This document shows, piece by piece, positions 1 through 53,079 of a DNA stretch of 53,079 nucleotides. The DNA lies in assembly GCA_937901015.1 (NCBI GenBank), contig CALCGQ010000010.1, forward strand, positions 1 to 53,079. Reading direction: 5' to 3'. Positions within the stretch are counted from its first letter, which is position 1, and each line of letters starts with the position of its first letter. The position numbers were made by a program, and so were the translations under genes. A model generated the notes under the pieces. That model had not been told where the DNA came from. It saw only the letters and a program-made list of their open reading frames with translations, and did not search any database. This DNA is from an uncultured Bacteroidota bacterium (GTDB lineage: Bacteria > Bacteroidota > Bacteroidia > Bacteroidales > F082).

Positions 1-1
1 A

Positions 2-175
2 ATTGGATTGATGACCTATCAGATTACACAGAATCTGCTTGAAAAGCATCCTCCTGATATTCTTATCAATATTTCAAAAGAGACCTGTACAATGTTCGAC
101 TTTTTCAAAGCTGAAGAATTAATTGAAATCGGTAGGATCGCCACCAGAGATACTCTTGCTAAGTTCAATAATTAA
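2..175 (+). CDS. Patatin-like phospholipase, C-terminal fragment
   Basis: The window opens inside a gene; reading frame 2 runs without a stop to TAA at 173-175 and gives 57 residues. The fragment contains the pattern PDILINIS followed by a Cys/Thr/Met stretch, FDFFKAEELIEIGR and a short tail, which I recognise as the usual C-terminus of RssA-type patatin-like phospholipases in Bacteroidota (cytoplasmic or membrane-peripheral Ser/Asp lipid acyl hydrolases). The catalytic GxSxG and DGG elements would lie upstream of the window and cannot be checked. Other alpha/beta or helical C-termini are possible but the match to the patatin tail is fairly specific. Confidence 0.6.
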   Translation: MGLMTYQITQNLLEKHPPDILINISKETCTMFDFFKAEELIEIGRIATRDTLAKFNN

Positions 176-246
176 ATAAGCCTTAAAAAAACACTTTGGA
201 TGTTCTAAAATAACTATTTTAGTCCCTCCAACCAAGAAAAGACATT

Positions 247-2100
247 ATGATAAAAGTAACCAGATACCAAATTATAATAGTATTAATTGCATTTGGATTT
301 ACAATAAACGCACAGAATCAATCAGATACAATATCCGAAAAAGCAGTTCCTGTTTTTGAAAATGGGGAAGCTCAAATCGTTGAAGCATTTAGTGATAGTG
401 AAAAATGGATAAGACATGATTTATGGGTGGAAACAGAATTTGATACTGATGGTGATGGTAAACTAGACAGAATGCATGTTGATGTTACTAGACCTTATCA
501 AACAGACTCTGAAGACTTAAAACTTCCTATTGTTTATGTTTCCAGTCCGTATTTTGCAGGAGTAGCACCCGATGTAGAAGGTGGCTTTTGGAATGTTAAA
601 CATGAACTTGGAGAGTCTGCACCTCACGAAAGAGTTCATGCCGATGTTACTCGAACTGGAGAACGACCAATTATCTCAAACTCACATATTAAAACATGGG
701 TTCCCAGAGGATACATTGTTGTACATTCTTCATCACCGGGAACTGGTCTTTCTCAAGGAAGTCCCACTGTTGGTGGAGATAATGAAAGTCTTGCTCCAAA
801 GGCTGTAATTGACTGGCTATGTGGCAGGATTCCAGGTTATACAACACCTGATGGAGATGAAACCGTTGAAGCTTTCTGGTCAACTGGTAAAGTTGGTATG
901 ACAGGAACTTCTTACAATGGTACAATCCCCGTTGCAGCAGCCACAACTGGTGTTGAAGGGCTTGAGGCCATTATTCCAATTGCTCCAAATACTTCTTATT
1001 ACCACTATTATAGATCCAATGGTTTAGTAAGATCTCCTGGTGGATATTTGGGAGAAGATGTGGATGTACTCTATGATTTCATTCATAGTGGCGATGAGTC
1101 GAAACGTGCTTATAACAATGCTACTGTCCGTGATACTGAAATGAAAAATGGTATGGATCGAATTACCGGTGATTATAATGAGTTCTGGGCAGGTCGCGAT
1201 TATTTAAATGATATGAAACCATTTAAAGCTGCATTACTTATGTCGCATGGTTTCAATGACTGGAACGTAATGCCAGAACATAGTTACCGAATTTGGAAAG
1301 CAGCAAAGGATAAAGGTGTACCGGTGCAATTGTATTATCATCAATATGGACATGGAGGACCTCCACCAATGACAATGATGAATCGTTGGTTCACAAGATA
1401 TTTACATGGAATTGAGAATGGTGTTGAAAATGATGCTCCGGTATGGATTGTACGTGAAAAAGATAAAATGGACAAGCCTACTTCTTATGATGCATATCCA
1501 AATTCTGATGCTTCTAAGGTAACTTTATACCTAAACCCTGGCGCACCTGAACGAGGAAATCTAACTACTGATAAACCAATAGGTAGTGCAACTGAAACTC
1601 TGATCGACAATTATTCATTTTCCGGAAGCGCATTGGCTCAGGCTGAAATTACAGAACATCGCTTGATTTATATCACACCAAAGTTAACTAAAGACCTACA
1701 CATTTCAGGCATTCCATCTGTAACTGTAAAAATGGCAAGCAGTAAGCCTGCTGTAAACCTATCTGTGTGGTTGGTTTCACTTCCATGGAATGAAAGCAGG
1801 CGTGCAAAAATTACAGACAATATAATTAACCGTGGTTGGGCTGATCCTCAAAACCAAAAATCAAGGGATAAGAGTAAGCCATTGAAACCAGGGAAGTATT
1901 ATGATGTTACTTTCGATCTTCAACCCGATGATCAAGTTATTCCAGCGGGTCAACAACTCGGATTATTGATAATGTCAAGCGACAGAGAATTCACCCTATG
2001 GCCAAGTCCAGGAACTGAACTTACAGTTGATTTGAAAGGAACAACATTAAATCTACCTATTGTGGGTGGAGCCGAAGCTTATAACGAAGCTGTTAAATAA
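247..2100 (+). CDS. Secreted S15/CocE-type X-Pro dipeptidyl-peptidase or acyl hydrolase
   Basis: 617 residues. A signal peptide (about 1-22, ending in INAQ) points to export. The alpha/beta-hydrolase core carries the S15 signature GMTGTSYNG with Ser222 as nucleophile, Asp338 in HGFNDWNV and His369 in QYGHGG, so the triad is complete. The C-terminal third (about 410-617) has the jelly-roll (PepX_C type) domain ending in a conserved strand-rich stretch. An Asp-rich DTDGDGKLD stretch at about 66-74 resembles a calcium loop. Family members cleave X-Pro dipeptides or act on acylated substrates such as cocaine esters; the specific substrate cannot be read from sequence. ATG 247 is the obvious start because it begins the signal peptide. 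The gene stands alone with VF530 12 bp downstream. Confidence 0.85.
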   Translation: MIKVTRYQIIIVLIAFGFTINAQNQSDTISEKAVPVFENGEAQIVEAFSDSEKWIRHDLWVETEFDTDGDGKLDRMHVDVTRPYQTDSEDLKLPIVYVSSPYFAGVAPDVEGGFWNVKHELGESAPHERVHADVTRTGERPIISNSHIKTWVPRGYIVVHSSSPGTGLSQGSPTVGGDNESLAPKAVIDWLCGRIPGYTTPDGDETVEAFWSTGKVGMTGTSYNGTIPVAAATTGVEGLEAIIPIAPNTSYYHYYRSNGLVRSPGGYLGEDVDVLYDFIHSGDESKRAYNNATVRDTEMKNGMDRITGDYNEFWAGRDYLNDMKPFKAALLMSHGFNDWNVMPEHSYRIWKAAKDKGVPVQLYYHQYGHGGPPPMTMMNRWFTRYLHGIENGVENDAPVWIVREKDKMDKPTSYDAYPNSDASKVTLYLNPGAPERGNLTTDKPIGSATETLIDNYSFSGSALAQAEITEHRLIYITPKLTKDLHISGIPSVTVKMASSKPAVNLSVWLVSLPWNESRRAKITDNIINRGWADPQNQKSRDKSKPLKPGKYYDVTFDLQPDDQVIPAGQQLGLLIMSSDREFTLWPSPGTELTVDLKGTTLNLPIVGGAEAYNEAVK

Positions 2101-2112
2101 CTAATTCCAACT

Positions 2113-2352
2113 ATGGAAGAAAATTCTAAATCAGGATTTCAACAGCCAAACAACCCAATGCATGGGGTTAAGTTGGTAGACATTCTCGAAGGTCTTGTGG
2201 CTTATTATGGATGGGATGAGTTAGGTGCACTAACAAATATTAACAGCTTTACCAATAAGCCATCAATTAAGTCAAGCTTGAAACTATTGCGAAAAACGCC
2301 CTGGGCAAGAGCAAAGGTTGAAGAGCTATATCTGGACATTATCAATAAATAG
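2113..2352 (+). CDS. VF530 family (DUF2132) small DNA-binding protein
   Basis: 79 residues. The core from NNPMHGVKL through KSSLKLLRKTPWARAKVEELY matches the VF530 family: a small helical fold whose hallmarks are the N-terminal PLHGVTL-like motif, the GWDEL stretch, NxF, and the terminal LRKTPWAR(x)KVE motif. Family members are thought to bind DNA, based on structure of the Vibrio prototype; no pathway is established. The gene starts 12 bp after the S15 hydrolase stop, so the two may be co-transcribed, although no functional link is evident. A stable hairpin follows at 2388-2415. Confidence 0.85.
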   Translation: MEENSKSGFQQPNNPMHGVKLVDILEGLVAYYGWDELGALTNINSFTNKPSIKSSLKLLRKTPWARAKVEELYLDIINK

Positions 2353-2387
2353 ATGCCCTTTCATTTGTGCATTTTATGTGATGTTGA

Positions 2388-2415
2388 CTGATTATCTTTC
2401 CAACAAGATAATCAG
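2388..2415 (+). terminator. Hairpin downstream of VF530 gene, probable terminator
   Basis: CTGATTATCTT (2388-2398) pairs perfectly with AAGATAATCAG (2405-2415) around a 6-nt loop. It is 36 bp past the VF530 stop and precedes the marR promoter, so termination is the likely role. A T-tract is weak, so efficiency is uncertain. Confidence 0.5.
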
Positions 2416-2476
2416 ACACACTATTCTCTTCATTTAATAAGATTTGTCATATCACAAAAAATAAATTAGTTGATTG

Positions 2477-2506
2477 TTGTATGTACAAACATTATTTGTA
2501 TGTTTG
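2477..2506 (+). promoter_or_regulatory. marR promoter with overlapping inverted-repeat operator
   Basis: A Bacteroidota-type promoter: TTG (2477-2479) lies exactly 19 bp before TATGTTTG (2499-2506), which fits the TAnnTTTG -7 consensus. The -33 element is embedded in TTGTATGTACAA (2477-2488), an inverted repeat of TTGTA/TACAA around a TG centre. The identical 12-mer recurs at 2962-2973 before the SDR gene. This arrangement suggests autorepression by the MarR protein; the binding itself is inferred. Confidence 0.65.
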
Positions 2507-2514
2507 CATTTCAA

Positions 2515-2940
2515 ATGGAAAAATGCGAATCAAAATATTGTGGTTGTTTATATTATTCTTCAAATGCTTTAGCAAGATTAATGACGAAAATGGCGGATGA
2601 AGAGTTTGCGCCGTTGGGTATTACATCTTCGTATGCAATCCTATTGAATAGCATAAATGAAAAGCCGGGCATTCATCCCAAGGAAATCAGCCAGCAAATG
2701 CAGTTAAGCCCTTCTACAGTTACCAGATTAATTGAAAAAATGGAAACCAGAGGACTTGTGGAGAGAAAAAGTTCTGGTAGAATTACTGAAGTTTACCCTA
2801 CTAAAACAGGAACAGAATTACAAGTAAAAATAGTAGAGTGCTGGACTAGCCTAAATAACAAATATACCAGTATACTAGGTAAAGAAAATAGTGCTCAACT
2901 AACTGAAAGTATTACAAATGCAATACAAACTCTGCGATGA
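2515..2940 (+). CDS. MarR-family transcriptional regulator
   Basis: 141 residues from ATG 2515. The winged helix-turn-helix is plain at about 46-95 (IHPKEISQQMQLSPSTVTRLIEK, then the wing ERKSSGRITEVYPT), preceded and followed by dimerisation helices. I prefer ATG 2515 because in-frame upstream starts (TTG 2470, ATG 2500) fall inside the predicted promoter; with the -7 element at 2499-2506 the transcript would be leaderless or nearly so. The N-terminus holds three close cysteines (positions 4, 9 and 11 in MEKCESKYCGC), which may serve as a redox, electrophile or metal sensor, as in other MarR proteins. It sits 70 bp before a short-chain dehydrogenase with the same operator, so that enzyme is the likely regulated partner. 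Confidence 0.85.
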   Translation: MEKCESKYCGCLYYSSNALARLMTKMADEEFAPLGITSSYAILLNSINEKPGIHPKEISQQMQLSPSTVTRLIEKMETRGLVERKSSGRITEVYPTKTGTELQVKIVECWTSLNNKYTSILGKENSAQLTESITNAIQTLR

Positions 2941-2961
2941 TTTTTTTTTAAATTATGCTGT

Positions 2962-2973
2962 TTGTATGTACAA
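2962..2973 (+). promoter_or_regulatory. Second copy of the MarR operator, upstream of the SDR gene
   Basis: TTGTATGTACAA, identical over 12 bp to the site in the marR promoter, ends 37 bp before the SDR start codon. A weak -7-like TATAATTA begins at 2984, again 19 bp after the TTG. This implies the SDR gene has its own MarR-controlled promoter rather than only read-through from marR. Confidence 0.6.
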
Positions 2974-3010
2974 CCAATATAACTATAATTACTAAATAAT
3001 AATAACTAAA

Positions 3011-3874
3011 ATGAAGAAAAAAGTAGTATTAATAACAGGAACCAATAGTGGATTTGGATATTTAACTGCCCTTACCTGCGCAGCAAAAGGATATATAGTT
3101 TATGCCACAATAAGAGAAACCCAAGGAAGAAATGCAGAAAGAGCAACTGAGCTTTCTGGCATAGACAACATCAATGTAGTTGAATTGGATGTTACCAATG
3201 GTGAAGATGTTAAGAAAGTAGTTTCAGATATCATAGCAAAAGAAGGTCAACTGGATGTTGTGGTAAACAATGCCGGTTATTTTGGAGGAGGACTTGCTGA
3301 ATCTTATACTGAAGACGATTTGGAAAATATGTTTGATGTAAACCTCAAAGGTACATGGAGAGTAACAAAAGCCGGGCTACCTCAAATGAGAAAACAAAAT
3401 GAAGGACTTATTATAAATATTTCAAGTGGATTAGGAAGGTTTTCCTCACCGTTTATGACAGTTTACAATAGTACGAAATTCGCAGTTGAAGGTCTTACTG
3501 AAGGATTACATTATGAAGTGAGACCACTTGGAGTTGATGCTGTACTGATACAACCGGGGGCTTTTCCAACAGAAATATTTGGTAAATCAAGTTACGGATC
3601 AGATATGAGCGTAAATGAAGGATATGGGGAACTGGCTAAGATACCGGAGCAAATGGGTGCTGGCATGGGTCAGATGTTTGAAGCTATGAAACCGCAACCT
3701 CAAATGGTTCCGGATGCCATTATAAAACTAATAGAAACTCCTAAAGGTCAACGACCGTTAAGAACTGTAGTTGATGCAATGACTGGCCAATTTATTGAGG
3801 CTGCAAATGATAAGGTTAAAGAGGAATACAACAACTTCGTTACTGCATTTGGAATGGGAGATCTGTTGAAATAG
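3011..3874 (+). CDS. Classical short-chain dehydrogenase/reductase
   Basis: 287 residues, cytoplasmic Rossmann-fold oxidoreductase using NAD(P)H. The cofactor loop TGTNSGFG is at about 9-16, NNAG at about 92-95, and the catalytic set is complete: Ser139 (NISSG), Tyr152 and Lys156 in YNSTK. The length and the extended C-terminal lid resemble SDRs that reduce carbonyls of hydrophobic or reactive aldehydes and ketones, but the substrate is unknown. It follows the MarR regulator and carries the same operator, which fits an inducible detoxification or stress-response enzyme. A convergent terminator follows. Confidence 0.88.
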   Translation: MKKKVVLITGTNSGFGYLTALTCAAKGYIVYATIRETQGRNAERATELSGIDNINVVELDVTNGEDVKKVVSDIIAKEGQLDVVVNNAGYFGGGLAESYTEDDLENMFDVNLKGTWRVTKAGLPQMRKQNEGLIINISSGLGRFSSPFMTVYNSTKFAVEGLTEGLHYEVRPLGVDAVLIQPGAFPTEIFGKSSYGSDMSVNEGYGELAKIPEQMGAGMGQMFEAMKPQPQMVPDAIIKLIETPKGQRPLRTVVDAMTGQFIEAANDKVKEEYNNFVTAFGMGDLLK

Positions 3875-3893
3875 AGATTGTAATTAAAGACAA

Positions 3894-3925
3894 AAACCGG
3901 GTAGCAGTAAGCTGCCACCCGGTTT
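3894..3925. terminator. Bidirectional rho-independent terminator
   Basis: AAACCGGGTAGCAG (3894-3907) pairs with CTGCCACCCGGTTT (3912-3925) with one mismatch around a 4-nt loop. It is flanked by an A-run on the left and T-rich sequence on the right, and lies between the convergent SDR and lamin-tail genes. It should stop transcription from both sides. Confidence 0.85.
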
Positions 3926-3944
3926 AAATTTAACCTAAAATTTA

Positions 3945-5660
3945 CTATCTTATTATTGATGCTTTATTTGTTACAATTCCCGTACTGGTTTGGAATGTGT
4001 AGAAATAATACCCAGGTTGTAAACTTGAAGCATCCCATACTATGGTATGAGTACCAACTGAATAATTATCATCAGCAATAACGGAAACCATTGCTCCTCT
4101 AATGTCATATATTTTCACAGCAATATTATCACTATTTTCAAGTGTAAATTGAATGTTAGTTTTTGTGCTAAATGGATTTGGGAAGTTCTGAGAAATGGAC
4201 ACAACATCCGCAATCTCAACAACTGATAACGAATTAATATTGGCTGCACCAGGTGTAAATTCAGGCATCATAAACCAATTATTAGTACCATCAGCAAAAC
4301 GACCATAAGAAGTATCCGCAATTTGTTCTCCATATGTAAGACTGTCAATAAATGCTTGCTCAGGATCCCAAAAACCAATACTTTCACCACCTCCACTTAA
4401 TTTAAAATTAAGATTTAACACACTGCTTTCCTCACCTTTATTAGCATAGAAAATGATAAACTCTCCAGCACCTACAGTAACAGAATCCGGGTAGGTATCA
4501 GATATTTGAAACATGGCCTCAGGATCAGCAAGATCATCAGCCATATAATAACCACCTAACATCACAGGCTCATTACCTGCATTATAAATTTCAATCCAAT
4601 CAGGGTAATCACCTTGTGGTCCAGGGAATGCGTAATCATTACTGGCCATAAACTCATTGATAAAAAGCTCAATATCTGTTGGGCCAATATTAGGATTTGT
4701 ATTTGTGGCTCCGGGAGTAATATCACTCATGAAATACCAATTGTCAGTACCATCCATATATCTTCCATATGATGTATCTGTGATTTGCTCTTCATAAGTA
4801 AATCCTTCAATTAATTCCTGATCAGGATTCCATAATCCAATTTGCTCACCACCGCCACTAAGTTTAAAATTCAAATTTAGCACGCTTGATTCTTCGCCTT
4901 TATTGGCATAAAACAAAATATGACCTCCAGGTTGTACTGTAACTGAATCAGGATAGGTTGAAGGAATAGGTAATGCTTCTGTTACATCCAATGTATCATA
5001 CATATAATAGCCAGCTAAATTAACAGCTTCTGTGCCTGCATTGTAAATTTCAATCCAATCTGGAAAATCACCTTGAGGACCAGGAAATGAAAAGTCATTA
5101 CTTGCCATAAATTCATTGATATAGAGTTCTACGGCTGCTGGAGCAGGATTTGAATTAGCTGTTCCAGGAGTAATTTCTTCCATAAAACCCCATGTATCTG
5201 TTCCATCAGGGTATCTACCATATGAAATATCTGTGGTTTGTTCGGTATATGTTAACTCATCAACAACAACGCTTTCAGAATTCCAAAGACCAATTGCTTC
5301 TCCACCTCCACTAAGTTTAAAATTTAAATTCATTACACTTGATTCCTCACCTTTATTGGCATAGAAAACAATAAAACCTCCAGCCGGTACTGTTACTGAG
5401 TCAGGATACATATCCGAAATCTGAAATAAGGCTGCAGGATCATCAAGTATATCCGACATATAATAACCACCTAGCATAACTGCTTCATTACCTGCGTTAT
5501 AAATCTCTATCCAATCAGGATAATCCCCCTGTGGACCTGGGAAGGATACATCGTTACTTGCCATAAACTCATTAATATAGAGTTGGGCATTCATATTAGT
5601 TGTTACCATCAACGACAAAAACAATGTCATTACAATAACTGGAAAGTAGTTTTTTTTCAT
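3945..5660 (-). CDS. Type IX-secreted protein with three lamin tail domains
   Basis: 571 residues from the preferred ATG at 5660 (an upstream in-frame ATG at 5678 would add six residues before the signal peptide MKKNYFPVIV). After the signal peptide come three tandem lamin-tail domains with a period of about 151 residues, each opening with INEFMASND, then PDWIEIYNAG, YANKGEESS and NLNFKLSGGGE, and each closing with a YGR...DGT...W stretch. The last ~85 residues are a T9SS type A sorting domain (NFPNPF ... YDIRG ... LQPGYYFY). So the protein is exported through the outer membrane and probably surface-attached. The LTD fold in bacteria is often linked to nucleases, phosphatases and cell-surface proteins; no enzyme domain is present. 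Divergent from the DUF47-PiT operon. The repeats are similar at DNA level too. Confidence 0.85.
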   Translation of the reverse strand: MKKNYFPVIVMTLFLSLMVTTNMNAQLYINEFMASNDVSFPGPQGDYPDWIEIYNAGNEAVMLGGYYMSDILDDPAALFQISDMYPDSVTVPAGGFIVFYANKGEESSVMNLNFKLSGGGEAIGLWNSESVVVDELTYTEQTTDISYGRYPDGTDTWGFMEEITPGTANSNPAPAAVELYINEFMASNDFSFPGPQGDFPDWIEIYNAGTEAVNLAGYYMYDTLDVTEALPIPSTYPDSVTVQPGGHILFYANKGEESSVLNLNFKLSGGGEQIGLWNPDQELIEGFTYEEQITDTSYGRYMDGTDNWYFMSDITPGATNTNPNIGPTDIELFINEFMASNDYAFPGPQGDYPDWIEIYNAGNEPVMLGGYYMADDLADPEAMFQISDTYPDSVTVGAGEFIIFYANKGEESSVLNLNFKLSGGGESIGFWDPEQAFIDSLTYGEQIADTSYGRFADGTNNWFMMPEFTPGAANINSLSVVEIADVVSISQNFPNPFSTKTNIQFTLENSDNIAVKIYDIRGAMVSVIADDNYSVGTHTIVWDASSLQPGYYFYTFQTSTGIVTNKASIIR

Positions 5661-5971
5661 ACTTATAGATTTAAACATTAATTAAATGATCAATTAAATC
5701 GATTCTTGTAATGCAAATATATTTAAAGTAACAATTCCATTCATAAAAAATCCTATATTCAAACTATACATGCCTTGTGAACACTGTTATGAATTAAATA
5801 GAGTGCATTGCCAAGACCCTACACCTCATACTCTACATCACTGTTTACATGTGTCTTATGTGTTTTCAATACCATACAAGGCTGATTTATAACCTTACAT
5901 TAACTCAGTGCTTCAATGAGACACTTATTCTTTTAAGTATCTTTGCCCTTAATACTTTAACGCCACAAATT
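5661..5971. promoter_or_regulatory. Divergent intergenic region with DUF47-PiT promoter
   Basis: 311 bp between the divergent lamin-tail and DUF47 genes. TATCTTTG (5938-5945) fits TAnnTTTG and would start transcription about 20 nt before the DUF47 ATG; the -33 region is poor, which suggests activator dependence. A stretch at 5815-5838 holds GACCCTACA and CTCTACATC, i.e. TGTAG-type repeats on the minus strand; GACCCTACA recurs in inverse orientation (TGTAGGGTC, 8593-8601) before the porin gene. I see no gene here, although an open frame continues upstream of the DUF47 start. Confidence 0.45.
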
Positions 5972-6622
5972 ATGTCATTACTATTTAAAAATGTTAAACA
6001 ACTTATTTTCGATATTGATGAATTTATCGATACCGTTGAGCAAGGTGTTCTTGTATTTAAAGAAGGTGTTGTAAATTACATTAATGGTGAGCATGCTAGC
6101 TTTGCTGATAAAATTGTAACAATTGATAAACTGGAAGCCACTGCTGACAAGCTTCAAAGAAAAATAGATGATGAGTTTTATCGTCACTCCATACTACCTC
6201 AAAATGCTAGTGACATTGAGGAAATGTTAGACAAACTTGATGAGCTTATTGATATTTCTAAGGACAACTTATATCAGTTTGAAGATGAGTTACCTTTTAT
6301 CCCTAAAGAATTAAAAAGTGAGTTTATAAGGTTGACTGAAATATCAACCGAATCTGCACTTGCTGTTTTCCCAGCATCGAGAAGTTTCTTCAGACAACCT
6401 TTAAAAGTTAAAGAGATGCTTTCTAAAGTGTACTTTTATGAGAAAGAGACAGATAAAATAGCTAGAAACATTAAGCGAAGACTTTTCCATGATATGAAAG
6501 ATTTGGATCTAAGTCAAAAAATGCATTTAAGATATTTCACATTACATATCGAGACTGTATCAGATAAGGCCGAAAGCCTTGCTGACCTTCTTTCAATTCT
6601 TGCCTTGAAAATGAGTATATGA
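5972..6622 (+). CDS. DUF47 family (PhoU-like) phosphate transport accessory protein
   Basis: 216 residues from ATG 5972. An all-helical PhoU-like protein: the opening FKNVKQLIFDIDEFIDTVEQG, the central LPQNASDIEEMLDKLDELID and the basic EKETDKIARNIKRRLF segment are typical of the TIGR00153/DUF47 family that accompanies PiT transporters and is believed to modulate them in the cytoplasm. The open frame extends 41 codons further upstream, but those codons lack family similarity and cover the TATCTTTG promoter, so I reject them. The stop overlaps the PiT start (ATGA), indicating translational coupling. Confidence 0.88.
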   Translation: MSLLFKNVKQLIFDIDEFIDTVEQGVLVFKEGVVNYINGEHASFADKIVTIDKLEATADKLQRKIDDEFYRHSILPQNASDIEEMLDKLDELIDISKDNLYQFEDELPFIPKELKSEFIRLTEISTESALAVFPASRSFFRQPLKVKEMLSKVYFYEKETDKIARNIKRRLFHDMKDLDLSQKMHLRYFTLHIETVSDKAESLADLLSILALKMSI

Positions 6623-8442
6623 TAATTCTGTTTTTTCTATCAAGTGGTTTATTTCTAGGTTGGTCTTTGGGAGCCAATGATGCAGCAAATATCTTTGGAA
6701 CTGCAGTTGGCACCCGTATGCTTCGTTTCAAAACAACTGCCATAGTTGCAAGTATATTTGTAATCTTAGGTGCTGTAATTCAAGGTGCCGGAGCTAACCA
6801 CACTTTAGGGAAATTAGGAAATGTGAGCACTATTGCTGCAGCTTTTACCGTTGCCCTATCTGCAGCATTAACTGTATACTGGATGACAAGAATGAGCCTG
6901 CCAGTTTCTACTTCACAGGCTATCGTAGGTGCTATAATTGGATGGAATCTATATACAAGTAACCCTACTGATATAAATGTATTAATTAAGATTGTATCAA
7001 CATGGATATCAGGACCAATTATGGGTGGAATTTTTGCAGTATTGCTCTACATGCTTGTGAAACTCGTTCTTAAGAAAACCCATATTCATCTTCTTTATAA
7101 GGACTCATACATAAGAATTAGCTTATTGGTAGTTGGTGCTTTTGGGGCATATAGTTTAGGTGCAAATAATATTGCCAATGTAATGGGTGTATTTACAGGA
7201 GCCATAAACTTACCTACCATAGATTTGGGAATCATCCAGTTTGATAGTACCCAACAACTCTTTTTGGTTGGTGGGATTGCAATTGCAATTGGTATTATTA
7301 CTTATTCAAAGCATGTAATGGAAACAGTAGGAAATACACTAATGCCACTAACTCCAGATGCTGCGATTGTTGTTGTTCTTTCACAGGCTTTGGTACTATT
7401 TATATTTTCTTCTCAAGGGCTATCAACAGCCATACAATCCATAGGATTACCTGCAATTCCGTTGGTTCCTGTTTCAAGCTCACAAGTTGTTATTGGATCT
7501 ATAATAGGTATTGGAATCTATAAGGGAGGAAAGGAAATCAAATACAATATTCTTGGAAGTATTAGCCTTGGGTGGATAGCAACTCCTCTCGTTGCAGGTG
7601 TAATGGCATTTTTCATGCTCTTTTTTGTAAATAATGTTTTCAAACAAGATGTTGGTGGTAACCGAACTCTGGTTGCAAAAGTCGATAACCAAACCATCGA
7701 TACAATTGAACCACAAGATACCACTGTTTCTATTCAATCTATAATACCACAAATTAATCCAAATCAATCAGAACAAACTAATGCAGAATCATCATATTTT
7801 ACTTCATCTATTCTATTTTGGTTAACGATTGTAATTCTAATGGTTCTTGTGACTATCCTTCTAATTCTATTTTTTAATCTAAGATTGAAGGACAGGTATA
7901 AATTAAAACAAATTGAGGTACTTGAAAAAAAATACCATATTAAAATTGATCAACTTGAAAAAAGTCTGGATGAGAAAATACAGCTTCAGGATAACCTTGG
8001 AAAGGAGTTAAAATTCAGACAAAGTGAAATGGTCACAATGGCAATAAGTATTATTCACAAGAATGAATTTCTGGATAATCTAAAAAATGAAGTTGTTAAA
8101 ATCAAAACAGGAACCAGTGATCAGGAGATTAGATTAAGGTTGAATAAACTATCATTGATGATAACTCAGGATCTCTCAATTGATCGGGATCGAGAAAAGT
8201 TTCAAATGCATATCAATGAACAAAATAGTAATTTCATACACCTACTGGAAAGATCTTTTCCAACAATGACTGACAATGAAAAACGTCTGGCATCAATGCT
8301 AAGGCTCAATCTTTCATCAAAAGAAATTGCCTCAATTTTGAATATATCTCCAAAAAGCGTGGAGATGAACCGTTACAGGTTACGTAAAAAACTTAAGGTT
8401 GATCCCAAGATTAATCTATCAGATTTTATAAGGGACTTTTAA
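6619..8442 (+). CDS. PiT inorganic phosphate transporter fused to a membrane-tethered LuxR DNA-binding module
   Basis: 607 residues in one uninterrupted frame, start overlapping the DUF47 stop. Residues 1-345 are a PHO4/PiT permease: the N-terminal signature GANDAAN (18-24) and the inverted repeat GANNIAN (181-187, Asp replaced by Asn), with about ten membrane helices. A polar linker (about 346-394) leads to one more helix (395-420), a charged coiled coil (about 425-490), and a C-terminal LuxR-type HTH (about 540-607; SSKEIASILNISPKSVEMNRYRLRKKL from 566). The TM-coil-HTH half is the architecture that Bacteroidota normally attach to YXYXY propeller or TPR sensors. Here the sensor is replaced by a transporter. 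Known: PiT moves phosphate with a cation. Inferred: phosphate occupancy is transmitted to a DNA-binding domain. Confidence 0.88.
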   Translation: MIILFFLSSGLFLGWSLGANDAANIFGTAVGTRMLRFKTTAIVASIFVILGAVIQGAGANHTLGKLGNVSTIAAAFTVALSAALTVYWMTRMSLPVSTSQAIVGAIIGWNLYTSNPTDINVLIKIVSTWISGPIMGGIFAVLLYMLVKLVLKKTHIHLLYKDSYIRISLLVVGAFGAYSLGANNIANVMGVFTGAINLPTIDLGIIQFDSTQQLFLVGGIAIAIGIITYSKHVMETVGNTLMPLTPDAAIVVVLSQALVLFIFSSQGLSTAIQSIGLPAIPLVPVSSSQVVIGSIIGIGIYKGGKEIKYNILGSISLGWIATPLVAGVMAFFMLFFVNNVFKQDVGGNRTLVAKVDNQTIDTIEPQDTTVSIQSIIPQINPNQSEQTNAESSYFTSSILFWLTIVILMVLVTILLILFFNLRLKDRYKLKQIEVLEKKYHIKIDQLEKSLDEKIQLQDNLGKELKFRQSEMVTMAISIIHKNEFLDNLKNEVVKIKTGTSDQEIRLRLNKLSLMITQDLSIDRDREKFQMHINEQNSNFIHLLERSFPTMTDNEKRLASMLRLNLSSKEIASILNISPKSVEMNRYRLRKKLKVDPKINLSDFIRDF

Positions 8443-8700
8443 TTAAAGGACATTGAAAATCTTACAATAAAAATTATAAATCTAAATAATCTCAATCTCT
8501 TCATATTGAACACATCACATTCACATATTGTAAAACCACAAAACGCTATAATATTGACGATTACAGGCATTAGAGTGTTAGTTTCTTAACAATGTAGGGT
8601 CTATGTAGTGGCAGCTTTTTTATTAATAATTTGATATTGATGTTATTTAGCAATTGGAAAATTTAAAAAGTGATTTGTTTAATAATCAAAAGCAATTAAT

Positions 8701-10323
8701 ATGAAAAAAAGTAATTACTGTAAGATTACATTACTAGGATTAATTATATTATTCCTGTTTAATGGCAATGCTTATTCACAAGTAGAAAATACTGTAACAG
8801 GAAAAGTTTTTCCTGCAGGTTTGCAAACACCCATGAGGGATGTTACGGTTCAAATTCAAGGTGACCTTTCATCCATGATACTAACAGATGGAAATGGGTT
8901 CTTCAGTCTAACCGTAGATAAATTTCCCGTTGACATTGTTTTCATGAAAGACACCTATGAAAGACAAGTAGTAAATGTTAAAAAAGCCGGTGACATAACC
9001 GTATATATGTCAGCAGCTGAAAAAACTGTAAATGACTATGGTCAAGAGGTAGGTATGCGAGTTAAGTTGAATCCAGAATCAAGAGATGGAATCCTTATGT
9101 TCTCATCAACTGATAACCGATTCAGATACTGGTTTGATAATCGTGTTTATTTTGATGGTGCTGTATATATGAGCGATAATACATATCAAGGAGTAGAGCA
9201 CAAAATTGGAAACGGAGTTAATATCCGTCGTATGAGATTTGCCATGAAAGCTATTATATATGGTAATTGGGGTGGAGAAATTGATTTTGACTTTGGTAAT
9301 AATGCAGTAGATATTAAAGATGCTTACATAAGATATATCGGTAAAAATTGGCAGATTAAAGCTGGTAACTTCAGAGAGCCTATGTCACTTGAAACAATGA
9401 CAACCTCAAGATACATTACTCTTATGGAAAGACCGTATGCTACTGAACAGGCACCATCACGTCATATGGGTGTTGCATATAAAATGTTTTTTAATAATAC
9501 GTTTTTTGAGGCAGGTGTTTTCTCAAGTAATATTGCAAATGACCTGATTAGAGATCAAAATAAAAGTAATGGTACAAATGCAGGTTGGTCAGTAACTGCC
9601 CGCGCAGCATATGCTCCTATTAAAAAAGATAGAATGGTACTTCATATAGGTGCTAGTGGATCATATAGAGTTCCAAAAATTCAAGAACTTGGAGATCCTG
9701 AGAATAGCTTCAGATACGGCGAAAACGCTGAAACAGAAATTAATCGTAAAAAATATATTGATACTGACTGGGTTCCATATTGTAAAACAAAGACCATTTT
9801 TGGACTAGAAGCAGCATATGCAGTAAAGAATTTCCGTATTCAAGGAGAGTACTTACAAACAGATATTACTAGAGATGTAGATAAGGTGCCAACAGGTGAA
9901 GATAAATTTTCAATGAAGGGTTATTATGTAATGGGTTCATGGATAATAAATAATGCTGATTATTATTATAATATGGCAGATGCGGAGTTTTCACAAGTTG
10001 ACTTTAGAAACAACAAAAAAGGAGCCTGGGAGGTTGCCCTAAGATATTCATTTATGGATGCAAATACTTTTAAAGATGGAGTCGATATTCCATTTATGCA
10101 AGGTGGATCAGGGGAAACATATACTGCTGGGGTTAGCTATTACTTTAACTACAATGTGAAGTTAATGCTAAACTATGCTTATGTAAATCATGATCGTTGG
10201 GCTGATGGAAAAGGTAAATACAAAACCTATGATATTGATGCTAACGGAAACGATATTACTCCGGCAGGAGAAGGCGGCATAGACTTTAGCACAATTCAGG
10301 CCAGACTTTTAATTGCATTTTAA
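8701..10323 (+). CDS. OprP/OprO-type phosphate-selective porin with N-terminal carboxypeptidase-like domain
   Basis: 540 residues. Signal peptide to about residue 26 (AYSQ), then an 80-residue carboxypeptidase-regulatory-like beta-sandwich (VTGKVFPAG ... GFFSLTV ... DITVYMS), then an outer-membrane barrel. The barrel carries the porin O/P pattern: RRMRFAMKAIIYGNWGGEIDFDFG, DAYIRYIG, KAGNFREPMSLE, SSRYIT-like TTSRYITLMERPYA, and it ends with Phe (LLIAF). OprP and OprO pass phosphate and pyrophosphate through an arginine/lysine ladder; whether the same ladder exists here needs modelling. Its place between PiT and the tunnel-fold genes supports import of phosphate-like anions. It is 258 bp after the PiT-LuxR gene, so it likely has its own promoter; TGTAGGGTCTATGTAG (from 8593) is a candidate site. 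Confidence 0.8.
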   Translation: MKKSNYCKITLLGLIILFLFNGNAYSQVENTVTGKVFPAGLQTPMRDVTVQIQGDLSSMILTDGNGFFSLTVDKFPVDIVFMKDTYERQVVNVKKAGDITVYMSAAEKTVNDYGQEVGMRVKLNPESRDGILMFSSTDNRFRYWFDNRVYFDGAVYMSDNTYQGVEHKIGNGVNIRRMRFAMKAIIYGNWGGEIDFDFGNNAVDIKDAYIRYIGKNWQIKAGNFREPMSLETMTTSRYITLMERPYATEQAPSRHMGVAYKMFFNNTFFEAGVFSSNIANDLIRDQNKSNGTNAGWSVTARAAYAPIKKDRMVLHIGASGSYRVPKIQELGDPENSFRYGENAETEINRKKYIDTDWVPYCKTKTIFGLEAAYAVKNFRIQGEYLQTDITRDVDKVPTGEDKFSMKGYYVMGSWIINNADYYYNMADAEFSQVDFRNNKKGAWEVALRYSFMDANTFKDGVDIPFMQGGSGETYTAGVSYYFNYNVKLMLNYAYVNHDRWADGKGKYKTYDIDANGNDITPAGEGGIDFSTIQARLLIAF

Positions 10324-10356
10324 TAGAGTAGTGTGAACCATAAAAAAGATAGAAAG

Positions 10357-11442
10357 ATGAAAAAATATATTTTAATAAGCATTATTGCTACACTATTTTT
10401 CACAGGGTGTGTTAAGGACGAACAGCCAGCTCCTTTACCTCCCCCAGCTGAAAAATATGAAAATATTGTTATCAACGAGCTGATAACAAAAGACCTAAGT
10501 GACCCTTATTTTGTTGATGGACAAGGAGAAGGTTCTGATTGGATTGAATTATACAACCTTGGAGATGTACCCGTTAATGTTTCTGGTATGTGGGTAACTG
10601 ACAACCCTGGAGTTGAAGATGATTATAATCGTATTCCTGATTCCGATGCAGCCTTAACAACCATACCTCCAAAGGGGTTTCTTGTTATGATATGTGGAGC
10701 TAAAGATACCGAAGGAAACAAAATAGAAACAAGCATAATTGATGGTAGAGTATTCATTGAAATGGGATTAAGCTCATCTGGTGATTATTTTACTGCAATT
10801 TATGATCCAGAAAAAGTAGAAATTGACAAGTCTGATGATTTCAACGGGCTTGAAGATGGAAAATCATTTGGTCGTACCTCAGATGCAGGAGACACATGGT
10901 CTGTTTTAACGAACAAAACACCTGGAGAGCCTAATGATGGTACTGTTCCTGTTGCTGGCTCACTTATTATTAATGAGTTTATGTGCAGTAATGATACCAC
11001 ATATATTCCTGATGGTGGTCCGGATAATTATCCAGACTGGATTGAAATTTACAATACTGGAGACACACCATTAGATATTGGTGGATGGTATGTTACAGAT
11101 GATATGGCTGATCCTATTCAATATCAGATTCCAACAGATATTCCAGATCAAACAGTTATACCTGCACATGGTTATCTAGTACTGAAATGTAATGGACTAG
11201 GAGAAGGATTACACACTAACTTCAAATTAGGTAGTGGTGGTGATGATATCGGCCTTTCCAAAGATGGTGTAACATTTGATGATGCGGTTACTTATGGATC
11301 AAGTGGTGGTACAGGAACTATTGTTCCAACTCCAGCTACAGACATGACAACAGGAAGAGATACTGATGGTAGCTTTGTATGGGTTGTTTTTGATCCAAAC
11401 ACTGCATTACCACCAACACCGGGATCATCAAACGGTAATTAG
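10357..11442 (+). CDS. Lipoprotein with two lamin tail domains
   Basis: 361 residues from ATG 10357. A GTG 24 bp earlier is in frame but precedes the lipoprotein signal MKKYILISIIATLFFTGC, whose Cys would be lipidated. Two LTD domains follow: the first opens IVINELITKD with DWIELYNLGD, the second opens LIINEFMCSND with DWIEIYNTGD and NFKLGSGGDDIGL. There is no sorting domain, so unlike the three-LTD protein at 3945-5660 this one should sit in the outer membrane or periplasm. It follows the porin by 33 bp and looks co-transcribed, which suggests a role in binding or presenting the anion taken up. No catalytic motif is visible. Confidence 0.82.
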   Translation: MKKYILISIIATLFFTGCVKDEQPAPLPPPAEKYENIVINELITKDLSDPYFVDGQGEGSDWIELYNLGDVPVNVSGMWVTDNPGVEDDYNRIPDSDAALTTIPPKGFLVMICGAKDTEGNKIETSIIDGRVFIEMGLSSSGDYFTAIYDPEKVEIDKSDDFNGLEDGKSFGRTSDAGDTWSVLTNKTPGEPNDGTVPVAGSLIINEFMCSNDTTYIPDGGPDNYPDWIEIYNTGDTPLDIGGWYVTDDMADPIQYQIPTDIPDQTVIPAHGYLVLKCNGLGEGLHTNFKLGSGGDDIGLSKDGVTFDDAVTYGSSGGTGTIVPTPATDMTTGRDTDGSFVWVVFDPNTALPPTPGSSNGN

Positions 11443-11465
11443 AAATAAGTTAATATTAATTATCA

Positions 11466-12224
11466 ATGAAAAGGTTTTCAATCATCGTAACAGTTTTGAT
11501 ACTTGCATATTCATGCAGTAAGGAAACACCTACGGTTCCGGTGATTGAGAACCCGATTGGTAGTCTTGAGATGTTAGAAAGTTACCATGTGGATGTTCCG
11601 GAACCATCGGGTCTTTCATTTGGTCCTGGAAATAACACATTACTTACCGTTAGCGATCATACCAATAAGGTATATGAGCTTACCTTGCAAGGTGAAGTAA
11701 TTAGGGTACTTGATTATGTTGGTAAAGACCTTGAAGGTGTAACTTATAACCCTGACAAACATATTATCGTAGTTGCAGAGGAAGCAGATCGCGACATAAC
11801 ATTTATTGACTACGAAACAGGGAACAAAGTTGAATCATACGCCATTGAAATTTCATTTGGCTCAGATAACAGTGGTTTGGAAGGAGTTTCATACAACAAT
11901 AACAGCCGAATGTACTATATCGTCAACGAAACCAATCCAGATCTATTGGTGATTTGGAGTCCTGAACACGGAATAATCAGCGAAACAAAGTTGAATTTTG
12001 CATCTGACTATTCAGGGATATTTATCGATGAGTCGCATTCTCTAATATGGATGGTTAGTGACCAATCCAGAGCATTATACAAATGTGATTATAATGCTAA
12101 TGTTATTATGACCTATTACCTTGATGAACTAAAGTACGAGGGTGTTGTAATTGATAATGATGTGGCATATTTAATAAATGATGCAACAGGTAGATTAAAT
12201 ATTTATAAAACAAAAGATAACTAA
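11466..12224 (+). CDS. SdiA-regulated/esterase-like phytase-type beta-propeller lipoprotein
   Basis: 252 residues. Lipoprotein signal (LILAYSC). The rest is built of beta-propeller-like repeats with EPSGLSFGPGNNTLLTVSD, LEGVTYNPDKHIIVVAEE, LEGVSYNNNSRMYYIVNE and YSGIFIDESHSLIWMVSD. This pattern of (S/E)G(L/V)(S/T)(Y/F) followed by acidic residues fits the SdiA-regulated family (PF06977), related to esterase-like phytases. The conserved acidic residues could bind calcium and a phosphorylated ligand. It lies 23 bp after the LTD lipoprotein and only 1 nt before the next gene, so it is firmly in this operon. Enzymatic activity is not demonstrable by eye. Confidence 0.7.
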   Translation: MKRFSIIVTVLILAYSCSKETPTVPVIENPIGSLEMLESYHVDVPEPSGLSFGPGNNTLLTVSDHTNKVYELTLQGEVIRVLDYVGKDLEGVTYNPDKHIIVVAEEADRDITFIDYETGNKVESYAIEISFGSDNSGLEGVSYNNNSRMYYIVNETNPDLLVIWSPEHGIISETKLNFASDYSGIFIDESHSLIWMVSDQSRALYKCDYNANVIMTYYLDELKYEGVVIDNDVAYLINDATGRLNIYKTKDN

Positions 12225-12225
12225 C

Positions 12226-12855
12226 ATGGTAACATCTGTAATCCCAAGATATGAATTCAGGATTTTTGGAAATAACCTTGAAGATATTGAGAATAAAATT
12301 AAGGAGTTTTCTGATAAGGAGATGACTCGTGATATGGATTCGGTGTATCTATTAACTCCATGGAAGAGAAAGAACAATATTAAAATAAGAGAAGGTGTTA
12401 TGGATATCAAGATTCGTGAGCAAGAGCATGAAACACTTGAGCAATGGAGTCCATTTTTAGTTGGTGAATTTCCACTAAAAGCTGATGTTATTAAAACTAT
12501 AGTTTTTCCTGCTCTTGGTGTGGAGAGCCCTGTATTCGAAAGAAAAGCATATACCCTTAAACAATTTATTAAGGAAGTGGTTTCCATTGATCCTGATTTG
12601 TCAGTTGCATATGTTTGGAAAAAACGTCATGCATATACAATTGGTGGTTGCATTACTGAAATTGCAGAAATTAAAGTTAATGGTACAGCTGTTAAAACCA
12701 TCTGTATTGAATCGGAAGATCCAAATAAAGTAATTGCTGCAAAAGAATTGCTTGGGATTGATAATAAAACTGAAAATGTAAACTACCCACTTGCCCTTAA
12801 GCGATTTATGGGGCTTACTAAACTACCTGATCACTGGAATAATATTGATTTTTAA
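12226..12855 (+). CDS. Divergent CYTH-like (triphosphate tunnel) protein, paralogue A
   Basis: 209 residues, no signal peptide, cytoplasmic. It begins 1 nt after the previous stop. The opening PRYEFRIFG corresponds in position to the ExExK strand of CYTH enzymes, but reads R8-Y-E10-F-R12, so the first Glu and the Lys are both replaced by Arg. NIKIREGVMDIKIRE matches the second/third tunnel strands (compare RARIKG...LTIKG in the canonical enzyme at 13566-14036). LEQWSPFLVGEFPLKADV and the late ITEIAEIKVNG strand are shared with paralogue B. Canonical CYTH proteins hydrolyse triphosphates or make cAMP using Mg; the altered N-terminal strand suggests a changed or non-catalytic ligand mode. Confidence 0.6.
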   Translation: MVTSVIPRYEFRIFGNNLEDIENKIKEFSDKEMTRDMDSVYLLTPWKRKNNIKIREGVMDIKIREQEHETLEQWSPFLVGEFPLKADVIKTIVFPALGVESPVFERKAYTLKQFIKEVVSIDPDLSVAYVWKKRHAYTIGGCITEIAEIKVNGTAVKTICIESEDPNKVIAAKELLGIDNKTENVNYPLALKRFMGLTKLPDHWNNIDF

Positions 12856-12873
12856 CCAAGAAAAAAAGCACAG

Positions 12874-13515
12874 ATGACAAAAGATAAAATGAAAATTGGT
12901 GAAATATCCAAACCTAGATTTGAGTTCAGAACCTTTGGAAGAGATTTCTCAGATGCTGCCTATTTAATGACAAGACTATCTGTTCCGGTACCTGAAAAGG
13001 TTTGGGAAAGAACGTCCGAAGAAACATATATCATTTCAAGGACAAATGATGTTAATAACACCAAAATCCGAGATGGTAAAATGGATATTAAAACATTCGT
13101 TCAGGAGGTTGATGGACTGGAACAATGGAACCCACTTATGAAAGGTGAATTCCCGATGAAAGCTGAAGTATTAGAAAAAGAAGTATTTCCTGCATTTATG
13201 GTTGATATGCCATCTCTTGACAAAGAAGTTTATACACTGGAGGAATTCATGGCAATGGTTAAATCAAATCCAAATTTGCAAGCCATTACTGTTGAAAAGG
13301 AAAGGTTCGGTTATATGATTAACGATACCATCTGTGAATATGCTAATGTCTGGATTAATGGTGCAATGGTAGTAACCGTAAATTCAGAATCCACCGAGTT
13401 AGATGATATAAAAAAGACAATAACCGATCTTGGATTAGATGGTATAGAGAATATCAACTATTTACAAGCAGCAAAGAGAATCACCGGTATGATTGATAAA
13501 AAATTAGCAAACTAA
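12874..13515 (+). CDS. Divergent CYTH-like (triphosphate tunnel) protein, paralogue B
   Basis: 213 residues, 18 bp after paralogue A and clearly its duplicate: KPRFEFRTFG, NTKIRDGKMDIKTF, LEQWNPLMKGEFPMKAEV, AITVEKERFGYMINDTICEYANVWING and a terminal NINYLQAAKRITGM all have counterparts in A at the same spacing. It has the same R-x-E-x-R variant (R15-F-E17-F-R19) in place of ExExK. An alternative start at the sixth codon (Met6) would not affect the domain. The pair may form a heterodimer or act on related ligands. I infer the tunnel fold from strand pattern and neighbourhood with a true CYTH gene; a structure prediction would settle it. Confidence 0.6.
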   Translation: MTKDKMKIGEISKPRFEFRTFGRDFSDAAYLMTRLSVPVPEKVWERTSEETYIISRTNDVNNTKIRDGKMDIKTFVQEVDGLEQWNPLMKGEFPMKAEVLEKEVFPAFMVDMPSLDKEVYTLEEFMAMVKSNPNLQAITVEKERFGYMINDTICEYANVWINGAMVVTVNSESTELDDIKKTITDLGLDGIENINYLQAAKRITGMIDKKLAN

Positions 13516-13560
13516 TTCAATCATTCACCATTCACTCATTCAATCATTCATTCACTCACT
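13514..13560 (+). repeat. ATTCA/CATTCACT simple-sequence tract
   Basis: The 50-bp spacer between paralogue B and the CYTH gene consists almost wholly of imperfect ATTCA, CATTCA and CACT units on the + strand (TGAATGAGTG-like on the other strand). It ends just before the CYTH start codon. Slippage here would alter spacing but not the reading frame. Confidence 0.6.
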
Positions 13561-13565
13561 AAAAG

Positions 13566-14036
13566 ATGGCACAAGAAATAGAAAGAAAGTTTTTAGTAAA
13601 TGGAGATTTCAAATCACATGTTACTAAAGAAACAAGAATAACACAGGGATACCTTTCATCAATTCCAGAACGAACAGTTCGAGCACGGATTAAAGGAGAA
13701 AAAGGATTTCTTACGATTAAAGGTATCGGTAGTGAATCCGGAGCTAGTCGATTTGAATGGGAAAGAGAAATTCCTGTTCAGGAAGCTGGTGAACTTCTAA
13801 AAATTTGTGAACCAGGTGTAATTGATAAAACTCGATTTATTGTCCCTGAAAAATCAGGTTTGAAGTTCGAAGTAGATGAATTCTATGGTGAAAATGAAGG
13901 CCTAACAGTTGCTGAAATTGAATTGCCTTCTGAAGAACACCCATTCGACAAACCTGAATGGCTTGGTGAAGAAGTAACCGGCGATGTAAGATACTATAAT
14001 TCAATGTTGATGAAAAATCCTTATAAAAACTGGTAA
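13566..14036 (+). CDS. CYTH domain inorganic triphosphatase-like enzyme
   Basis: 156 residues, the usual length of small bacterial triphosphate tunnel metalloenzymes. The signature E4-x-E6-x-K8 (AQEIERKFLV) is intact. The further tunnel residues are present: TVRARIKG, FLTIKG, SRFEWEREI, DKTRF, KFEVDEFYGENEGLTVAEIELP. Such proteins hydrolyse inorganic tripolyphosphate or nucleoside triphosphates with Mg or Mn in the cytoplasm. In this context, directly after two tunnel-like paralogues and an OprP-type porin, tripolyphosphate hydrolysis is a reasonable guess. Co-directional with its neighbours; 51 bp from the preceding stop. Confidence 0.9.
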   Translation: MAQEIERKFLVNGDFKSHVTKETRITQGYLSSIPERTVRARIKGEKGFLTIKGIGSESGASRFEWEREIPVQEAGELLKICEPGVIDKTRFIVPEKSGLKFEVDEFYGENEGLTVAEIELPSEEHPFDKPEWLGEEVTGDVRYYNSMLMKNPYKNW

Positions 14037-14131
14037 GGAAAGTATAATTAAGATTTACATCATGCTTAATCTGGTCACCAAAGGCTAGAAACCACAGACA
14101 CAAAACATATGGATTGGTTTATTTTTAAGTG

Positions 14132-15634
14132 ATGAAAGTTATAAACTATATACTAGGCATAGTCCTGATTTCATATCTGGTACTATTAGGATATTTGTAT
14201 CTTGGGATTGGTCAAAAAGATACCTATCCTGCTAAGCCTATCAGCATAGTTATCCATTCAAAACCTGGATCTGCAATAGATTTCATGGCTAGAAAAGTAG
14301 CAGAAATTGCACGCAAACATAGCGATGCAGCTTTTGTGGTTGAAAACCGTTCTGGAACACAGGGACTTGTTGCAATGCAGCATGTGCTTGATATGAAAGC
14401 GGATGGATATACTTTACTTGGTGTAACCAAATCGTTTCTTTCAACAGTTATGGTTAACAAGAGTAAAGTCAGCTTGAACGACTTTCTGTTCATAGCAAAT
14501 ATGGTTTCTGATCCGGAAGCACTAATCTCAAACAATGAACGAGGTTTTAAGTCACTGGATGACATTATTCGTGATTCACAAAGAGAAGAAAAGCAAATAT
14601 GGATCGGTCCGGGAACAGGAAGCCGTGATCATATAATGGCCCTAAAAACCTGGGAAACCTTAGGAGTTGACGCCAATTGGATTGATTACAAAAGTGGTCC
14701 TCAGTCTATTCTTGCAATGCTTAGGGATGAATCAGCAGTTTATGTTGGTAATCCTGCCGATACAAAGGGTAAAAGCAACTTGGATATCATATCTATTGCA
14801 AGTGAAAAACGACTGTCGTCACTTCCAAATGTCCCTACTTTCATGGAACAAGGGTATGATCTAAACGAATCAATGTGGAGAGGGTTTGCTTTCAAAAAAG
14901 GTGTTCCTGAAAAAGCTGTTGTATATATAACTGATGTTCTTCAAAAGGTGGTTAATGATAAAGAATGGGAAGAGTACTGTAATGAAACTTATGTTTTTTC
15001 CAATTTCGAAAAACAGGATGAATTTACAAACAGAATTGCTCAGGAAACTGAGGAAACTATCTTTTACCTGAATAAAGCCGGTTTGCTGGTTACTTATGTA
15101 AAAGAAAGTCCTATTCACTTATTACTGGTACTAATAATTATTCTTTCCATTATTTTTTTACTGATCCTTTCCGTTAATAAATTTAAAATCGGCAATATCA
15201 CTTATGATCAATTGCTTGCGGCTGGTATTTTTGGCTTTTCGGGGTTTTTCTTCTATCAAACATTACTTTTCGATATACCTGAAACTGCAAATATCACAAG
15301 CCCTACACTGATTCCAAGAATATGGATTATCACTCTAGCAATACTTAGTATCATTTTGTTTTTCAGATCAAAAGCCAGTACTTCTAAAAAGGAGAATCAT
15401 TCTCCTAAAATTGTATTAATTATTATACTATTTCTATTCGCTTACCTTATATCAATGCAATGGGTAGGGTATTTTTTCACCACACCAATATTTATCCTCG
15501 CAACAATGTATTTACTTAAATATCGTAAAGTGCCCATTATGGGAATAGTTGCATTTGGATTTGTGTTATTCAGTTATTTAATATTTAACAAACTATTAAA
15601 CATCGACTTACCAATGGGATGGTGGTTTGTATAG
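14132..15634 (+). CDS. TctC-TctB fusion of a tripartite tricarboxylate-type transporter
   Basis: 500 residues from ATG 14132 (the preceding GTG is less likely). One N-terminal membrane helix (about 1-28) is followed by a Bug/TctC substrate-binding domain (about 35-325): YPAKPISIVIHSKPGSAIDFMARKVA, the GTQGL loop, ADGYTLLGV, and LPNVPTFMEQGYD are standard TctC features. From about 330 come five to six membrane helices of TctB type, closing with NIDLPMGWWFV. TctC is normally a free periplasmic protein and TctB a separate small membrane subunit; here they are one chain, so the binding protein is permanently tethered. TctA follows 10 bp later. The TTT family moves citrate, tartrate, nicotinate, terephthalate and other anions. 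Confidence 0.85.
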   Translation: MKVINYILGIVLISYLVLLGYLYLGIGQKDTYPAKPISIVIHSKPGSAIDFMARKVAEIARKHSDAAFVVENRSGTQGLVAMQHVLDMKADGYTLLGVTKSFLSTVMVNKSKVSLNDFLFIANMVSDPEALISNNERGFKSLDDIIRDSQREEKQIWIGPGTGSRDHIMALKTWETLGVDANWIDYKSGPQSILAMLRDESAVYVGNPADTKGKSNLDIISIASEKRLSSLPNVPTFMEQGYDLNESMWRGFAFKKGVPEKAVVYITDVLQKVVNDKEWEEYCNETYVFSNFEKQDEFTNRIAQETEETIFYLNKAGLLVTYVKESPIHLLLVLIIILSIIFLLILSVNKFKIGNITYDQLLAAGIFGFSGFFFYQTLLFDIPETANITSPTLIPRIWIITLAILSIILFFRSKASTSKKENHSPKIVLIIILFLFAYLISMQWVGYFFTTPIFILATMYLLKYRKVPIMGIVAFGFVLFSYLIFNKLLNIDLPMGWWFV

Positions 15635-15644
15635 AATATAAATT

Positions 15645-17126
15645 ATGGGGATTTTAAACAACCTTTGGTTAGGCTTTCAGGAATTTGGGCATTTTTTGCC
15701 CATTATGATGATGCTTATTGGTGTAATTATTGGGATAATGGTTGGTGTATTACCCGGATTATCTCCTTCCATAGGAGTTGCACTTATGCTACCTGTTACA
15801 TTTGGATTGGACCCAATTAGCGCATTGGTACTATTAGTATCTGTTTATCTTGCTTCCAATTATGGTGGTTCAATAACAGCCATTGCAATTAACACACCAG
15901 GAACTCCAGGTGCAGTTGCAACCACTTTTGATGGTTATGAATTAACCAAGCAAGGGAAGCCTCTTCATGCACTTATAACATCATTAACAGCTTCAACAAT
16001 TGGTGGTTTAGTTGGTACAATAATTCTAATACTATTTTCAGTCCCTCTGGCATCACTAGCTCTATCATTTGAATCGTATGAGTATTTCGCTTTGGGTGTT
16101 TTTGGACTAACAATAATCTCGTCTTTAGCAGGAAAAAGCCCAATTAAGGGATTTATTTCTTCAGGTATTGGATTGTTACTAATTACTGTTGGATTTGACA
16201 CTCAACTCCCATTTTCAAGATTTAACATGGACATCCCTAATCTAGCTGATGGAATTGAATTCATCCCGGCACTTATTGGATTATTTGCTCTTGGGGAAAT
16301 CTTTTTTAGTATTGAAAAAGGAGATAGTGTTCAGGAAAAGAAAGCAACAAAAGTAAATCTTACTGAGGCACTCCCCTTAAAGGAGTTATTAAAGCTAAAG
16401 TGGTTGATGCTGAAATCTTCTGTAATTGGCACACTTGTGGGCTGTATTCCGGGCGCAGGAGGAACAATTGCAACATTTATTGCTTACGATAGTGCTAAGA
16501 ATTCCAGTAAAAATCCTGAGAAATTTGGTAAAGGCTCACTGGAAGGTGTGGCCGCACCTGAAGCTGCAAATAATGGTTCAGTAGGTGGTGCATTGGTTCC
16601 ATTACTAACGTTAGGAATACCGGGAAGTGCTTCAACAGCAGTTTTAATAGGTGCGCTTATGATTCATAAACTAAACCCAGGACCTGAACTATTCGATAAG
16701 GAACCAGGACTGGTATATGGCATCTTTGTTAGTCTATTCTTTGCCAATATATTTATGTTCTTCGTTGGACTACTGGGCAACAAAGTCTGGATAAAAATAA
16801 TTGCAGCACCAAAATCTGTTCTGTATCCAGTTATCCTTGCACTATCATTCATTGGAAGTTATTTTATTCAAAACTCAGTATTTGATGTTGGTGTGTGTAT
16901 TGCATTTGGAATACTTGGATGGATTTTGAAGAGAGGTAATTTCCCAACAGCACCAGTTGTTCTGGGTTTAATATTAGGGAAGATGATCGAAGAAAACCTA
17001 CGCCTTTCATTAATAAAAGGTGAATGGATTGAATTTTTCACACGACCTGGTAGTTTAATTATAATCATACTGGCTGTTGTCTCATTTTTTATGCCATATA
17101 TCAAGAAAAAGCTGGTGAGAAAATGA
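15645..17126 (+). CDS. TctA large permease of a tripartite tricarboxylate-type transporter
   Basis: 493 residues with about 11-12 membrane helices, the usual TctA length. Diagnostic segments are [20 protein letters not shown] (about 35-54), the [19 protein letters not shown] loop and, in the second half, [21 protein letters not shown] with [23 protein letters not shown]. These two PG-rich motifs form the substrate site. The inner-membrane permease works with the TctC-TctB fusion encoded immediately upstream and uses ion gradients. TTT systems are best known from Proteobacteria, so a complete one in a Bacteroidota polyanion locus is noteworthy. The substrate is unknown. Confidence 0.92.
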
Positions 17127-17196
17127 AAATGTATGATATTAGGATATCAACATCTAAACCTAGCGTCTATTTTATTAAAAAAGAGAAAATATTACA

Positions 17197-18813
17197 ATGA
17201 ATATAGATAGTAAAGATGTTTCCAATGACTTCGATCCATTGGACATGCAAAATTATAGAATTGAACGATTACCGAAAAGATCAAAATCCAAGGTAGAGTC
17301 AATATTGTCAATAATTGGTGGACCCTTGGCGATTATTACATTTGTCTTAATTTATTTCATCTTTAAGCCGGATTTTTTGCAATCAATTGATGTGGAATCT
17401 CTCACTGAATCAGCTAAAAATGTATTTAGTCTAAGGGGTTCAGAAGAGTTTTCCAGAATTAATATAGCAATGCTCGCAATATTTGCAGCAGGTATAGTTC
17501 TTTGGATGACAGAAGCAATTCCAAACTATCTTACATCATTAATAATTATTATAAGTTTAGTGCTCACTGGAGTATTAACTGAAAAGGAGGCATATGCCCA
17601 ACTAGGGCACAAAGTTATGTGGCTAAATATCATGTCGTTTGTACTTGCAAGCATGCTAGTTAAAACAGGATTAGCAAAACGTTTTGCTCTATGGTTTATA
17701 GTTCATTTTGGTAAGAAATCATCATCAATATTTCTGAGCTTTCTGTTAATAAATGTGGTCCTTTCTGCTTTTATCTCAGCCACAACTGCCAAAGCAGCCA
17801 TACTATTACCAATATTTATGGTTATCTCAGCTATTTATGGGGCTCGAGGAGGAGAAAATAAAAACAACTTCGGGAGAAATATTGTTCTTCAAAACCTATT
17901 TTATATAAATATTGGAGCCAGTGGATTTCTTACTGGATCAGGTGCTAACTTACTTGCAGCCGCATTAATTACAGGAGCAACGGGTGTGGACATATATTTT
18001 ACCGACTGGATGAAAGGTAACTTTTTAGTCGCCATACTTCTAATGTTCATTGGCTATATTATTGCAGTCAGGGTGTTCTTTCCATTAAAAAAGGAAGAAC
18101 GTATTCCACAAATTCCAGGTGGTATGGACCGTCTTAAGGAAGAGTTGCACAAACTTGGGAAGATGAATTTCCAGGAAATTAAATCAGCACTTCTATTTAT
18201 TGCTATACTTGCCTTTTGGGCGACAGACAAATATCATGGAATTAGTCCAACTGCAATTGCATTTCTAGGTGCCATAATCGCATTATTACCAAAAATTGGC
18301 ATACTAAAATGGAATGATGTTGATATTCCATGGCATCTGATGCTGTTTTCAGCAGGAGCCTACACTTTGGGAGCAGGGTTTAAGGTAACGGATTTGCCAT
18401 CTATTTCAGTTAATGCGATGTTTGACTCCCTTGGGTTAGGAGCTCAAACACCATTTTGGATTCTCTATTTGTCGCTAACTTTTGCCATGGCATTTAGTGC
18501 ACTGATCTTTCAATCAAAGACCATGCGAACCATGATATTTATTCCAATTGCCATTGGAGTTGCTCAGCGTTTTGGCTTTGATGTTATTAGCTTGGCATTA
18601 CCAGTTGCCTTTCTAATCGAACATGTTTACATGCTTCCTTTCAATAGTAAACCTGCTGCTCTTCTTTATGAAACAGACCAATACAGTCTTACAGATACAT
18701 TTAAATTTGGAATTACGATGCTTGCAATCGGCTGGGTGATTAGCATACTAATGGGTGAAACATGGTATAGATATCTGGGAATAACGCCAGATGGAGTGTT
18801 CGGGTTATTTTAG
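17197..18813 (+). CDS. SLC13/DASS family anion permease
   Basis: 538 residues. A hydrophilic N-terminus of about 40 residues precedes about eleven to thirteen membrane helices. MAIFAAGIVLWMTEAIPNY, FISATTAKAAILLPIFMV and SGFLTGSGANLLAAALITGA are divalent-anion:sodium symporter features, with the Ser/Asn/Thr substrate loops in each half. DASS carriers transport di- and tricarboxylates, sulfate or, in some branches, phosphate. Located 70 bp after TctA on the same strand, it likely closes the polyanion locus. The stop lies only 6 bp from the stop of the convergent PBP gene, with no room for a terminator between. Confidence 0.85.
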   Translation: MNIDSKDVSNDFDPLDMQNYRIERLPKRSKSKVESILSIIGGPLAIITFVLIYFIFKPDFLQSIDVESLTESAKNVFSLRGSEEFSRINIAMLAIFAAGIVLWMTEAIPNYLTSLIIIISLVLTGVLTEKEAYAQLGHKVMWLNIMSFVLASMLVKTGLAKRFALWFIVHFGKKSSSIFLSFLLINVVLSAFISATTAKAAILLPIFMVISAIYGARGGENKNNFGRNIVLQNLFYINIGASGFLTGSGANLLAAALITGATGVDIYFTDWMKGNFLVAILLMFIGYIIAVRVFFPLKKEERIPQIPGGMDRLKEELHKLGKMNFQEIKSALLFIAILAFWATDKYHGISPTAIAFLGAIIALLPKIGILKWNDVDIPWHLMLFSAGAYTLGAGFKVTDLPSISVNAMFDSLGLGAQTPFWILYLSLTFAMAFSALIFQSKTMRTMIFIPIAIGVAQRFGFDVISLALPVAFLIEHVYMLPFNSKPAALLYETDQYSLTDTFKFGITMLAIGWVISILMGETWYRYLGITPDGVFGLF

Positions 18814-18819
18814 ATTATA

Positions 18820-21087
18820 TTATTTCTTATTCCCTTTGAAAATCTTATCAAAGAATTTTCTTATTCCACTTTTCTTCTTCTCTTTCTTGGGTTTATCAGA
18901 ATCTTGTTCTTTCTCATCTACCCTATCCTTATCATCATCTTTATCAGTTACTCGGTTTATAAAGCCTACTAATCCTTTTTGGAAGAAAGGATCGCAATGA
19001 ATCAACTGACCTTCTTCATAAATATGCGTAAAGTCTGATAAATATTTGTTTTTTAGTGATCCCTTTGATTCGATATCTGAAAGTATATTTCCTGCAATTG
19101 GCAAAGCTAAAGCTGACCCGCTTCCAAGTCCACCACGGAAATGAACCTCAGGTGATCTTGCACCAACCCATGTACCAATAACTATGTCAGGAGTATAAAC
19201 CATAAACCATGCATCACTATAATTTTGGGCTGTTCCTGTTTTTCCTGCAAGCTCTGATTTTATACCAAACCTATTTCGTAGCTGTCTTCCTGTTCCCTCA
19301 TTAACTGCTTTCTCTAAAATCACGGTAATCTGATCAGCAATTTTTGTATCGATAATCTGATTGGGTGTTACAACATCGTTCTCATAAATAGTATTTCCAT
19401 CAGAATCAACTATTCTATCAATCATAATTAACTCATCACATATATAACCATCATTAGCAAGCGCACCATAAGCCTTTACAATTTCATACAATGAAACATC
19501 CAAGGCTCCCAATGCAATTGAAGGAGTTTCAAAGATTGGAGCATCCAAACCAAATCTACGTAACATATCACTAACCTCATCATGACCAGTTTGAAAATAC
19601 AAATCCATGGTAGGTAAATTCATTGAGTTGGCAAGTGCATACCATAGAGCAACTAGAGTGTCTTCACTACTACTATTATCATAATTTCTGGGTGTCCAGT
19701 TATCAAACTCTTTATACTCAACTACTTCATTATTCAAATAATCACATGGAACAAACTTTTTTTCCAATCCTGCTGTGTAAATTAGAGGTTTAATTGCAGA
19801 AGCCACCTGTCTTTTTGAAAGCACCAAATCGTAAGGTAAATACCTGTAATTATTGCCTCCTATCCATGTTAAAACTCTTCCTGATTGTGGTTGTGTAATA
19901 AGAACAGCAGCATTTAGCATACTGTAATAATGCCAAAGACTATCCGATAAGCTCAGTGCATCACTATTATCTGATGACCATGTAAAAACATCTCTTTTCT
20001 TGGTTTCGCTAAGTTTCTGTTCGCCATATTTTTCCTTAACCGAATTATACCAATCTTTCTTTATGCGACTATTTTTCAATTCTCTGTTCAGGAGTTTCTG
20101 CATTTTAACCAATTGGTTTTTTACAGATTTCTGCGCCGACTTCTGAAGAGAAAAATCAAGCGTCGTATAAATCCTCAAACCATCCTTTTCAAGATCAATA
20201 ACTCTTGAACTTTGATAATTTAGGTCATCAATAATTTGCTGTGCCCTTTTCTTTACACGGTAAGCAAAATAACCAGCCGGTGCTTCTCTTTGATAGTTGG
20301 AATATGACAATATTAACTCCAAATCTAAAAGAACATTAACCTTTTCCTCCGTCAAATAACCTTCATTATACATCAATGTAAGAACCTGATTCCTGCGACG
20401 TTTGGCGTTTTCAGGGTTTAACCTTGGATTATAATATGTATTCGCCTTAAGTAAACCTACAAGTACTGCCGATTCCTGGATGTTTAGTTCTTTACAATGC
20501 CGTCCAAAGAACCTCATTGAAGCAGCTTCAACACCAAACACCTCTTCTCCAAAAGGAACCGAATTCAAGTACAATAACAGAATTTGAGGTTTTGTAAGAA
20601 CGTTCTCCATTCGAACCGCAATAATGGCTTCTTTCAGCTTATTTACAGGCATCGACATGAAACTATGGTCATTTCTACCGTAAAGGTTTTTAACGAGCTG
20701 TTGGGTAAGAGTACTTCCTCCGCCGGAGCTTCTGTCGCCTAGTATTATTGTTTTGAATAGAACACGTAGATAACTCCGTCCATCATATCCTTCATGCAGA
20801 TAAAACCTCTTGTCTTCTGTGGCTACAAGAGCATTAATTAAATGTTCCGGAATATCATTCCAGCTTATGTTAGTTCTGTTTTCTGCAAAATATTTTCCAA
20901 TTATCTCACCATCATTGGCCAATACCAATGAAGCCTCCTCATTTTGAATTGACGATAGCTCTTCGGTAGTAGGAAAAGGGCCAAATACTCCATAATAGAC
21001 AGCTACTACAAACCCAGCTAGTATCAACATTCCTGCCAAAAGCAACAAAATCAACCACTTAAAAAACTTTCTGATAATCTTCTTCAT
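18820..21087 (-). CDS. Class A penicillin-binding protein (PBP1A type)
   Basis: 755 residues from ATG 21087; an in-frame ATG at 21102 would add five residues before the basic MKKIIRKFFKW stretch. One membrane anchor is followed by a GT51 glycosyltransferase domain (TEDKRFYLHEGYD with catalytic Glu about 91, then GGGSTLTQQLVKNLY). The transpeptidase domain has all three motifs: SAIK (Ser about 430), SMN in ANSMNL, and KTGTA. It polymerises and crosslinks peptidoglycan in the periplasm. The C-terminus is a 45-residue tail, first acidic (DKDDDKDRVDEKEQD) then strongly basic and ending FDKIFKGNKK; this low-complexity tail is unusual for a periplasmic C-terminus. Divergent from the lipase-like gene. 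Confidence 0.92.
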   Translation of the reverse strand: MKKIIRKFFKWLILLLLAGMLILAGFVVAVYYGVFGPFPTTEELSSIQNEEASLVLANDGEIIGKYFAENRTNISWNDIPEHLINALVATEDKRFYLHEGYDGRSYLRVLFKTIILGDRSSGGGSTLTQQLVKNLYGRNDHSFMSMPVNKLKEAIIAVRMENVLTKPQILLLYLNSVPFGEEVFGVEAASMRFFGRHCKELNIQESAVLVGLLKANTYYNPRLNPENAKRRRNQVLTLMYNEGYLTEEKVNVLLDLELILSYSNYQREAPAGYFAYRVKKRAQQIIDDLNYQSSRVIDLEKDGLRIYTTLDFSLQKSAQKSVKNQLVKMQKLLNRELKNSRIKKDWYNSVKEKYGEQKLSETKKRDVFTWSSDNSDALSLSDSLWHYYSMLNAAVLITQPQSGRVLTWIGGNNYRYLPYDLVLSKRQVASAIKPLIYTAGLEKKFVPCDYLNNEVVEYKEFDNWTPRNYDNSSSEDTLVALWYALANSMNLPTMDLYFQTGHDEVSDMLRRFGLDAPIFETPSIALGALDVSLYEIVKAYGALANDGYICDELIMIDRIVDSDGNTIYENDVVTPNQIIDTKIADQITVILEKAVNEGTGRQLRNRFGIKSELAGKTGTAQNYSDAWFMVYTPDIVIGTWVGARSPEVHFRGGLGSGSALALPIAGNILSDIESKGSLKNKYLSDFTHIYEEGQLIHCDPFFQKGLVGFINRVTDKDDDKDRVDEKEQDSDKPKKEKKKSGIRKFFDKIFKGNKK

Positions 21088-21224
21088 AGTATTTATTAAC
21101 ACTTCACAAACGCAACTTTAATATTGGATAGTATAATAGTAGGTTATTATAGTTTTGATTTTTTATTCGTTACTTTGTATCACTATTGAATTAATCCAAG
21201 CAAAACTAACTAAACATATCAATC

Positions 21225-22466
21225 ATGATTCTACTACACAAAAAAACATCATCATATTTTCTAGTCTTATTGATGTCTCTTGCTATCCTAATTGTACCTT
21301 CATGTTCTAAAGATAATAATGAAGATCCTCCTGTTTATGAAACATATGTAAGTCATGAATTAGTAGTTACATATACAAGTGGTGGTATTAAAACACTTTT
21401 TCAACAAGCTCAGATACTTAACCCTGAAATTGAGGCTCTTATTGAACATATCCAGTATAATGTAAGTGTATATAATGTGACTTATAAAACACCTTTTAAC
21501 GGTGAAGTTATTGAAGCATCAGGTCTTGTATGCATTCCTGTTTCAGAAGGCGAAACTTTTCCAATAATAAGTTTTCAAAATGGAACAAATACTGCTCATA
21601 ATGAAGCACCAACAAAGGATTATAACAGTTTCTTTTTCAAATACCTTGAGTCATCTGCATCAATGGGCTATATAATGCTTATTCCGGATTACATTGGATT
21701 TGGAAAGTCGGAGCAGTTAGTTCATCCTTATATGCATAAAGAAAGTACAGTGACCTCAGTAGAGAACCTAATACTCGCCACTGAAGAAATGATAGAATTA
21801 AACACAATAAATGCAAATTGGAATAAGGAGGCTTATCTTATGGGATACTCACAAGGAGGATGGGCTACATTATGTACACATAGATATTTAACACAAAAGC
21901 AGGAGCAATCATTTGAAGTTAAGGCTTCATCATGTGGTGCAGGTCCATATGAACTAGCAGTTGTTCAAAATTATATGTTTGAAGGTGTTACATATCCTCA
22001 ACCTGTTTACATGGCATACACAGGAATATCCTATAAGTCGATGGGTTTGATCACTAACCCTTTAACAGACTATTTTAATGAACCATATGCAACACCATTA
22101 CCTTCATATTTTGATGGTTCTAAAAGCAATGGTGAAATAAATGAATTACTCAATGATACTGTATCCGTCTTGGTTGCCAATTCATTCTTAACAGGCATTA
22201 ATACGGATCCATTATACAACGACTTTAGAAATGCATTGGAAAGCAACAGTGTTGAAGGATGGAATACATCTCAACCAATTCATTTATACCATGGAACAGT
22301 GGATAACTATGTTCCACCAACTACAACAGAGATCGTATATCAGGAATTTAAGGATGCAGGTGCTGCTGATATGGTATCCTATTTTCCATTGGAAAATATG
22401 GGGCATACATCAGGAGCAATTCCAATGGTAGTAAGCTCCTTAATCTGGTTTAATGAAATAAAATAG
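21225..22466 (+). CDS. Lipoprotein alpha/beta-hydrolase (secretory lipase-like)
   Basis: 413 residues. Lipoprotein signal peptide LIVPSCS puts it in the outer membrane or periplasm. An alpha/beta-hydrolase of the secretory-lipase/prolyl-oligopeptidase-like branch: FQNGTNTAHNEAP oxyanion region, IPDYIGFGKS, then nucleophile Ser209 in GYSQGG, Asp360 in HGTVDNYVPP, and His394 in MGHTSG. The triad is complete. VCIPVSEGETFPIISFQNG is typical of proteins acting on ester or acyl substrates rather than peptides. The gene stands alone, divergent from the PBP gene and convergent with the next one. Confidence 0.83.
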   Translation: MILLHKKTSSYFLVLLMSLAILIVPSCSKDNNEDPPVYETYVSHELVVTYTSGGIKTLFQQAQILNPEIEALIEHIQYNVSVYNVTYKTPFNGEVIEASGLVCIPVSEGETFPIISFQNGTNTAHNEAPTKDYNSFFFKYLESSASMGYIMLIPDYIGFGKSEQLVHPYMHKESTVTSVENLILATEEMIELNTINANWNKEAYLMGYSQGGWATLCTHRYLTQKQEQSFEVKASSCGAGPYELAVVQNYMFEGVTYPQPVYMAYTGISYKSMGLITNPLTDYFNEPYATPLPSYFDGSKSNGEINELLNDTVSVLVANSFLTGINTDPLYNDFRNALESNSVEGWNTSQPIHLYHGTVDNYVPPTTTEIVYQEFKDAGAADMVSYFPLENMGHTSGAIPMVVSSLIWFNEIK

Positions 22467-22490
22467 AGGTACTAACCCTGTCATGGTGAG

Positions 22491-22524
22491 CTTCCCTAAA
22501 TACGGTTGACCGTTTTTAGGGAAG
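22491..22524. terminator. Bidirectional hairpin between convergent genes
   Basis: CTTCCCTAAATACGG (22491-22505) pairs with CCGTTTTTAGGGAAG (22510-22524), 15 bp with one mismatch and a TTGA loop. It lies 24 bp after the lipase-like stop and 31 bp before the end of the opposing gene, so a shared terminator is likely. The preceding TGTCATGGTGAGC looks like the edge of an interspersed repeat. Confidence 0.65.
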
Positions 22525-22555
22525 TTCGCATATTCTTATTCTCTGTGAACACCAA

Positions 22556-23101
22556 TTAGTCGGTATTATCTTGCGCAAGTAGGTTTTTTAATGGAACGAG
22601 CTTATTGATTTTGTCTTTTTGAACCTGTGATAGATCCGGATATTCTTTGTTATATACCATATTACTATAGTATTTCTGCAGTCCCCAAATTGACTCATTT
22701 ACCATCGACATAAAAGTACGATGATCTTCCCTTTTTGTAAAGGAGCTTTTTCTAACAAGCAGTTTTAGATCACAACTGGCCATGTCAATGTTTTCGGTTG
22801 TGATATTTCCATACTTTTCATAAACATATGATATTAATATTTTTCTGATGCTTACTCCTGTGCTGTCAAAAGCAACAGGACCATTATCGATCAATACAAT
22901 TGAAGATTTATTAATATAAACTCTTATAAGATTAGTGAAATCAACAATTTGGCTTACTTCAATACCCCTGTATTGAATGTCTTCATATTGGCAAGCATCT
23001 CTTCCAATAACCGTTACAATAGTTTCTTGGTCCTGCGCTGAAACGCTAATGGAAAACAAGAGAGAGATTATGATACTTACTAACGAGATATTATTTTTCA
23101 T
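22556..23101 (-). CDS. Secreted protein resembling the periplasmic domain of ExbD/TolR
   Basis: 181 residues from ATG 23101, which begins a clear signal peptide (MKNNISLVSIIISLLFSISVSAQ); in-frame codons upstream add nothing. The mature part reads like the periplasmic domain of Bacteroidota ExbD: YINKSSIVLIDNGPVAFD, a middle SCDLKLLVRKSSFTKREDHRTFMSMVNE strand-helix, and a tail LSQVQKDKINKLVPLKN that matches the usual ExbD ending. ExbD is normally anchored by an N-terminal helix carrying a proton-path Asp; here that helix is replaced by a cleavable signal peptide. If correct, this cannot couple to proton flow and may modulate TonB-ExbBD or serve another role. The similarity is moderate. Confidence 0.5.
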   Translation of the reverse strand: MKNNISLVSIIISLLFSISVSAQDQETIVTVIGRDACQYEDIQYRGIEVSQIVDFTNLIRVYINKSSIVLIDNGPVAFDSTGVSIRKILISYVYEKYGNITTENIDMASCDLKLLVRKSSFTKREDHRTFMSMVNESIWGLQKYYSNMVYNKEYPDLSQVQKDKINKLVPLKNLLAQDNTD

Positions 23102-23245
23102 GGCATTAAGTTTGGTGTTATTTGATGGCAAAAATGATATAATCAATGATACATTGTGTTTCAAAGTTGTTTCATTTCTGTTTCAAGCAGTTTTGGCATA
23201 TAACTTATGTATATTTTTATACCTGATTTAATGTAGCAACCCATA

Positions 23246-24517
23246 ATGGAAAAAGCGAGTTCCATAAAAGTGGAGATTAACAGATGTAAAAAAATCATTG
23301 AACATCAGCTTGGCTGGGCCATTGATTTTGTACCTACCAGAAGGGAGTATGAAATACTTGTTGAAAGGATCTTTGATAAAACCGGTGTGCTGCTAAGCCT
23401 ATCCACAATCCGTAGAATTTGGAGTGATGATTTCAAAAACATTCCACATAAAAGCACTTTGGATGCAATGGCAAAATTTGCCGGATTTGTAGATTGGCAG
23501 AATTTCACTGAAATAGATACTAAGGGTGAATTTATACCTAAGAAAAAGAATAGTTTTTCTAAAATTATTATGGGCATTATCATTATCCTGACGGTGGTAG
23601 TTATCATCTTAACTTATCAATATTTTCAAGTCAAAAGGGTTGAGATATCAGGGCCAATTGTTTTCGAGTATTATCAAGAGAGTGATTCAATGGTCCCAAA
23701 TATTGTTGTTTTTTCTTACGATGTGAGTAATATCCATGCCGACAGTTTTTTTATTGTTGAATCATCAAATGACTATTTAAGAAAGCGGTTGAAAGTTAAG
23801 ATTGGACAGATGACCAGCTCTTATTATCAACCTGGTAGCTATGAAGCATTTTTGCTAGCGGATGATTCCATAGTTGGAAAGCTAGATATTGAAATTCTTT
23901 CAAATTCATGGGTTGCAATGCTTAAGTATCAGTTGGCACCCAATGATCTTCCCTATTACTTCTATGGCAACGACATCATTTTTGATGGATTACTTAATGT
24001 TTCAAGGGATATGATTGTGAATAATAATATTGAAATATCAGACGACCTATACACTGTATTGACCAATACATTTAATTCTGATACTTTTAAAATGGGAAAT
24101 TTCAATTTTGAAACCCGAATCAAACTTGATAGTATTGAAACCTACCTAACTTGTCCAAAGATTTATATCAGTTTATTATTTGACGAACTATGTTATATCC
24201 CCTTGGTTCAATATGGGGGACAGGATAAGTTACAGATAAAGTATGGTAATACCTATATGACAAGCAATGATAGTGACTTATCAGGGTTTGGATGTAATAT
24301 TTACGATTGGCAGAAAGTCGAAATAACTTCAATGGATAGTCGAACAGAAATAATATTGAACAATGAAATAATAGCAACGATTCTTGATTCAACAGGAATG
24401 GGAAAGTTCAAGGGTTTTTCCCTAAGCTTCGATGGTATAGGTTCAATGGATTATATATTGCTTTCCTCAATAGTTAATGATACAATATTCTACGATGATT
24501 TCAGTGTAGCTTATTGA
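23246..24517 (+). CDS. Membrane-anchored protein with N-terminal HTH-like domain and C-terminal LamG-like region
   Basis: 423 residues. Residues about 8-92 match a Bacteroidota N-terminal domain of the form (K)xIExxLGW ... FEKTGVxLSxxTxRRxWS ... STLDAMAKFAGFVDWQNF, which looks like a helix-turn-helix DNA-binding unit. One membrane helix follows (about 108-128, IIMGIIIILTVVVIILTY). The exported C-terminal part (130-423) has two beta-rich regions, the last with a YDDF ending resembling a LamG/concanavalin sandwich. So the DNA-binding-like domain is cytoplasmic and the sandwich extracytoplasmic: a one-protein signalling design. The target is unknown. Its stop overlaps the opposing SDR gene by 7 bp. 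Confidence 0.6.
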   Translation: MEKASSIKVEINRCKKIIEHQLGWAIDFVPTRREYEILVERIFDKTGVLLSLSTIRRIWSDDFKNIPHKSTLDAMAKFAGFVDWQNFTEIDTKGEFIPKKKNSFSKIIMGIIIILTVVVIILTYQYFQVKRVEISGPIVFEYYQESDSMVPNIVVFSYDVSNIHADSFFIVESSNDYLRKRLKVKIGQMTSSYYQPGSYEAFLLADDSIVGKLDIEILSNSWVAMLKYQLAPNDLPYYFYGNDIIFDGLLNVSRDMIVNNNIEISDDLYTVLTNTFNSDTFKMGNFNFETRIKLDSIETYLTCPKIYISLLFDELCYIPLVQYGGQDKLQIKYGNTYMTSNDSDLSGFGCNIYDWQKVEITSMDSRTEIILNNEIIATILDSTGMGKFKGFSLSFDGIGSMDYILLSSIVNDTIFYDDFSVAY

Positions 24518-25242
24518 TTTGCTTTGTTATAAAGAATAGGCATTTGTCCTTTCCACTTATTCCATAGATTATCATCAACAATAAGATCTGCCATAAAATT
24601 ACCTACGTTTATTCGACTTATGGTTCCTGCATTAAAAATAGCGCTTCGGGTTGGTGAAGGAAAAGCCTCATAATCAGTTACCTCATCCTCATTTACCAAA
24701 CCATCTGGTCTTACAGCCACCCACTCAATAAATTTATCTTTTTGACCAACTTTTGTACGTAAATAGTCAGCGGCTTTTTCGTTATCAACATGTGGTGGTA
24801 ACAACAACCTAAGCAAACCAATCACAATTTTTTCGCCCATGGAAATAGTTTCTGTCAGATCTCTGTTACTATTGCCTGAGGTATTCATCAATACAAACTT
24901 GATGGGTTTCTCCCCTGCTCCATTCTTTTTTATGGCATTACAAATTGTTCTAACTGTATCGGTTACCAATCTTCGAGGTTTTCCAAACATTCCTTTAAAA
25001 CTTATATTATGACCTAAACATGAAGCTGCTGCATCACAGCCAACTAGGTGTGAAACCATATCATCAACACCTATTTCTGACGCATTTGCTATAATTATGG
25101 AAACTTTATCATTTTTTTTCCAGGAGTTGGGCAAGTTTTCAGCTGTCCGAACAATCACTTTTACTTTTTGACCCTTCTTAAGCAGTTGTTCCACCAGATG
25201 TTTTCCAGTTGCTCCACTTGCGCCAACTATCAATGTTGTCAT
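24511..25242 (-). CDS. Atypical SDR, NAD(P)-binding (SDR_a5-like)
   Basis: 243 residues, cytoplasmic. The N-terminal nucleotide loop VGASGATGKHLVEQLLKKG is diagnostic; the rest (VIVR, CDAAASCLGHNIS, KFVLMNTSGNSN, WVAVRPDGLVNE) fits the atypical/NmrA-like extended SDR group, which often lacks the YxxxK pair, as here. Members range from flavin reductases to redox-sensing regulators. The gene follows the carbonic anhydrase gene (stop at 25309) on the same strand by 66 bp and may be co-transcribed with it. Its end overlaps the convergent gene's end. Confidence 0.8.
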   Translation of the reverse strand: MTTLIVGASGATGKHLVEQLLKKGQKVKVIVRTAENLPNSWKKNDKVSIIIANASEIGVDDMVSHLVGCDAAASCLGHNISFKGMFGKPRRLVTDTVRTICNAIKKNGAGEKPIKFVLMNTSGNSNRDLTETISMGEKIVIGLLRLLLPPHVDNEKAADYLRTKVGQKDKFIEWVAVRPDGLVNEDEVTDYEAFPSPTRSAIFNAGTISRINVGNFMADLIVDDNLWNKWKGQMPILYNKANQ

Positions 25243-25308
25243 AATATTAAGTTATTAGATACTGTAGTATAGATACCTTACAATAAGATACTTTTTTACA
25301 ATCATAAG

Positions 25309-25881
25309 CTATGCGCTTAAAAAATCAACTTTACCTGAATCGAGATGGTAATAAGCTGGTACTATTTTCAGTTTACCTGAATTAACGGCATCTGCAATAA
25401 TATTGGAACGTTTAGCCAATTCTTTAACGGTTAACTTTGCATTTTCATGGACAACTTCATCTACACTGGCATTGTCGGATGTGGACTCAAGCGCTGGCAA
25501 AATATGGGAAAGTAAATGATTTAGATTATAACCATTGTCACCACCTGCAACAGCAGCAGCAACAGCTCCACAACTTTGATGGCCAAGTACAACTATGACC
25601 TCAGTATTAAGGTTGGCAACAGAATACTCTATACTTGCTATGGAGGATGTGTTGGCAATGTTTCCAGCTACTCTAACTACAAAGAGTTCACCAAGCCCGG
25701 TGTCGAAAATTAATTCGGGTATTACACGACTATCTGCACAGCTTAATACAATTGCAAATGGGTCTTGACCCTTTACTAATTCTTTTCGTGTAGATTGGTC
25801 AACGTTGTCTTGTGCCAGATTATCTTTTACAAACTGCTCATTTCCAGTCTTTAGTCTTTCGATTATTTCTTTTTGATTCAT
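25309..25881 (-). CDS. Beta-class carbonic anhydrase
   Basis: 190 residues. Zinc site residues are all present: Cys48-x-Asp50-x-Arg52 in SCADSRVIPE, and His101 with Cys104 in GHQSCGAV. The protein interconverts CO2 and bicarbonate in the cytoplasm, supplying bicarbonate to carboxylases and pH balance. RVAGNIAN and SIASIEYSVANL are the standard core strands. ATG 25881 gives the usual N-terminal helix (MNQKEIIERLKTGNEQFV). No signal peptide. Nearest co-directional neighbour is the atypical SDR. Confidence 0.93.
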   Translation of the reverse strand: MNQKEIIERLKTGNEQFVKDNLAQDNVDQSTRKELVKGQDPFAIVLSCADSRVIPELIFDTGLGELFVVRVAGNIANTSSIASIEYSVANLNTEVIVVLGHQSCGAVAAAVAGGDNGYNLNHLLSHILPALESTSDNASVDEVVHENAKLTVKELAKRSNIIADAVNSGKLKIVPAYYHLDSGKVDFLSA

Positions 25882-26311
25882 ATTATAATTATTTTATCGG
25901 GTAAATATATAACAAATTGGAAATACGGACTTCTATGGAAAAGATATTCAATCCATGAGATTTTGTCTCTAATCTATTATTCCCAAAGTCATGAATAAAC
26001 GTAAGGCTAGTTAAAAACGTATTCGAATTTAACATAATTTATGGTTCCATATTCAGGAAGATCCTGCCACTGGTAATAATTTTTGCGATATTTTTTTTCA
26101 CTAATAGGTAGATGTCAATAACTGACCACATCATTGTTACAAGTTAGAAAAACGAGAAAGGAATTATACGAAGAAAGAAACCTAGAACTAACGAACAAAT
26201 TATCATCAGTACTCCTTTCAGATATTGCTTCAGTATTATCTGCCCGCTCCCAGGAATGATAATTTAAAGAACAAAGGGAAGAAATGTGTTCATTATTGTT
26301 TGAATTATTTC
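25882..26311. other. 430-bp gap without a recognisable gene
   Basis: No start-to-stop gene is convincing here. On the + strand a stretch at about 26134-26260 reads as roughly 42 coding-like codons (LYEERNLELTNKLSSVLLSDIASVLSA-type helix) with no ATG and a stop just upstream, so it may be the remnant of a degraded gene. The region also contains the carbonic anhydrase promoter. I see no hairpins of note. Confidence 0.35.
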
Positions 26312-26650
26312 CTATTGTATTTCGTATTTATAGATGTCGTGAATTTTAGGGTTATATTCGTCCAAAGCAACATTTGTAGCTTTTACATCTACACCCCTTA
26401 AACCTGTTGATGGTTTTGAAGAAACACCTTTAAACTTTCTTTTGGAATAAATCTTTATTACTCTCTTATTTGTCTTACTATCAATTTCATACAATGCTAT
26501 TTTGCCATTTTTATCCAATGAACTTAAATGGCATCTTTTAAATTTTTCACCACTTCCACAATAACAAGGCTCATTTCTACGTAACTCAACATATTCCTTA
26601 GGGTCTTGATTAACAAAAATTTTGAGTATAAAGTTTATTATTGATTTCAT
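26312..26650 (-). CDS. SEC-C metal-binding motif protein
   Basis: 112 residues from ATG 26650. The motif EPCYCGSGEKFKRCHLSS is the zinc-binding SEC-C signature (CxCxSGxKxKxCH) found at the end of SecA and in many small adaptor proteins. The remaining C-terminal half is basic and unrecognised. I choose ATG 26650 because it overlaps the stop of the GH36 gene as ATGA; an in-frame ATG ten codons earlier lies deep inside that gene. Why an SEC-C protein is translationally coupled to a glycoside hydrolase operon is unclear. Confidence 0.75.
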   Translation of the reverse strand: MKSIINFILKIFVNQDPKEYVELRRNEPCYCGSGEKFKRCHLSSLDKNGKIALYEIDSKTNKRVIKIYSKRKFKGVSSKPSTGLRGVDVKATNVALDEYNPKIHDIYKYEIQ

Positions 26651-28506
26651 TCTTTCTCTAAAATTGCAATTCCCGAACAAGGTACTTCAATGTGATTAAT
26701 TCCCTTATCAAACTTCATGGATTGTTCAGCAATTAAATTTCCTGTACAATCTTTAACTGTTACGGTTCCTGAAAATGGTGAATCAAAGTTAACAACAATC
26801 AGAGTTGTGTTTTTAGCATTTATAATATCAATCTTAGTTATGTTGCTACTTATTGGAATAACGATATCCTCATAAGTTGTTGTAATTTGGTGATAATCAT
26901 TAATTGCGGTTAATATGGGATAGTTAGCTCCAGGGTTAGATGGAATGAATTTGCCATCAATTAATATATTCTTGTGATCATTCCAATAACTAAACCAAAA
27001 TCGGATCATATCCAAATGTTTATCTGGGACTTCACCAAGTTTAACACTTAGCTGTGGGACACTGTAAAGTATATTCAGAATCTGTAGTGCTGCTTGTTCA
27101 ACGGTCTCTTCATTCCGCCAAATAAACATATCACTATGAACGGCGGTGTTTTGGGAGAGTATTCTCAGGTTAGTGGTTTCCAATCTGTTTGCCACAGCAT
27201 TATTCGGACAATCAACACCTCGAAACATATTACCATATTTTCGCATCAAAGGTCCAATATATGGTTGCCTGAATTCAATTAGAATATTGGGTTTTATCTC
27301 AATTAACCTTGATGTCACTTCTGTCATTAAAGCATCAGTAGCATCATTAACACTTGCATAATCCCGCCCATTTTCTATGGTTAGTTTAGTATCATCAGAA
27401 GCCGTAAACCGCCCAATGAAATCAAGCTTAAAACCATCCAAGTTCCATTCATTTAGAGCAGTGACGTATGTATCCACAATAAATTCCCTAACCTCGGGGT
27501 ATCTAGGATCAAGTACATATGTTCCTTGTGATTCCCAATGGCGAAGATATTTACCAATAAACTTTGGGTAATTTTTCGCTTTTTCTCCAATAAATGGCAG
27601 AGAATACCAGAGCAAAATTTTCATGTCTTCATCATGAACTGCTTGAACAAACTCACCCATATTTGGTATACGTTCAGGATACCAGTCACCCGTATATGCA
27701 TAACCCCTGTTACCATCATTTGTTTGCCAGCCATCATCAATTATAACAGCATCACAGCCAAGTGAGCGAGCAATTTTACACTCATCTACAATTTCTTCCA
27801 TGCTAATATTCTGATGGTAACTATACCATGTTGAATACATTGGTTTTTTAGCATCATCCGGCACATACATTGGCTTATAAGCTGGCATATCTGCCCACCA
27901 TGTTGCAACATCATCAATGGTTTCATAATATGGAAGAGAACGAGTATCAATTCTGAGTGTTATTGAATAACTTGTTGTTTTTGGCAGTTTCTCGTTGAAG
28001 AGTGATATTCTGGGGTAGAAGTGAACATCTTCTTCTTTTAAATAACTTATGAATTCAGATTTATTTAATGCATCAGATAAAGAAATGGTTATTCTATTTT
28101 GCAAAGAGTTGTTATAGTATGATAGTACAGGTGCATATCTTGTGGCTTTTGAAGTAATTCCGCTACTGTAAAAATTCACCTTATCAGATGACATACTCGG
28201 GTTCCAAAATCCCATGATATTGATTGATGGAAAATTAAAACGAATGGAGATTGGCTTAAGTTCTGAAGGGACGGGAGAAGTAAAGTTAAAAGTAATCAGC
28301 TGAATACCATCCTCGATGGTTTCTATTGATTTTTCCACACTGAAGTTTCCTGTTTCACCCACAATTATAATGCTGTCTGGATGAATTACCAGTGATGGTA
28401 TTGGTTCAGTTTTCGATAGTATATAAGTTGGTTCGGAATTGTTGTTACATGAAGCCAGTAATATTATCAATGAAATAAAAAGCAGAAGTTTTTGAGTAGA
28501 TTTCAT
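26647..28506 (-). CDS. GH36-type alpha-galactosidase-like lipoprotein
   Basis: 619 residues from ATG 28506, whose signal peptide ends at the lipobox LLASC; an in-frame ATG at 28521 adds five residues. A beta-sandwich N-terminus (to about 200) is followed by a TIM barrel with IDDGWQTNDG, KILLWYSLPFIG, DGFKLDFIG (nucleophile Asp about 362) and FRGVDCPNNA (acid/base Asp about 432), then WFSYWNDHKN. Those are clan GH-D/GH36 features: retaining hydrolysis of alpha-galactosides or related sugars. It is surface or periplasmic. The GHL10 gene ends 13-14 bp upstream and the SEC-C gene overlaps the stop, giving a three-gene operon. Confidence 0.75.
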   Translation of the reverse strand: MKSTQKLLLFISLIILLASCNNNSEPTYILSKTEPIPSLVIHPDSIIIVGETGNFSVEKSIETIEDGIQLITFNFTSPVPSELKPISIRFNFPSINIMGFWNPSMSSDKVNFYSSGITSKATRYAPVLSYYNNSLQNRITISLSDALNKSEFISYLKEEDVHFYPRISLFNEKLPKTTSYSITLRIDTRSLPYYETIDDVATWWADMPAYKPMYVPDDAKKPMYSTWYSYHQNISMEEIVDECKIARSLGCDAVIIDDGWQTNDGNRGYAYTGDWYPERIPNMGEFVQAVHDEDMKILLWYSLPFIGEKAKNYPKFIGKYLRHWESQGTYVLDPRYPEVREFIVDTYVTALNEWNLDGFKLDFIGRFTASDDTKLTIENGRDYASVNDATDALMTEVTSRLIEIKPNILIEFRQPYIGPLMRKYGNMFRGVDCPNNAVANRLETTNLRILSQNTAVHSDMFIWRNEETVEQAALQILNILYSVPQLSVKLGEVPDKHLDMIRFWFSYWNDHKNILIDGKFIPSNPGANYPILTAINDYHQITTTYEDIVIPISSNITKIDIINAKNTTLIVVNFDSPFSGTVTVKDCTGNLIAEQSMKFDKGINHIEVPCSGIAILEKE

Positions 28507-28534
28507 ATTATTTGTAATCAATCGGTTTGTAATT

Positions 28535-30346
28535 CTATTTTGTAAAACTCTTGATTTGCATTATTGTATTCTCATTCAGGTTTCCAAAGCTAAAAAAGGA
28601 AACCCCATCTGCTCCTCCTTCAAGGGCAGCATTGATAGCTTTGGTAACATCATTTTCATTTTGCAATCCGGGAACATATAATCCGCAAAACAATTTTGAT
28701 TTACTACCAACAGCTTTTTTGTCTTCTACTATAACCTTGCGTATCCAATCAATATCTTCATTATAGAAATTATGATATACCATTGGAAAATAGCAATTGA
28801 GCTCCCATTCACCCCAGTTTTGCCGTACCATATCCGCCGACATTGAAGGGGTGGGAAAAACTGCTGCTGTAATTTTAAGATTTTTAGAAGTAACATGGTC
28901 ACGGATACTTTCAACCGTTGTATTTAATTCATTTAATCTGAAATTTATCCACTGTTCATTGTTTCCGGGATCATCAAGATCCATGGGATCAGAACCAAAT
29001 TTGGATTTGAATAACTCCCGCATATAAGGATGATATCCATAATCGAACTCAGGCATAATATGATCTTGTACAAGTCCGTATTTTGGTTGTAGACCAAGGG
29101 GAAGAATTACATCCACATAGCGTATATAATCCATGTGAATCCCAGATAAACCCTCTACTGTTGCCAGTTCATCCATTTTAGATTTTATGAAAGATTCTAC
29201 TTCTGGAAGGGCTGGACACATGAATTTGTAATAATTCACATATGCTTTTTCATCTGCAAGGGATTTTCCAAGCTGATTTACACTTAACCACTCGGGCTTG
29301 GCATCACCTCTATTCATTGTCCAGAACCAAGCATGTACATCAATATCATATTGATTAGCAAGCGGTATTACCTTGGTTAATTGGTCAACTCCTCCTCCAA
29401 AAAGAAATCCTTTTATACCGATATCATCCAGTTTTCGAAAAATCTGCTCCCATTCTCCATCAGTCTTATGGTTACCTCCCATCCAAACCCAAAATTTTGG
29501 GTAGTTGTCATAAGTTCTTACTTTTTGGGAGTAGTTGATTTCTTCATCTAAAAATGTCACATATCCCCAGTGTTCAGGAACATGCATGTTTATCACACCT
29601 TGTGGTGACCATACCCAGTTGTTTTCAGGAATTGGTTTTCCCGTATCCTTGTTGGTTTTTTTTTCGTAACGATTATCACAATATTCGGTCTCCCATTGCA
29701 CCCGTGAAAAATTCATGCGCCAAGTATCACCTGGTTTTGGGGCTTCTAGTTCCGGAATTCGATTTCGGTAGGCAGTCCATGGAATTGCCAATTCTACCGT
29801 CCATTTTATATCCTTCGTAGTTGAATCATTTATTTCCCCATATATCTTTACAGACTTCTGTAATCCTTTAGCATTCCAAACTAAATCTGGCTTACCCCCT
29901 TTTTTGTAAGGCTTTACCATAAAGAGGTCCAATATAGTTTCCAGGGCATTAATTTCAATTTCGAAATAGTTTAAACCATCATTTGTTGGATCTATAAACA
30001 CTTCAAAATCATTATCTCTGTAAACTATATCATCATGTTTATCGAGATATGCCCAAATGTTAGGCTCTTCGAGCTCAGCGGCGATGTATAAGTTATTATC
30101 ATCCCAAAGCATTTTCATTCGAGTATGGTAATATGGGTCTGGGTTGCTATCTCCTTCAATATCTTCAAAAAAGTCTGACCAGGGGATATTTTTCCATACT
30201 TCATCGTAAACATCACCATCAACAACTATATCATGAGTGGTTTTATAGCAATTGTAATCTTTATGCTTGGCTTGTGAGTAAAGTAATATATTGGTTAGAA
30301 GGAGTGATGTAATCAGCAGAAATTTCCTTGATATAATAGATTTCAT
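28535..30346 (-). CDS. Secreted GHL10/DUF187-type glycoside hydrolase with N-terminal CBM9-like domain
   Basis: 603 residues with a signal peptide (ends LLYSQ). Residues about 30-260 form a CBM9/DOMON-like sandwich (VVDGDVYDEVWKNIPW, LWDDNNLYIAAELEEPNIWA, DNDFEVFIDP, WTVELAIPW, WRMNFSRVQW). Residues about 275-600 are a GHL10-type TIM barrel (VHAWFWTMNRG, LSGIHMDYIRY, ITAAVFPTPSMSADM, WGEWELNCYFPMVYHNFY, ADGVSFFSFGNL). These proteins act on polysaccharides; substrates of the family are poorly known. First gene of the glycan operon; an 18-bp inverted repeat (30351-30368) lies just before its start codon. Confidence 0.72.
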   Translation of the reverse strand: MKSIISRKFLLITSLLLTNILLYSQAKHKDYNCYKTTHDIVVDGDVYDEVWKNIPWSDFFEDIEGDSNPDPYYHTRMKMLWDDNNLYIAAELEEPNIWAYLDKHDDIVYRDNDFEVFIDPTNDGLNYFEIEINALETILDLFMVKPYKKGGKPDLVWNAKGLQKSVKIYGEINDSTTKDIKWTVELAIPWTAYRNRIPELEAPKPGDTWRMNFSRVQWETEYCDNRYEKKTNKDTGKPIPENNWVWSPQGVINMHVPEHWGYVTFLDEEINYSQKVRTYDNYPKFWVWMGGNHKTDGEWEQIFRKLDDIGIKGFLFGGGVDQLTKVIPLANQYDIDVHAWFWTMNRGDAKPEWLSVNQLGKSLADEKAYVNYYKFMCPALPEVESFIKSKMDELATVEGLSGIHMDYIRYVDVILPLGLQPKYGLVQDHIMPEFDYGYHPYMRELFKSKFGSDPMDLDDPGNNEQWINFRLNELNTTVESIRDHVTSKNLKITAAVFPTPSMSADMVRQNWGEWELNCYFPMVYHNFYNEDIDWIRKVIVEDKKAVGSKSKLFCGLYVPGLQNENDVTKAINAALEGGADGVSFFSFGNLNENTIMQIKSFTK

Positions 30347-30451
30347 AATCTTGATATTCCAGTATCAAAAGTATGGAAAATGTCTGTTAATTAAGCGAAA
30401 GATTTTTAAACGGAGTTCTATGTATGAACTAAACACAGCATCGTATAATTT

Positions 30452-31156
30452 CTAAACAAACTTCTCTCTTTTCTGAAGATTAATTAAGGCCCATAATATG
30501 GATATTACAGAGCCAACAACTAGCATAAGTCGGTTTTGAAAGATTACATTTATCCAAATTGTGTAACTCATGTCGGATGGCATGTTGAAAGGATTTAGAA
30601 AAATATTCCACTTACTGTGTTCAAGAGGTTCCGACATTATCCAAAAGAATAATCCAATAATTACAATTACAACAGCTGCCCCACTGGCATTTTTTATCAA
30701 GGTTGTGAACATGAAAGAAAGGCAAGCCATGAAAAGTAGAGGATACATGACCTCGTATACCATTTCAAAAATAGGGACCTGCACCAATGCAAATACTGAG
30801 AATAATGTCATTAATAATATTACTACAGCAAGCAAGACAAGGGTGATTAAAAATCTCAGTAAGTAGATGCTATATCTATAGTTTGGGATGCTGAAAACGA
30901 TTTCAAGCATACGTGCATCTTTATCATTTTGAATGTTGAAGAGTACTGGATAGAAAATGATTAATAGCCCTGGAAAAATAAGAGAATTAAAAACATAATC
31001 TTGCATTGGAGTGAAATCGGCAAAAAGCATAATAGTTGTTACGATTAAAAAGAATGTAATCGCAGCAATCATAAAGTAGATAAACTTATTTCCGAATATA
31101 ATCTTCAGATTATAGTTTATCATGCTAATGGCAATATTTAATTTGTTTCTTATCAT
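30452..31156 (-). CDS. ABC-2 type permease subunit, last gene of the hybrid exporter operon
   Basis: 234 residues with six membrane helices and no periplasmic extension. MINYNLKIIFGNKFIYFMIAAI at the start, FPGLLIIFYPVLFNIQNDKDARMLEIVFSIPNYRYSIYLLRFL in the middle and FLNPFNMP near the end are typical of ABC-2 membrane subunits. No separate ATPase gene is adjacent; the closest ATPase is the C-terminal domain of the RND-ABC fusion 40 bp upstream. I therefore infer that this permease works with that fused ATPase. Homodimerisation would be expected, as for other 6-helix ABC-2 subunits. Confidence 0.8.
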   Translation of the reverse strand: MIRNKLNIAISMINYNLKIIFGNKFIYFMIAAITFFLIVTTIMLFADFTPMQDYVFNSLIFPGLLIIFYPVLFNIQNDKDARMLEIVFSIPNYRYSIYLLRFLITLVLLAVVILLMTLFSVFALVQVPIFEMVYEVMYPLLFMACLSFMFTTLIKNASGAAVVIVIIGLFFWIMSEPLEHSKWNIFLNPFNMPSDMSYTIWINVIFQNRLMLVVGSVISILWALINLQKREKFV

Positions 31157-31196
31157 TTTATAATACTTTCTAATCTCTTATACCATTATTTTCTAT

Positions 31197-34100
31197 CTAG
31201 ACTTTCCTTTTCAACAAGTACAAATAAGCATCTTCTAGATTTGCCTTAACCAACTGAGCATCTTCATTGGGAGCTTTTTCTGATAAACATCTTACACGAA
31301 TAATATCATTTTCTCTCATGTGGTGAATCACAGTAAGGTCATCTTTAATATCTTCATATTCAGATGGAGTCAGGTTCATTGTCCAGATTTTCCCCTCAGC
31401 AATTTCAGCCATATCAATTGGTCTTCCAAGATAAACCACACCTCCTTTTTTCATAACCGCTACTCGGTTACAGGAACTGGCAACATCTTCAATAATATGT
31501 GTTGAGAAAATTACAATTCGATCCTGGCTAAGTTCTACTAATAAGTTTCTAAATCTGATTCTCTCCCGAGGATCTAATCCAGCAGTGGGCTCATCAACAA
31601 CAAGTATTCTGGGCAAATGCAATAATATTTGAGCAATTCCAATTCGTTGTTTCATACCTCCTGAAAAAGAACCAATCTTTCCATTGCGATTATCAAACAT
31701 ATGAACAGCCTTTAGAACATACTCCACCCTTTCTTCTCTTGCCTTTTTATCATATAGCTTTTTAAGAATTCCAAGATAATTTAAGAAATCCCAAGCGGTC
31801 ATGTTTTCATACATTCCAAATTCCTGAGGAAGATAACCTATCAAACCCTGCAGCTCTTCACGGTTTTCCTTTAGGTCGATATCATTAATGGTAATTTGTC
31901 CGTAGCTGGGTTCCAATATTCCACAAATAATTCTCATTAGAGTTGACTTTCCTGCACCGTTGGGTCCAAGTAAACCAAACATTCCAGTTTCAATATTGAA
32001 CTTAACACTTGTAACAGCTTTAAATGGAGTCTTCTTTTTACCGAGAATAGGAATAACCATCACAAAACGGTAGTATATTTTTCTGATACCCTTAAACCAA
32101 CCCTTTAATCTGTTTATATCAACCTTGTCTTTATGAATCTTATCAGATGTATAACTAATGGATGATGCTAGGTACCAGATTACTCCAGTTGGAATTACAA
32201 GTCCAATAAGTCCGTAGATGCTATAAAAACTGTAGAGAGCAATTGCAGGATATAACCAGTAGAAAAGGCCAAATAGAACTTTTGAAATAATTCGGATAAA
32301 CTTCGCTCTATCAGACCCTGCGGTAAAGGTTTTCAATGGTCCCAATAACAATAGAACCAACATGTAGAAGATAATTTGCAATATAAAATACCAAAAACCT
32401 CCTTCAATGTGGTGATAGATTAAATAGTATGAGAATGCAATTAATGGTAACTGCCAAATCAGGCCACCTACGATTGTTTTACCAGAAGCAGTATCATGTA
32501 TACCAAGTCGTTTTCTGATGTTTAACCCTGATTTCCATTCTCTCATGAATTGACTATCCCAATCATAGATCTTAACCACATTCCGAATTTCAATGAACAA
32601 CGACTCATCTTCACCAATTAACTTTTCATTAGCCTTTCTTAAACTGGTTTTAATGAAATAGATGGCTGATGGTACAATTATGATTAGTACAATAAAATAT
32701 ATCAACTGCCATACTTTGCTATCAACCTCTGTGTAAATGTAATAAGAGCCCACCGTCCACAATATTGCCTGAACAATTTTTATAATGATATTCTGTTCTC
32801 TCATCCAACTTAAAGCTGATTGAAGACCAGAGTAAAATGTTGGAATAAATACTAGGGTAAGTAAGGTACTAAGTGCCAAACCTCCAATTACAGTAATTGC
32901 GAAAGGAACACCAATTTGAGTAACATATTCAGCCTTTCCAAGTGCTAATGGTATGAGTGCAATAATGGTTGTTATGGCGGTAATTAAAATTGGTCTAACC
33001 CTTGCTAATCCAGCTGTCATCAATGCTCTGGTCTGACGATTGCCTCTTCGTTGCAGAACACGTGTATAATCAATCATTATAATACCATTGTTTACCACAA
33101 TACCTAGTAATATGAGGAAGCCCGTGAATACATTTGCATTCATGATTGATGTACCTGTTAGAATTAGTAATATCAATGAACCAACTGCTGCAAGAGGTAT
33201 GGAAAACATCATTACGATTGGCATTGTAAATGATTCGAATACTGAAGCAAGTATCATATAAATTAGCAATACAGCCATTAAGAGTAAGAATCCAAATTCT
33301 CCAAGTTGATCATCTTCGTGTACAACTTCGATGACCATATCCGAACTCATACTAATATTTTCGATCAAATCATCAACCTCAGCTCTTGCTGCAGTTAGCA
33401 AGTCGTTTTCATCGTTTACTTCATCAAGAAATTCATAGGAAACCACTATTCTCTTTTCTTGGTTTGTTCTTTGTATTGTTGATAAACCAGTTGTGAAATT
33501 GAAGTCGCTTACATTCTGAAGCTCGAAGGTTGTACCTGTATTTCCACGTACATTTAATGTTTTCAAATCATTGATATTACGATCGGCGATATTCGGATCA
33601 ATATCTGGCATTTTTATTTGAATGTCGAACTCTTCATTACCCTGCTTCAATACTACCCCACTCGAAAAACCTGGTTGAAACGAATTGAGTTCAGAAAGCA
33701 CTGACGTTAGCGGTATGTCATAAATAGACATAAGCTGTTTATCGAAAAGCAGCTGTACTTCAGGACGTTTTTGTGGAACCTTTATATCAATACGTTTTAT
33801 TGATGAAATTTGTCCCAGATAATATTTTACATCCTGAGCTTTGTTTTGCATTTGGTCAAAATCCTGACCCTTAATTATTATCTTCTCTTGCTGAGTACCG
33901 ATACCAAGAATTCTTGCCATTCCATCTTCATCATCAAACCCACCACTTCCAAATTTATTTCCCGATGCAGGGGGATCCCATGAAAATTCAGCTTGTTTAA
34001 AATCCTGAAGGTTCTCAAGAATATCATTTTTTATGCTTGGGATATCCATATTCCTTGCATCCCGGTAGTCATCCAAAAGTGTTATTGTGAGAACAGCTTC

Positions 34101-35897
34101 TTCTTCATAGATTTGACTAAGTAAATCTTTCTTTTCTTGTATACTGTCAAGCTTCTTTTCAACCTCTGCAATTAACAGATCTGTATTTTCCAGCGTTGTT
34201 CCACCTGGCATGGTTACGTAGAGGTTTATGTCTTTTATCTCCGGCTCTTCTGTAGAGAAAGTGCTTATCCCTAAACTAATCAGTAATGCTATAAAGAATG
34301 CACCCAAGGCTCCCAGTATGATTCTACCCGGATTTCGCATACTCGTTTTCAGAAATACAAGGTATATCTGTATTAGGCGGTTATGGTGTGATATTCTCTC
34401 AAAAACTACAGCATTTGCACTTTTTCTTACACTTAAGAAAACATATGTTATCATTGGTATAAACAACAATGCTACTGCAAGTGAGACTAATAATGTAGAA
34501 ATAATTGATACTCCAATGTGTTTTCCTAATAATCCTATGAAGAAATTAGTTGAAAAAACAAATGGAAGAAATACGGTTACTGTGGTTAAAGTGGCAGCGA
34601 TGATCGATCTTGAAACTTCCTTGGTTCCCTGAATAACAGCTTGCCCAGTAGGCATATTCTTGGCAGCAAGCCGATATATATTTTCAAGAACAACTACACT
34701 ATTGTCGAGCAACATACCTATTGCTAACGCCATCCCCAACAGCGTTAAACTATTGATGGTAATATCATATGCATAAAAGAAATTGAAAGCCGTATATACT
34801 GAAATTGGGATCGCAAGAGCAACTGCTATTACCAGCTTTAGGTTTCTGAGAAAAACCCAAAGAATAAAAATCGCAAGGAGACCACCAATTAGGGAAAGTT
34901 GTATAATGAGGTCGATATTCTTCTCCATTATTTCAGCTGAGTTGTTTTGAATTACAAGCTCAATATCCTTTCTGCTAAACTCTTCATTAAGAGAGGCAAT
35001 AAGTTTTTCGGTTGTTTCTGCCAATTCAATTACATTTGCTTGTGAATCACGGGTTAACTGAATTGTAACAGATTCTTTTCCATTAACTCGGCTGTAGGAA
35101 TCCTGCTCCTTCAGACCAAAGTGAATGGTTGCGATATCCTTCAGTTTTACTCCTTCTGATTCAATAATTACAACCTCATTTAACTGGTTTACATTCACGA
35201 ACTCACACACAGTATTCACAGCATGGAGACGATTGTTTTCATTAACCTTACCAACATATGTTCTGGCAAGGCTATTTGCATTTATTGCCGACCGTACATC
35301 AGCTGGGGTAATATTGTAACTTTTACAAATATCTTCTTTGAGAATTATATCTACTGACTTTTCACGTCCACCAAAAATTTCAGCATTGGAGATTCCATTA
35401 AGATTCTTAAACTTGTTTACAATTTCCTGTTCAACAACCTGCCTAACACGATCAACACCGCCGCTACCTCTGGCTTGAATTGTCATGAACATATTATTCA
35501 GTTGCTCCAGATCAAACTTAAATACCTGAACCATAAACTCTGAGGGAAGTGTTCCTTTTACCTCATCAACCTTTTCAATTAACTTTAAGTAAGCGAGTTT
35601 AATATTGGTGGATTTATTGAAAGACACCCTGATTGTTCCCTGTCTTTGACCGGCATTGGATTCTATTTTTTCAACGCCTTTTAAAGTACCAATTGCCCCT
35701 TCCAATGGAATGATTGCTTGCTTTTCCATATAACCGGGATCAACCTCCAAAGCACTTCCCACGTTTACAAACAAAAATGGAATTGTTGCATTAGGATATA
35801 ACTCAACAGAAAGTTGTTTATAGGAAAACCAACCCAACATGGTCATTGCCGTGAAGAGCATTGTTATTAATACCTTTCGTTTTATTATAAAACTCAT
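31197..35897 (-). CDS. RND efflux permease fused to six extra membrane helices and an ABC ATPase domain
   Basis: 1566 residues in one continuous frame. Residues 1-1035 are a full HAE-type RND pump: N-terminal helix, periplasmic porter loops, and the TM4 motif LLDNSVVVLEN with Asp398 (next residue Asn, as in many non-AcrB members); TM10 GIVVNNGIIMIDY. Residues about 1041-1246 hold six additional hydrophobic segments not found in RND pumps. Residues about 1285-1566 are an ABC ATPase: Walker A GPNGAGKST (1311-1319), signature SGGMKQR (1412-1418), Walker B with Asp1435-Glu1436, and STHI switch His. All ATPase motifs are intact. The even number of extra helices places the ATPase in the cytoplasm. 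Co-operonic with a second RND, adaptor and TolC. Confidence 0.9.
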   Translation of the reverse strand: MSFIIKRKVLITMLFTAMTMLGWFSYKQLSVELYPNATIPFLFVNVGSALEVDPGYMEKQAIIPLEGAIGTLKGVEKIESNAGQRQGTIRVSFNKSTNIKLAYLKLIEKVDEVKGTLPSEFMVQVFKFDLEQLNNMFMTIQARGSGGVDRVRQVVEQEIVNKFKNLNGISNAEIFGGREKSVDIILKEDICKSYNITPADVRSAINANSLARTYVGKVNENNRLHAVNTVCEFVNVNQLNEVVIIESEGVKLKDIATIHFGLKEQDSYSRVNGKESVTIQLTRDSQANVIELAETTEKLIASLNEEFSRKDIELVIQNNSAEIMEKNIDLIIQLSLIGGLLAIFILWVFLRNLKLVIAVALAIPISVYTAFNFFYAYDITINSLTLLGMALAIGMLLDNSVVVLENIYRLAAKNMPTGQAVIQGTKEVSRSIIAATLTTVTVFLPFVFSTNFFIGLLGKHIGVSIISTLLVSLAVALLFIPMITYVFLSVRKSANAVVFERISHHNRLIQIYLVFLKTSMRNPGRIILGALGAFFIALLISLGISTFSTEEPEIKDINLYVTMPGGTTLENTDLLIAEVEKKLDSIQEKKDLLSQIYEEEAVLTITLLDDYRDARNMDIPSIKNDILENLQDFKQAEFSWDPPASGNKFGSGGFDDEDGMARILGIGTQQEKIIIKGQDFDQMQNKAQDVKYYLGQISSIKRIDIKVPQKRPEVQLLFDKQLMSIYDIPLTSVLSELNSFQPGFSSGVVLKQGNEEFDIQIKMPDIDPNIADRNINDLKTLNVRGNTGTTFELQNVSDFNFTTGLSTIQRTNQEKRIVVSYEFLDEVNDENDLLTAARAEVDDLIENISMSSDMVIEVVHEDDQLGEFGFLLLMAVLLIYMILASVFESFTMPIVMMFSIPLAAVGSLILLILTGTSIMNANVFTGFLILLGIVVNNGIIMIDYTRVLQRRGNRQTRALMTAGLARVRPILITAITTIIALIPLALGKAEYVTQIGVPFAITVIGGLALSTLLTLVFIPTFYSGLQSALSWMREQNIIIKIVQAILWTVGSYYIYTEVDSKVWQLIYFIVLIIIVPSAIYFIKTSLRKANEKLIGEDESLFIEIRNVVKIYDWDSQFMREWKSGLNIRKRLGIHDTASGKTIVGGLIWQLPLIAFSYYLIYHHIEGGFWYFILQIIFYMLVLLLLGPLKTFTAGSDRAKFIRIISKVLFGLFYWLYPAIALYSFYSIYGLIGLVIPTGVIWYLASSISYTSDKIHKDKVDINRLKGWFKGIRKIYYRFVMVIPILGKKKTPFKAVTSVKFNIETGMFGLLGPNGAGKSTLMRIICGILEPSYGQITINDIDLKENREELQGLIGYLPQEFGMYENMTAWDFLNYLGILKKLYDKKAREERVEYVLKAVHMFDNRNGKIGSFSGGMKQRIGIAQILLHLPRILVVDEPTAGLDPRERIRFRNLLVELSQDRIVIFSTHIIEDVASSCNRVAVMKKGGVVYLGRPIDMAEIAEGKIWTMNLTPSEYEDIKDDLTVIHHMRENDIIRVRCLSEKAPNEDAQLVKANLEDAYLYLLKRKV

Positions 35898-35936
35898 CGT
35901 TAGTTGTTGGTTATTATATAATTGGTCATAGGACTA

Positions 35937-38900
35937 TTAATTAGTGATTGTCTTATTAACAACAGTCTTTTTGCCAAGAACTGTTTCTTTAGCTGTTTCA
36001 AAAACATAGTAAACACATGGTATTACTACCAATGTTAGTAAAGTTGAGGTTATTAACCCTGCAATTACTGCAATTGCCATTGGTGATCTTAAAGCAGCAC
36101 TCTCTCCAAAACCAATTGTTAATGGAATAAGCGCAAGAATAGTAGTGATACTTGTCATAATAATTGGTCGGATCCTGTTTTCCCCTGCGCTAATTATGGA
36201 CTCACGAATGGATTTTCCCAGACCTCTAAACCTATTGATAGAATCAACTAGTATTATTGAATCATTTACTGCAATACCCGCGAGCATAATTACCCCAATA
36301 TATGCCATAATGTTCAGCGGCTTACCAAGAAAGTAAAATGCCCATACAGTTCCCACACCTGCCAATGGAATTGTTAATAGTATAGTGAAAGGGTGAATAA
36401 GAGATTCAAATTGTGATGCCATTACCATATAAACAAGGATTATTGACAACATCAATGCAAATCCAAGGTTTGACATTGCCTCTTGTCTTTTTTCTTCCTC
36501 CCCAGTTAGGGTAATTTCATATTCTGGTGGATAGTCATTTTCATATACAATCTCGGATACGCTGGAAACAACTTTATCAAAAGATACTGACCTGTCAACA
36601 TCGGCACTTACAACACCTATACGGTTTTGGTTCCTTCGGATTAATTGTTTAGGTGAAACGGATTCCACAATATCTGCAACAGCATATAAAGGAACTTCTC
36701 CATCAGATGTTTTAATTGTTAATGAACTAAACTCATATTTGTTAACATCGGGCATTCTGATGGTTATATCACTCATCTCACCTTTATTTTCATATTTACC
36801 AGCATTTTTACCCTCAAGAATATCTGTTAGTTGTGAACTTATTTCATCCACACTAAGGTTATTTATTCCCGCACGGTATCTGTCTATAACCACATCAATT
36901 TCCGGAGCTCCTTTTTCAATGCTTGTTTTAGCGTTATGAATTGTTGGTAATTCCGAAATTTTGTTTTTTATGTCGGTGGTTATATAATCAATTGTTTCAA
37001 GGTTAGTACCTTTTACTTCAACCAAAAGCGGAGCAGACTCCGTGCCCAATGTTGACATCAGGGCTGTTTCGTCTCTAACGATTGATATTTCTGCACCTGA
37101 CACGTCTTCAAGCAAAGTACCAGTAGCATTAATTATACTTTCTGAATAGCCAAAAGCATGTTCTGCCAATATTATTTTTATAACAGCCGTATTTTCATTC
37201 TTAAATACAGATTCCTGTGTAGACCCATCAACTTTTCCTATGGTTGAATATATGGTTTCAATATCTTCCCCAAAGTTTTCCTTGAGCATATACTCAACAG
37301 TTTCAACAGTTTTTGAGGTTCTTTCCAATTCCGTACCTTCCTGAAGTCTCATTTCGATACTAAATTCTCCTGAGCCACCTTTTGGCATGTATTCACTACC
37401 AACATATTTTAGCATTAGCACCGATACAGAAACCAGAATCGTCGCTAAGATTATAACTATATATCTATAATTAAGGATGCCCGATAATGCTTTTCCATAC
37501 CAACCTATTCGAACTGATTTAACGATTTTCTTTGTTTTCTTTTTACCATATGCAAAGTTGAAAAGCATTGGAATTACAAATATTGCAACAAAAAGTGAGG
37601 CTAATAAAGAGAAAGCAACGGTCCATGCCTGATCTTTGAAAAGTTCACCAGAGGCACCATGTAAGTAAACTATTGGTAGAAAAACAACAATTGTTGTTAA
37701 AGTAGATGCAATTATTGCTCCTCCCACTTCTGCAGTTCCGTTTATGGCAGCTTCTTTAACCGACATACCTGTTTCCATGTTCCTAAATATGTTCTCAACA
37801 ACAACAATGGCATTATCCACAAGCATTCCTGCGCCCAATGCCAATCCGCCAAGAGTCATTATATTCAGGCTTAGACCATTGAAGTACATTAGGTTAAAAG
37901 TTGCAATTACCGAAACAGGAATAACAAAGCTAATGATAGCAGTTACCTTAATTCTGCGAAGGAAAATATAGAGGATAAATACCGCCATTAGAGCACCTAA
38001 TAATGCAGTTTCTTCAACTTCATTGATGGCTGTATTTATAAATTGACCCTGATTTTGAATTATTATAAACTCATAATTGGGTAGAGCCTTTTTAATGTTT
38101 TCCAATGTCTCAAGCAGCTTATCAGAAGCCTTTACAGTATTGTATCCGGTTTCTTTATATATGGAAAGACCCACACAACGTACACCATTAATTCGAACTA
38201 TATTATCTGGCTTTTTATTTATGAAACTAATGGTCGCAATATCCTTTAAAAAAACTGGCGTCTTTTCGGTATTATTAACATTAGTACCTCCCACGGATTG
38301 GGTTGATTCGGGCTGCGAATATGCAATAACTATATCATTAAGCTGATCGATGTTTTCAATTACCGACACACCCTTGATAATGTACTTTTTTCCCATTTCA
38401 ACAATGGTTCCACCTGAAACATTACGATTTACATTTTGTATTTGTTGAACAATTTGGTTAGCTGTCAGACCGTGAGCATCAAGTAAGTATTTATTTGTTT
38501 CAATTAGTACTTCTTTTTCTTCATCTCCCGAAAGAATTACATCTGCAATGCCATCCAAACGGATTAGTTCATTTCTGATATAATTGTCACCAACTTGGCG
38601 AAGCTCATCCATATCAGTAACATTTGGATTAAGCATACCCACAATCATAATAGGTGTTGAGTTGGGGTTGTGCTGGCTAATGGTGAAATCATCAATATCT
38701 GAGCTTTGACTATAAGCTGTTAATGCTTTTTGTAAGTCAAGAAATGCCTCATCCATATCATGACCCCATTCATATTCAACGGTTATTTGAGCCGAACCAA
38801 CAACACACACGGAGCTTACCTGCTTCACTCCTTTTTGTCTGATGCTTTGAGCTTCTATATCTTCAATATATTGTTTCTCGATTTCTTCCGGAGGTTTTTC

Positions 38901-39059
38901 ACCGGCGGATATTTCTATGAAAATTCGTGGAGCGTTCAGGTCAGGAAGTAAATCTACACCCAGTCGGCTGAACGATATATACCCGAGCAGGATTATGGCA
39001 ACGACGATCATTGACACAGTTACCGGATAGTTAACCGAAAATTGAGTTAGTTTTTTCAT
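35937..39059 (-). CDS. RND efflux permease (HAE type)
   Basis: 1040 residues, usual length for an RND inner-membrane pump: FSVNYPVTVSMIVVAIILLG helix 1, LGVDLLPDLNAPRIFIEI, two large periplasmic loops, TM4 motif MLVDNAIVVVENIF with Asp415, and TM10 AGIAVNDSIILVDSINR. It exports substrates from periplasm or outer leaflet using proton flow. It lies between the adaptor and the RND-ABC fusion in the same operon (39 bp to the fusion). Because only one adaptor and one TolC are encoded, the two RND chains may form a heterotrimer, as MdtB and MdtC do. Confidence 0.93.
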   Translation of the reverse strand: MKKLTQFSVNYPVTVSMIVVAIILLGYISFSRLGVDLLPDLNAPRIFIEISAGEKPPEEIEKQYIEDIEAQSIRQKGVKQVSSVCVVGSAQITVEYEWGHDMDEAFLDLQKALTAYSQSSDIDDFTISQHNPNSTPIMIVGMLNPNVTDMDELRQVGDNYIRNELIRLDGIADVILSGDEEKEVLIETNKYLLDAHGLTANQIVQQIQNVNRNVSGGTIVEMGKKYIIKGVSVIENIDQLNDIVIAYSQPESTQSVGGTNVNNTEKTPVFLKDIATISFINKKPDNIVRINGVRCVGLSIYKETGYNTVKASDKLLETLENIKKALPNYEFIIIQNQGQFINTAINEVEETALLGALMAVFILYIFLRRIKVTAIISFVIPVSVIATFNLMYFNGLSLNIMTLGGLALGAGMLVDNAIVVVENIFRNMETGMSVKEAAINGTAEVGGAIIASTLTTIVVFLPIVYLHGASGELFKDQAWTVAFSLLASLFVAIFVIPMLFNFAYGKKKTKKIVKSVRIGWYGKALSGILNYRYIVIILATILVSVSVLMLKYVGSEYMPKGGSGEFSIEMRLQEGTELERTSKTVETVEYMLKENFGEDIETIYSTIGKVDGSTQESVFKNENTAVIKIILAEHAFGYSESIINATGTLLEDVSGAEISIVRDETALMSTLGTESAPLLVEVKGTNLETIDYITTDIKNKISELPTIHNAKTSIEKGAPEIDVVIDRYRAGINNLSVDEISSQLTDILEGKNAGKYENKGEMSDITIRMPDVNKYEFSSLTIKTSDGEVPLYAVADIVESVSPKQLIRRNQNRIGVVSADVDRSVSFDKVVSSVSEIVYENDYPPEYEITLTGEEEKRQEAMSNLGFALMLSIILVYMVMASQFESLIHPFTILLTIPLAGVGTVWAFYFLGKPLNIMAYIGVIMLAGIAVNDSIILVDSINRFRGLGKSIRESIISAGENRIRPIIMTSITTILALIPLTIGFGESAALRSPMAIAVIAGLITSTLLTLVVIPCVYYVFETAKETVLGKKTVVNKTITN

Positions 39060-39128
39060 CTATTATTTATGATTGATAAAGAAGTGGTTATTGTCATTTT
39101 TGCCATGGTTACAAGGTTGTTGGAATTG

Positions 39129-40178
39129 TTATTTAACAACTTTTACTTTTGATTTATTTCGAAGTGTTTCATAACCTTTAGTGACCATTTTTTCCTTTAT
39201 TTCCAAACCAGATACCACTTCTACATATTCAGGGTTTTCCAAACCGAATGTAATTACTCGCTCTTGAGCCAGCCCTTTATCGATTACAAATACCGTATTA
39301 CCACGTTGTTTTGAAAGGATAATATTTTTAGGAATTACAATGATACTATCCTTGGAAGCAACAATAATTTCACCTTTAGCAAACATCCCCGGACGCAATA
39401 ACAGTTCTTTATTTTTAATGTTTACAACTGCTTTAAACGAACGAGACTGAGGGTCGATTGATGGTGATAACTGAGCAATAACACCTGTCAGAGTATCATC
39501 AGGAATTGTATAATTCATAATCCTAACTTTCTGACCCACCTTAACTATTTCCATATTCTTAACAGCAAGGTTCAGATCCATCAACAAATTTCTGTAATCC
39601 ATCATCCTAAGTACATCTGTGGAAGCCTCAATCCTAGTGCCCGAAGTTTTGTATGGTAATTCAACTATGGTTCCGCTAAATGGAGCAACAACATTCATTT
39701 TCTTTAGTCGGATTAGAGCATCCTCATATGAGTATTTTGAGTTTATGAATTCTATTTCCGAATTTTTCAGTTCGCTTAAGGTAACACCACCCTTTTTGTA
39801 AAGTGATTTTTGCTTTTCAAATATCTGTTCTGATATTTCCAGTTGTAGCTCCAGAGACTTTATCTTAATATTATTTTCATACTCCTTATCTTCAATACGG
39901 AGAATTTCAGCACCTGCTTTTACATAATCACCAAGTGCATAAGGTTTCTTGGTTGCGGGATTTTTCATGAGCTGATAACTACCACTGATTTCAGCTTTTA
40001 GAGTTACTTCCTTCACAGGATTAACAGTTCCTGTTGTTGAGATATACTCTTCAAGTGAGCCGGGTGTTATTTCCATAACCGAAACAGGTACACTTATGTC
40101 TTTGTTAAGATCTTTTCCTTCGTCATCACAAGATGCCAGCAGTACCGTTGCCAATAGGATTATAGCTATTCGTTTCAT
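39129..40178 (-). CDS. RND periplasmic adaptor (HlyD/AcrA family) lipoprotein
   Basis: 349 residues. Lipoprotein signal VLLASCDD. Mature domains in order: membrane-proximal and lipoyl strand (TGTVNPVKEVTLKAEISGSY), a short coiled-coil hairpin (about 110-150: LELQLEISEQIFEKQKSLYKKGGVTLSELKNSE), the second lipoyl half (VVAPFSGTIVELPYKTSGTRIE) and beta-barrel (LRPGMFAKGEIIV). It joins the RND pump to TolC in the periplasm. Positioned 9 bp after the TolC gene and 69 bp before the RND gene. Confidence 0.92.
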   Translation of the reverse strand: MKRIAIILLATVLLASCDDEGKDLNKDISVPVSVMEITPGSLEEYISTTGTVNPVKEVTLKAEISGSYQLMKNPATKKPYALGDYVKAGAEILRIEDKEYENNIKIKSLELQLEISEQIFEKQKSLYKKGGVTLSELKNSEIEFINSKYSYEDALIRLKKMNVVAPFSGTIVELPYKTSGTRIEASTDVLRMMDYRNLLMDLNLAVKNMEIVKVGQKVRIMNYTIPDDTLTGVIAQLSPSIDPQSRSFKAVVNIKNKELLLRPGMFAKGEIIVASKDSIIVIPKNIILSKQRGNTVFVIDKGLAQERVITFGLENPEYVEVVSGLEIKEKMVTKGYETLRNKSKVKVVK

Positions 40179-40187
40179 AGTAGTATT

Positions 40188-41678
40188 TTAATTTTCTAAT
40201 TTTATATTTTCTTGAAGCTCCTTGGGAATAAATGATGTGTTGTTTTCAAAATCCCAAAGAGATTGAACTTTCATGTTAATGATTTCCAGTCTGTAATTAA
40301 TAAGAGCAACTACCAGAGCAGTTTTTTTCTCGGAAAGCTGATTCTGGAATCGCTGAAGATCGATACTTGTAAGATCTCCATTTTGATATCTTTCGAGATT
40401 TATTTCATATGTAAGTTGTGCATTTTTCTCATTTTGTTTGGCTATATCAATTTGAGATACAAGGTTTTGAAGATTACGGTAAGTACTTCTTATATTAATA
40501 ATAATATTGTTCTTTTGATCTGTAAGATCAATTTCCTTTGACTCAATATTAATCTCAGCAGCTCTAATATTTGCTTTTCTCTGACCCCAATCGAAAAGTG
40601 GAATTGAAAAGGTGATACCAAGAGCAGGGCTGTTTGTTGGTTTGTCATAGATATTACCGAATGTGGGATCATTACCCATGACTCCCAACGACAAGCTTAC
40701 ATCACCACGGAATTCATTTTGTGCAGATGTTTCCGTAAGATCAAACTCTGCCATTTTTAAATCAATATTTCTCTGCGTAAGTTCCAATCTCTGGCTTAAC
40801 CCATTCTCAATGGCCTTTTCAATATTTACATAAATAAGCTTAAAATCAATATCTGACACAACAGATATTTCATCATAAAGTGATAATCCAATTAATAACT
40901 TAAACTGATCACGTGCATTATCAAGGTCAACTTTCGAGTTGTCAAGATTGGATTCACTGGTAGCATAATTTAGCTCACCCTGAAGTAGTTCTTCCTGAGC
41001 GGATAATCCTGCTTCAACCTTACTTCTAATAATTTCCAAACTTACCTTCTGGTTATCAAATTCCTCTTGTGCAATCTGTACAGAAGTTTCCTTCTGATAT
41101 ACAGAATAAAAAGCCTGATTTACCTGATATTCCATATTTAGCATCTCAATTGCATATGCCATTGTAGCGGTTTCCAGATTGAGTCTGATTTTGGCCAGAT
41201 TAAGTTTTAGACGGTTATAAGTAAATAATGGTTGGTCATATTTTACATAAAGGGAGTTATTAAACCCTTTATCTTTATAAATATCATTATTCGCTTCTGA
41301 AAAGTTATCCTGATAACCAAAGTCGTTTCTGATTGTAAGCAAACCATCGGTCCATTTTACAGGCTGAGTAACCACAAAACTTGCACTAGCACCTTTGTTC
41401 TCAGATGTATACCATTGTGAGAAACGATTGTCGTAGCTCTGCTCTCGCGAAAAACTAACAGGAGTGATATCAAGAAAAAAGTTTGACTTCAATGAAGCCA
41501 GCTGTGCATTCAGATACTCCCTGTTCATATCCATATTCATCCTCGACTTTTGAATTGAAGGACTGTTTTCTATGGCAATATCCATGGACTCCTCTAAGGT
41601 TAATACTCTTTGTGAAAAGGTATAACCCTGAAGTGTCAGTAGACATATAATCAATAATGGTTTCACTATTTTCATCAT
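40188..41678 (-). CDS. TolC-family outer-membrane efflux protein
   Basis: 496 residues; signal peptide to about residue 22 (GYTFSQ). Two repeated helical hairpins (LTLEESMDIAIENSPSIQKSRMNM in the first, LELTQRNIDLKMAEFDLTE in the second) and intervening strands follow the outer-membrane efflux protein pattern. It forms the trimeric exit duct across the outer membrane. The gene sits between the large ABC-2 permease and the adaptor, so it serves both the ABC and RND parts of the operon. Two start codons adjoin (MMK); the second is as likely. Confidence 0.92.
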   Translation of the reverse strand: MMKIVKPLLIICLLTLQGYTFSQRVLTLEESMDIAIENSPSIQKSRMNMDMNREYLNAQLASLKSNFFLDITPVSFSREQSYDNRFSQWYTSENKGASASFVVTQPVKWTDGLLTIRNDFGYQDNFSEANNDIYKDKGFNNSLYVKYDQPLFTYNRLKLNLAKIRLNLETATMAYAIEMLNMEYQVNQAFYSVYQKETSVQIAQEEFDNQKVSLEIIRSKVEAGLSAQEELLQGELNYATSESNLDNSKVDLDNARDQFKLLIGLSLYDEISVVSDIDFKLIYVNIEKAIENGLSQRLELTQRNIDLKMAEFDLTETSAQNEFRGDVSLSLGVMGNDPTFGNIYDKPTNSPALGITFSIPLFDWGQRKANIRAAEINIESKEIDLTDQKNNIIINIRSTYRNLQNLVSQIDIAKQNEKNAQLTYEINLERYQNGDLTSIDLQRFQNQLSEKKTALVVALINYRLEIINMKVQSLWDFENNTSFIPKELQENIKLEN

Positions 41679-41747
41679 TTATATTTTGTTATCTAACAAA
41701 TCCCGTTTTTTTTTATGTGAAAAACACAGGATATGTTATTTGTTATT

Positions 41748-44700
41748 TCAATTCTCGACCCATTTAACTGCATCAGCAAACACCATTGATCCAACGGATT
41801 TGTTGCTAAATTCAACCTTTGCAGTAGATGGTGTAATATAGTAAGTTCCCAGATAATTCCAGCCATTCTCAACATCACCATCTGTGAGATTTATATTATC
41901 TATTCCCCCTTCGTGGTGAACACTAAAGTTATAGTCAGCTTTTTTCGTTTGTCTGCGTCGCCCGTTCAGGTTAATTTTCTCAATATGGCAATACACATCA
42001 TAATAACCTTCATTATTAATGGGACCATTCCATGTTGCTTTCTTCTCATCAGATCCACTTTTAGTGTAAATAGCAGACCGAATATACTTTCCGTAGAAAC
42101 CTGAACGTAGCACTTGTTGCCAGCCTGGTGGAGGGTTCCAGTATCTGATACCTGAATATTCATACTCATGATCTTTTTTCTTATCCACTAGTTTTTTGAG
42201 ATAACTTACCTTATCGCTCTGAGAATATTCAAATAGGCTGTCTTCATTGTCAACGATAATTTCACCATCAACAAGAATGTTGTCAAATACTTCACATTCC
42301 TTTATCTCGTCAAATACATCTACTTTCCGGGTTTCACTAAATGATTCCAGATCATAAATAAGATTGTTTGGCAAATTTAAAGATATATGAGTATATAGAT
42401 TCATACGAACTGGTTCGGTTGCAAATACAAAACCGATCTCCTTTGCAGTACCTGCTGGTATAAATATCTTTTTTGTAAAGTCTGGAGGATCATCACTATC
42501 ATTGTCCCGATTATTGGGATCATATAGATCTATATTTATAGTAACAATACCATCAGTAGTTTCAGGGTTTGCTATCTTAAACTTAATTTGATATTTGGTA
42601 TATTCATCAACTCTGATTTTATATGTTTCGAGATCTTTCAACATGAATCCTGGTAAACTTTGGCCATAATACCATTGATTAACATCATCAATAATGGACT
42701 CTCCAAATCTTTCTTGCATCATATTGTCAAATTCAATCAGGCTAAAAGAACCATGCATATTTTTTTCAATGAATTCGTCTAGCAAAGTGTTGAACTCAAC
42801 ATCACCATAGCGAGCTCTAAAAACAGAAAACAGGTAATCACCCTTGGCTATTATTAATTCATGAAGAGCTATTTCATCATTATCGGTTTCTAACAGTTTT
42901 GTTAGTTTAGAGTAGTTTTCAAGGGATGATTTCTTAAGTTCAAGATTAACCTTTTCATCTTTACTTAAATCTGTGAAGAACCGTCTGTATGATGAAATGG
43001 GATTTGAATACCTGTCTTTAAGATATGCCTGTAGGGATAAATTTAACGCAGGCCACCTGTGTGAATCCAGTGATGTAACAAATGTTATATAATTTGGAAA
43101 TAGTGAAAGTGTATTACGATCCATCCTCCTGAAACTATACCATTCAGTATGGTTAGCCATGAAGTTGCCCCTTGCAAAACGCTTTAGAATTCTAGATTGT
43201 AGCTCTGTGGGGGTTATTTCTTCTTTGTTTCTTCTCATGCTGCTTTCAGTCCTCTTTTTTCTCTTCTTAAAGTCAGTTTCTTCAAGAAGGATCCCTTTTT
43301 CAGAGTAGAAAGTTATTTCAGGCTGTACCGCATCACTACTAATGGACCATATATGTTTGTCAATGGTAAACTGGATTGGAACTTCTGCCAGAGCAAAGCG
43401 TTTAAATGGATATTGGAAACCAATTTGTGTTTCATATTCATTTTTTAAATCACGAATGATTCCAGGCAGACTATCGGTAATATCTGTAAAATATTCCATA
43501 TAGTATTCGTTGCCAGCAATGGTATATATACTGTATTCAATGGAGTCAACTTCAATGGTGTTGTTAATATAATCGCCTATTAACAAACTTATTTGAGGAA
43601 GAGCTACTTCCGGTGAAAACTTAAACAAACCCGGCTCTGGATTGTTCATTTCACCTTGCGAAATCGATTGGTATCTTGGGTCAGTTTCAACGGTCATTGA
43701 GAACCTTGTGAAATCCGGTGAATGACTCGCGGGACTTTCAGTTGCGTAACCAACCCCAGAAATAGGATACCAAAGCGCATCGCGAGTTAACAAAACAAAG
43801 TCCTTGTTTAAGTAAGCATATCGTTTCTTAAACCTAAATATTACAAATGAGAAATTATCCTTAAACTCATCGAGGTTCTGATCCAGGAAGCAAGTATTTT
43901 CATTGATGGTTCCTTCATAAGAAAGCGAAAGAATATGTTTACTGAATGGTGTAATTTCTTTTGGTGGAACGATTTTTATAATTTGTGATTCACGAATGGG
44001 AATAATTTGTGCTCCATCGAATTTTATTTCATTGACTTTTAATGAAGGATTTAAACTAAATATAAGTGTATCGATTACTGTTTCATTTGGATTTGAAATT
44101 GTAAGTTCTGAAACAACATTGATTGTTTCATTTTGGTGTTTTAAATATATATTACAAGAATCAACTACAGACTTAGGGTATGCAAAATACTTATTATTTA
44201 AGCTTATCATTTCTTTTTTCGAAGCAACAGTATTTTGTTTGTTTGTTATATACTTATAAGCAGATCCAGCACCTAGGAAAAGGAAAATCATAGATATAAT
44301 AATGGGCAGAAACCGTAGTCGTTTTGATTGAGGTAGGCGGTCCAACCTTGTGATTGTGAAAAATATTAAAGATAATCCGATAAATAGGTAAATACTCCGA
44401 TGAATTAGCGTTTCATTGAAATCAGCAAACCCACCAATTGTGGATTTCATCATCGGAACCTGATATGCAATAAAGTCAAATACCTGATAGAACCTTTTGT
44501 CTAAATAGAAAACAGATACTGCAATGTAACCCAAGAGAATGATAAATGTAATTGCTTGATTCTTTGTCGTTACCATTAAGAAAAATGATAAACCTAGGAT
44601 ATAAATTAAAGTAGGAACACTAATTAACAAAGGGTAATATAAATACTCCAGTATACCTACTGAAGCATCTCCACTTAAGAATGAAAAACCAATGCCGATT

Positions 44701-45080
44701 GAAAGGGCTAGGACATTTAAAATCGTAAACACTAATAATATACCTGTTGTTTTACCAAGGATATATTCAGCGTTTGTCATTGATCGTGCATAAATAACCT
44801 CTACGGTATCGTTTTTTTTATCTTGTTTAAGAAATTCAGATGCAAGGAACACGGCAACAATCGCCTGACCAAGATTAAGCACAAGTAAATTTACATAAGG
44901 AAGGGAAGCAGGTATTGCTCTAAATATAAATGGCGCACCGCTGTCGGTTAGGTTTGCTGAAATGTTGAAAATAACCAAAACTACTACGGATAAACCAGCA
45001 AAAATTCTAAAAAACCAGCTACGTAACAAAGTACGCATCTCATAGATTCCAACAGTTATTATTTTGTGTAGAGAGATCAA
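41748..45080 (-). CDS. ABC-2 permease with large periplasmic M1-like and golvesin-like extension
   Basis: 1110 residues. Residues 1-275 are an ABC-2 permease with six to seven helices (VGIYEMRTLLRSWFFRIF; EFLKQDKKNDTVEVIYARSMTNAEYILGK). A further helix leads to a periplasmic part of about 800 residues. Residues about 300-800 resemble the M1-aminopeptidase-like domain that some Bacteroidota permeases carry (N-terminal beta saddle, helical C-terminal part with LDEFIEKNMHGSFSLIEF), but no HExxH zinc motif occurs anywhere, so it should be inactive. The last ~140 residues look like a golvesin C-terminal-like domain (FSVHHEGG ... NGWNYLGTYYI ... VFADAVKWVEN). The partner ATPase is the upstream gene. 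The extension may bind substrate or cell-wall sugars. Confidence 0.78.
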   Translation of the reverse strand: MISLHKIITVGIYEMRTLLRSWFFRIFAGLSVVVLVIFNISANLTDSGAPFIFRAIPASLPYVNLLVLNLGQAIVAVFLASEFLKQDKKNDTVEVIYARSMTNAEYILGKTTGILLVFTILNVLALSIGIGFSFLSGDASVGILEYLYYPLLISVPTLIYILGLSFFLMVTTKNQAITFIILLGYIAVSVFYLDKRFYQVFDFIAYQVPMMKSTIGGFADFNETLIHRSIYLFIGLSLIFFTITRLDRLPQSKRLRFLPIIISMIFLFLGAGSAYKYITNKQNTVASKKEMISLNNKYFAYPKSVVDSCNIYLKHQNETINVVSELTISNPNETVIDTLIFSLNPSLKVNEIKFDGAQIIPIRESQIIKIVPPKEITPFSKHILSLSYEGTINENTCFLDQNLDEFKDNFSFVIFRFKKRYAYLNKDFVLLTRDALWYPISGVGYATESPASHSPDFTRFSMTVETDPRYQSISQGEMNNPEPGLFKFSPEVALPQISLLIGDYINNTIEVDSIEYSIYTIAGNEYYMEYFTDITDSLPGIIRDLKNEYETQIGFQYPFKRFALAEVPIQFTIDKHIWSISSDAVQPEITFYSEKGILLEETDFKKRKKRTESSMRRNKEEITPTELQSRILKRFARGNFMANHTEWYSFRRMDRNTLSLFPNYITFVTSLDSHRWPALNLSLQAYLKDRYSNPISSYRRFFTDLSKDEKVNLELKKSSLENYSKLTKLLETDNDEIALHELIIAKGDYLFSVFRARYGDVEFNTLLDEFIEKNMHGSFSLIEFDNMMQERFGESIIDDVNQWYYGQSLPGFMLKDLETYKIRVDEYTKYQIKFKIANPETTDGIVTINIDLYDPNNRDNDSDDPPDFTKKIFIPAGTAKEIGFVFATEPVRMNLYTHISLNLPNNLIYDLESFSETRKVDVFDEIKECEVFDNILVDGEIIVDNEDSLFEYSQSDKVSYLKKLVDKKKDHEYEYSGIRYWNPPPGWQQVLRSGFYGKYIRSAIYTKSGSDEKKATWNGPINNEGYYDVYCHIEKINLNGRRRQTKKADYNFSVHHEGGIDNINLTDGDVENGWNYLGTYYITPSTAKVEFSNKSVGSMVFADAVKWVEN

Positions 45081-45133
45081 AGTGTGTATTTTCTTTTTGA
45101 ATATTTCATTTTATAACCTGTTATCTGACGTAA

Positions 45134-46021
45134 TCAATAATTGCTATTACTCATATATTCCATAAAGTAAACATAAGCATGTTCTAGATTTGGTTCAATT
45201 TGCTTGGCATTTGGTAGGCTTACTTTGTCTGCCACAAATTGCACATCCCATCCTTCGTCAGTTGGTATGGTGGATATAATCGGATAAGTGTTTTTAAGTA
45301 GGTCATAATCTGTTCCTGAAGTATTTATTTGATAAACATGACCAGCAGTTTTGGCAATTAGTTCTTCGGGTGATCCACTAAAACCAAGATATCCATCATC
45401 CAGCAATGTCATGCTCTGGCAAATACTGGATATATCACCAACGATATGAGTTGAGAGTATAATAATAGCATCTTGACGGCTAATATCCGACAAGATATTT
45501 CTAAACCTTATTCGTTCTTCGGGATCTAAACCTGTGGTTGGTTCATCAACAACCAATAATTTTGGATCTCCAATTAATGCTTGTGCAATACCAAGTCGAC
45601 GTTTCATACCACCTGAAAGTTTATCGGCATTACGATCTCTGGCATCAAATAGGCCAACATTTTCAAGCCACAAATCAACTTTTTGTAATCTTTCTTTTTT
45701 GCTTTTAATTCCGGCAAGGCGAGCTGCATAATCTAAAAATTCCCAGGTTTTCAATTTTGTAAAGAATCTGAAATCCTGAGGAAGATAACCAAGCACTTCT
45801 CTAATTTCTGCACGGTTTTTAGTAATATCCATACCATCAATAAGCACTTTACCACTGGTTGGTTTCATGAGGGTTACGAGTATCCTCATAAGGGTGGATT
45901 TACCAGCACCATTTGGCCCAAGTAATCCAAACATGCCGCTTTCAATTTCCAAATTGATATCGGTTAGAGCATGCTTTCCGTTATCATATATCTTGTTTAA
46001 GTTTTGTATAGATATATTCAT
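45134..46021 (-). CDS. ABC transporter ATP-binding protein, first gene of the hybrid exporter operon
   Basis: 295 residues. Walker A GPNGAGKST at about 37-45, signature LSGGMKRR, Walker B LLVVDEPTTGLDP, and STHI switch. The C-terminal ~75 residues (after about 220) are a subfamily-specific extension ending NLEHAYVYFMEY. The ATPase domain of the RND fusion has the same GMFGLLGPNGAGKSTLMRI, ERIRFRN and LEDAYLYLL ending, so the two are close paralogues. It is cytoplasmic and should drive the large ABC-2 permease 53 bp downstream. The next upstream gene (secreted acidic peptide) is co-directional, 179 bp away. Confidence 0.93.
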   Translation of the reverse strand: MNISIQNLNKIYDNGKHALTDINLEIESGMFGLLGPNGAGKSTLMRILVTLMKPTSGKVLIDGMDITKNRAEIREVLGYLPQDFRFFTKLKTWEFLDYAARLAGIKSKKERLQKVDLWLENVGLFDARDRNADKLSGGMKRRLGIAQALIGDPKLLVVDEPTTGLDPEERIRFRNILSDISRQDAIIILSTHIVGDISSICQSMTLLDDGYLGFSGSPEELIAKTAGHVYQINTSGTDYDLLKNTYPIISTIPTDEGWDVQFVADKVSLPNAKQIEPNLEHAYVYFMEYMSNSNY

Positions 46022-46200
46022 CCACTTTTGTTTTGTAATGTGGTATTATCGATCTTACTAAATTATTGCTTTTTAGTTAATATTTGGTTTTAATGTATAT
46101 AACTTTAAGAATTAGTAATTGTTATAATTATTATGGCTTCTTTATGATTAATTATCTGGTTTGACAAATTGAGTGTAGAATTGGTTACATATTGTATATT

Positions 46201-46506
46201 TTAAAGTTCTATATCATCTATATATTCTTCATCTTCAAGACTAAACTCAACACTCATTGCTTCTTCATATTTAGTTTGGTCTGAAACTTCTTCGGTATTA
46301 AAAGGTATATCATCTATGTAATTTTCTTCTTCAAAAGAAAAGTCGGCAGTAGGTGATTCTATATTGTTTATTGATATTGTCTCATTTTTAGCTGGTTCGC
46401 TACCTGATGTGGATTCTGAAAAGAATGCGATTGTTGCGTTTACGTGTAGTGAGATTAGAACTGTTAGAGAAACGATCAACAAGTTATTTATAAAATTTGT
46501 TTTCAT
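46201..46506 (-). CDS. Small secreted acidic protein with duplicated YIDDI motif
   Basis: 101 residues from ATG 46506 (the GTG before it adds one residue). Signal peptide of about 27 residues (VSLTVLISLHVNA). The mature part is very acidic and contains two copies of the pattern F-S-x-E-(E/D)-E-x-YIDDI: FSFEEENYIDDIPFNTEE and FSLEDEEYIDDIEL, the second at the very C-terminus. No cysteine. Similar short secreted proteins with EExYIDDIPF-like motifs recur in Bacteroidota, without known function to my knowledge. It is 179 bp upstream of the exporter operon and on the same strand, so a substrate or modulator role is possible but unproven. Confidence 0.7.
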   Translation of the reverse strand: MKTNFINNLLIVSLTVLISLHVNATIAFFSESTSGSEPAKNETISINNIESPTADFSFEEENYIDDIPFNTEEVSDQTKYEEAMSVEFSLEDEEYIDDIEL

Positions 46507-46765
46507 CACTTTAGTTATTTGTAGTTGTTATTCATTGGCAAAAATATGTTCATTTGGTGCGCTGGTAAACGATAATTAGGTGAGCGGAGTATTTTTTTCG
46601 GTGAATGGGGGAAGATAGGTGTTGGGTTGTCATTGTTGTCGGGTAATCGGGTTGTCTAGTTGTTGGTTTAGCATGGTGATAGGTTAACATCTAAACAATG
46701 AAAACTATAATAATAACCACGAAAACCACGAAAACAATGATATCCCTACCCTTCCATTTATTCAC

Positions 46766-46773
46766 TACCTTTG
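46766..46773 (+). promoter_or_regulatory. TAnnTTTG -7 promoter element for the IPExxxVDY gene
   Basis: TACCTTTG fits the Bacteroidota -7 consensus and lies 16 bp before the start codon at 46790. The -33 position shows no clear TTG. Just upstream, ACCACGAAA is repeated twice in tandem (46716-46733), a common short noncoding repeat. Confidence 0.5.
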
Positions 46774-46789
46774 CAATAAATAGTTCCCA

Positions 46790-47248
46790 ATGCCGAAAAA
46801 ATTATCGAAAAATATTAATTATTTTGAGGATTACCGACTTCTTGCAATTGTTAGTAATTTGAAGGATTATTCTCTTTGTTTTCACATAAACGGTATGTTA
46901 AAACAGGATCTGGTTAAGTATGATGATTTGATATTTGATTTTTCGTCGGGACCTGAAATGAGCTTCTCATGGTATTATTATCATGATTCAAAAAATTGTA
47001 CAACCTATTACTTAATGGGTAATAAATCGGAAGGCAGCTATTTGCTTCCATCACAAAAAACAATGGATTATTTTCTGCTGATAAAAGATGTTTTGAATGA
47101 TGATATAATCAGAAGTTATGCAAACTCCTTAAGAAAAATTTCTGGGGTATCTGCGATCTTTAATCTTAATATGGAGCAGATCAAAGAATTGGAACCATTA
47201 CTAGAATCAATTGAGCTCCATGAATTGGAGGTTGTTAGAAAGTCTTAA
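46790..47248 (+). CDS. IPExxxVDY family protein
   Basis: 152 residues, cytoplasmic, no catalytic motif. The pattern DYRLLAIVSNLKDYSLCFHING, the SWYYYHDSKNCTTYYLMGNKSEG strand pair, then LPSQKTMDYFLLIKD is the hallmark of the Bacteroidota IPExxxVDY family; here the name motif is altered to LPSQKTMDY. Members are of unknown function and usually lie near housekeeping genes. ATG 46790 is set by the TACCTTTG promoter. Confidence 0.75.
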   Translation: MPKKLSKNINYFEDYRLLAIVSNLKDYSLCFHINGMLKQDLVKYDDLIFDFSSGPEMSFSWYYYHDSKNCTTYYLMGNKSEGSYLLPSQKTMDYFLLIKDVLNDDIIRSYANSLRKISGVSAIFNLNMEQIKELEPLLESIELHELEVVRKS

Positions 47249-47303
47249 CCCCTAATTTGGTATCAAAGAAACAAATTCGCACATTTTTCGTTTAATTAGT
47301 TGC

Positions 47304-47684
47304 ATGAAGTTGGTTCAGAATATAAAGGAATATGTAAGTGAGTACAATGAATCTGACCTTAAAAGGGTTCTTGTTCTCTATGGAAAAAAACTTGGGGCTC
47401 AGATTGTACTATATGCGCTAATCATGTTTACTCTTATCAAAGATTCTGAGATACCTATGAAGGTACGACTAATGTTTATGGCCGCACTCGGTTATTTGAT
47501 CCTGCCAGCAGATTTAGTTGCAGATATACTTCCTTTCATTGGATTTACTGATGATATTGCATTTTTGACTTATGTATTTTCAAGTGCAAGTGAATATATC
47601 ACACCTGAAGTAAAAGAAAAAGCCAAAGGAATGATGGGAAGCTGCATTGACATTGAAGATGCTGAGGTTATTGAAGATGAATAA
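47304..47684 (+). CDS. YkvA/DUF1232 family membrane protein
   Basis: 126 residues. The core MKVRLMFMAALGYLILPADLVADILPFIGFTDDIAFLTYVFS is the DUF1232 signature (Y-hydrophobic-PxDLxPDxxPxxGxxDD), predicted to form two short membrane-associated helices. The N-terminal 40 residues are helical and charged. Function is unknown; family members are inner-membrane proteins. It follows the IPExxxVDY gene by 55 bp on the same strand. Confidence 0.88.
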   Translation: MKLVQNIKEYVSEYNESDLKRVLVLYGKKLGAQIVLYALIMFTLIKDSEIPMKVRLMFMAALGYLILPADLVADILPFIGFTDDIAFLTYVFSSASEYITPEVKEKAKGMMGSCIDIEDAEVIEDE

Positions 47685-48414
47685 ACTGGATCAAACCAAC
47701 TTTCTGGAGGTTAAATATATAATAGGTAAATAAAAATAGTATAACAAATTACCGATTTCCTAGAGCCGGAATGGCTTTAGCTTTTTTAGTTAGGCAAAAA
47801 AGCTAACAAAAAACCATAGTCAAAACAAAGCACCCCCCGCTCTGGCTTCTATTAAGAAGTACTATCAAAGTAGTGTATGCTATCGCATACAAACGACAAG
47901 CGCCATTGATGGACTTCTAAACAGAAGCCATTCACACTCGTCTGCCTGCTGTTTTAACAGGCCTGCACACGGAGTACATTCGTGTTTCTAGGTTAATACA
48001 GATCTATTATGCTTTTTTAGTACAGTGCTAATGTTTGAATGACAGTCTGTTAAAATCATTTTAATCAAATTGTAACCTTGTTTATCTATTAACAAGATAA
48101 GTAATTGTTAAGAATGATATTATTATTCGAATATTGTGATCGGCCTATTTTAATCAAATCCTGAATAGAGACGGAAGCTTAGTAAGAAAGAGAAGTTCCG
48201 AAGAATTGAGGAAATCACTCTTTCGTCTTAGCTTTTGTGAATATGAGGGGTACAGAGAAAAATAAGCCTTGACATTTTTTGTTTCGTTTTTTGTGTCAAG
48301 TCAAAAAATGAAAAGCCATTCCGGCTTGAGAAAAAACTAAAGCATTAATTATTAGTCCCCAAAAGTTCAGCTTGACATAATAAACTCCACTTAAGAAAGC
48401 ACGATCTTAAGTTA
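47685..48414. repeat. 730-bp noncoding region with nested inverted repeats
   Basis: No gene is visible. A 15-bp perfect inverted repeat, AGCCGGAATGGCTTT (47764-47778) and AAAGCCATTCCGGCT (48312-48326), encloses 563 bp. Between them lie several hairpins: AGCTTTTTT/AAAAAAGCT (47779-47804), GGCTTCT..AGAAGT matched by ACTTCT..AGAAGCC (47844-47860 and 47913-47929), GTATGC/GCATAC (47875-47890), CCAT/ATGG (47903-47912), GCCTG/CAGGC (47944-47962), ACACG/CGTGT (47967-47985) and CTTGACA/TGTCAAG (48268-48300). This is the pattern of a nonautonomous repeat element or a structured RNA, not of a normal intergenic spacer. Confidence 0.55.
47779..47804. terminator. Perfect 9-bp hairpin, probable bidirectional terminator
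   Basis: AGCTTTTTT (47779-47787) pairs with AAAAAAGCT (47796-47804) around an 8-nt loop. It lies 95 bp after the YkvA stop and next to one end of the 15-bp inverted repeat, so it may end YkvA transcripts or belong to the repeat element. Confidence 0.4.
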
Positions 48415-49431
48415 CTAGATAGTTGACTTGAACTGATTTAGAAATCTCACATCATTTTCAAAAAACAATCTTAAATCATTGATTTGATATTTGAGCATTG
48501 TAATCCGCTCAATACCCATTCCAAATGCAAAGCCTGTGTACTTATCGCTGTCGATTCCACATGAATCCAATACATTTGGATCAACCATTCCACATCCAAG
48601 GATTTCAACCCAACCACTATATTTACATATATTACAACCTGATCCACCACAGATATTACAAGAAATATCCATTTCAGCAGATGGTTCTGTGAATGGGAAG
48701 TATGAAGGACGGAATCTGGTTTTTGTTTTTTCACCAAATAATTCCTTTGCAAAGTAGTAAAGAGTTTGCTTAAGGTCAGCAAATGACACATCAGTATCTA
48801 CGTAAAGACCTTCAACCTGATGAAAGATACAATGAGCACGAGCACTAATGGCTTCGTTTCTAAATACCCGTCCGGGAGAAATTGTTCTGATTGGAGGAGT
48901 TGTATTTTCCATTACTCTAACCTGAACAGATGAAGTATGTGTTCGTAATGCAATATCCGGATCTTTTTCAATGAAGAATGTATCCTGCATATCTCTTGCA
49001 GGATGATCTGCAGGGAAATTAAGAGCTGAGAAATTGTGGAAATCATCCTCAATCTCAGGACCCTCACTTACTGTAAATCCAATGCAGGCAAAGATGTCGA
49101 TAATTTCATTTCGAACAATGGATAGTGGATGACGTGAGCCAAGTGTTGCCTCAGCTGGCAAGGTAAGATCTGGTTTGTTAACCGATTCAGTTGTTTTTTC
49201 CAGCCCCTCCTTAAGTGAAATAATCTTTTCCTGAACAGCATTTTTTAGGCCGTTCATTAGCTGCCCCATTTCTTTTCTTTGTTCCGGTGCAACATTTTTA
49301 AAATCAGAAAAAAGTCCGGTTACAATACCTTTTTTACTTAGATATTTAATCCTGAAAGCCTCAAGTTGATCAAGGTTTTCAGCATTAAACTTTTTAACAT
49401 CTTCTAATATGTTACTTATCTTATCTTTCAT
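48415..49431 (-). CDS. pheS: Phenylalanyl-tRNA synthetase alpha subunit
   Basis: 338 residues, normal length. N-terminal coiled coil that contacts tRNA (about 1-90), then the class II catalytic core: [13 protein letters not shown], motif 2 [19 protein letters not shown], and motif 3 [14 protein letters not shown] near the end. A CxxCxxxxCxxC cluster ([12 protein letters not shown], about 257-268) suggests a bound zinc, as seen in a subset of bacterial PheS. It charges tRNA-Phe as an alpha2-beta2 enzyme; pheT is not in the window. Downstream of tdk and the cyclophilin gene on the same strand. Confidence 0.97.
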
Positions 49432-49489
49432 CTTATTACTTTCTAATATGCGGCAAAGCTTGAAATGCTAACTAAATATTTCAATCAGA

Positions 49490-50032
49490 TTACTCTACAA
49501 TTTCAACTGTCATAGTAATCCTTTCAACAGGAACATCGCCTCTACCAGTTTTTACAACTGCAATCTTATCAACAACATCCAAGCCCATAATTACCTCACC
49601 AAAAACGGTATATGCACCATCTAGATGTGGTGTACCTCTTTGGTTTTGAACAATATAGAATTGGCATCCGGAAGATCTTTTCTCAGGATTTACCTGATCA
49701 CCAAGACGTGCAGCTGCCAAAGCACCTTTTTTATGACTGTGATTTGAAAGAATTTCATTTTCGATGGTATATCCAGGATCAACTTTTCCATCTTTATTAT
49801 GACCACCCTGAATCATAAAATTGTTTATCACTCTATGAAAGTATGAATCTTCATACCATCCTTCGTTTACAAGCTTGATAAAATTATCTCTGTGTAATGG
49901 TGTATCGTTATATAACTTCACTGTAATATCTCCAAGTGTTGTATGGATTACTGCAATGGTCTCCGGTTTATCAGTTTGTGCAATAATTTGCATGCTGAAA
50001 ATCAATCCTATTATTATAAGTAGTTTCTTCAT
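49490..50032 (-). CDS. Periplasmic cyclophilin-type peptidyl-prolyl isomerase
   Basis: 180 residues from ATG 50032, which begins a signal peptide (MKKLLIIIGLIFSMQIIAQ); codons upstream are an extension. Cyclophilin core: YNDTPLHRDNFIKLVNEG, YFHRVINNFMIQGG (catalytic Arg and Phe), SSGCQFYIVQ, LDGAYTVFGEVIMGLDVVDKI. The enzyme assists folding of exported proteins by proline isomerisation. It sits between tdk and pheS on the same strand, with 58-87 bp spacings. Confidence 0.93.
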   Translation of the reverse strand: MKKLLIIIGLIFSMQIIAQTDKPETIAVIHTTLGDITVKLYNDTPLHRDNFIKLVNEGWYEDSYFHRVINNFMIQGGHNKDGKVDPGYTIENEILSNHSHKKGALAAARLGDQVNPEKRSSGCQFYIVQNQRGTPHLDGAYTVFGEVIMGLDVVDKIAVVKTGRGDVPVERITMTVEIVE

Positions 50033-50119
50033 AATACTGTTTTTAAATTTGAGGGGCAAAATTAAGAAAAATGATATAACCAAAAGTGTGCCGTATAATA
50101 TTAGGGTAAAATCTTAATA

Positions 50120-50710
50120 CTATTGTGCTTTGTCCTTGTTTAATTCTTCCTCAAAACATATTCTGCATAAGGGTTCATAAGAATCTGTTTCACCAAGAAC
50201 TACCAGATTATCATCCTTAACTGTACGATGAGAATAGCTGGCCAGATTACCACAACTCATGCATATTGCATGAACTTTAGTAACATATTCTGCTGATGCC
50301 ATCAGATTGGGGATGGGTCCGAAAGGTTTTCCAAGATAATCCATATCCAAACCTGCAACGATTACTCTTTTTCCCTTAGCTGCCAGCTCATTGCAAACAT
50401 TAACAAGCTCATTACCAAAAAATTGAGCCTCATCAATTCCTACAACTTCAAAATCCTCCGCATAAAATAGAATTTGAGTTGCATTTTGAACTGGAGTTGA
50501 AGATACAGATTTAGAATCATGAGAAACAACATCATCTTCATCATAACGTGTGTCAATAGCGGGTTTAAAAATCTCAACTTTTTGCTTAGCTATTCGGGCG
50601 CGATTAAGTCTGCGTATGAGTTCTTCGGTTTTACCAGAAAACATTGATCCGCAAACTACTTCGATCCATCCGCTTTTAACAGTTTTATTATGGTCTTTTT
50701 CGAGAAACAT
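50120..50710 (-). CDS. tdk: Thymidine kinase
   Basis: 196 residues, type II thymidine kinase. Walker [16 protein letters not shown] (about 22-36), Walker B-like [10 protein letters not shown] with catalytic Glu, the lasso-domain [21 protein letters not shown], and a four-Cys zinc site (CMSC and CRIC). It phosphorylates thymidine to dTMP in the salvage pathway. ATG 50710 begins the usual short N-terminal tail before [10 protein letters not shown]. Divergent from the PEV-linker gene. Confidence 0.97.
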
Positions 50711-50829
50711 CAGATATTTATTGACTTTCTTTTTTTACTTTTGAACATTATACCAAAATGAAAAACGTTAGGGTATATAATGCAACAACAATTCCTTTTT
50801 GGTATTACAAAAATAAGAACTTTTAATCA

Positions 50830-51696
50830 ATGGATACAGAAAAAACGCTTCTCAAATTAAGCACACAAATAGATACAATAAAGGCACATATTAATCGTCT
50901 TAAAAAAAGTAATTATAATATTCATTCACTTGATGTTGATATGCTTAAGCAGAAGACATATGAACTGTATGATCTTATTTATGATCTTGAAGATCCACAA
51001 CCTACTAAAGAAGAGGTTATTGTGGAGGATGTGAAAATTGAAGAAAAGCAGGTTGTTGAAACAAAGGTGGAGCAGAAAAAGATAGATGAGCCCAAAATAG
51101 AAGAAAAACCAATAATTGTTAAACCCGAGACTTCACAAGTTGTGGAAAAAGAGATACCAGCTCAGGTAGTTGAGTTTGTTATTGAAGAACCTGATCAAGA
51201 AGAAGTTGTTCCACCCATAGTTGAAAAAGTTCCTGAACCAGTGGTGGAAAGTATCCCTGAACCAGAGATTGAAAGTATTTCCGAACCTGATGTTGAAAAG
51301 TCCCCAGTTGAAGAAACAGTACCAGAGCCAATGAATGAAGAGGAAGCAGCTTCCACCCAACAAACTAATTATGACCTATTTTCTGGCTCGAGTGATAATG
51401 CAATTGCTGAAAGGTTTCAGGCTAAAGAAGAAACTAGCATTGCAGAGAAAATGCAGAAATCACATTTTTCAAATATTCGTGAAGCAATCGGTATAAATGA
51501 AAAATTCCTATTTATAAATGAATTGTTCAATGGCGATATGGGCAGGTATAATAAAATACTTGATGATATAAATGGTTTAACAACAAAGCAGGGTGTGGAT
51601 ACATACCTCTTTGAGTTAAAAATTCAATTTCAATGGGCTAATGATAGCGAGGCTTACAATAGGCTGGTTGAATTGTGTGAAAGGAAGTTTAATTAA
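50830..51696 (+). CDS. Protein with N-terminal coiled coil, PEV-rich linker and conserved helical C-terminus
   Basis: 288 residues, no signal peptide. An N-terminal helix (1-55) is followed by an acidic low-complexity linker (about 60-178) made of alternating Val/Ile/Pro/Glu with repeats such as VPEPVVESIPEPEIESISEP. The C-terminal ~100 residues (AIAERFQAK ... IREAIGINEKFLFINELFNGDMGRYNKILDDING ... QFQWANDSEAYNRLVELCERKF) match a domain I know from uncharacterised Bacteroidales proteins. No function can be assigned; the layout resembles a scaffold or tether. It is followed by the M28 peptidase gene 54 bp downstream. Confidence 0.75.
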   Translation: MDTEKTLLKLSTQIDTIKAHINRLKKSNYNIHSLDVDMLKQKTYELYDLIYDLEDPQPTKEEVIVEDVKIEEKQVVETKVEQKKIDEPKIEEKPIIVKPETSQVVEKEIPAQVVEFVIEEPDQEEVVPPIVEKVPEPVVESIPEPEIESISEPDVEKSPVEETVPEPMNEEEAASTQQTNYDLFSGSSDNAIAERFQAKEETSIAEKMQKSHFSNIREAIGINEKFLFINELFNGDMGRYNKILDDINGLTTKQGVDTYLFELKIQFQWANDSEAYNRLVELCERKFN

Positions 51697-51723
51697 TTAT
51701 ATAAGTAAGGTATCCCAAACAAG

Positions 51724-51737
51724 TACAAACGTTTGTA
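51724..51737. promoter_or_regulatory. Perfect 14-bp palindrome before the M28 peptidase gene
   Basis: TACAAACGTTTGTA is fully self-complementary and ends 13 bp before the start codon at 51751. It may be an operator, but about three perfect 14-bp palindromes are expected by chance in a window of this size. Confidence 0.3.
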
Positions 51738-51750
51738 ATATTAATTATCC

Positions 51751-52998
51751 ATGAGAAAACTTACGCTGGTTATATTTATATGTTTTCTGGTAATAGTTAC
51801 CTTTTCCCAAAATGTTGAATATGCACGTGAAATAGTTGAGAGATTAGCATCTGAAGATTTTCATGGTCGAGGATATGTTAAACGCGGCGACTGGAAGGCC
51901 GCAAAGTTTATCGGAGCACAATTTTATGAAAATGAACTTAATAAATTCAATGGTGCCTACCTTCAAGACTATTCATTTCCCATGAATACTTTTCCAGGAA
52001 AGATTAGTGTAACAATTGACGGTCACATACTTATTCCCGGTGTAGATTATGTTATCAGTTCATCAGCACCTAGTGTGAATAAGACGTTTTCATTGGTAGA
52101 TCTACGATCAAAGGGATCAAATGCAGATTCTATTTTAGCACAATTGGATGTTAATAATGATGATAAGCTTTATTTACTAAATGATAAAAACACAAGAGGT
52201 ATTTATGGAAGAACCATACAAAATGCTTCGGCAGTTGCTATTATTACTGAAAAAACTCCTTATTGGCATGTTTCCAATGGAGCGGTGGTTGAGGAAACAG
52301 TATGGATGAAGATCAGGGAAGACAGGATTCCAGAAAATGCAAAAAGCCTGGATGTAAAGTTTAAGAATAGATTTTTTGAAAATTATCAAACCCAAAATGT
52401 TGTTGGATGGGTTAAAGGTAGTCGCTATCCGGATAAGTATTATGTAATAACAGCACATTACGATCATTTGGGAATGATGGGAAATGATACATATTATCCC
52501 GGAGCCAATGATAATGCAAGCGGTACAGCCATGCTCATGGATCTTGCACTTCACTATTCAAAAAAAGAAAACATACCCGAATATTCAGTGGTTTTTATTG
52601 CATTCAGTGGTGAAGAAGCCGGACTTCATGGATCTACATATTTTGCAAATAACCCTTTGTTTCCACTTGAAGATGTTGAGTTAGTTGTAAACCTGGATAT
52701 GGTTGGAAGTGGTAGTGAAGGAATCACAGTTGTTAATGGAACGCTTTATGATGATCTAATAAATCATATGTATGAAATCAATGAAACGAATAGTTTCCTT
52801 GTTGAAATAAAGCCGAGAAGTGAATCATGTAATAGTGATCATTGCCCATTTTATCAAAAAGGGGTGAAGTCAATTTTTATATATACACGAGGAAAGGAAC
52901 TCCAGAAATATCATACAATTGACGATACATCTGATGACTTTCCATTTACAGCCTATGATGGACTTTTTGGATTAATAACCAATATTATTGAAGAATAG
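51751..52998 (+). CDS. Secreted M28-family metallopeptidase
   Basis: 415 residues with a signal peptide (MRKLTLVIFICFLVIVTFSQ). The N-terminal PA-like insert (about 95-190) precedes the M28 core. Zinc ligands and catalytic residues are all present: His236 (TAHYDHLG), bridging Asp254 (GANDNASG), catalytic Glu288 and ligand Glu289 (SGEEAG), Asp316 (NLDMVG) and His388 (KYHTIDD). It is therefore an active-looking di-zinc aminopeptidase or carboxypeptidase of the periplasm or exterior. The pattern of a PA-domain insert and DH..H ligands fits bacterial leucyl aminopeptidase-like members. Complete at 52998; a hairpin lies 50 bp downstream. Confidence 0.9.
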   Translation: MRKLTLVIFICFLVIVTFSQNVEYAREIVERLASEDFHGRGYVKRGDWKAAKFIGAQFYENELNKFNGAYLQDYSFPMNTFPGKISVTIDGHILIPGVDYVISSSAPSVNKTFSLVDLRSKGSNADSILAQLDVNNDDKLYLLNDKNTRGIYGRTIQNASAVAIITEKTPYWHVSNGAVVEETVWMKIREDRIPENAKSLDVKFKNRFFENYQTQNVVGWVKGSRYPDKYYVITAHYDHLGMMGNDTYYPGANDNASGTAMLMDLALHYSKKENIPEYSVVFIAFSGEEAGLHGSTYFANNPLFPLEDVELVVNLDMVGSGSEGITVVNGTLYDDLINHMYEINETNSFLVEIKPRSESCNSDHCPFYQKGVKSIFIYTRGKELQKYHTIDDTSDDFPFTAYDGLFGLITNIIEE

Positions 52999-53050
52999 AC
53001 ACTAAATTTTCGTCTAATCATTACTAACAGGGTATCTGTAATGCCCAATA

Positions 53051-53065
53051 ATTCGATAGTCGAAT
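53051..53065. terminator. Small hairpin near the right edge
   Basis: ATTCGA and TCGAAT pair perfectly around TAG. The stem is short and AT-rich, so termination of the M28 transcript is possible but weakly supported. Confidence 0.3.
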
Positions 53066-53079
53066 AAGCAATCTTCCAT

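Follow-up and report, generated by a model that had tools for sequence, protein, structure and literature searches.

Our results identify a real fusion of an RND permease with an ABC ATPase, in which the ATPase is highly conserved, and place the fusion gene in a conserved seven-gene operon. The operon lies in the window, by which we mean the whole stretch of 53,079 nucleotides that was analysed, and its genes follow one another in the order ATPA, PERMM1, TolC, adaptor, RND1, RND2::ABC, PERM2 (Table 1). Primary (ATP-driven) and secondary (proton-driven) transporters are treated as separate classes, and one conserved chain that carries both engines, within a fixed gene set and in cultured Bacteroidota, raises the question of whether the two energy sources couple. 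We suggest, as a reading for which we see even chances, that the products of the seven genes form a single exporter that spans the envelope and unites the two transporter classes.

The first-pass annotation had described the gene as an uninterrupted frame of 1566 codons that encodes a full RND permease and an intact ABC ATPase, and this description holds. The frame is a single ORF with no break at the junction; in Pfam, ACR_tran matches the RND permease over its full length (500.8 bits, residues 2-1023) and ABC_tran matches residues 1297-1439 (103.3 bits), and each score clears its cut-off by a wide margin. Walker A (GPNGAGKST, 1311-1319), the signature (SGGMKQR, 1412-1418) and the pair D1435-E1436 are all in place, together with the A-loop Y1111, Q1358, the D-loop D1442 and H1467. 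None of the 25 NCBIfam rows listed for the fused protein, out of 191, reaches its cut-off. Conservation was followed in 71 full-length fusions, namely the window's copy and the 70 of the best 80 GTDB loci with frames above 1500 aa, which are thus complete copies. All 15 positions checked are invariant in all 71: Asp398 and Asn399 in TM4, Asn936 and Asn937 in TM10 and Arg968 in TM11 of the RND part, and Tyr1111, Gly1316, Lys1317, Gln1358, Ser1412, Gly1413, Asp1435, Glu1436, Asp1442 and His1467 of the ATPase.

Table 1 Coordinates of the fusion gene, its parts and the other genes of the operon in the window.
Feature	Position	Strand	Basis or remark
RND2::ABC fusion gene	31197..35897	(-)	single ORF, 1566 aa plus stop; ACR_tran + ABC_tran
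RND permease domain, residues 1-1023	32829..35897	(-)	Pfam; PDB relatives MdtB, CmeB, MexB, AcrB
Two extra membrane helices after the RND domain, residues 1024-1097	32607..32828	(-)	AlphaFold model, hydropathy
First strand and A-loop (IEIRNVVKIYD) of the ABC ATPase, residues 1098-1112	32562..32606	(-)	sequence and structural alignment
Predicted four-helix membrane insert inside the ATPase fold, residues 1113-1290	32028..32561	(-)	model, structural alignment, hydropathy
ABC ATPase body, residues 1291-1566	31200..32027	(-)	Pfam, alignment, motifs
PERM2, predicted ABC-2-like permease, 234 aa	30452..31156	(-)	model; directly downstream of the fusion
RND1, second RND permease, unfused, 1040 aa	35937..39059	(-)	Pfam
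Periplasmic adaptor	39129..40178	(-)	RND_mfp, above its NCBIfam cut-off
TolC-family outer membrane factor	40188..41678	(-)	OEP
PERMM1: putative ABC-2-like membrane domain, M1-aminopeptidase-like domain, Golvesin_C	41748..45080	(-)	profiles
ATPA, separate ABC ATPase, 295 aa	45134..46021	(-)	NCBIfam; clade distinct from the fused ATPase

The fusion recurs well beyond the window. A whole-protein search of 61 genomes (the window's own and 60 relatives) recovered the complete fusion from the own genome, five of the seven further genomes of the genus, G043 and G059, together with pieces cut by contig ends in G022, G047, G058 and G050, the last holding the RND part only. Across the phylum, six of 395 genomes, the own included, gave strong matches to the membrane insert (E <= 4.3e-29, frames of 1561-1640 aa), while nearly all the weaker matches listed were ATPase frames that match near Walker A only. 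A scan of GTDB contigs with an alignment of the linker returned 414 stretches, 364 of which encode relatives; the best 80 of these 364 were retained, and 70 of them have a frame above 1500 aa with both domains, eight are cut by contig ends and two contain frame breaks, inside the ATPase in L120 and inside the RND domain in L131. The same best 80 include isolates named Marinifilum, Labilibaculum, Ancylomarina, Perlabentimonas and Prolixibacter as well as MAGs that belong, by record label, to Deferribacteres, KSB1 and Krumholzibacteriota. Complete fused frames in independent assemblies and named isolates confirm that no sequencing join underlies the gene and, with the unbroken junction, they reduce to a negligible probability an assembly or gene-calling artefact, which the incompleteness of the window's genome (411 contigs) might otherwise have suggested.

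Relatives that encode the two parts as separate genes, which the first-pass annotation had named as the finding that would speak against a fusion, were sought with a query restricted to the RND domain. Among the 37 carriers that match at E <= 1e-200 in 295 genomes of the order, a threshold that a strongly diverged unfused relative would escape, no such separate-gene form was found. In 32 of the 37 the RND domain runs on into a long frame, of 1515-1627 aa in 31 of them and of 1334 aa in G706, where it starts at a contig edge. In the other five the frame breaks off within the RND domain, in four of them at a contig end (G050, G058, G613, G684); in G517 the frame stops about 150 bases before the contig end, in sequence that no longer matches. 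Walker A was read directly in G000, G043, G059, G507 and G696, and the other long frames count as fusions by their length.

Between the RND permease and the ATPase, six extra membrane helices had been proposed at first, and their number is supported by an AlphaFold model of the C-terminal part; their placement had to be revised, in that two precede the ATPase and four interrupt its fold. In the alignment, a strand with the A-loop (IEIRNVVKIYD, about residues 1098-1112) comes first, and some 180 residues separate it from FKAVTSVKFNIETGMFGLLGPNGAGKST. The ABC ATPase domain of the fusion is not continuous, its first strand being set apart from the body by the insert: the distance from the A-loop Tyr to Walker A is 193-202 residues in the 66 of 71 fusions that match the pattern, compared with 22 in ATPA. 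Hydropathy gives two segments before the first strand in 66 of the 71 and one in five, and four segments in the insert in 63 and three in eight, at a lax cut-off that yields two plus four in most homologues, a stricter one yielding one plus four in the window's own copy. The model covers residues 990-1566 as a single chain, was made with 57 sequences in the alignment (56 of the 70 complete GTDB copies retained at 90% redundancy) and is of middling confidence (pLDDT 79.1, pTM 0.55). It has the order helices, strand 113-121, helices, strand 304-313 in model numbering. LptB, TM0544 and NosF align to it from about model residue 110 (window residue ~1099) against their own chain residue 1-2, and for LptB (4p33_A) 230 of 235 residues are aligned with a Z of 25.1 and an rmsd of 2.2; the output consists of the first and last aligned residues only, from which, with the sequence as a second basis, we infer the pairing of strands. 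The ATPase fold is accordingly drawn in Table 1 as a prediction, split by a four-helix membrane insert. An ATPase fold that tolerates such an insert between its first strand and the remainder would be unusual. The insert belongs to no recognised family, with only single weak Pfam matches in single members, and has no relative in the PDB by sequence. Among 13 full-length homologues it is the least conserved region (mean pairwise identity 0.35) and the ATPase body the best conserved (0.76). A reading of the six helices as an ABC membrane domain that precedes an ABC ATPase was rejected, four of them lying inside the ATPase fold.

The ABC membrane domains are likely encoded by separate genes, namely PERM2 and the N-terminal part of PERMM1. 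PERM2 is predicted to have an ABC-2-like fold: its single-chain model (pLDDT 86.6, from an alignment of 60 of 76 sequences picked by hand) reaches a Z of 16.1 to chain Y of NosDFYL and of 14-16 to ABCA and ABCG in VIA-align, where helical models can reach a Z of about 14 through arrangement alone. In Foldseek the best E is a weak 0.014, with none at 0.001 or below, and the first 43 rows appear, partly from their titles, to be ABC transporters. Pfam returned no match for PERM2, and a profile comparison of PERM2 with the N-terminus of PERMM1 was not significant (E 0.12, probability 0.5). PERMM1 has a Golvesin_C domain at its C-terminus (Pfam) and is weakly similar to M1 aminopeptidases at the profile level (best E 2e-4), and HExxH is absent from 14 of 15 homologues. 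The one PERMM1 of the 15 with HExxH, L035 12993-16412, has it at residue 885, probably C-terminal to the expected M1 site. ABC2_membrane_2 was matched in one of two PERMM1 homologues scanned, at 27.9 bits against a cut-off of 27.2; Pfam gave no such match in the window's own PERMM1.

Stand-alone relatives of the ATPases offer a possible source of this arrangement. Eight hand-picked places were fetched, one of which (L182) was set aside as another part of the operon itself. Each of the remaining seven ATPases, of which L177 and L178 are close copies, adjoins a frame of 1056-1233 aa, the long permease frame in L176 ending near a contig edge. Six of the seven permeases were examined for helices and HExxH, and all six have 12-13 hydrophobic segments followed by an HExxH string, and Peptidase_M1 was found in all four that were scanned with Pfam. 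Because the stand-alone permeases combine 12-13 segments with an M1 peptidase, it looks as if a doubled membrane domain had in the operon been split, with one part in PERMM1 and the other in PERM2. In a tree of 31 ATPases, the fused ATPase (NBD2, 12 sequences), ATPA (12) and the stand-alone proteins (7) form one group each, with support of 100/100, 99/99 and 99/97, respectively. A single origin of the fusion is therefore compatible with the tree, which has no wider outgroup and came with a long-branch warning. Across 12 operons the pairwise distances of ATPA, NBD2, RND1 and RND2 correlate (r 0.95-0.98), as expected if the operon is inherited as a unit, shared species history also contributing.

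The complete operon is found in the same order in 12 places, the window and 11 fetched loci; the other fetched loci are cut by contig ends. The five operons fetched from the phylum-wide draw keep this order. Among the best 80 of the 364 GTDB loci, 68 extend far enough to show the gene immediately upstream of the fusion, which is RND1 in every case, and 75 the gene immediately downstream, which is PERM2 in 74; a complete PERM2 is present in 76 of the 80. These 80 loci do not extend to ATPA, which was counted in 19 separate loci fetched further upstream and found in 17, the other two being cut within PERMM1. Flanking genes vary, both in the GTDB loci and in the further loci, and none recurs consistently enough to give a clue to the substrate.

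Some loci have features of their own. PERM2 is not directly downstream of the fusion in L132, the one such locus of the 75. In one genome of the genus, RND1 and the fusion are separated by a 178-aa ORF that resembles an accessory gene inserted there (L029 11901-12434). Upstream of ATPA in the window is a 102-aa ORF (46201-46509, reverse strand) with a signal-peptide-like start and the acidic repeat EEENYIDDIPF / EDEEYIDDI, found only in the genus among the fetched operon loci; it is possibly a secreted peptide or a substrate. Small ORFs akin to it flank the stand-alone ATPase and permease/M1 pair in L177 and L178. Elsewhere the region upstream of the operon contains, as read by eye, ECF sigma/anti-sigma-like pairs (L036, L162, L171) or small exported proteins (L034, L040, L169, L170) that are rich in Gly, Arg and Gln and resemble periplasmic stress proteins. 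In L157, L158 and L159 it contains a regulator that by eye looks GntR-like, a membrane protein and another ABC ATPase in the same orientation. The window's genome also has another RND gene (L001, G000:C234) with a frame of 1453 aa, about 400 residues beyond the length of an RND permease.

In our model of a single exporter, the fused ATPase would pair with ATPA to form a two-ATPase motor, while PERM2 and the N-terminus of PERMM1 would make up the membrane part of a heteromeric type V (ABC-2) exporter; we regard a heteromeric ABC assembly of this kind as probable. The ABC motor would be held next to the RND trimer by the four-helix insert and the two helices that precede it, and the ABC part would remove a hydrophobic or lipid-like substrate from the inner membrane by extraction or flipping, the sole basis for such a substrate being the resemblance to ABCA, ABCG, NosY and LptB. 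The periplasmic pseudo-peptidase/Golvesin part of PERMM1 might then pass the substrate to RND1/RND2, and the proton-driven RND part would expel it together with the adaptor and TolC. We rate a substrate relay from ABC to RND a little short of evenly likely.

The fusion further poses the problem of how an RND pump with three-fold symmetry is joined to an ABC transporter with two-fold symmetry. In E. coli, MdtB and MdtC function together as a heterotrimer, B2C (Kim et al. 2010, as cited in PMC4338810). If RND1 and RND2 likewise assembled at 2:1, each RND trimer would carry one fused ATPase and have one ABC unit docked, which would resolve the mismatch of symmetries. We put forward only tentatively the machine that follows from all of these steps, with two energy sources, an asymmetric RND trimer and one ABC unit per trimer, in which ATP would serve to extract the substrate from the inner membrane and the proton motive force to expel it.

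That the seven genes encode a single exporter is suggested by the fixed gene order, the parallel divergence of the parts and the invariant catalytic residues, and also by the resemblance of the PERM2 model to the membrane domains of NosY, ABCA and ABCG. We count against it the profile comparison of PERM2 with PERMM1, the weak Foldseek E, the middling model of the C-terminal part and the exceptional locus L132. Alternatively, the fusion could merely tether two independent exporters, setting their stoichiometry or localisation, with neither substrate nor force passed between them. RND1 and ATPA are ordinary separate polypeptides, as such a tether would allow, yet a mere tether should break at times, and there is no unfused version among the 37 carriers (five of them cut) in the 295 genomes, while the five operons from the phylum-wide draw keep the same order; we therefore consider a tether unlikely.

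In another scenario, the fused ATPase drives the RND trimer directly, hydrolysis acting through the extra helices to add to or replace the proton motive force. A covalent connection by way of a membrane insert that lies inside the ATPase fold would fit such a drive, as would the residues of both RND permeases, which have Asp-Asn in TM4 and Asn in TM10 and so lack D408-K940 (AcrB numbering), the relay pair of AcrB-type pumps. In all 71 copies of the fusion, N399 stands in place of the second TM4 Asp and N936 in place of the TM10 Lys. Against this stand the invariance of the TM4 Asp398 in the same 71 and the identical DN/NN pattern of L004, an unfused RND protein of the same genome, which shows that the pattern does not distinguish the fusion; the 12 complete operons, moreover, also encode a separate ATPase and two putative ABC-2-like permeases. 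Direct drive is decidedly improbable in our judgement. The narrower idea that ATP replaces protons owing to a lost relay was rejected on the same two grounds, and since the RND part keeps its TM4 Asp, we see no sign that ATP replaces the proton motive force. Finally, the ABC part might act as a sensor or gate, with ATP binding or ABC flux regulating the opening of RND-TolC. The few loci whose upstream ORFs read by eye like ECF sigma/anti-sigma or periplasmic stress proteins would be in keeping with regulation, but these neighbours are not conserved, and the presence of all the ABC parts points to a working transporter, so that we hold a role as sensor or gate to be very doubtful.

A coupling of the two engines in one exporter, if true, would make the system categorically new. 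No RND-ABC fusion appeared in the titles and abstract openings of the papers that our literature searches returned, and a term search found none in the searched portions of PMC8277102, a review of tripartite pumps; InterPro or TCDB may nevertheless contain an entry for it.

Among known systems, the HAE-1 tripartite pump MdtABC-TolC shares the RND fold, the adaptor, the TolC-family factor and the TM4 Asp, and it too has two different RND permeases in one operon. Here, in contrast, an ABC ATPase is fused to one of the RND permeases, putative ABC-2-like subunits belong to the operon, and Asn replaces the second TM4 Asp and the TM10 Lys. With type V (ABC-2) exporters such as NosFY, the DrrA and GldA types and ABCA/ABCG, the likeness lies in the fused ATPase, which is nearest to ABCA in the PDB by sequence and to GldA and DrrA among the NCBIfam matches listed (25 of 191); it differs from theirs in being part of an RND permease and in having its fold interrupted by a predicted membrane insert, and the putative membrane domains are divided between two unlike proteins. 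The stand-alone ABC ATPase and permease/M1 pair has a related ATPase (40-45% identity) and a permease with an M1-type domain. The six stand-alone permeases tested carry 12-13 hydrophobic segments and HExxH, whereas PERMM1 has seven segments, a Golvesin_C domain and no HExxH, and the operon's permease is coupled to RND genes. MacAB-TolC resembles our system in that an ABC protein works with an adaptor and TolC; MacAB is not known to have an RND part. The parts of the operon are of known kinds; what looks new is the way they are combined, along with the splitting of the ATPase and the unit of seven genes.
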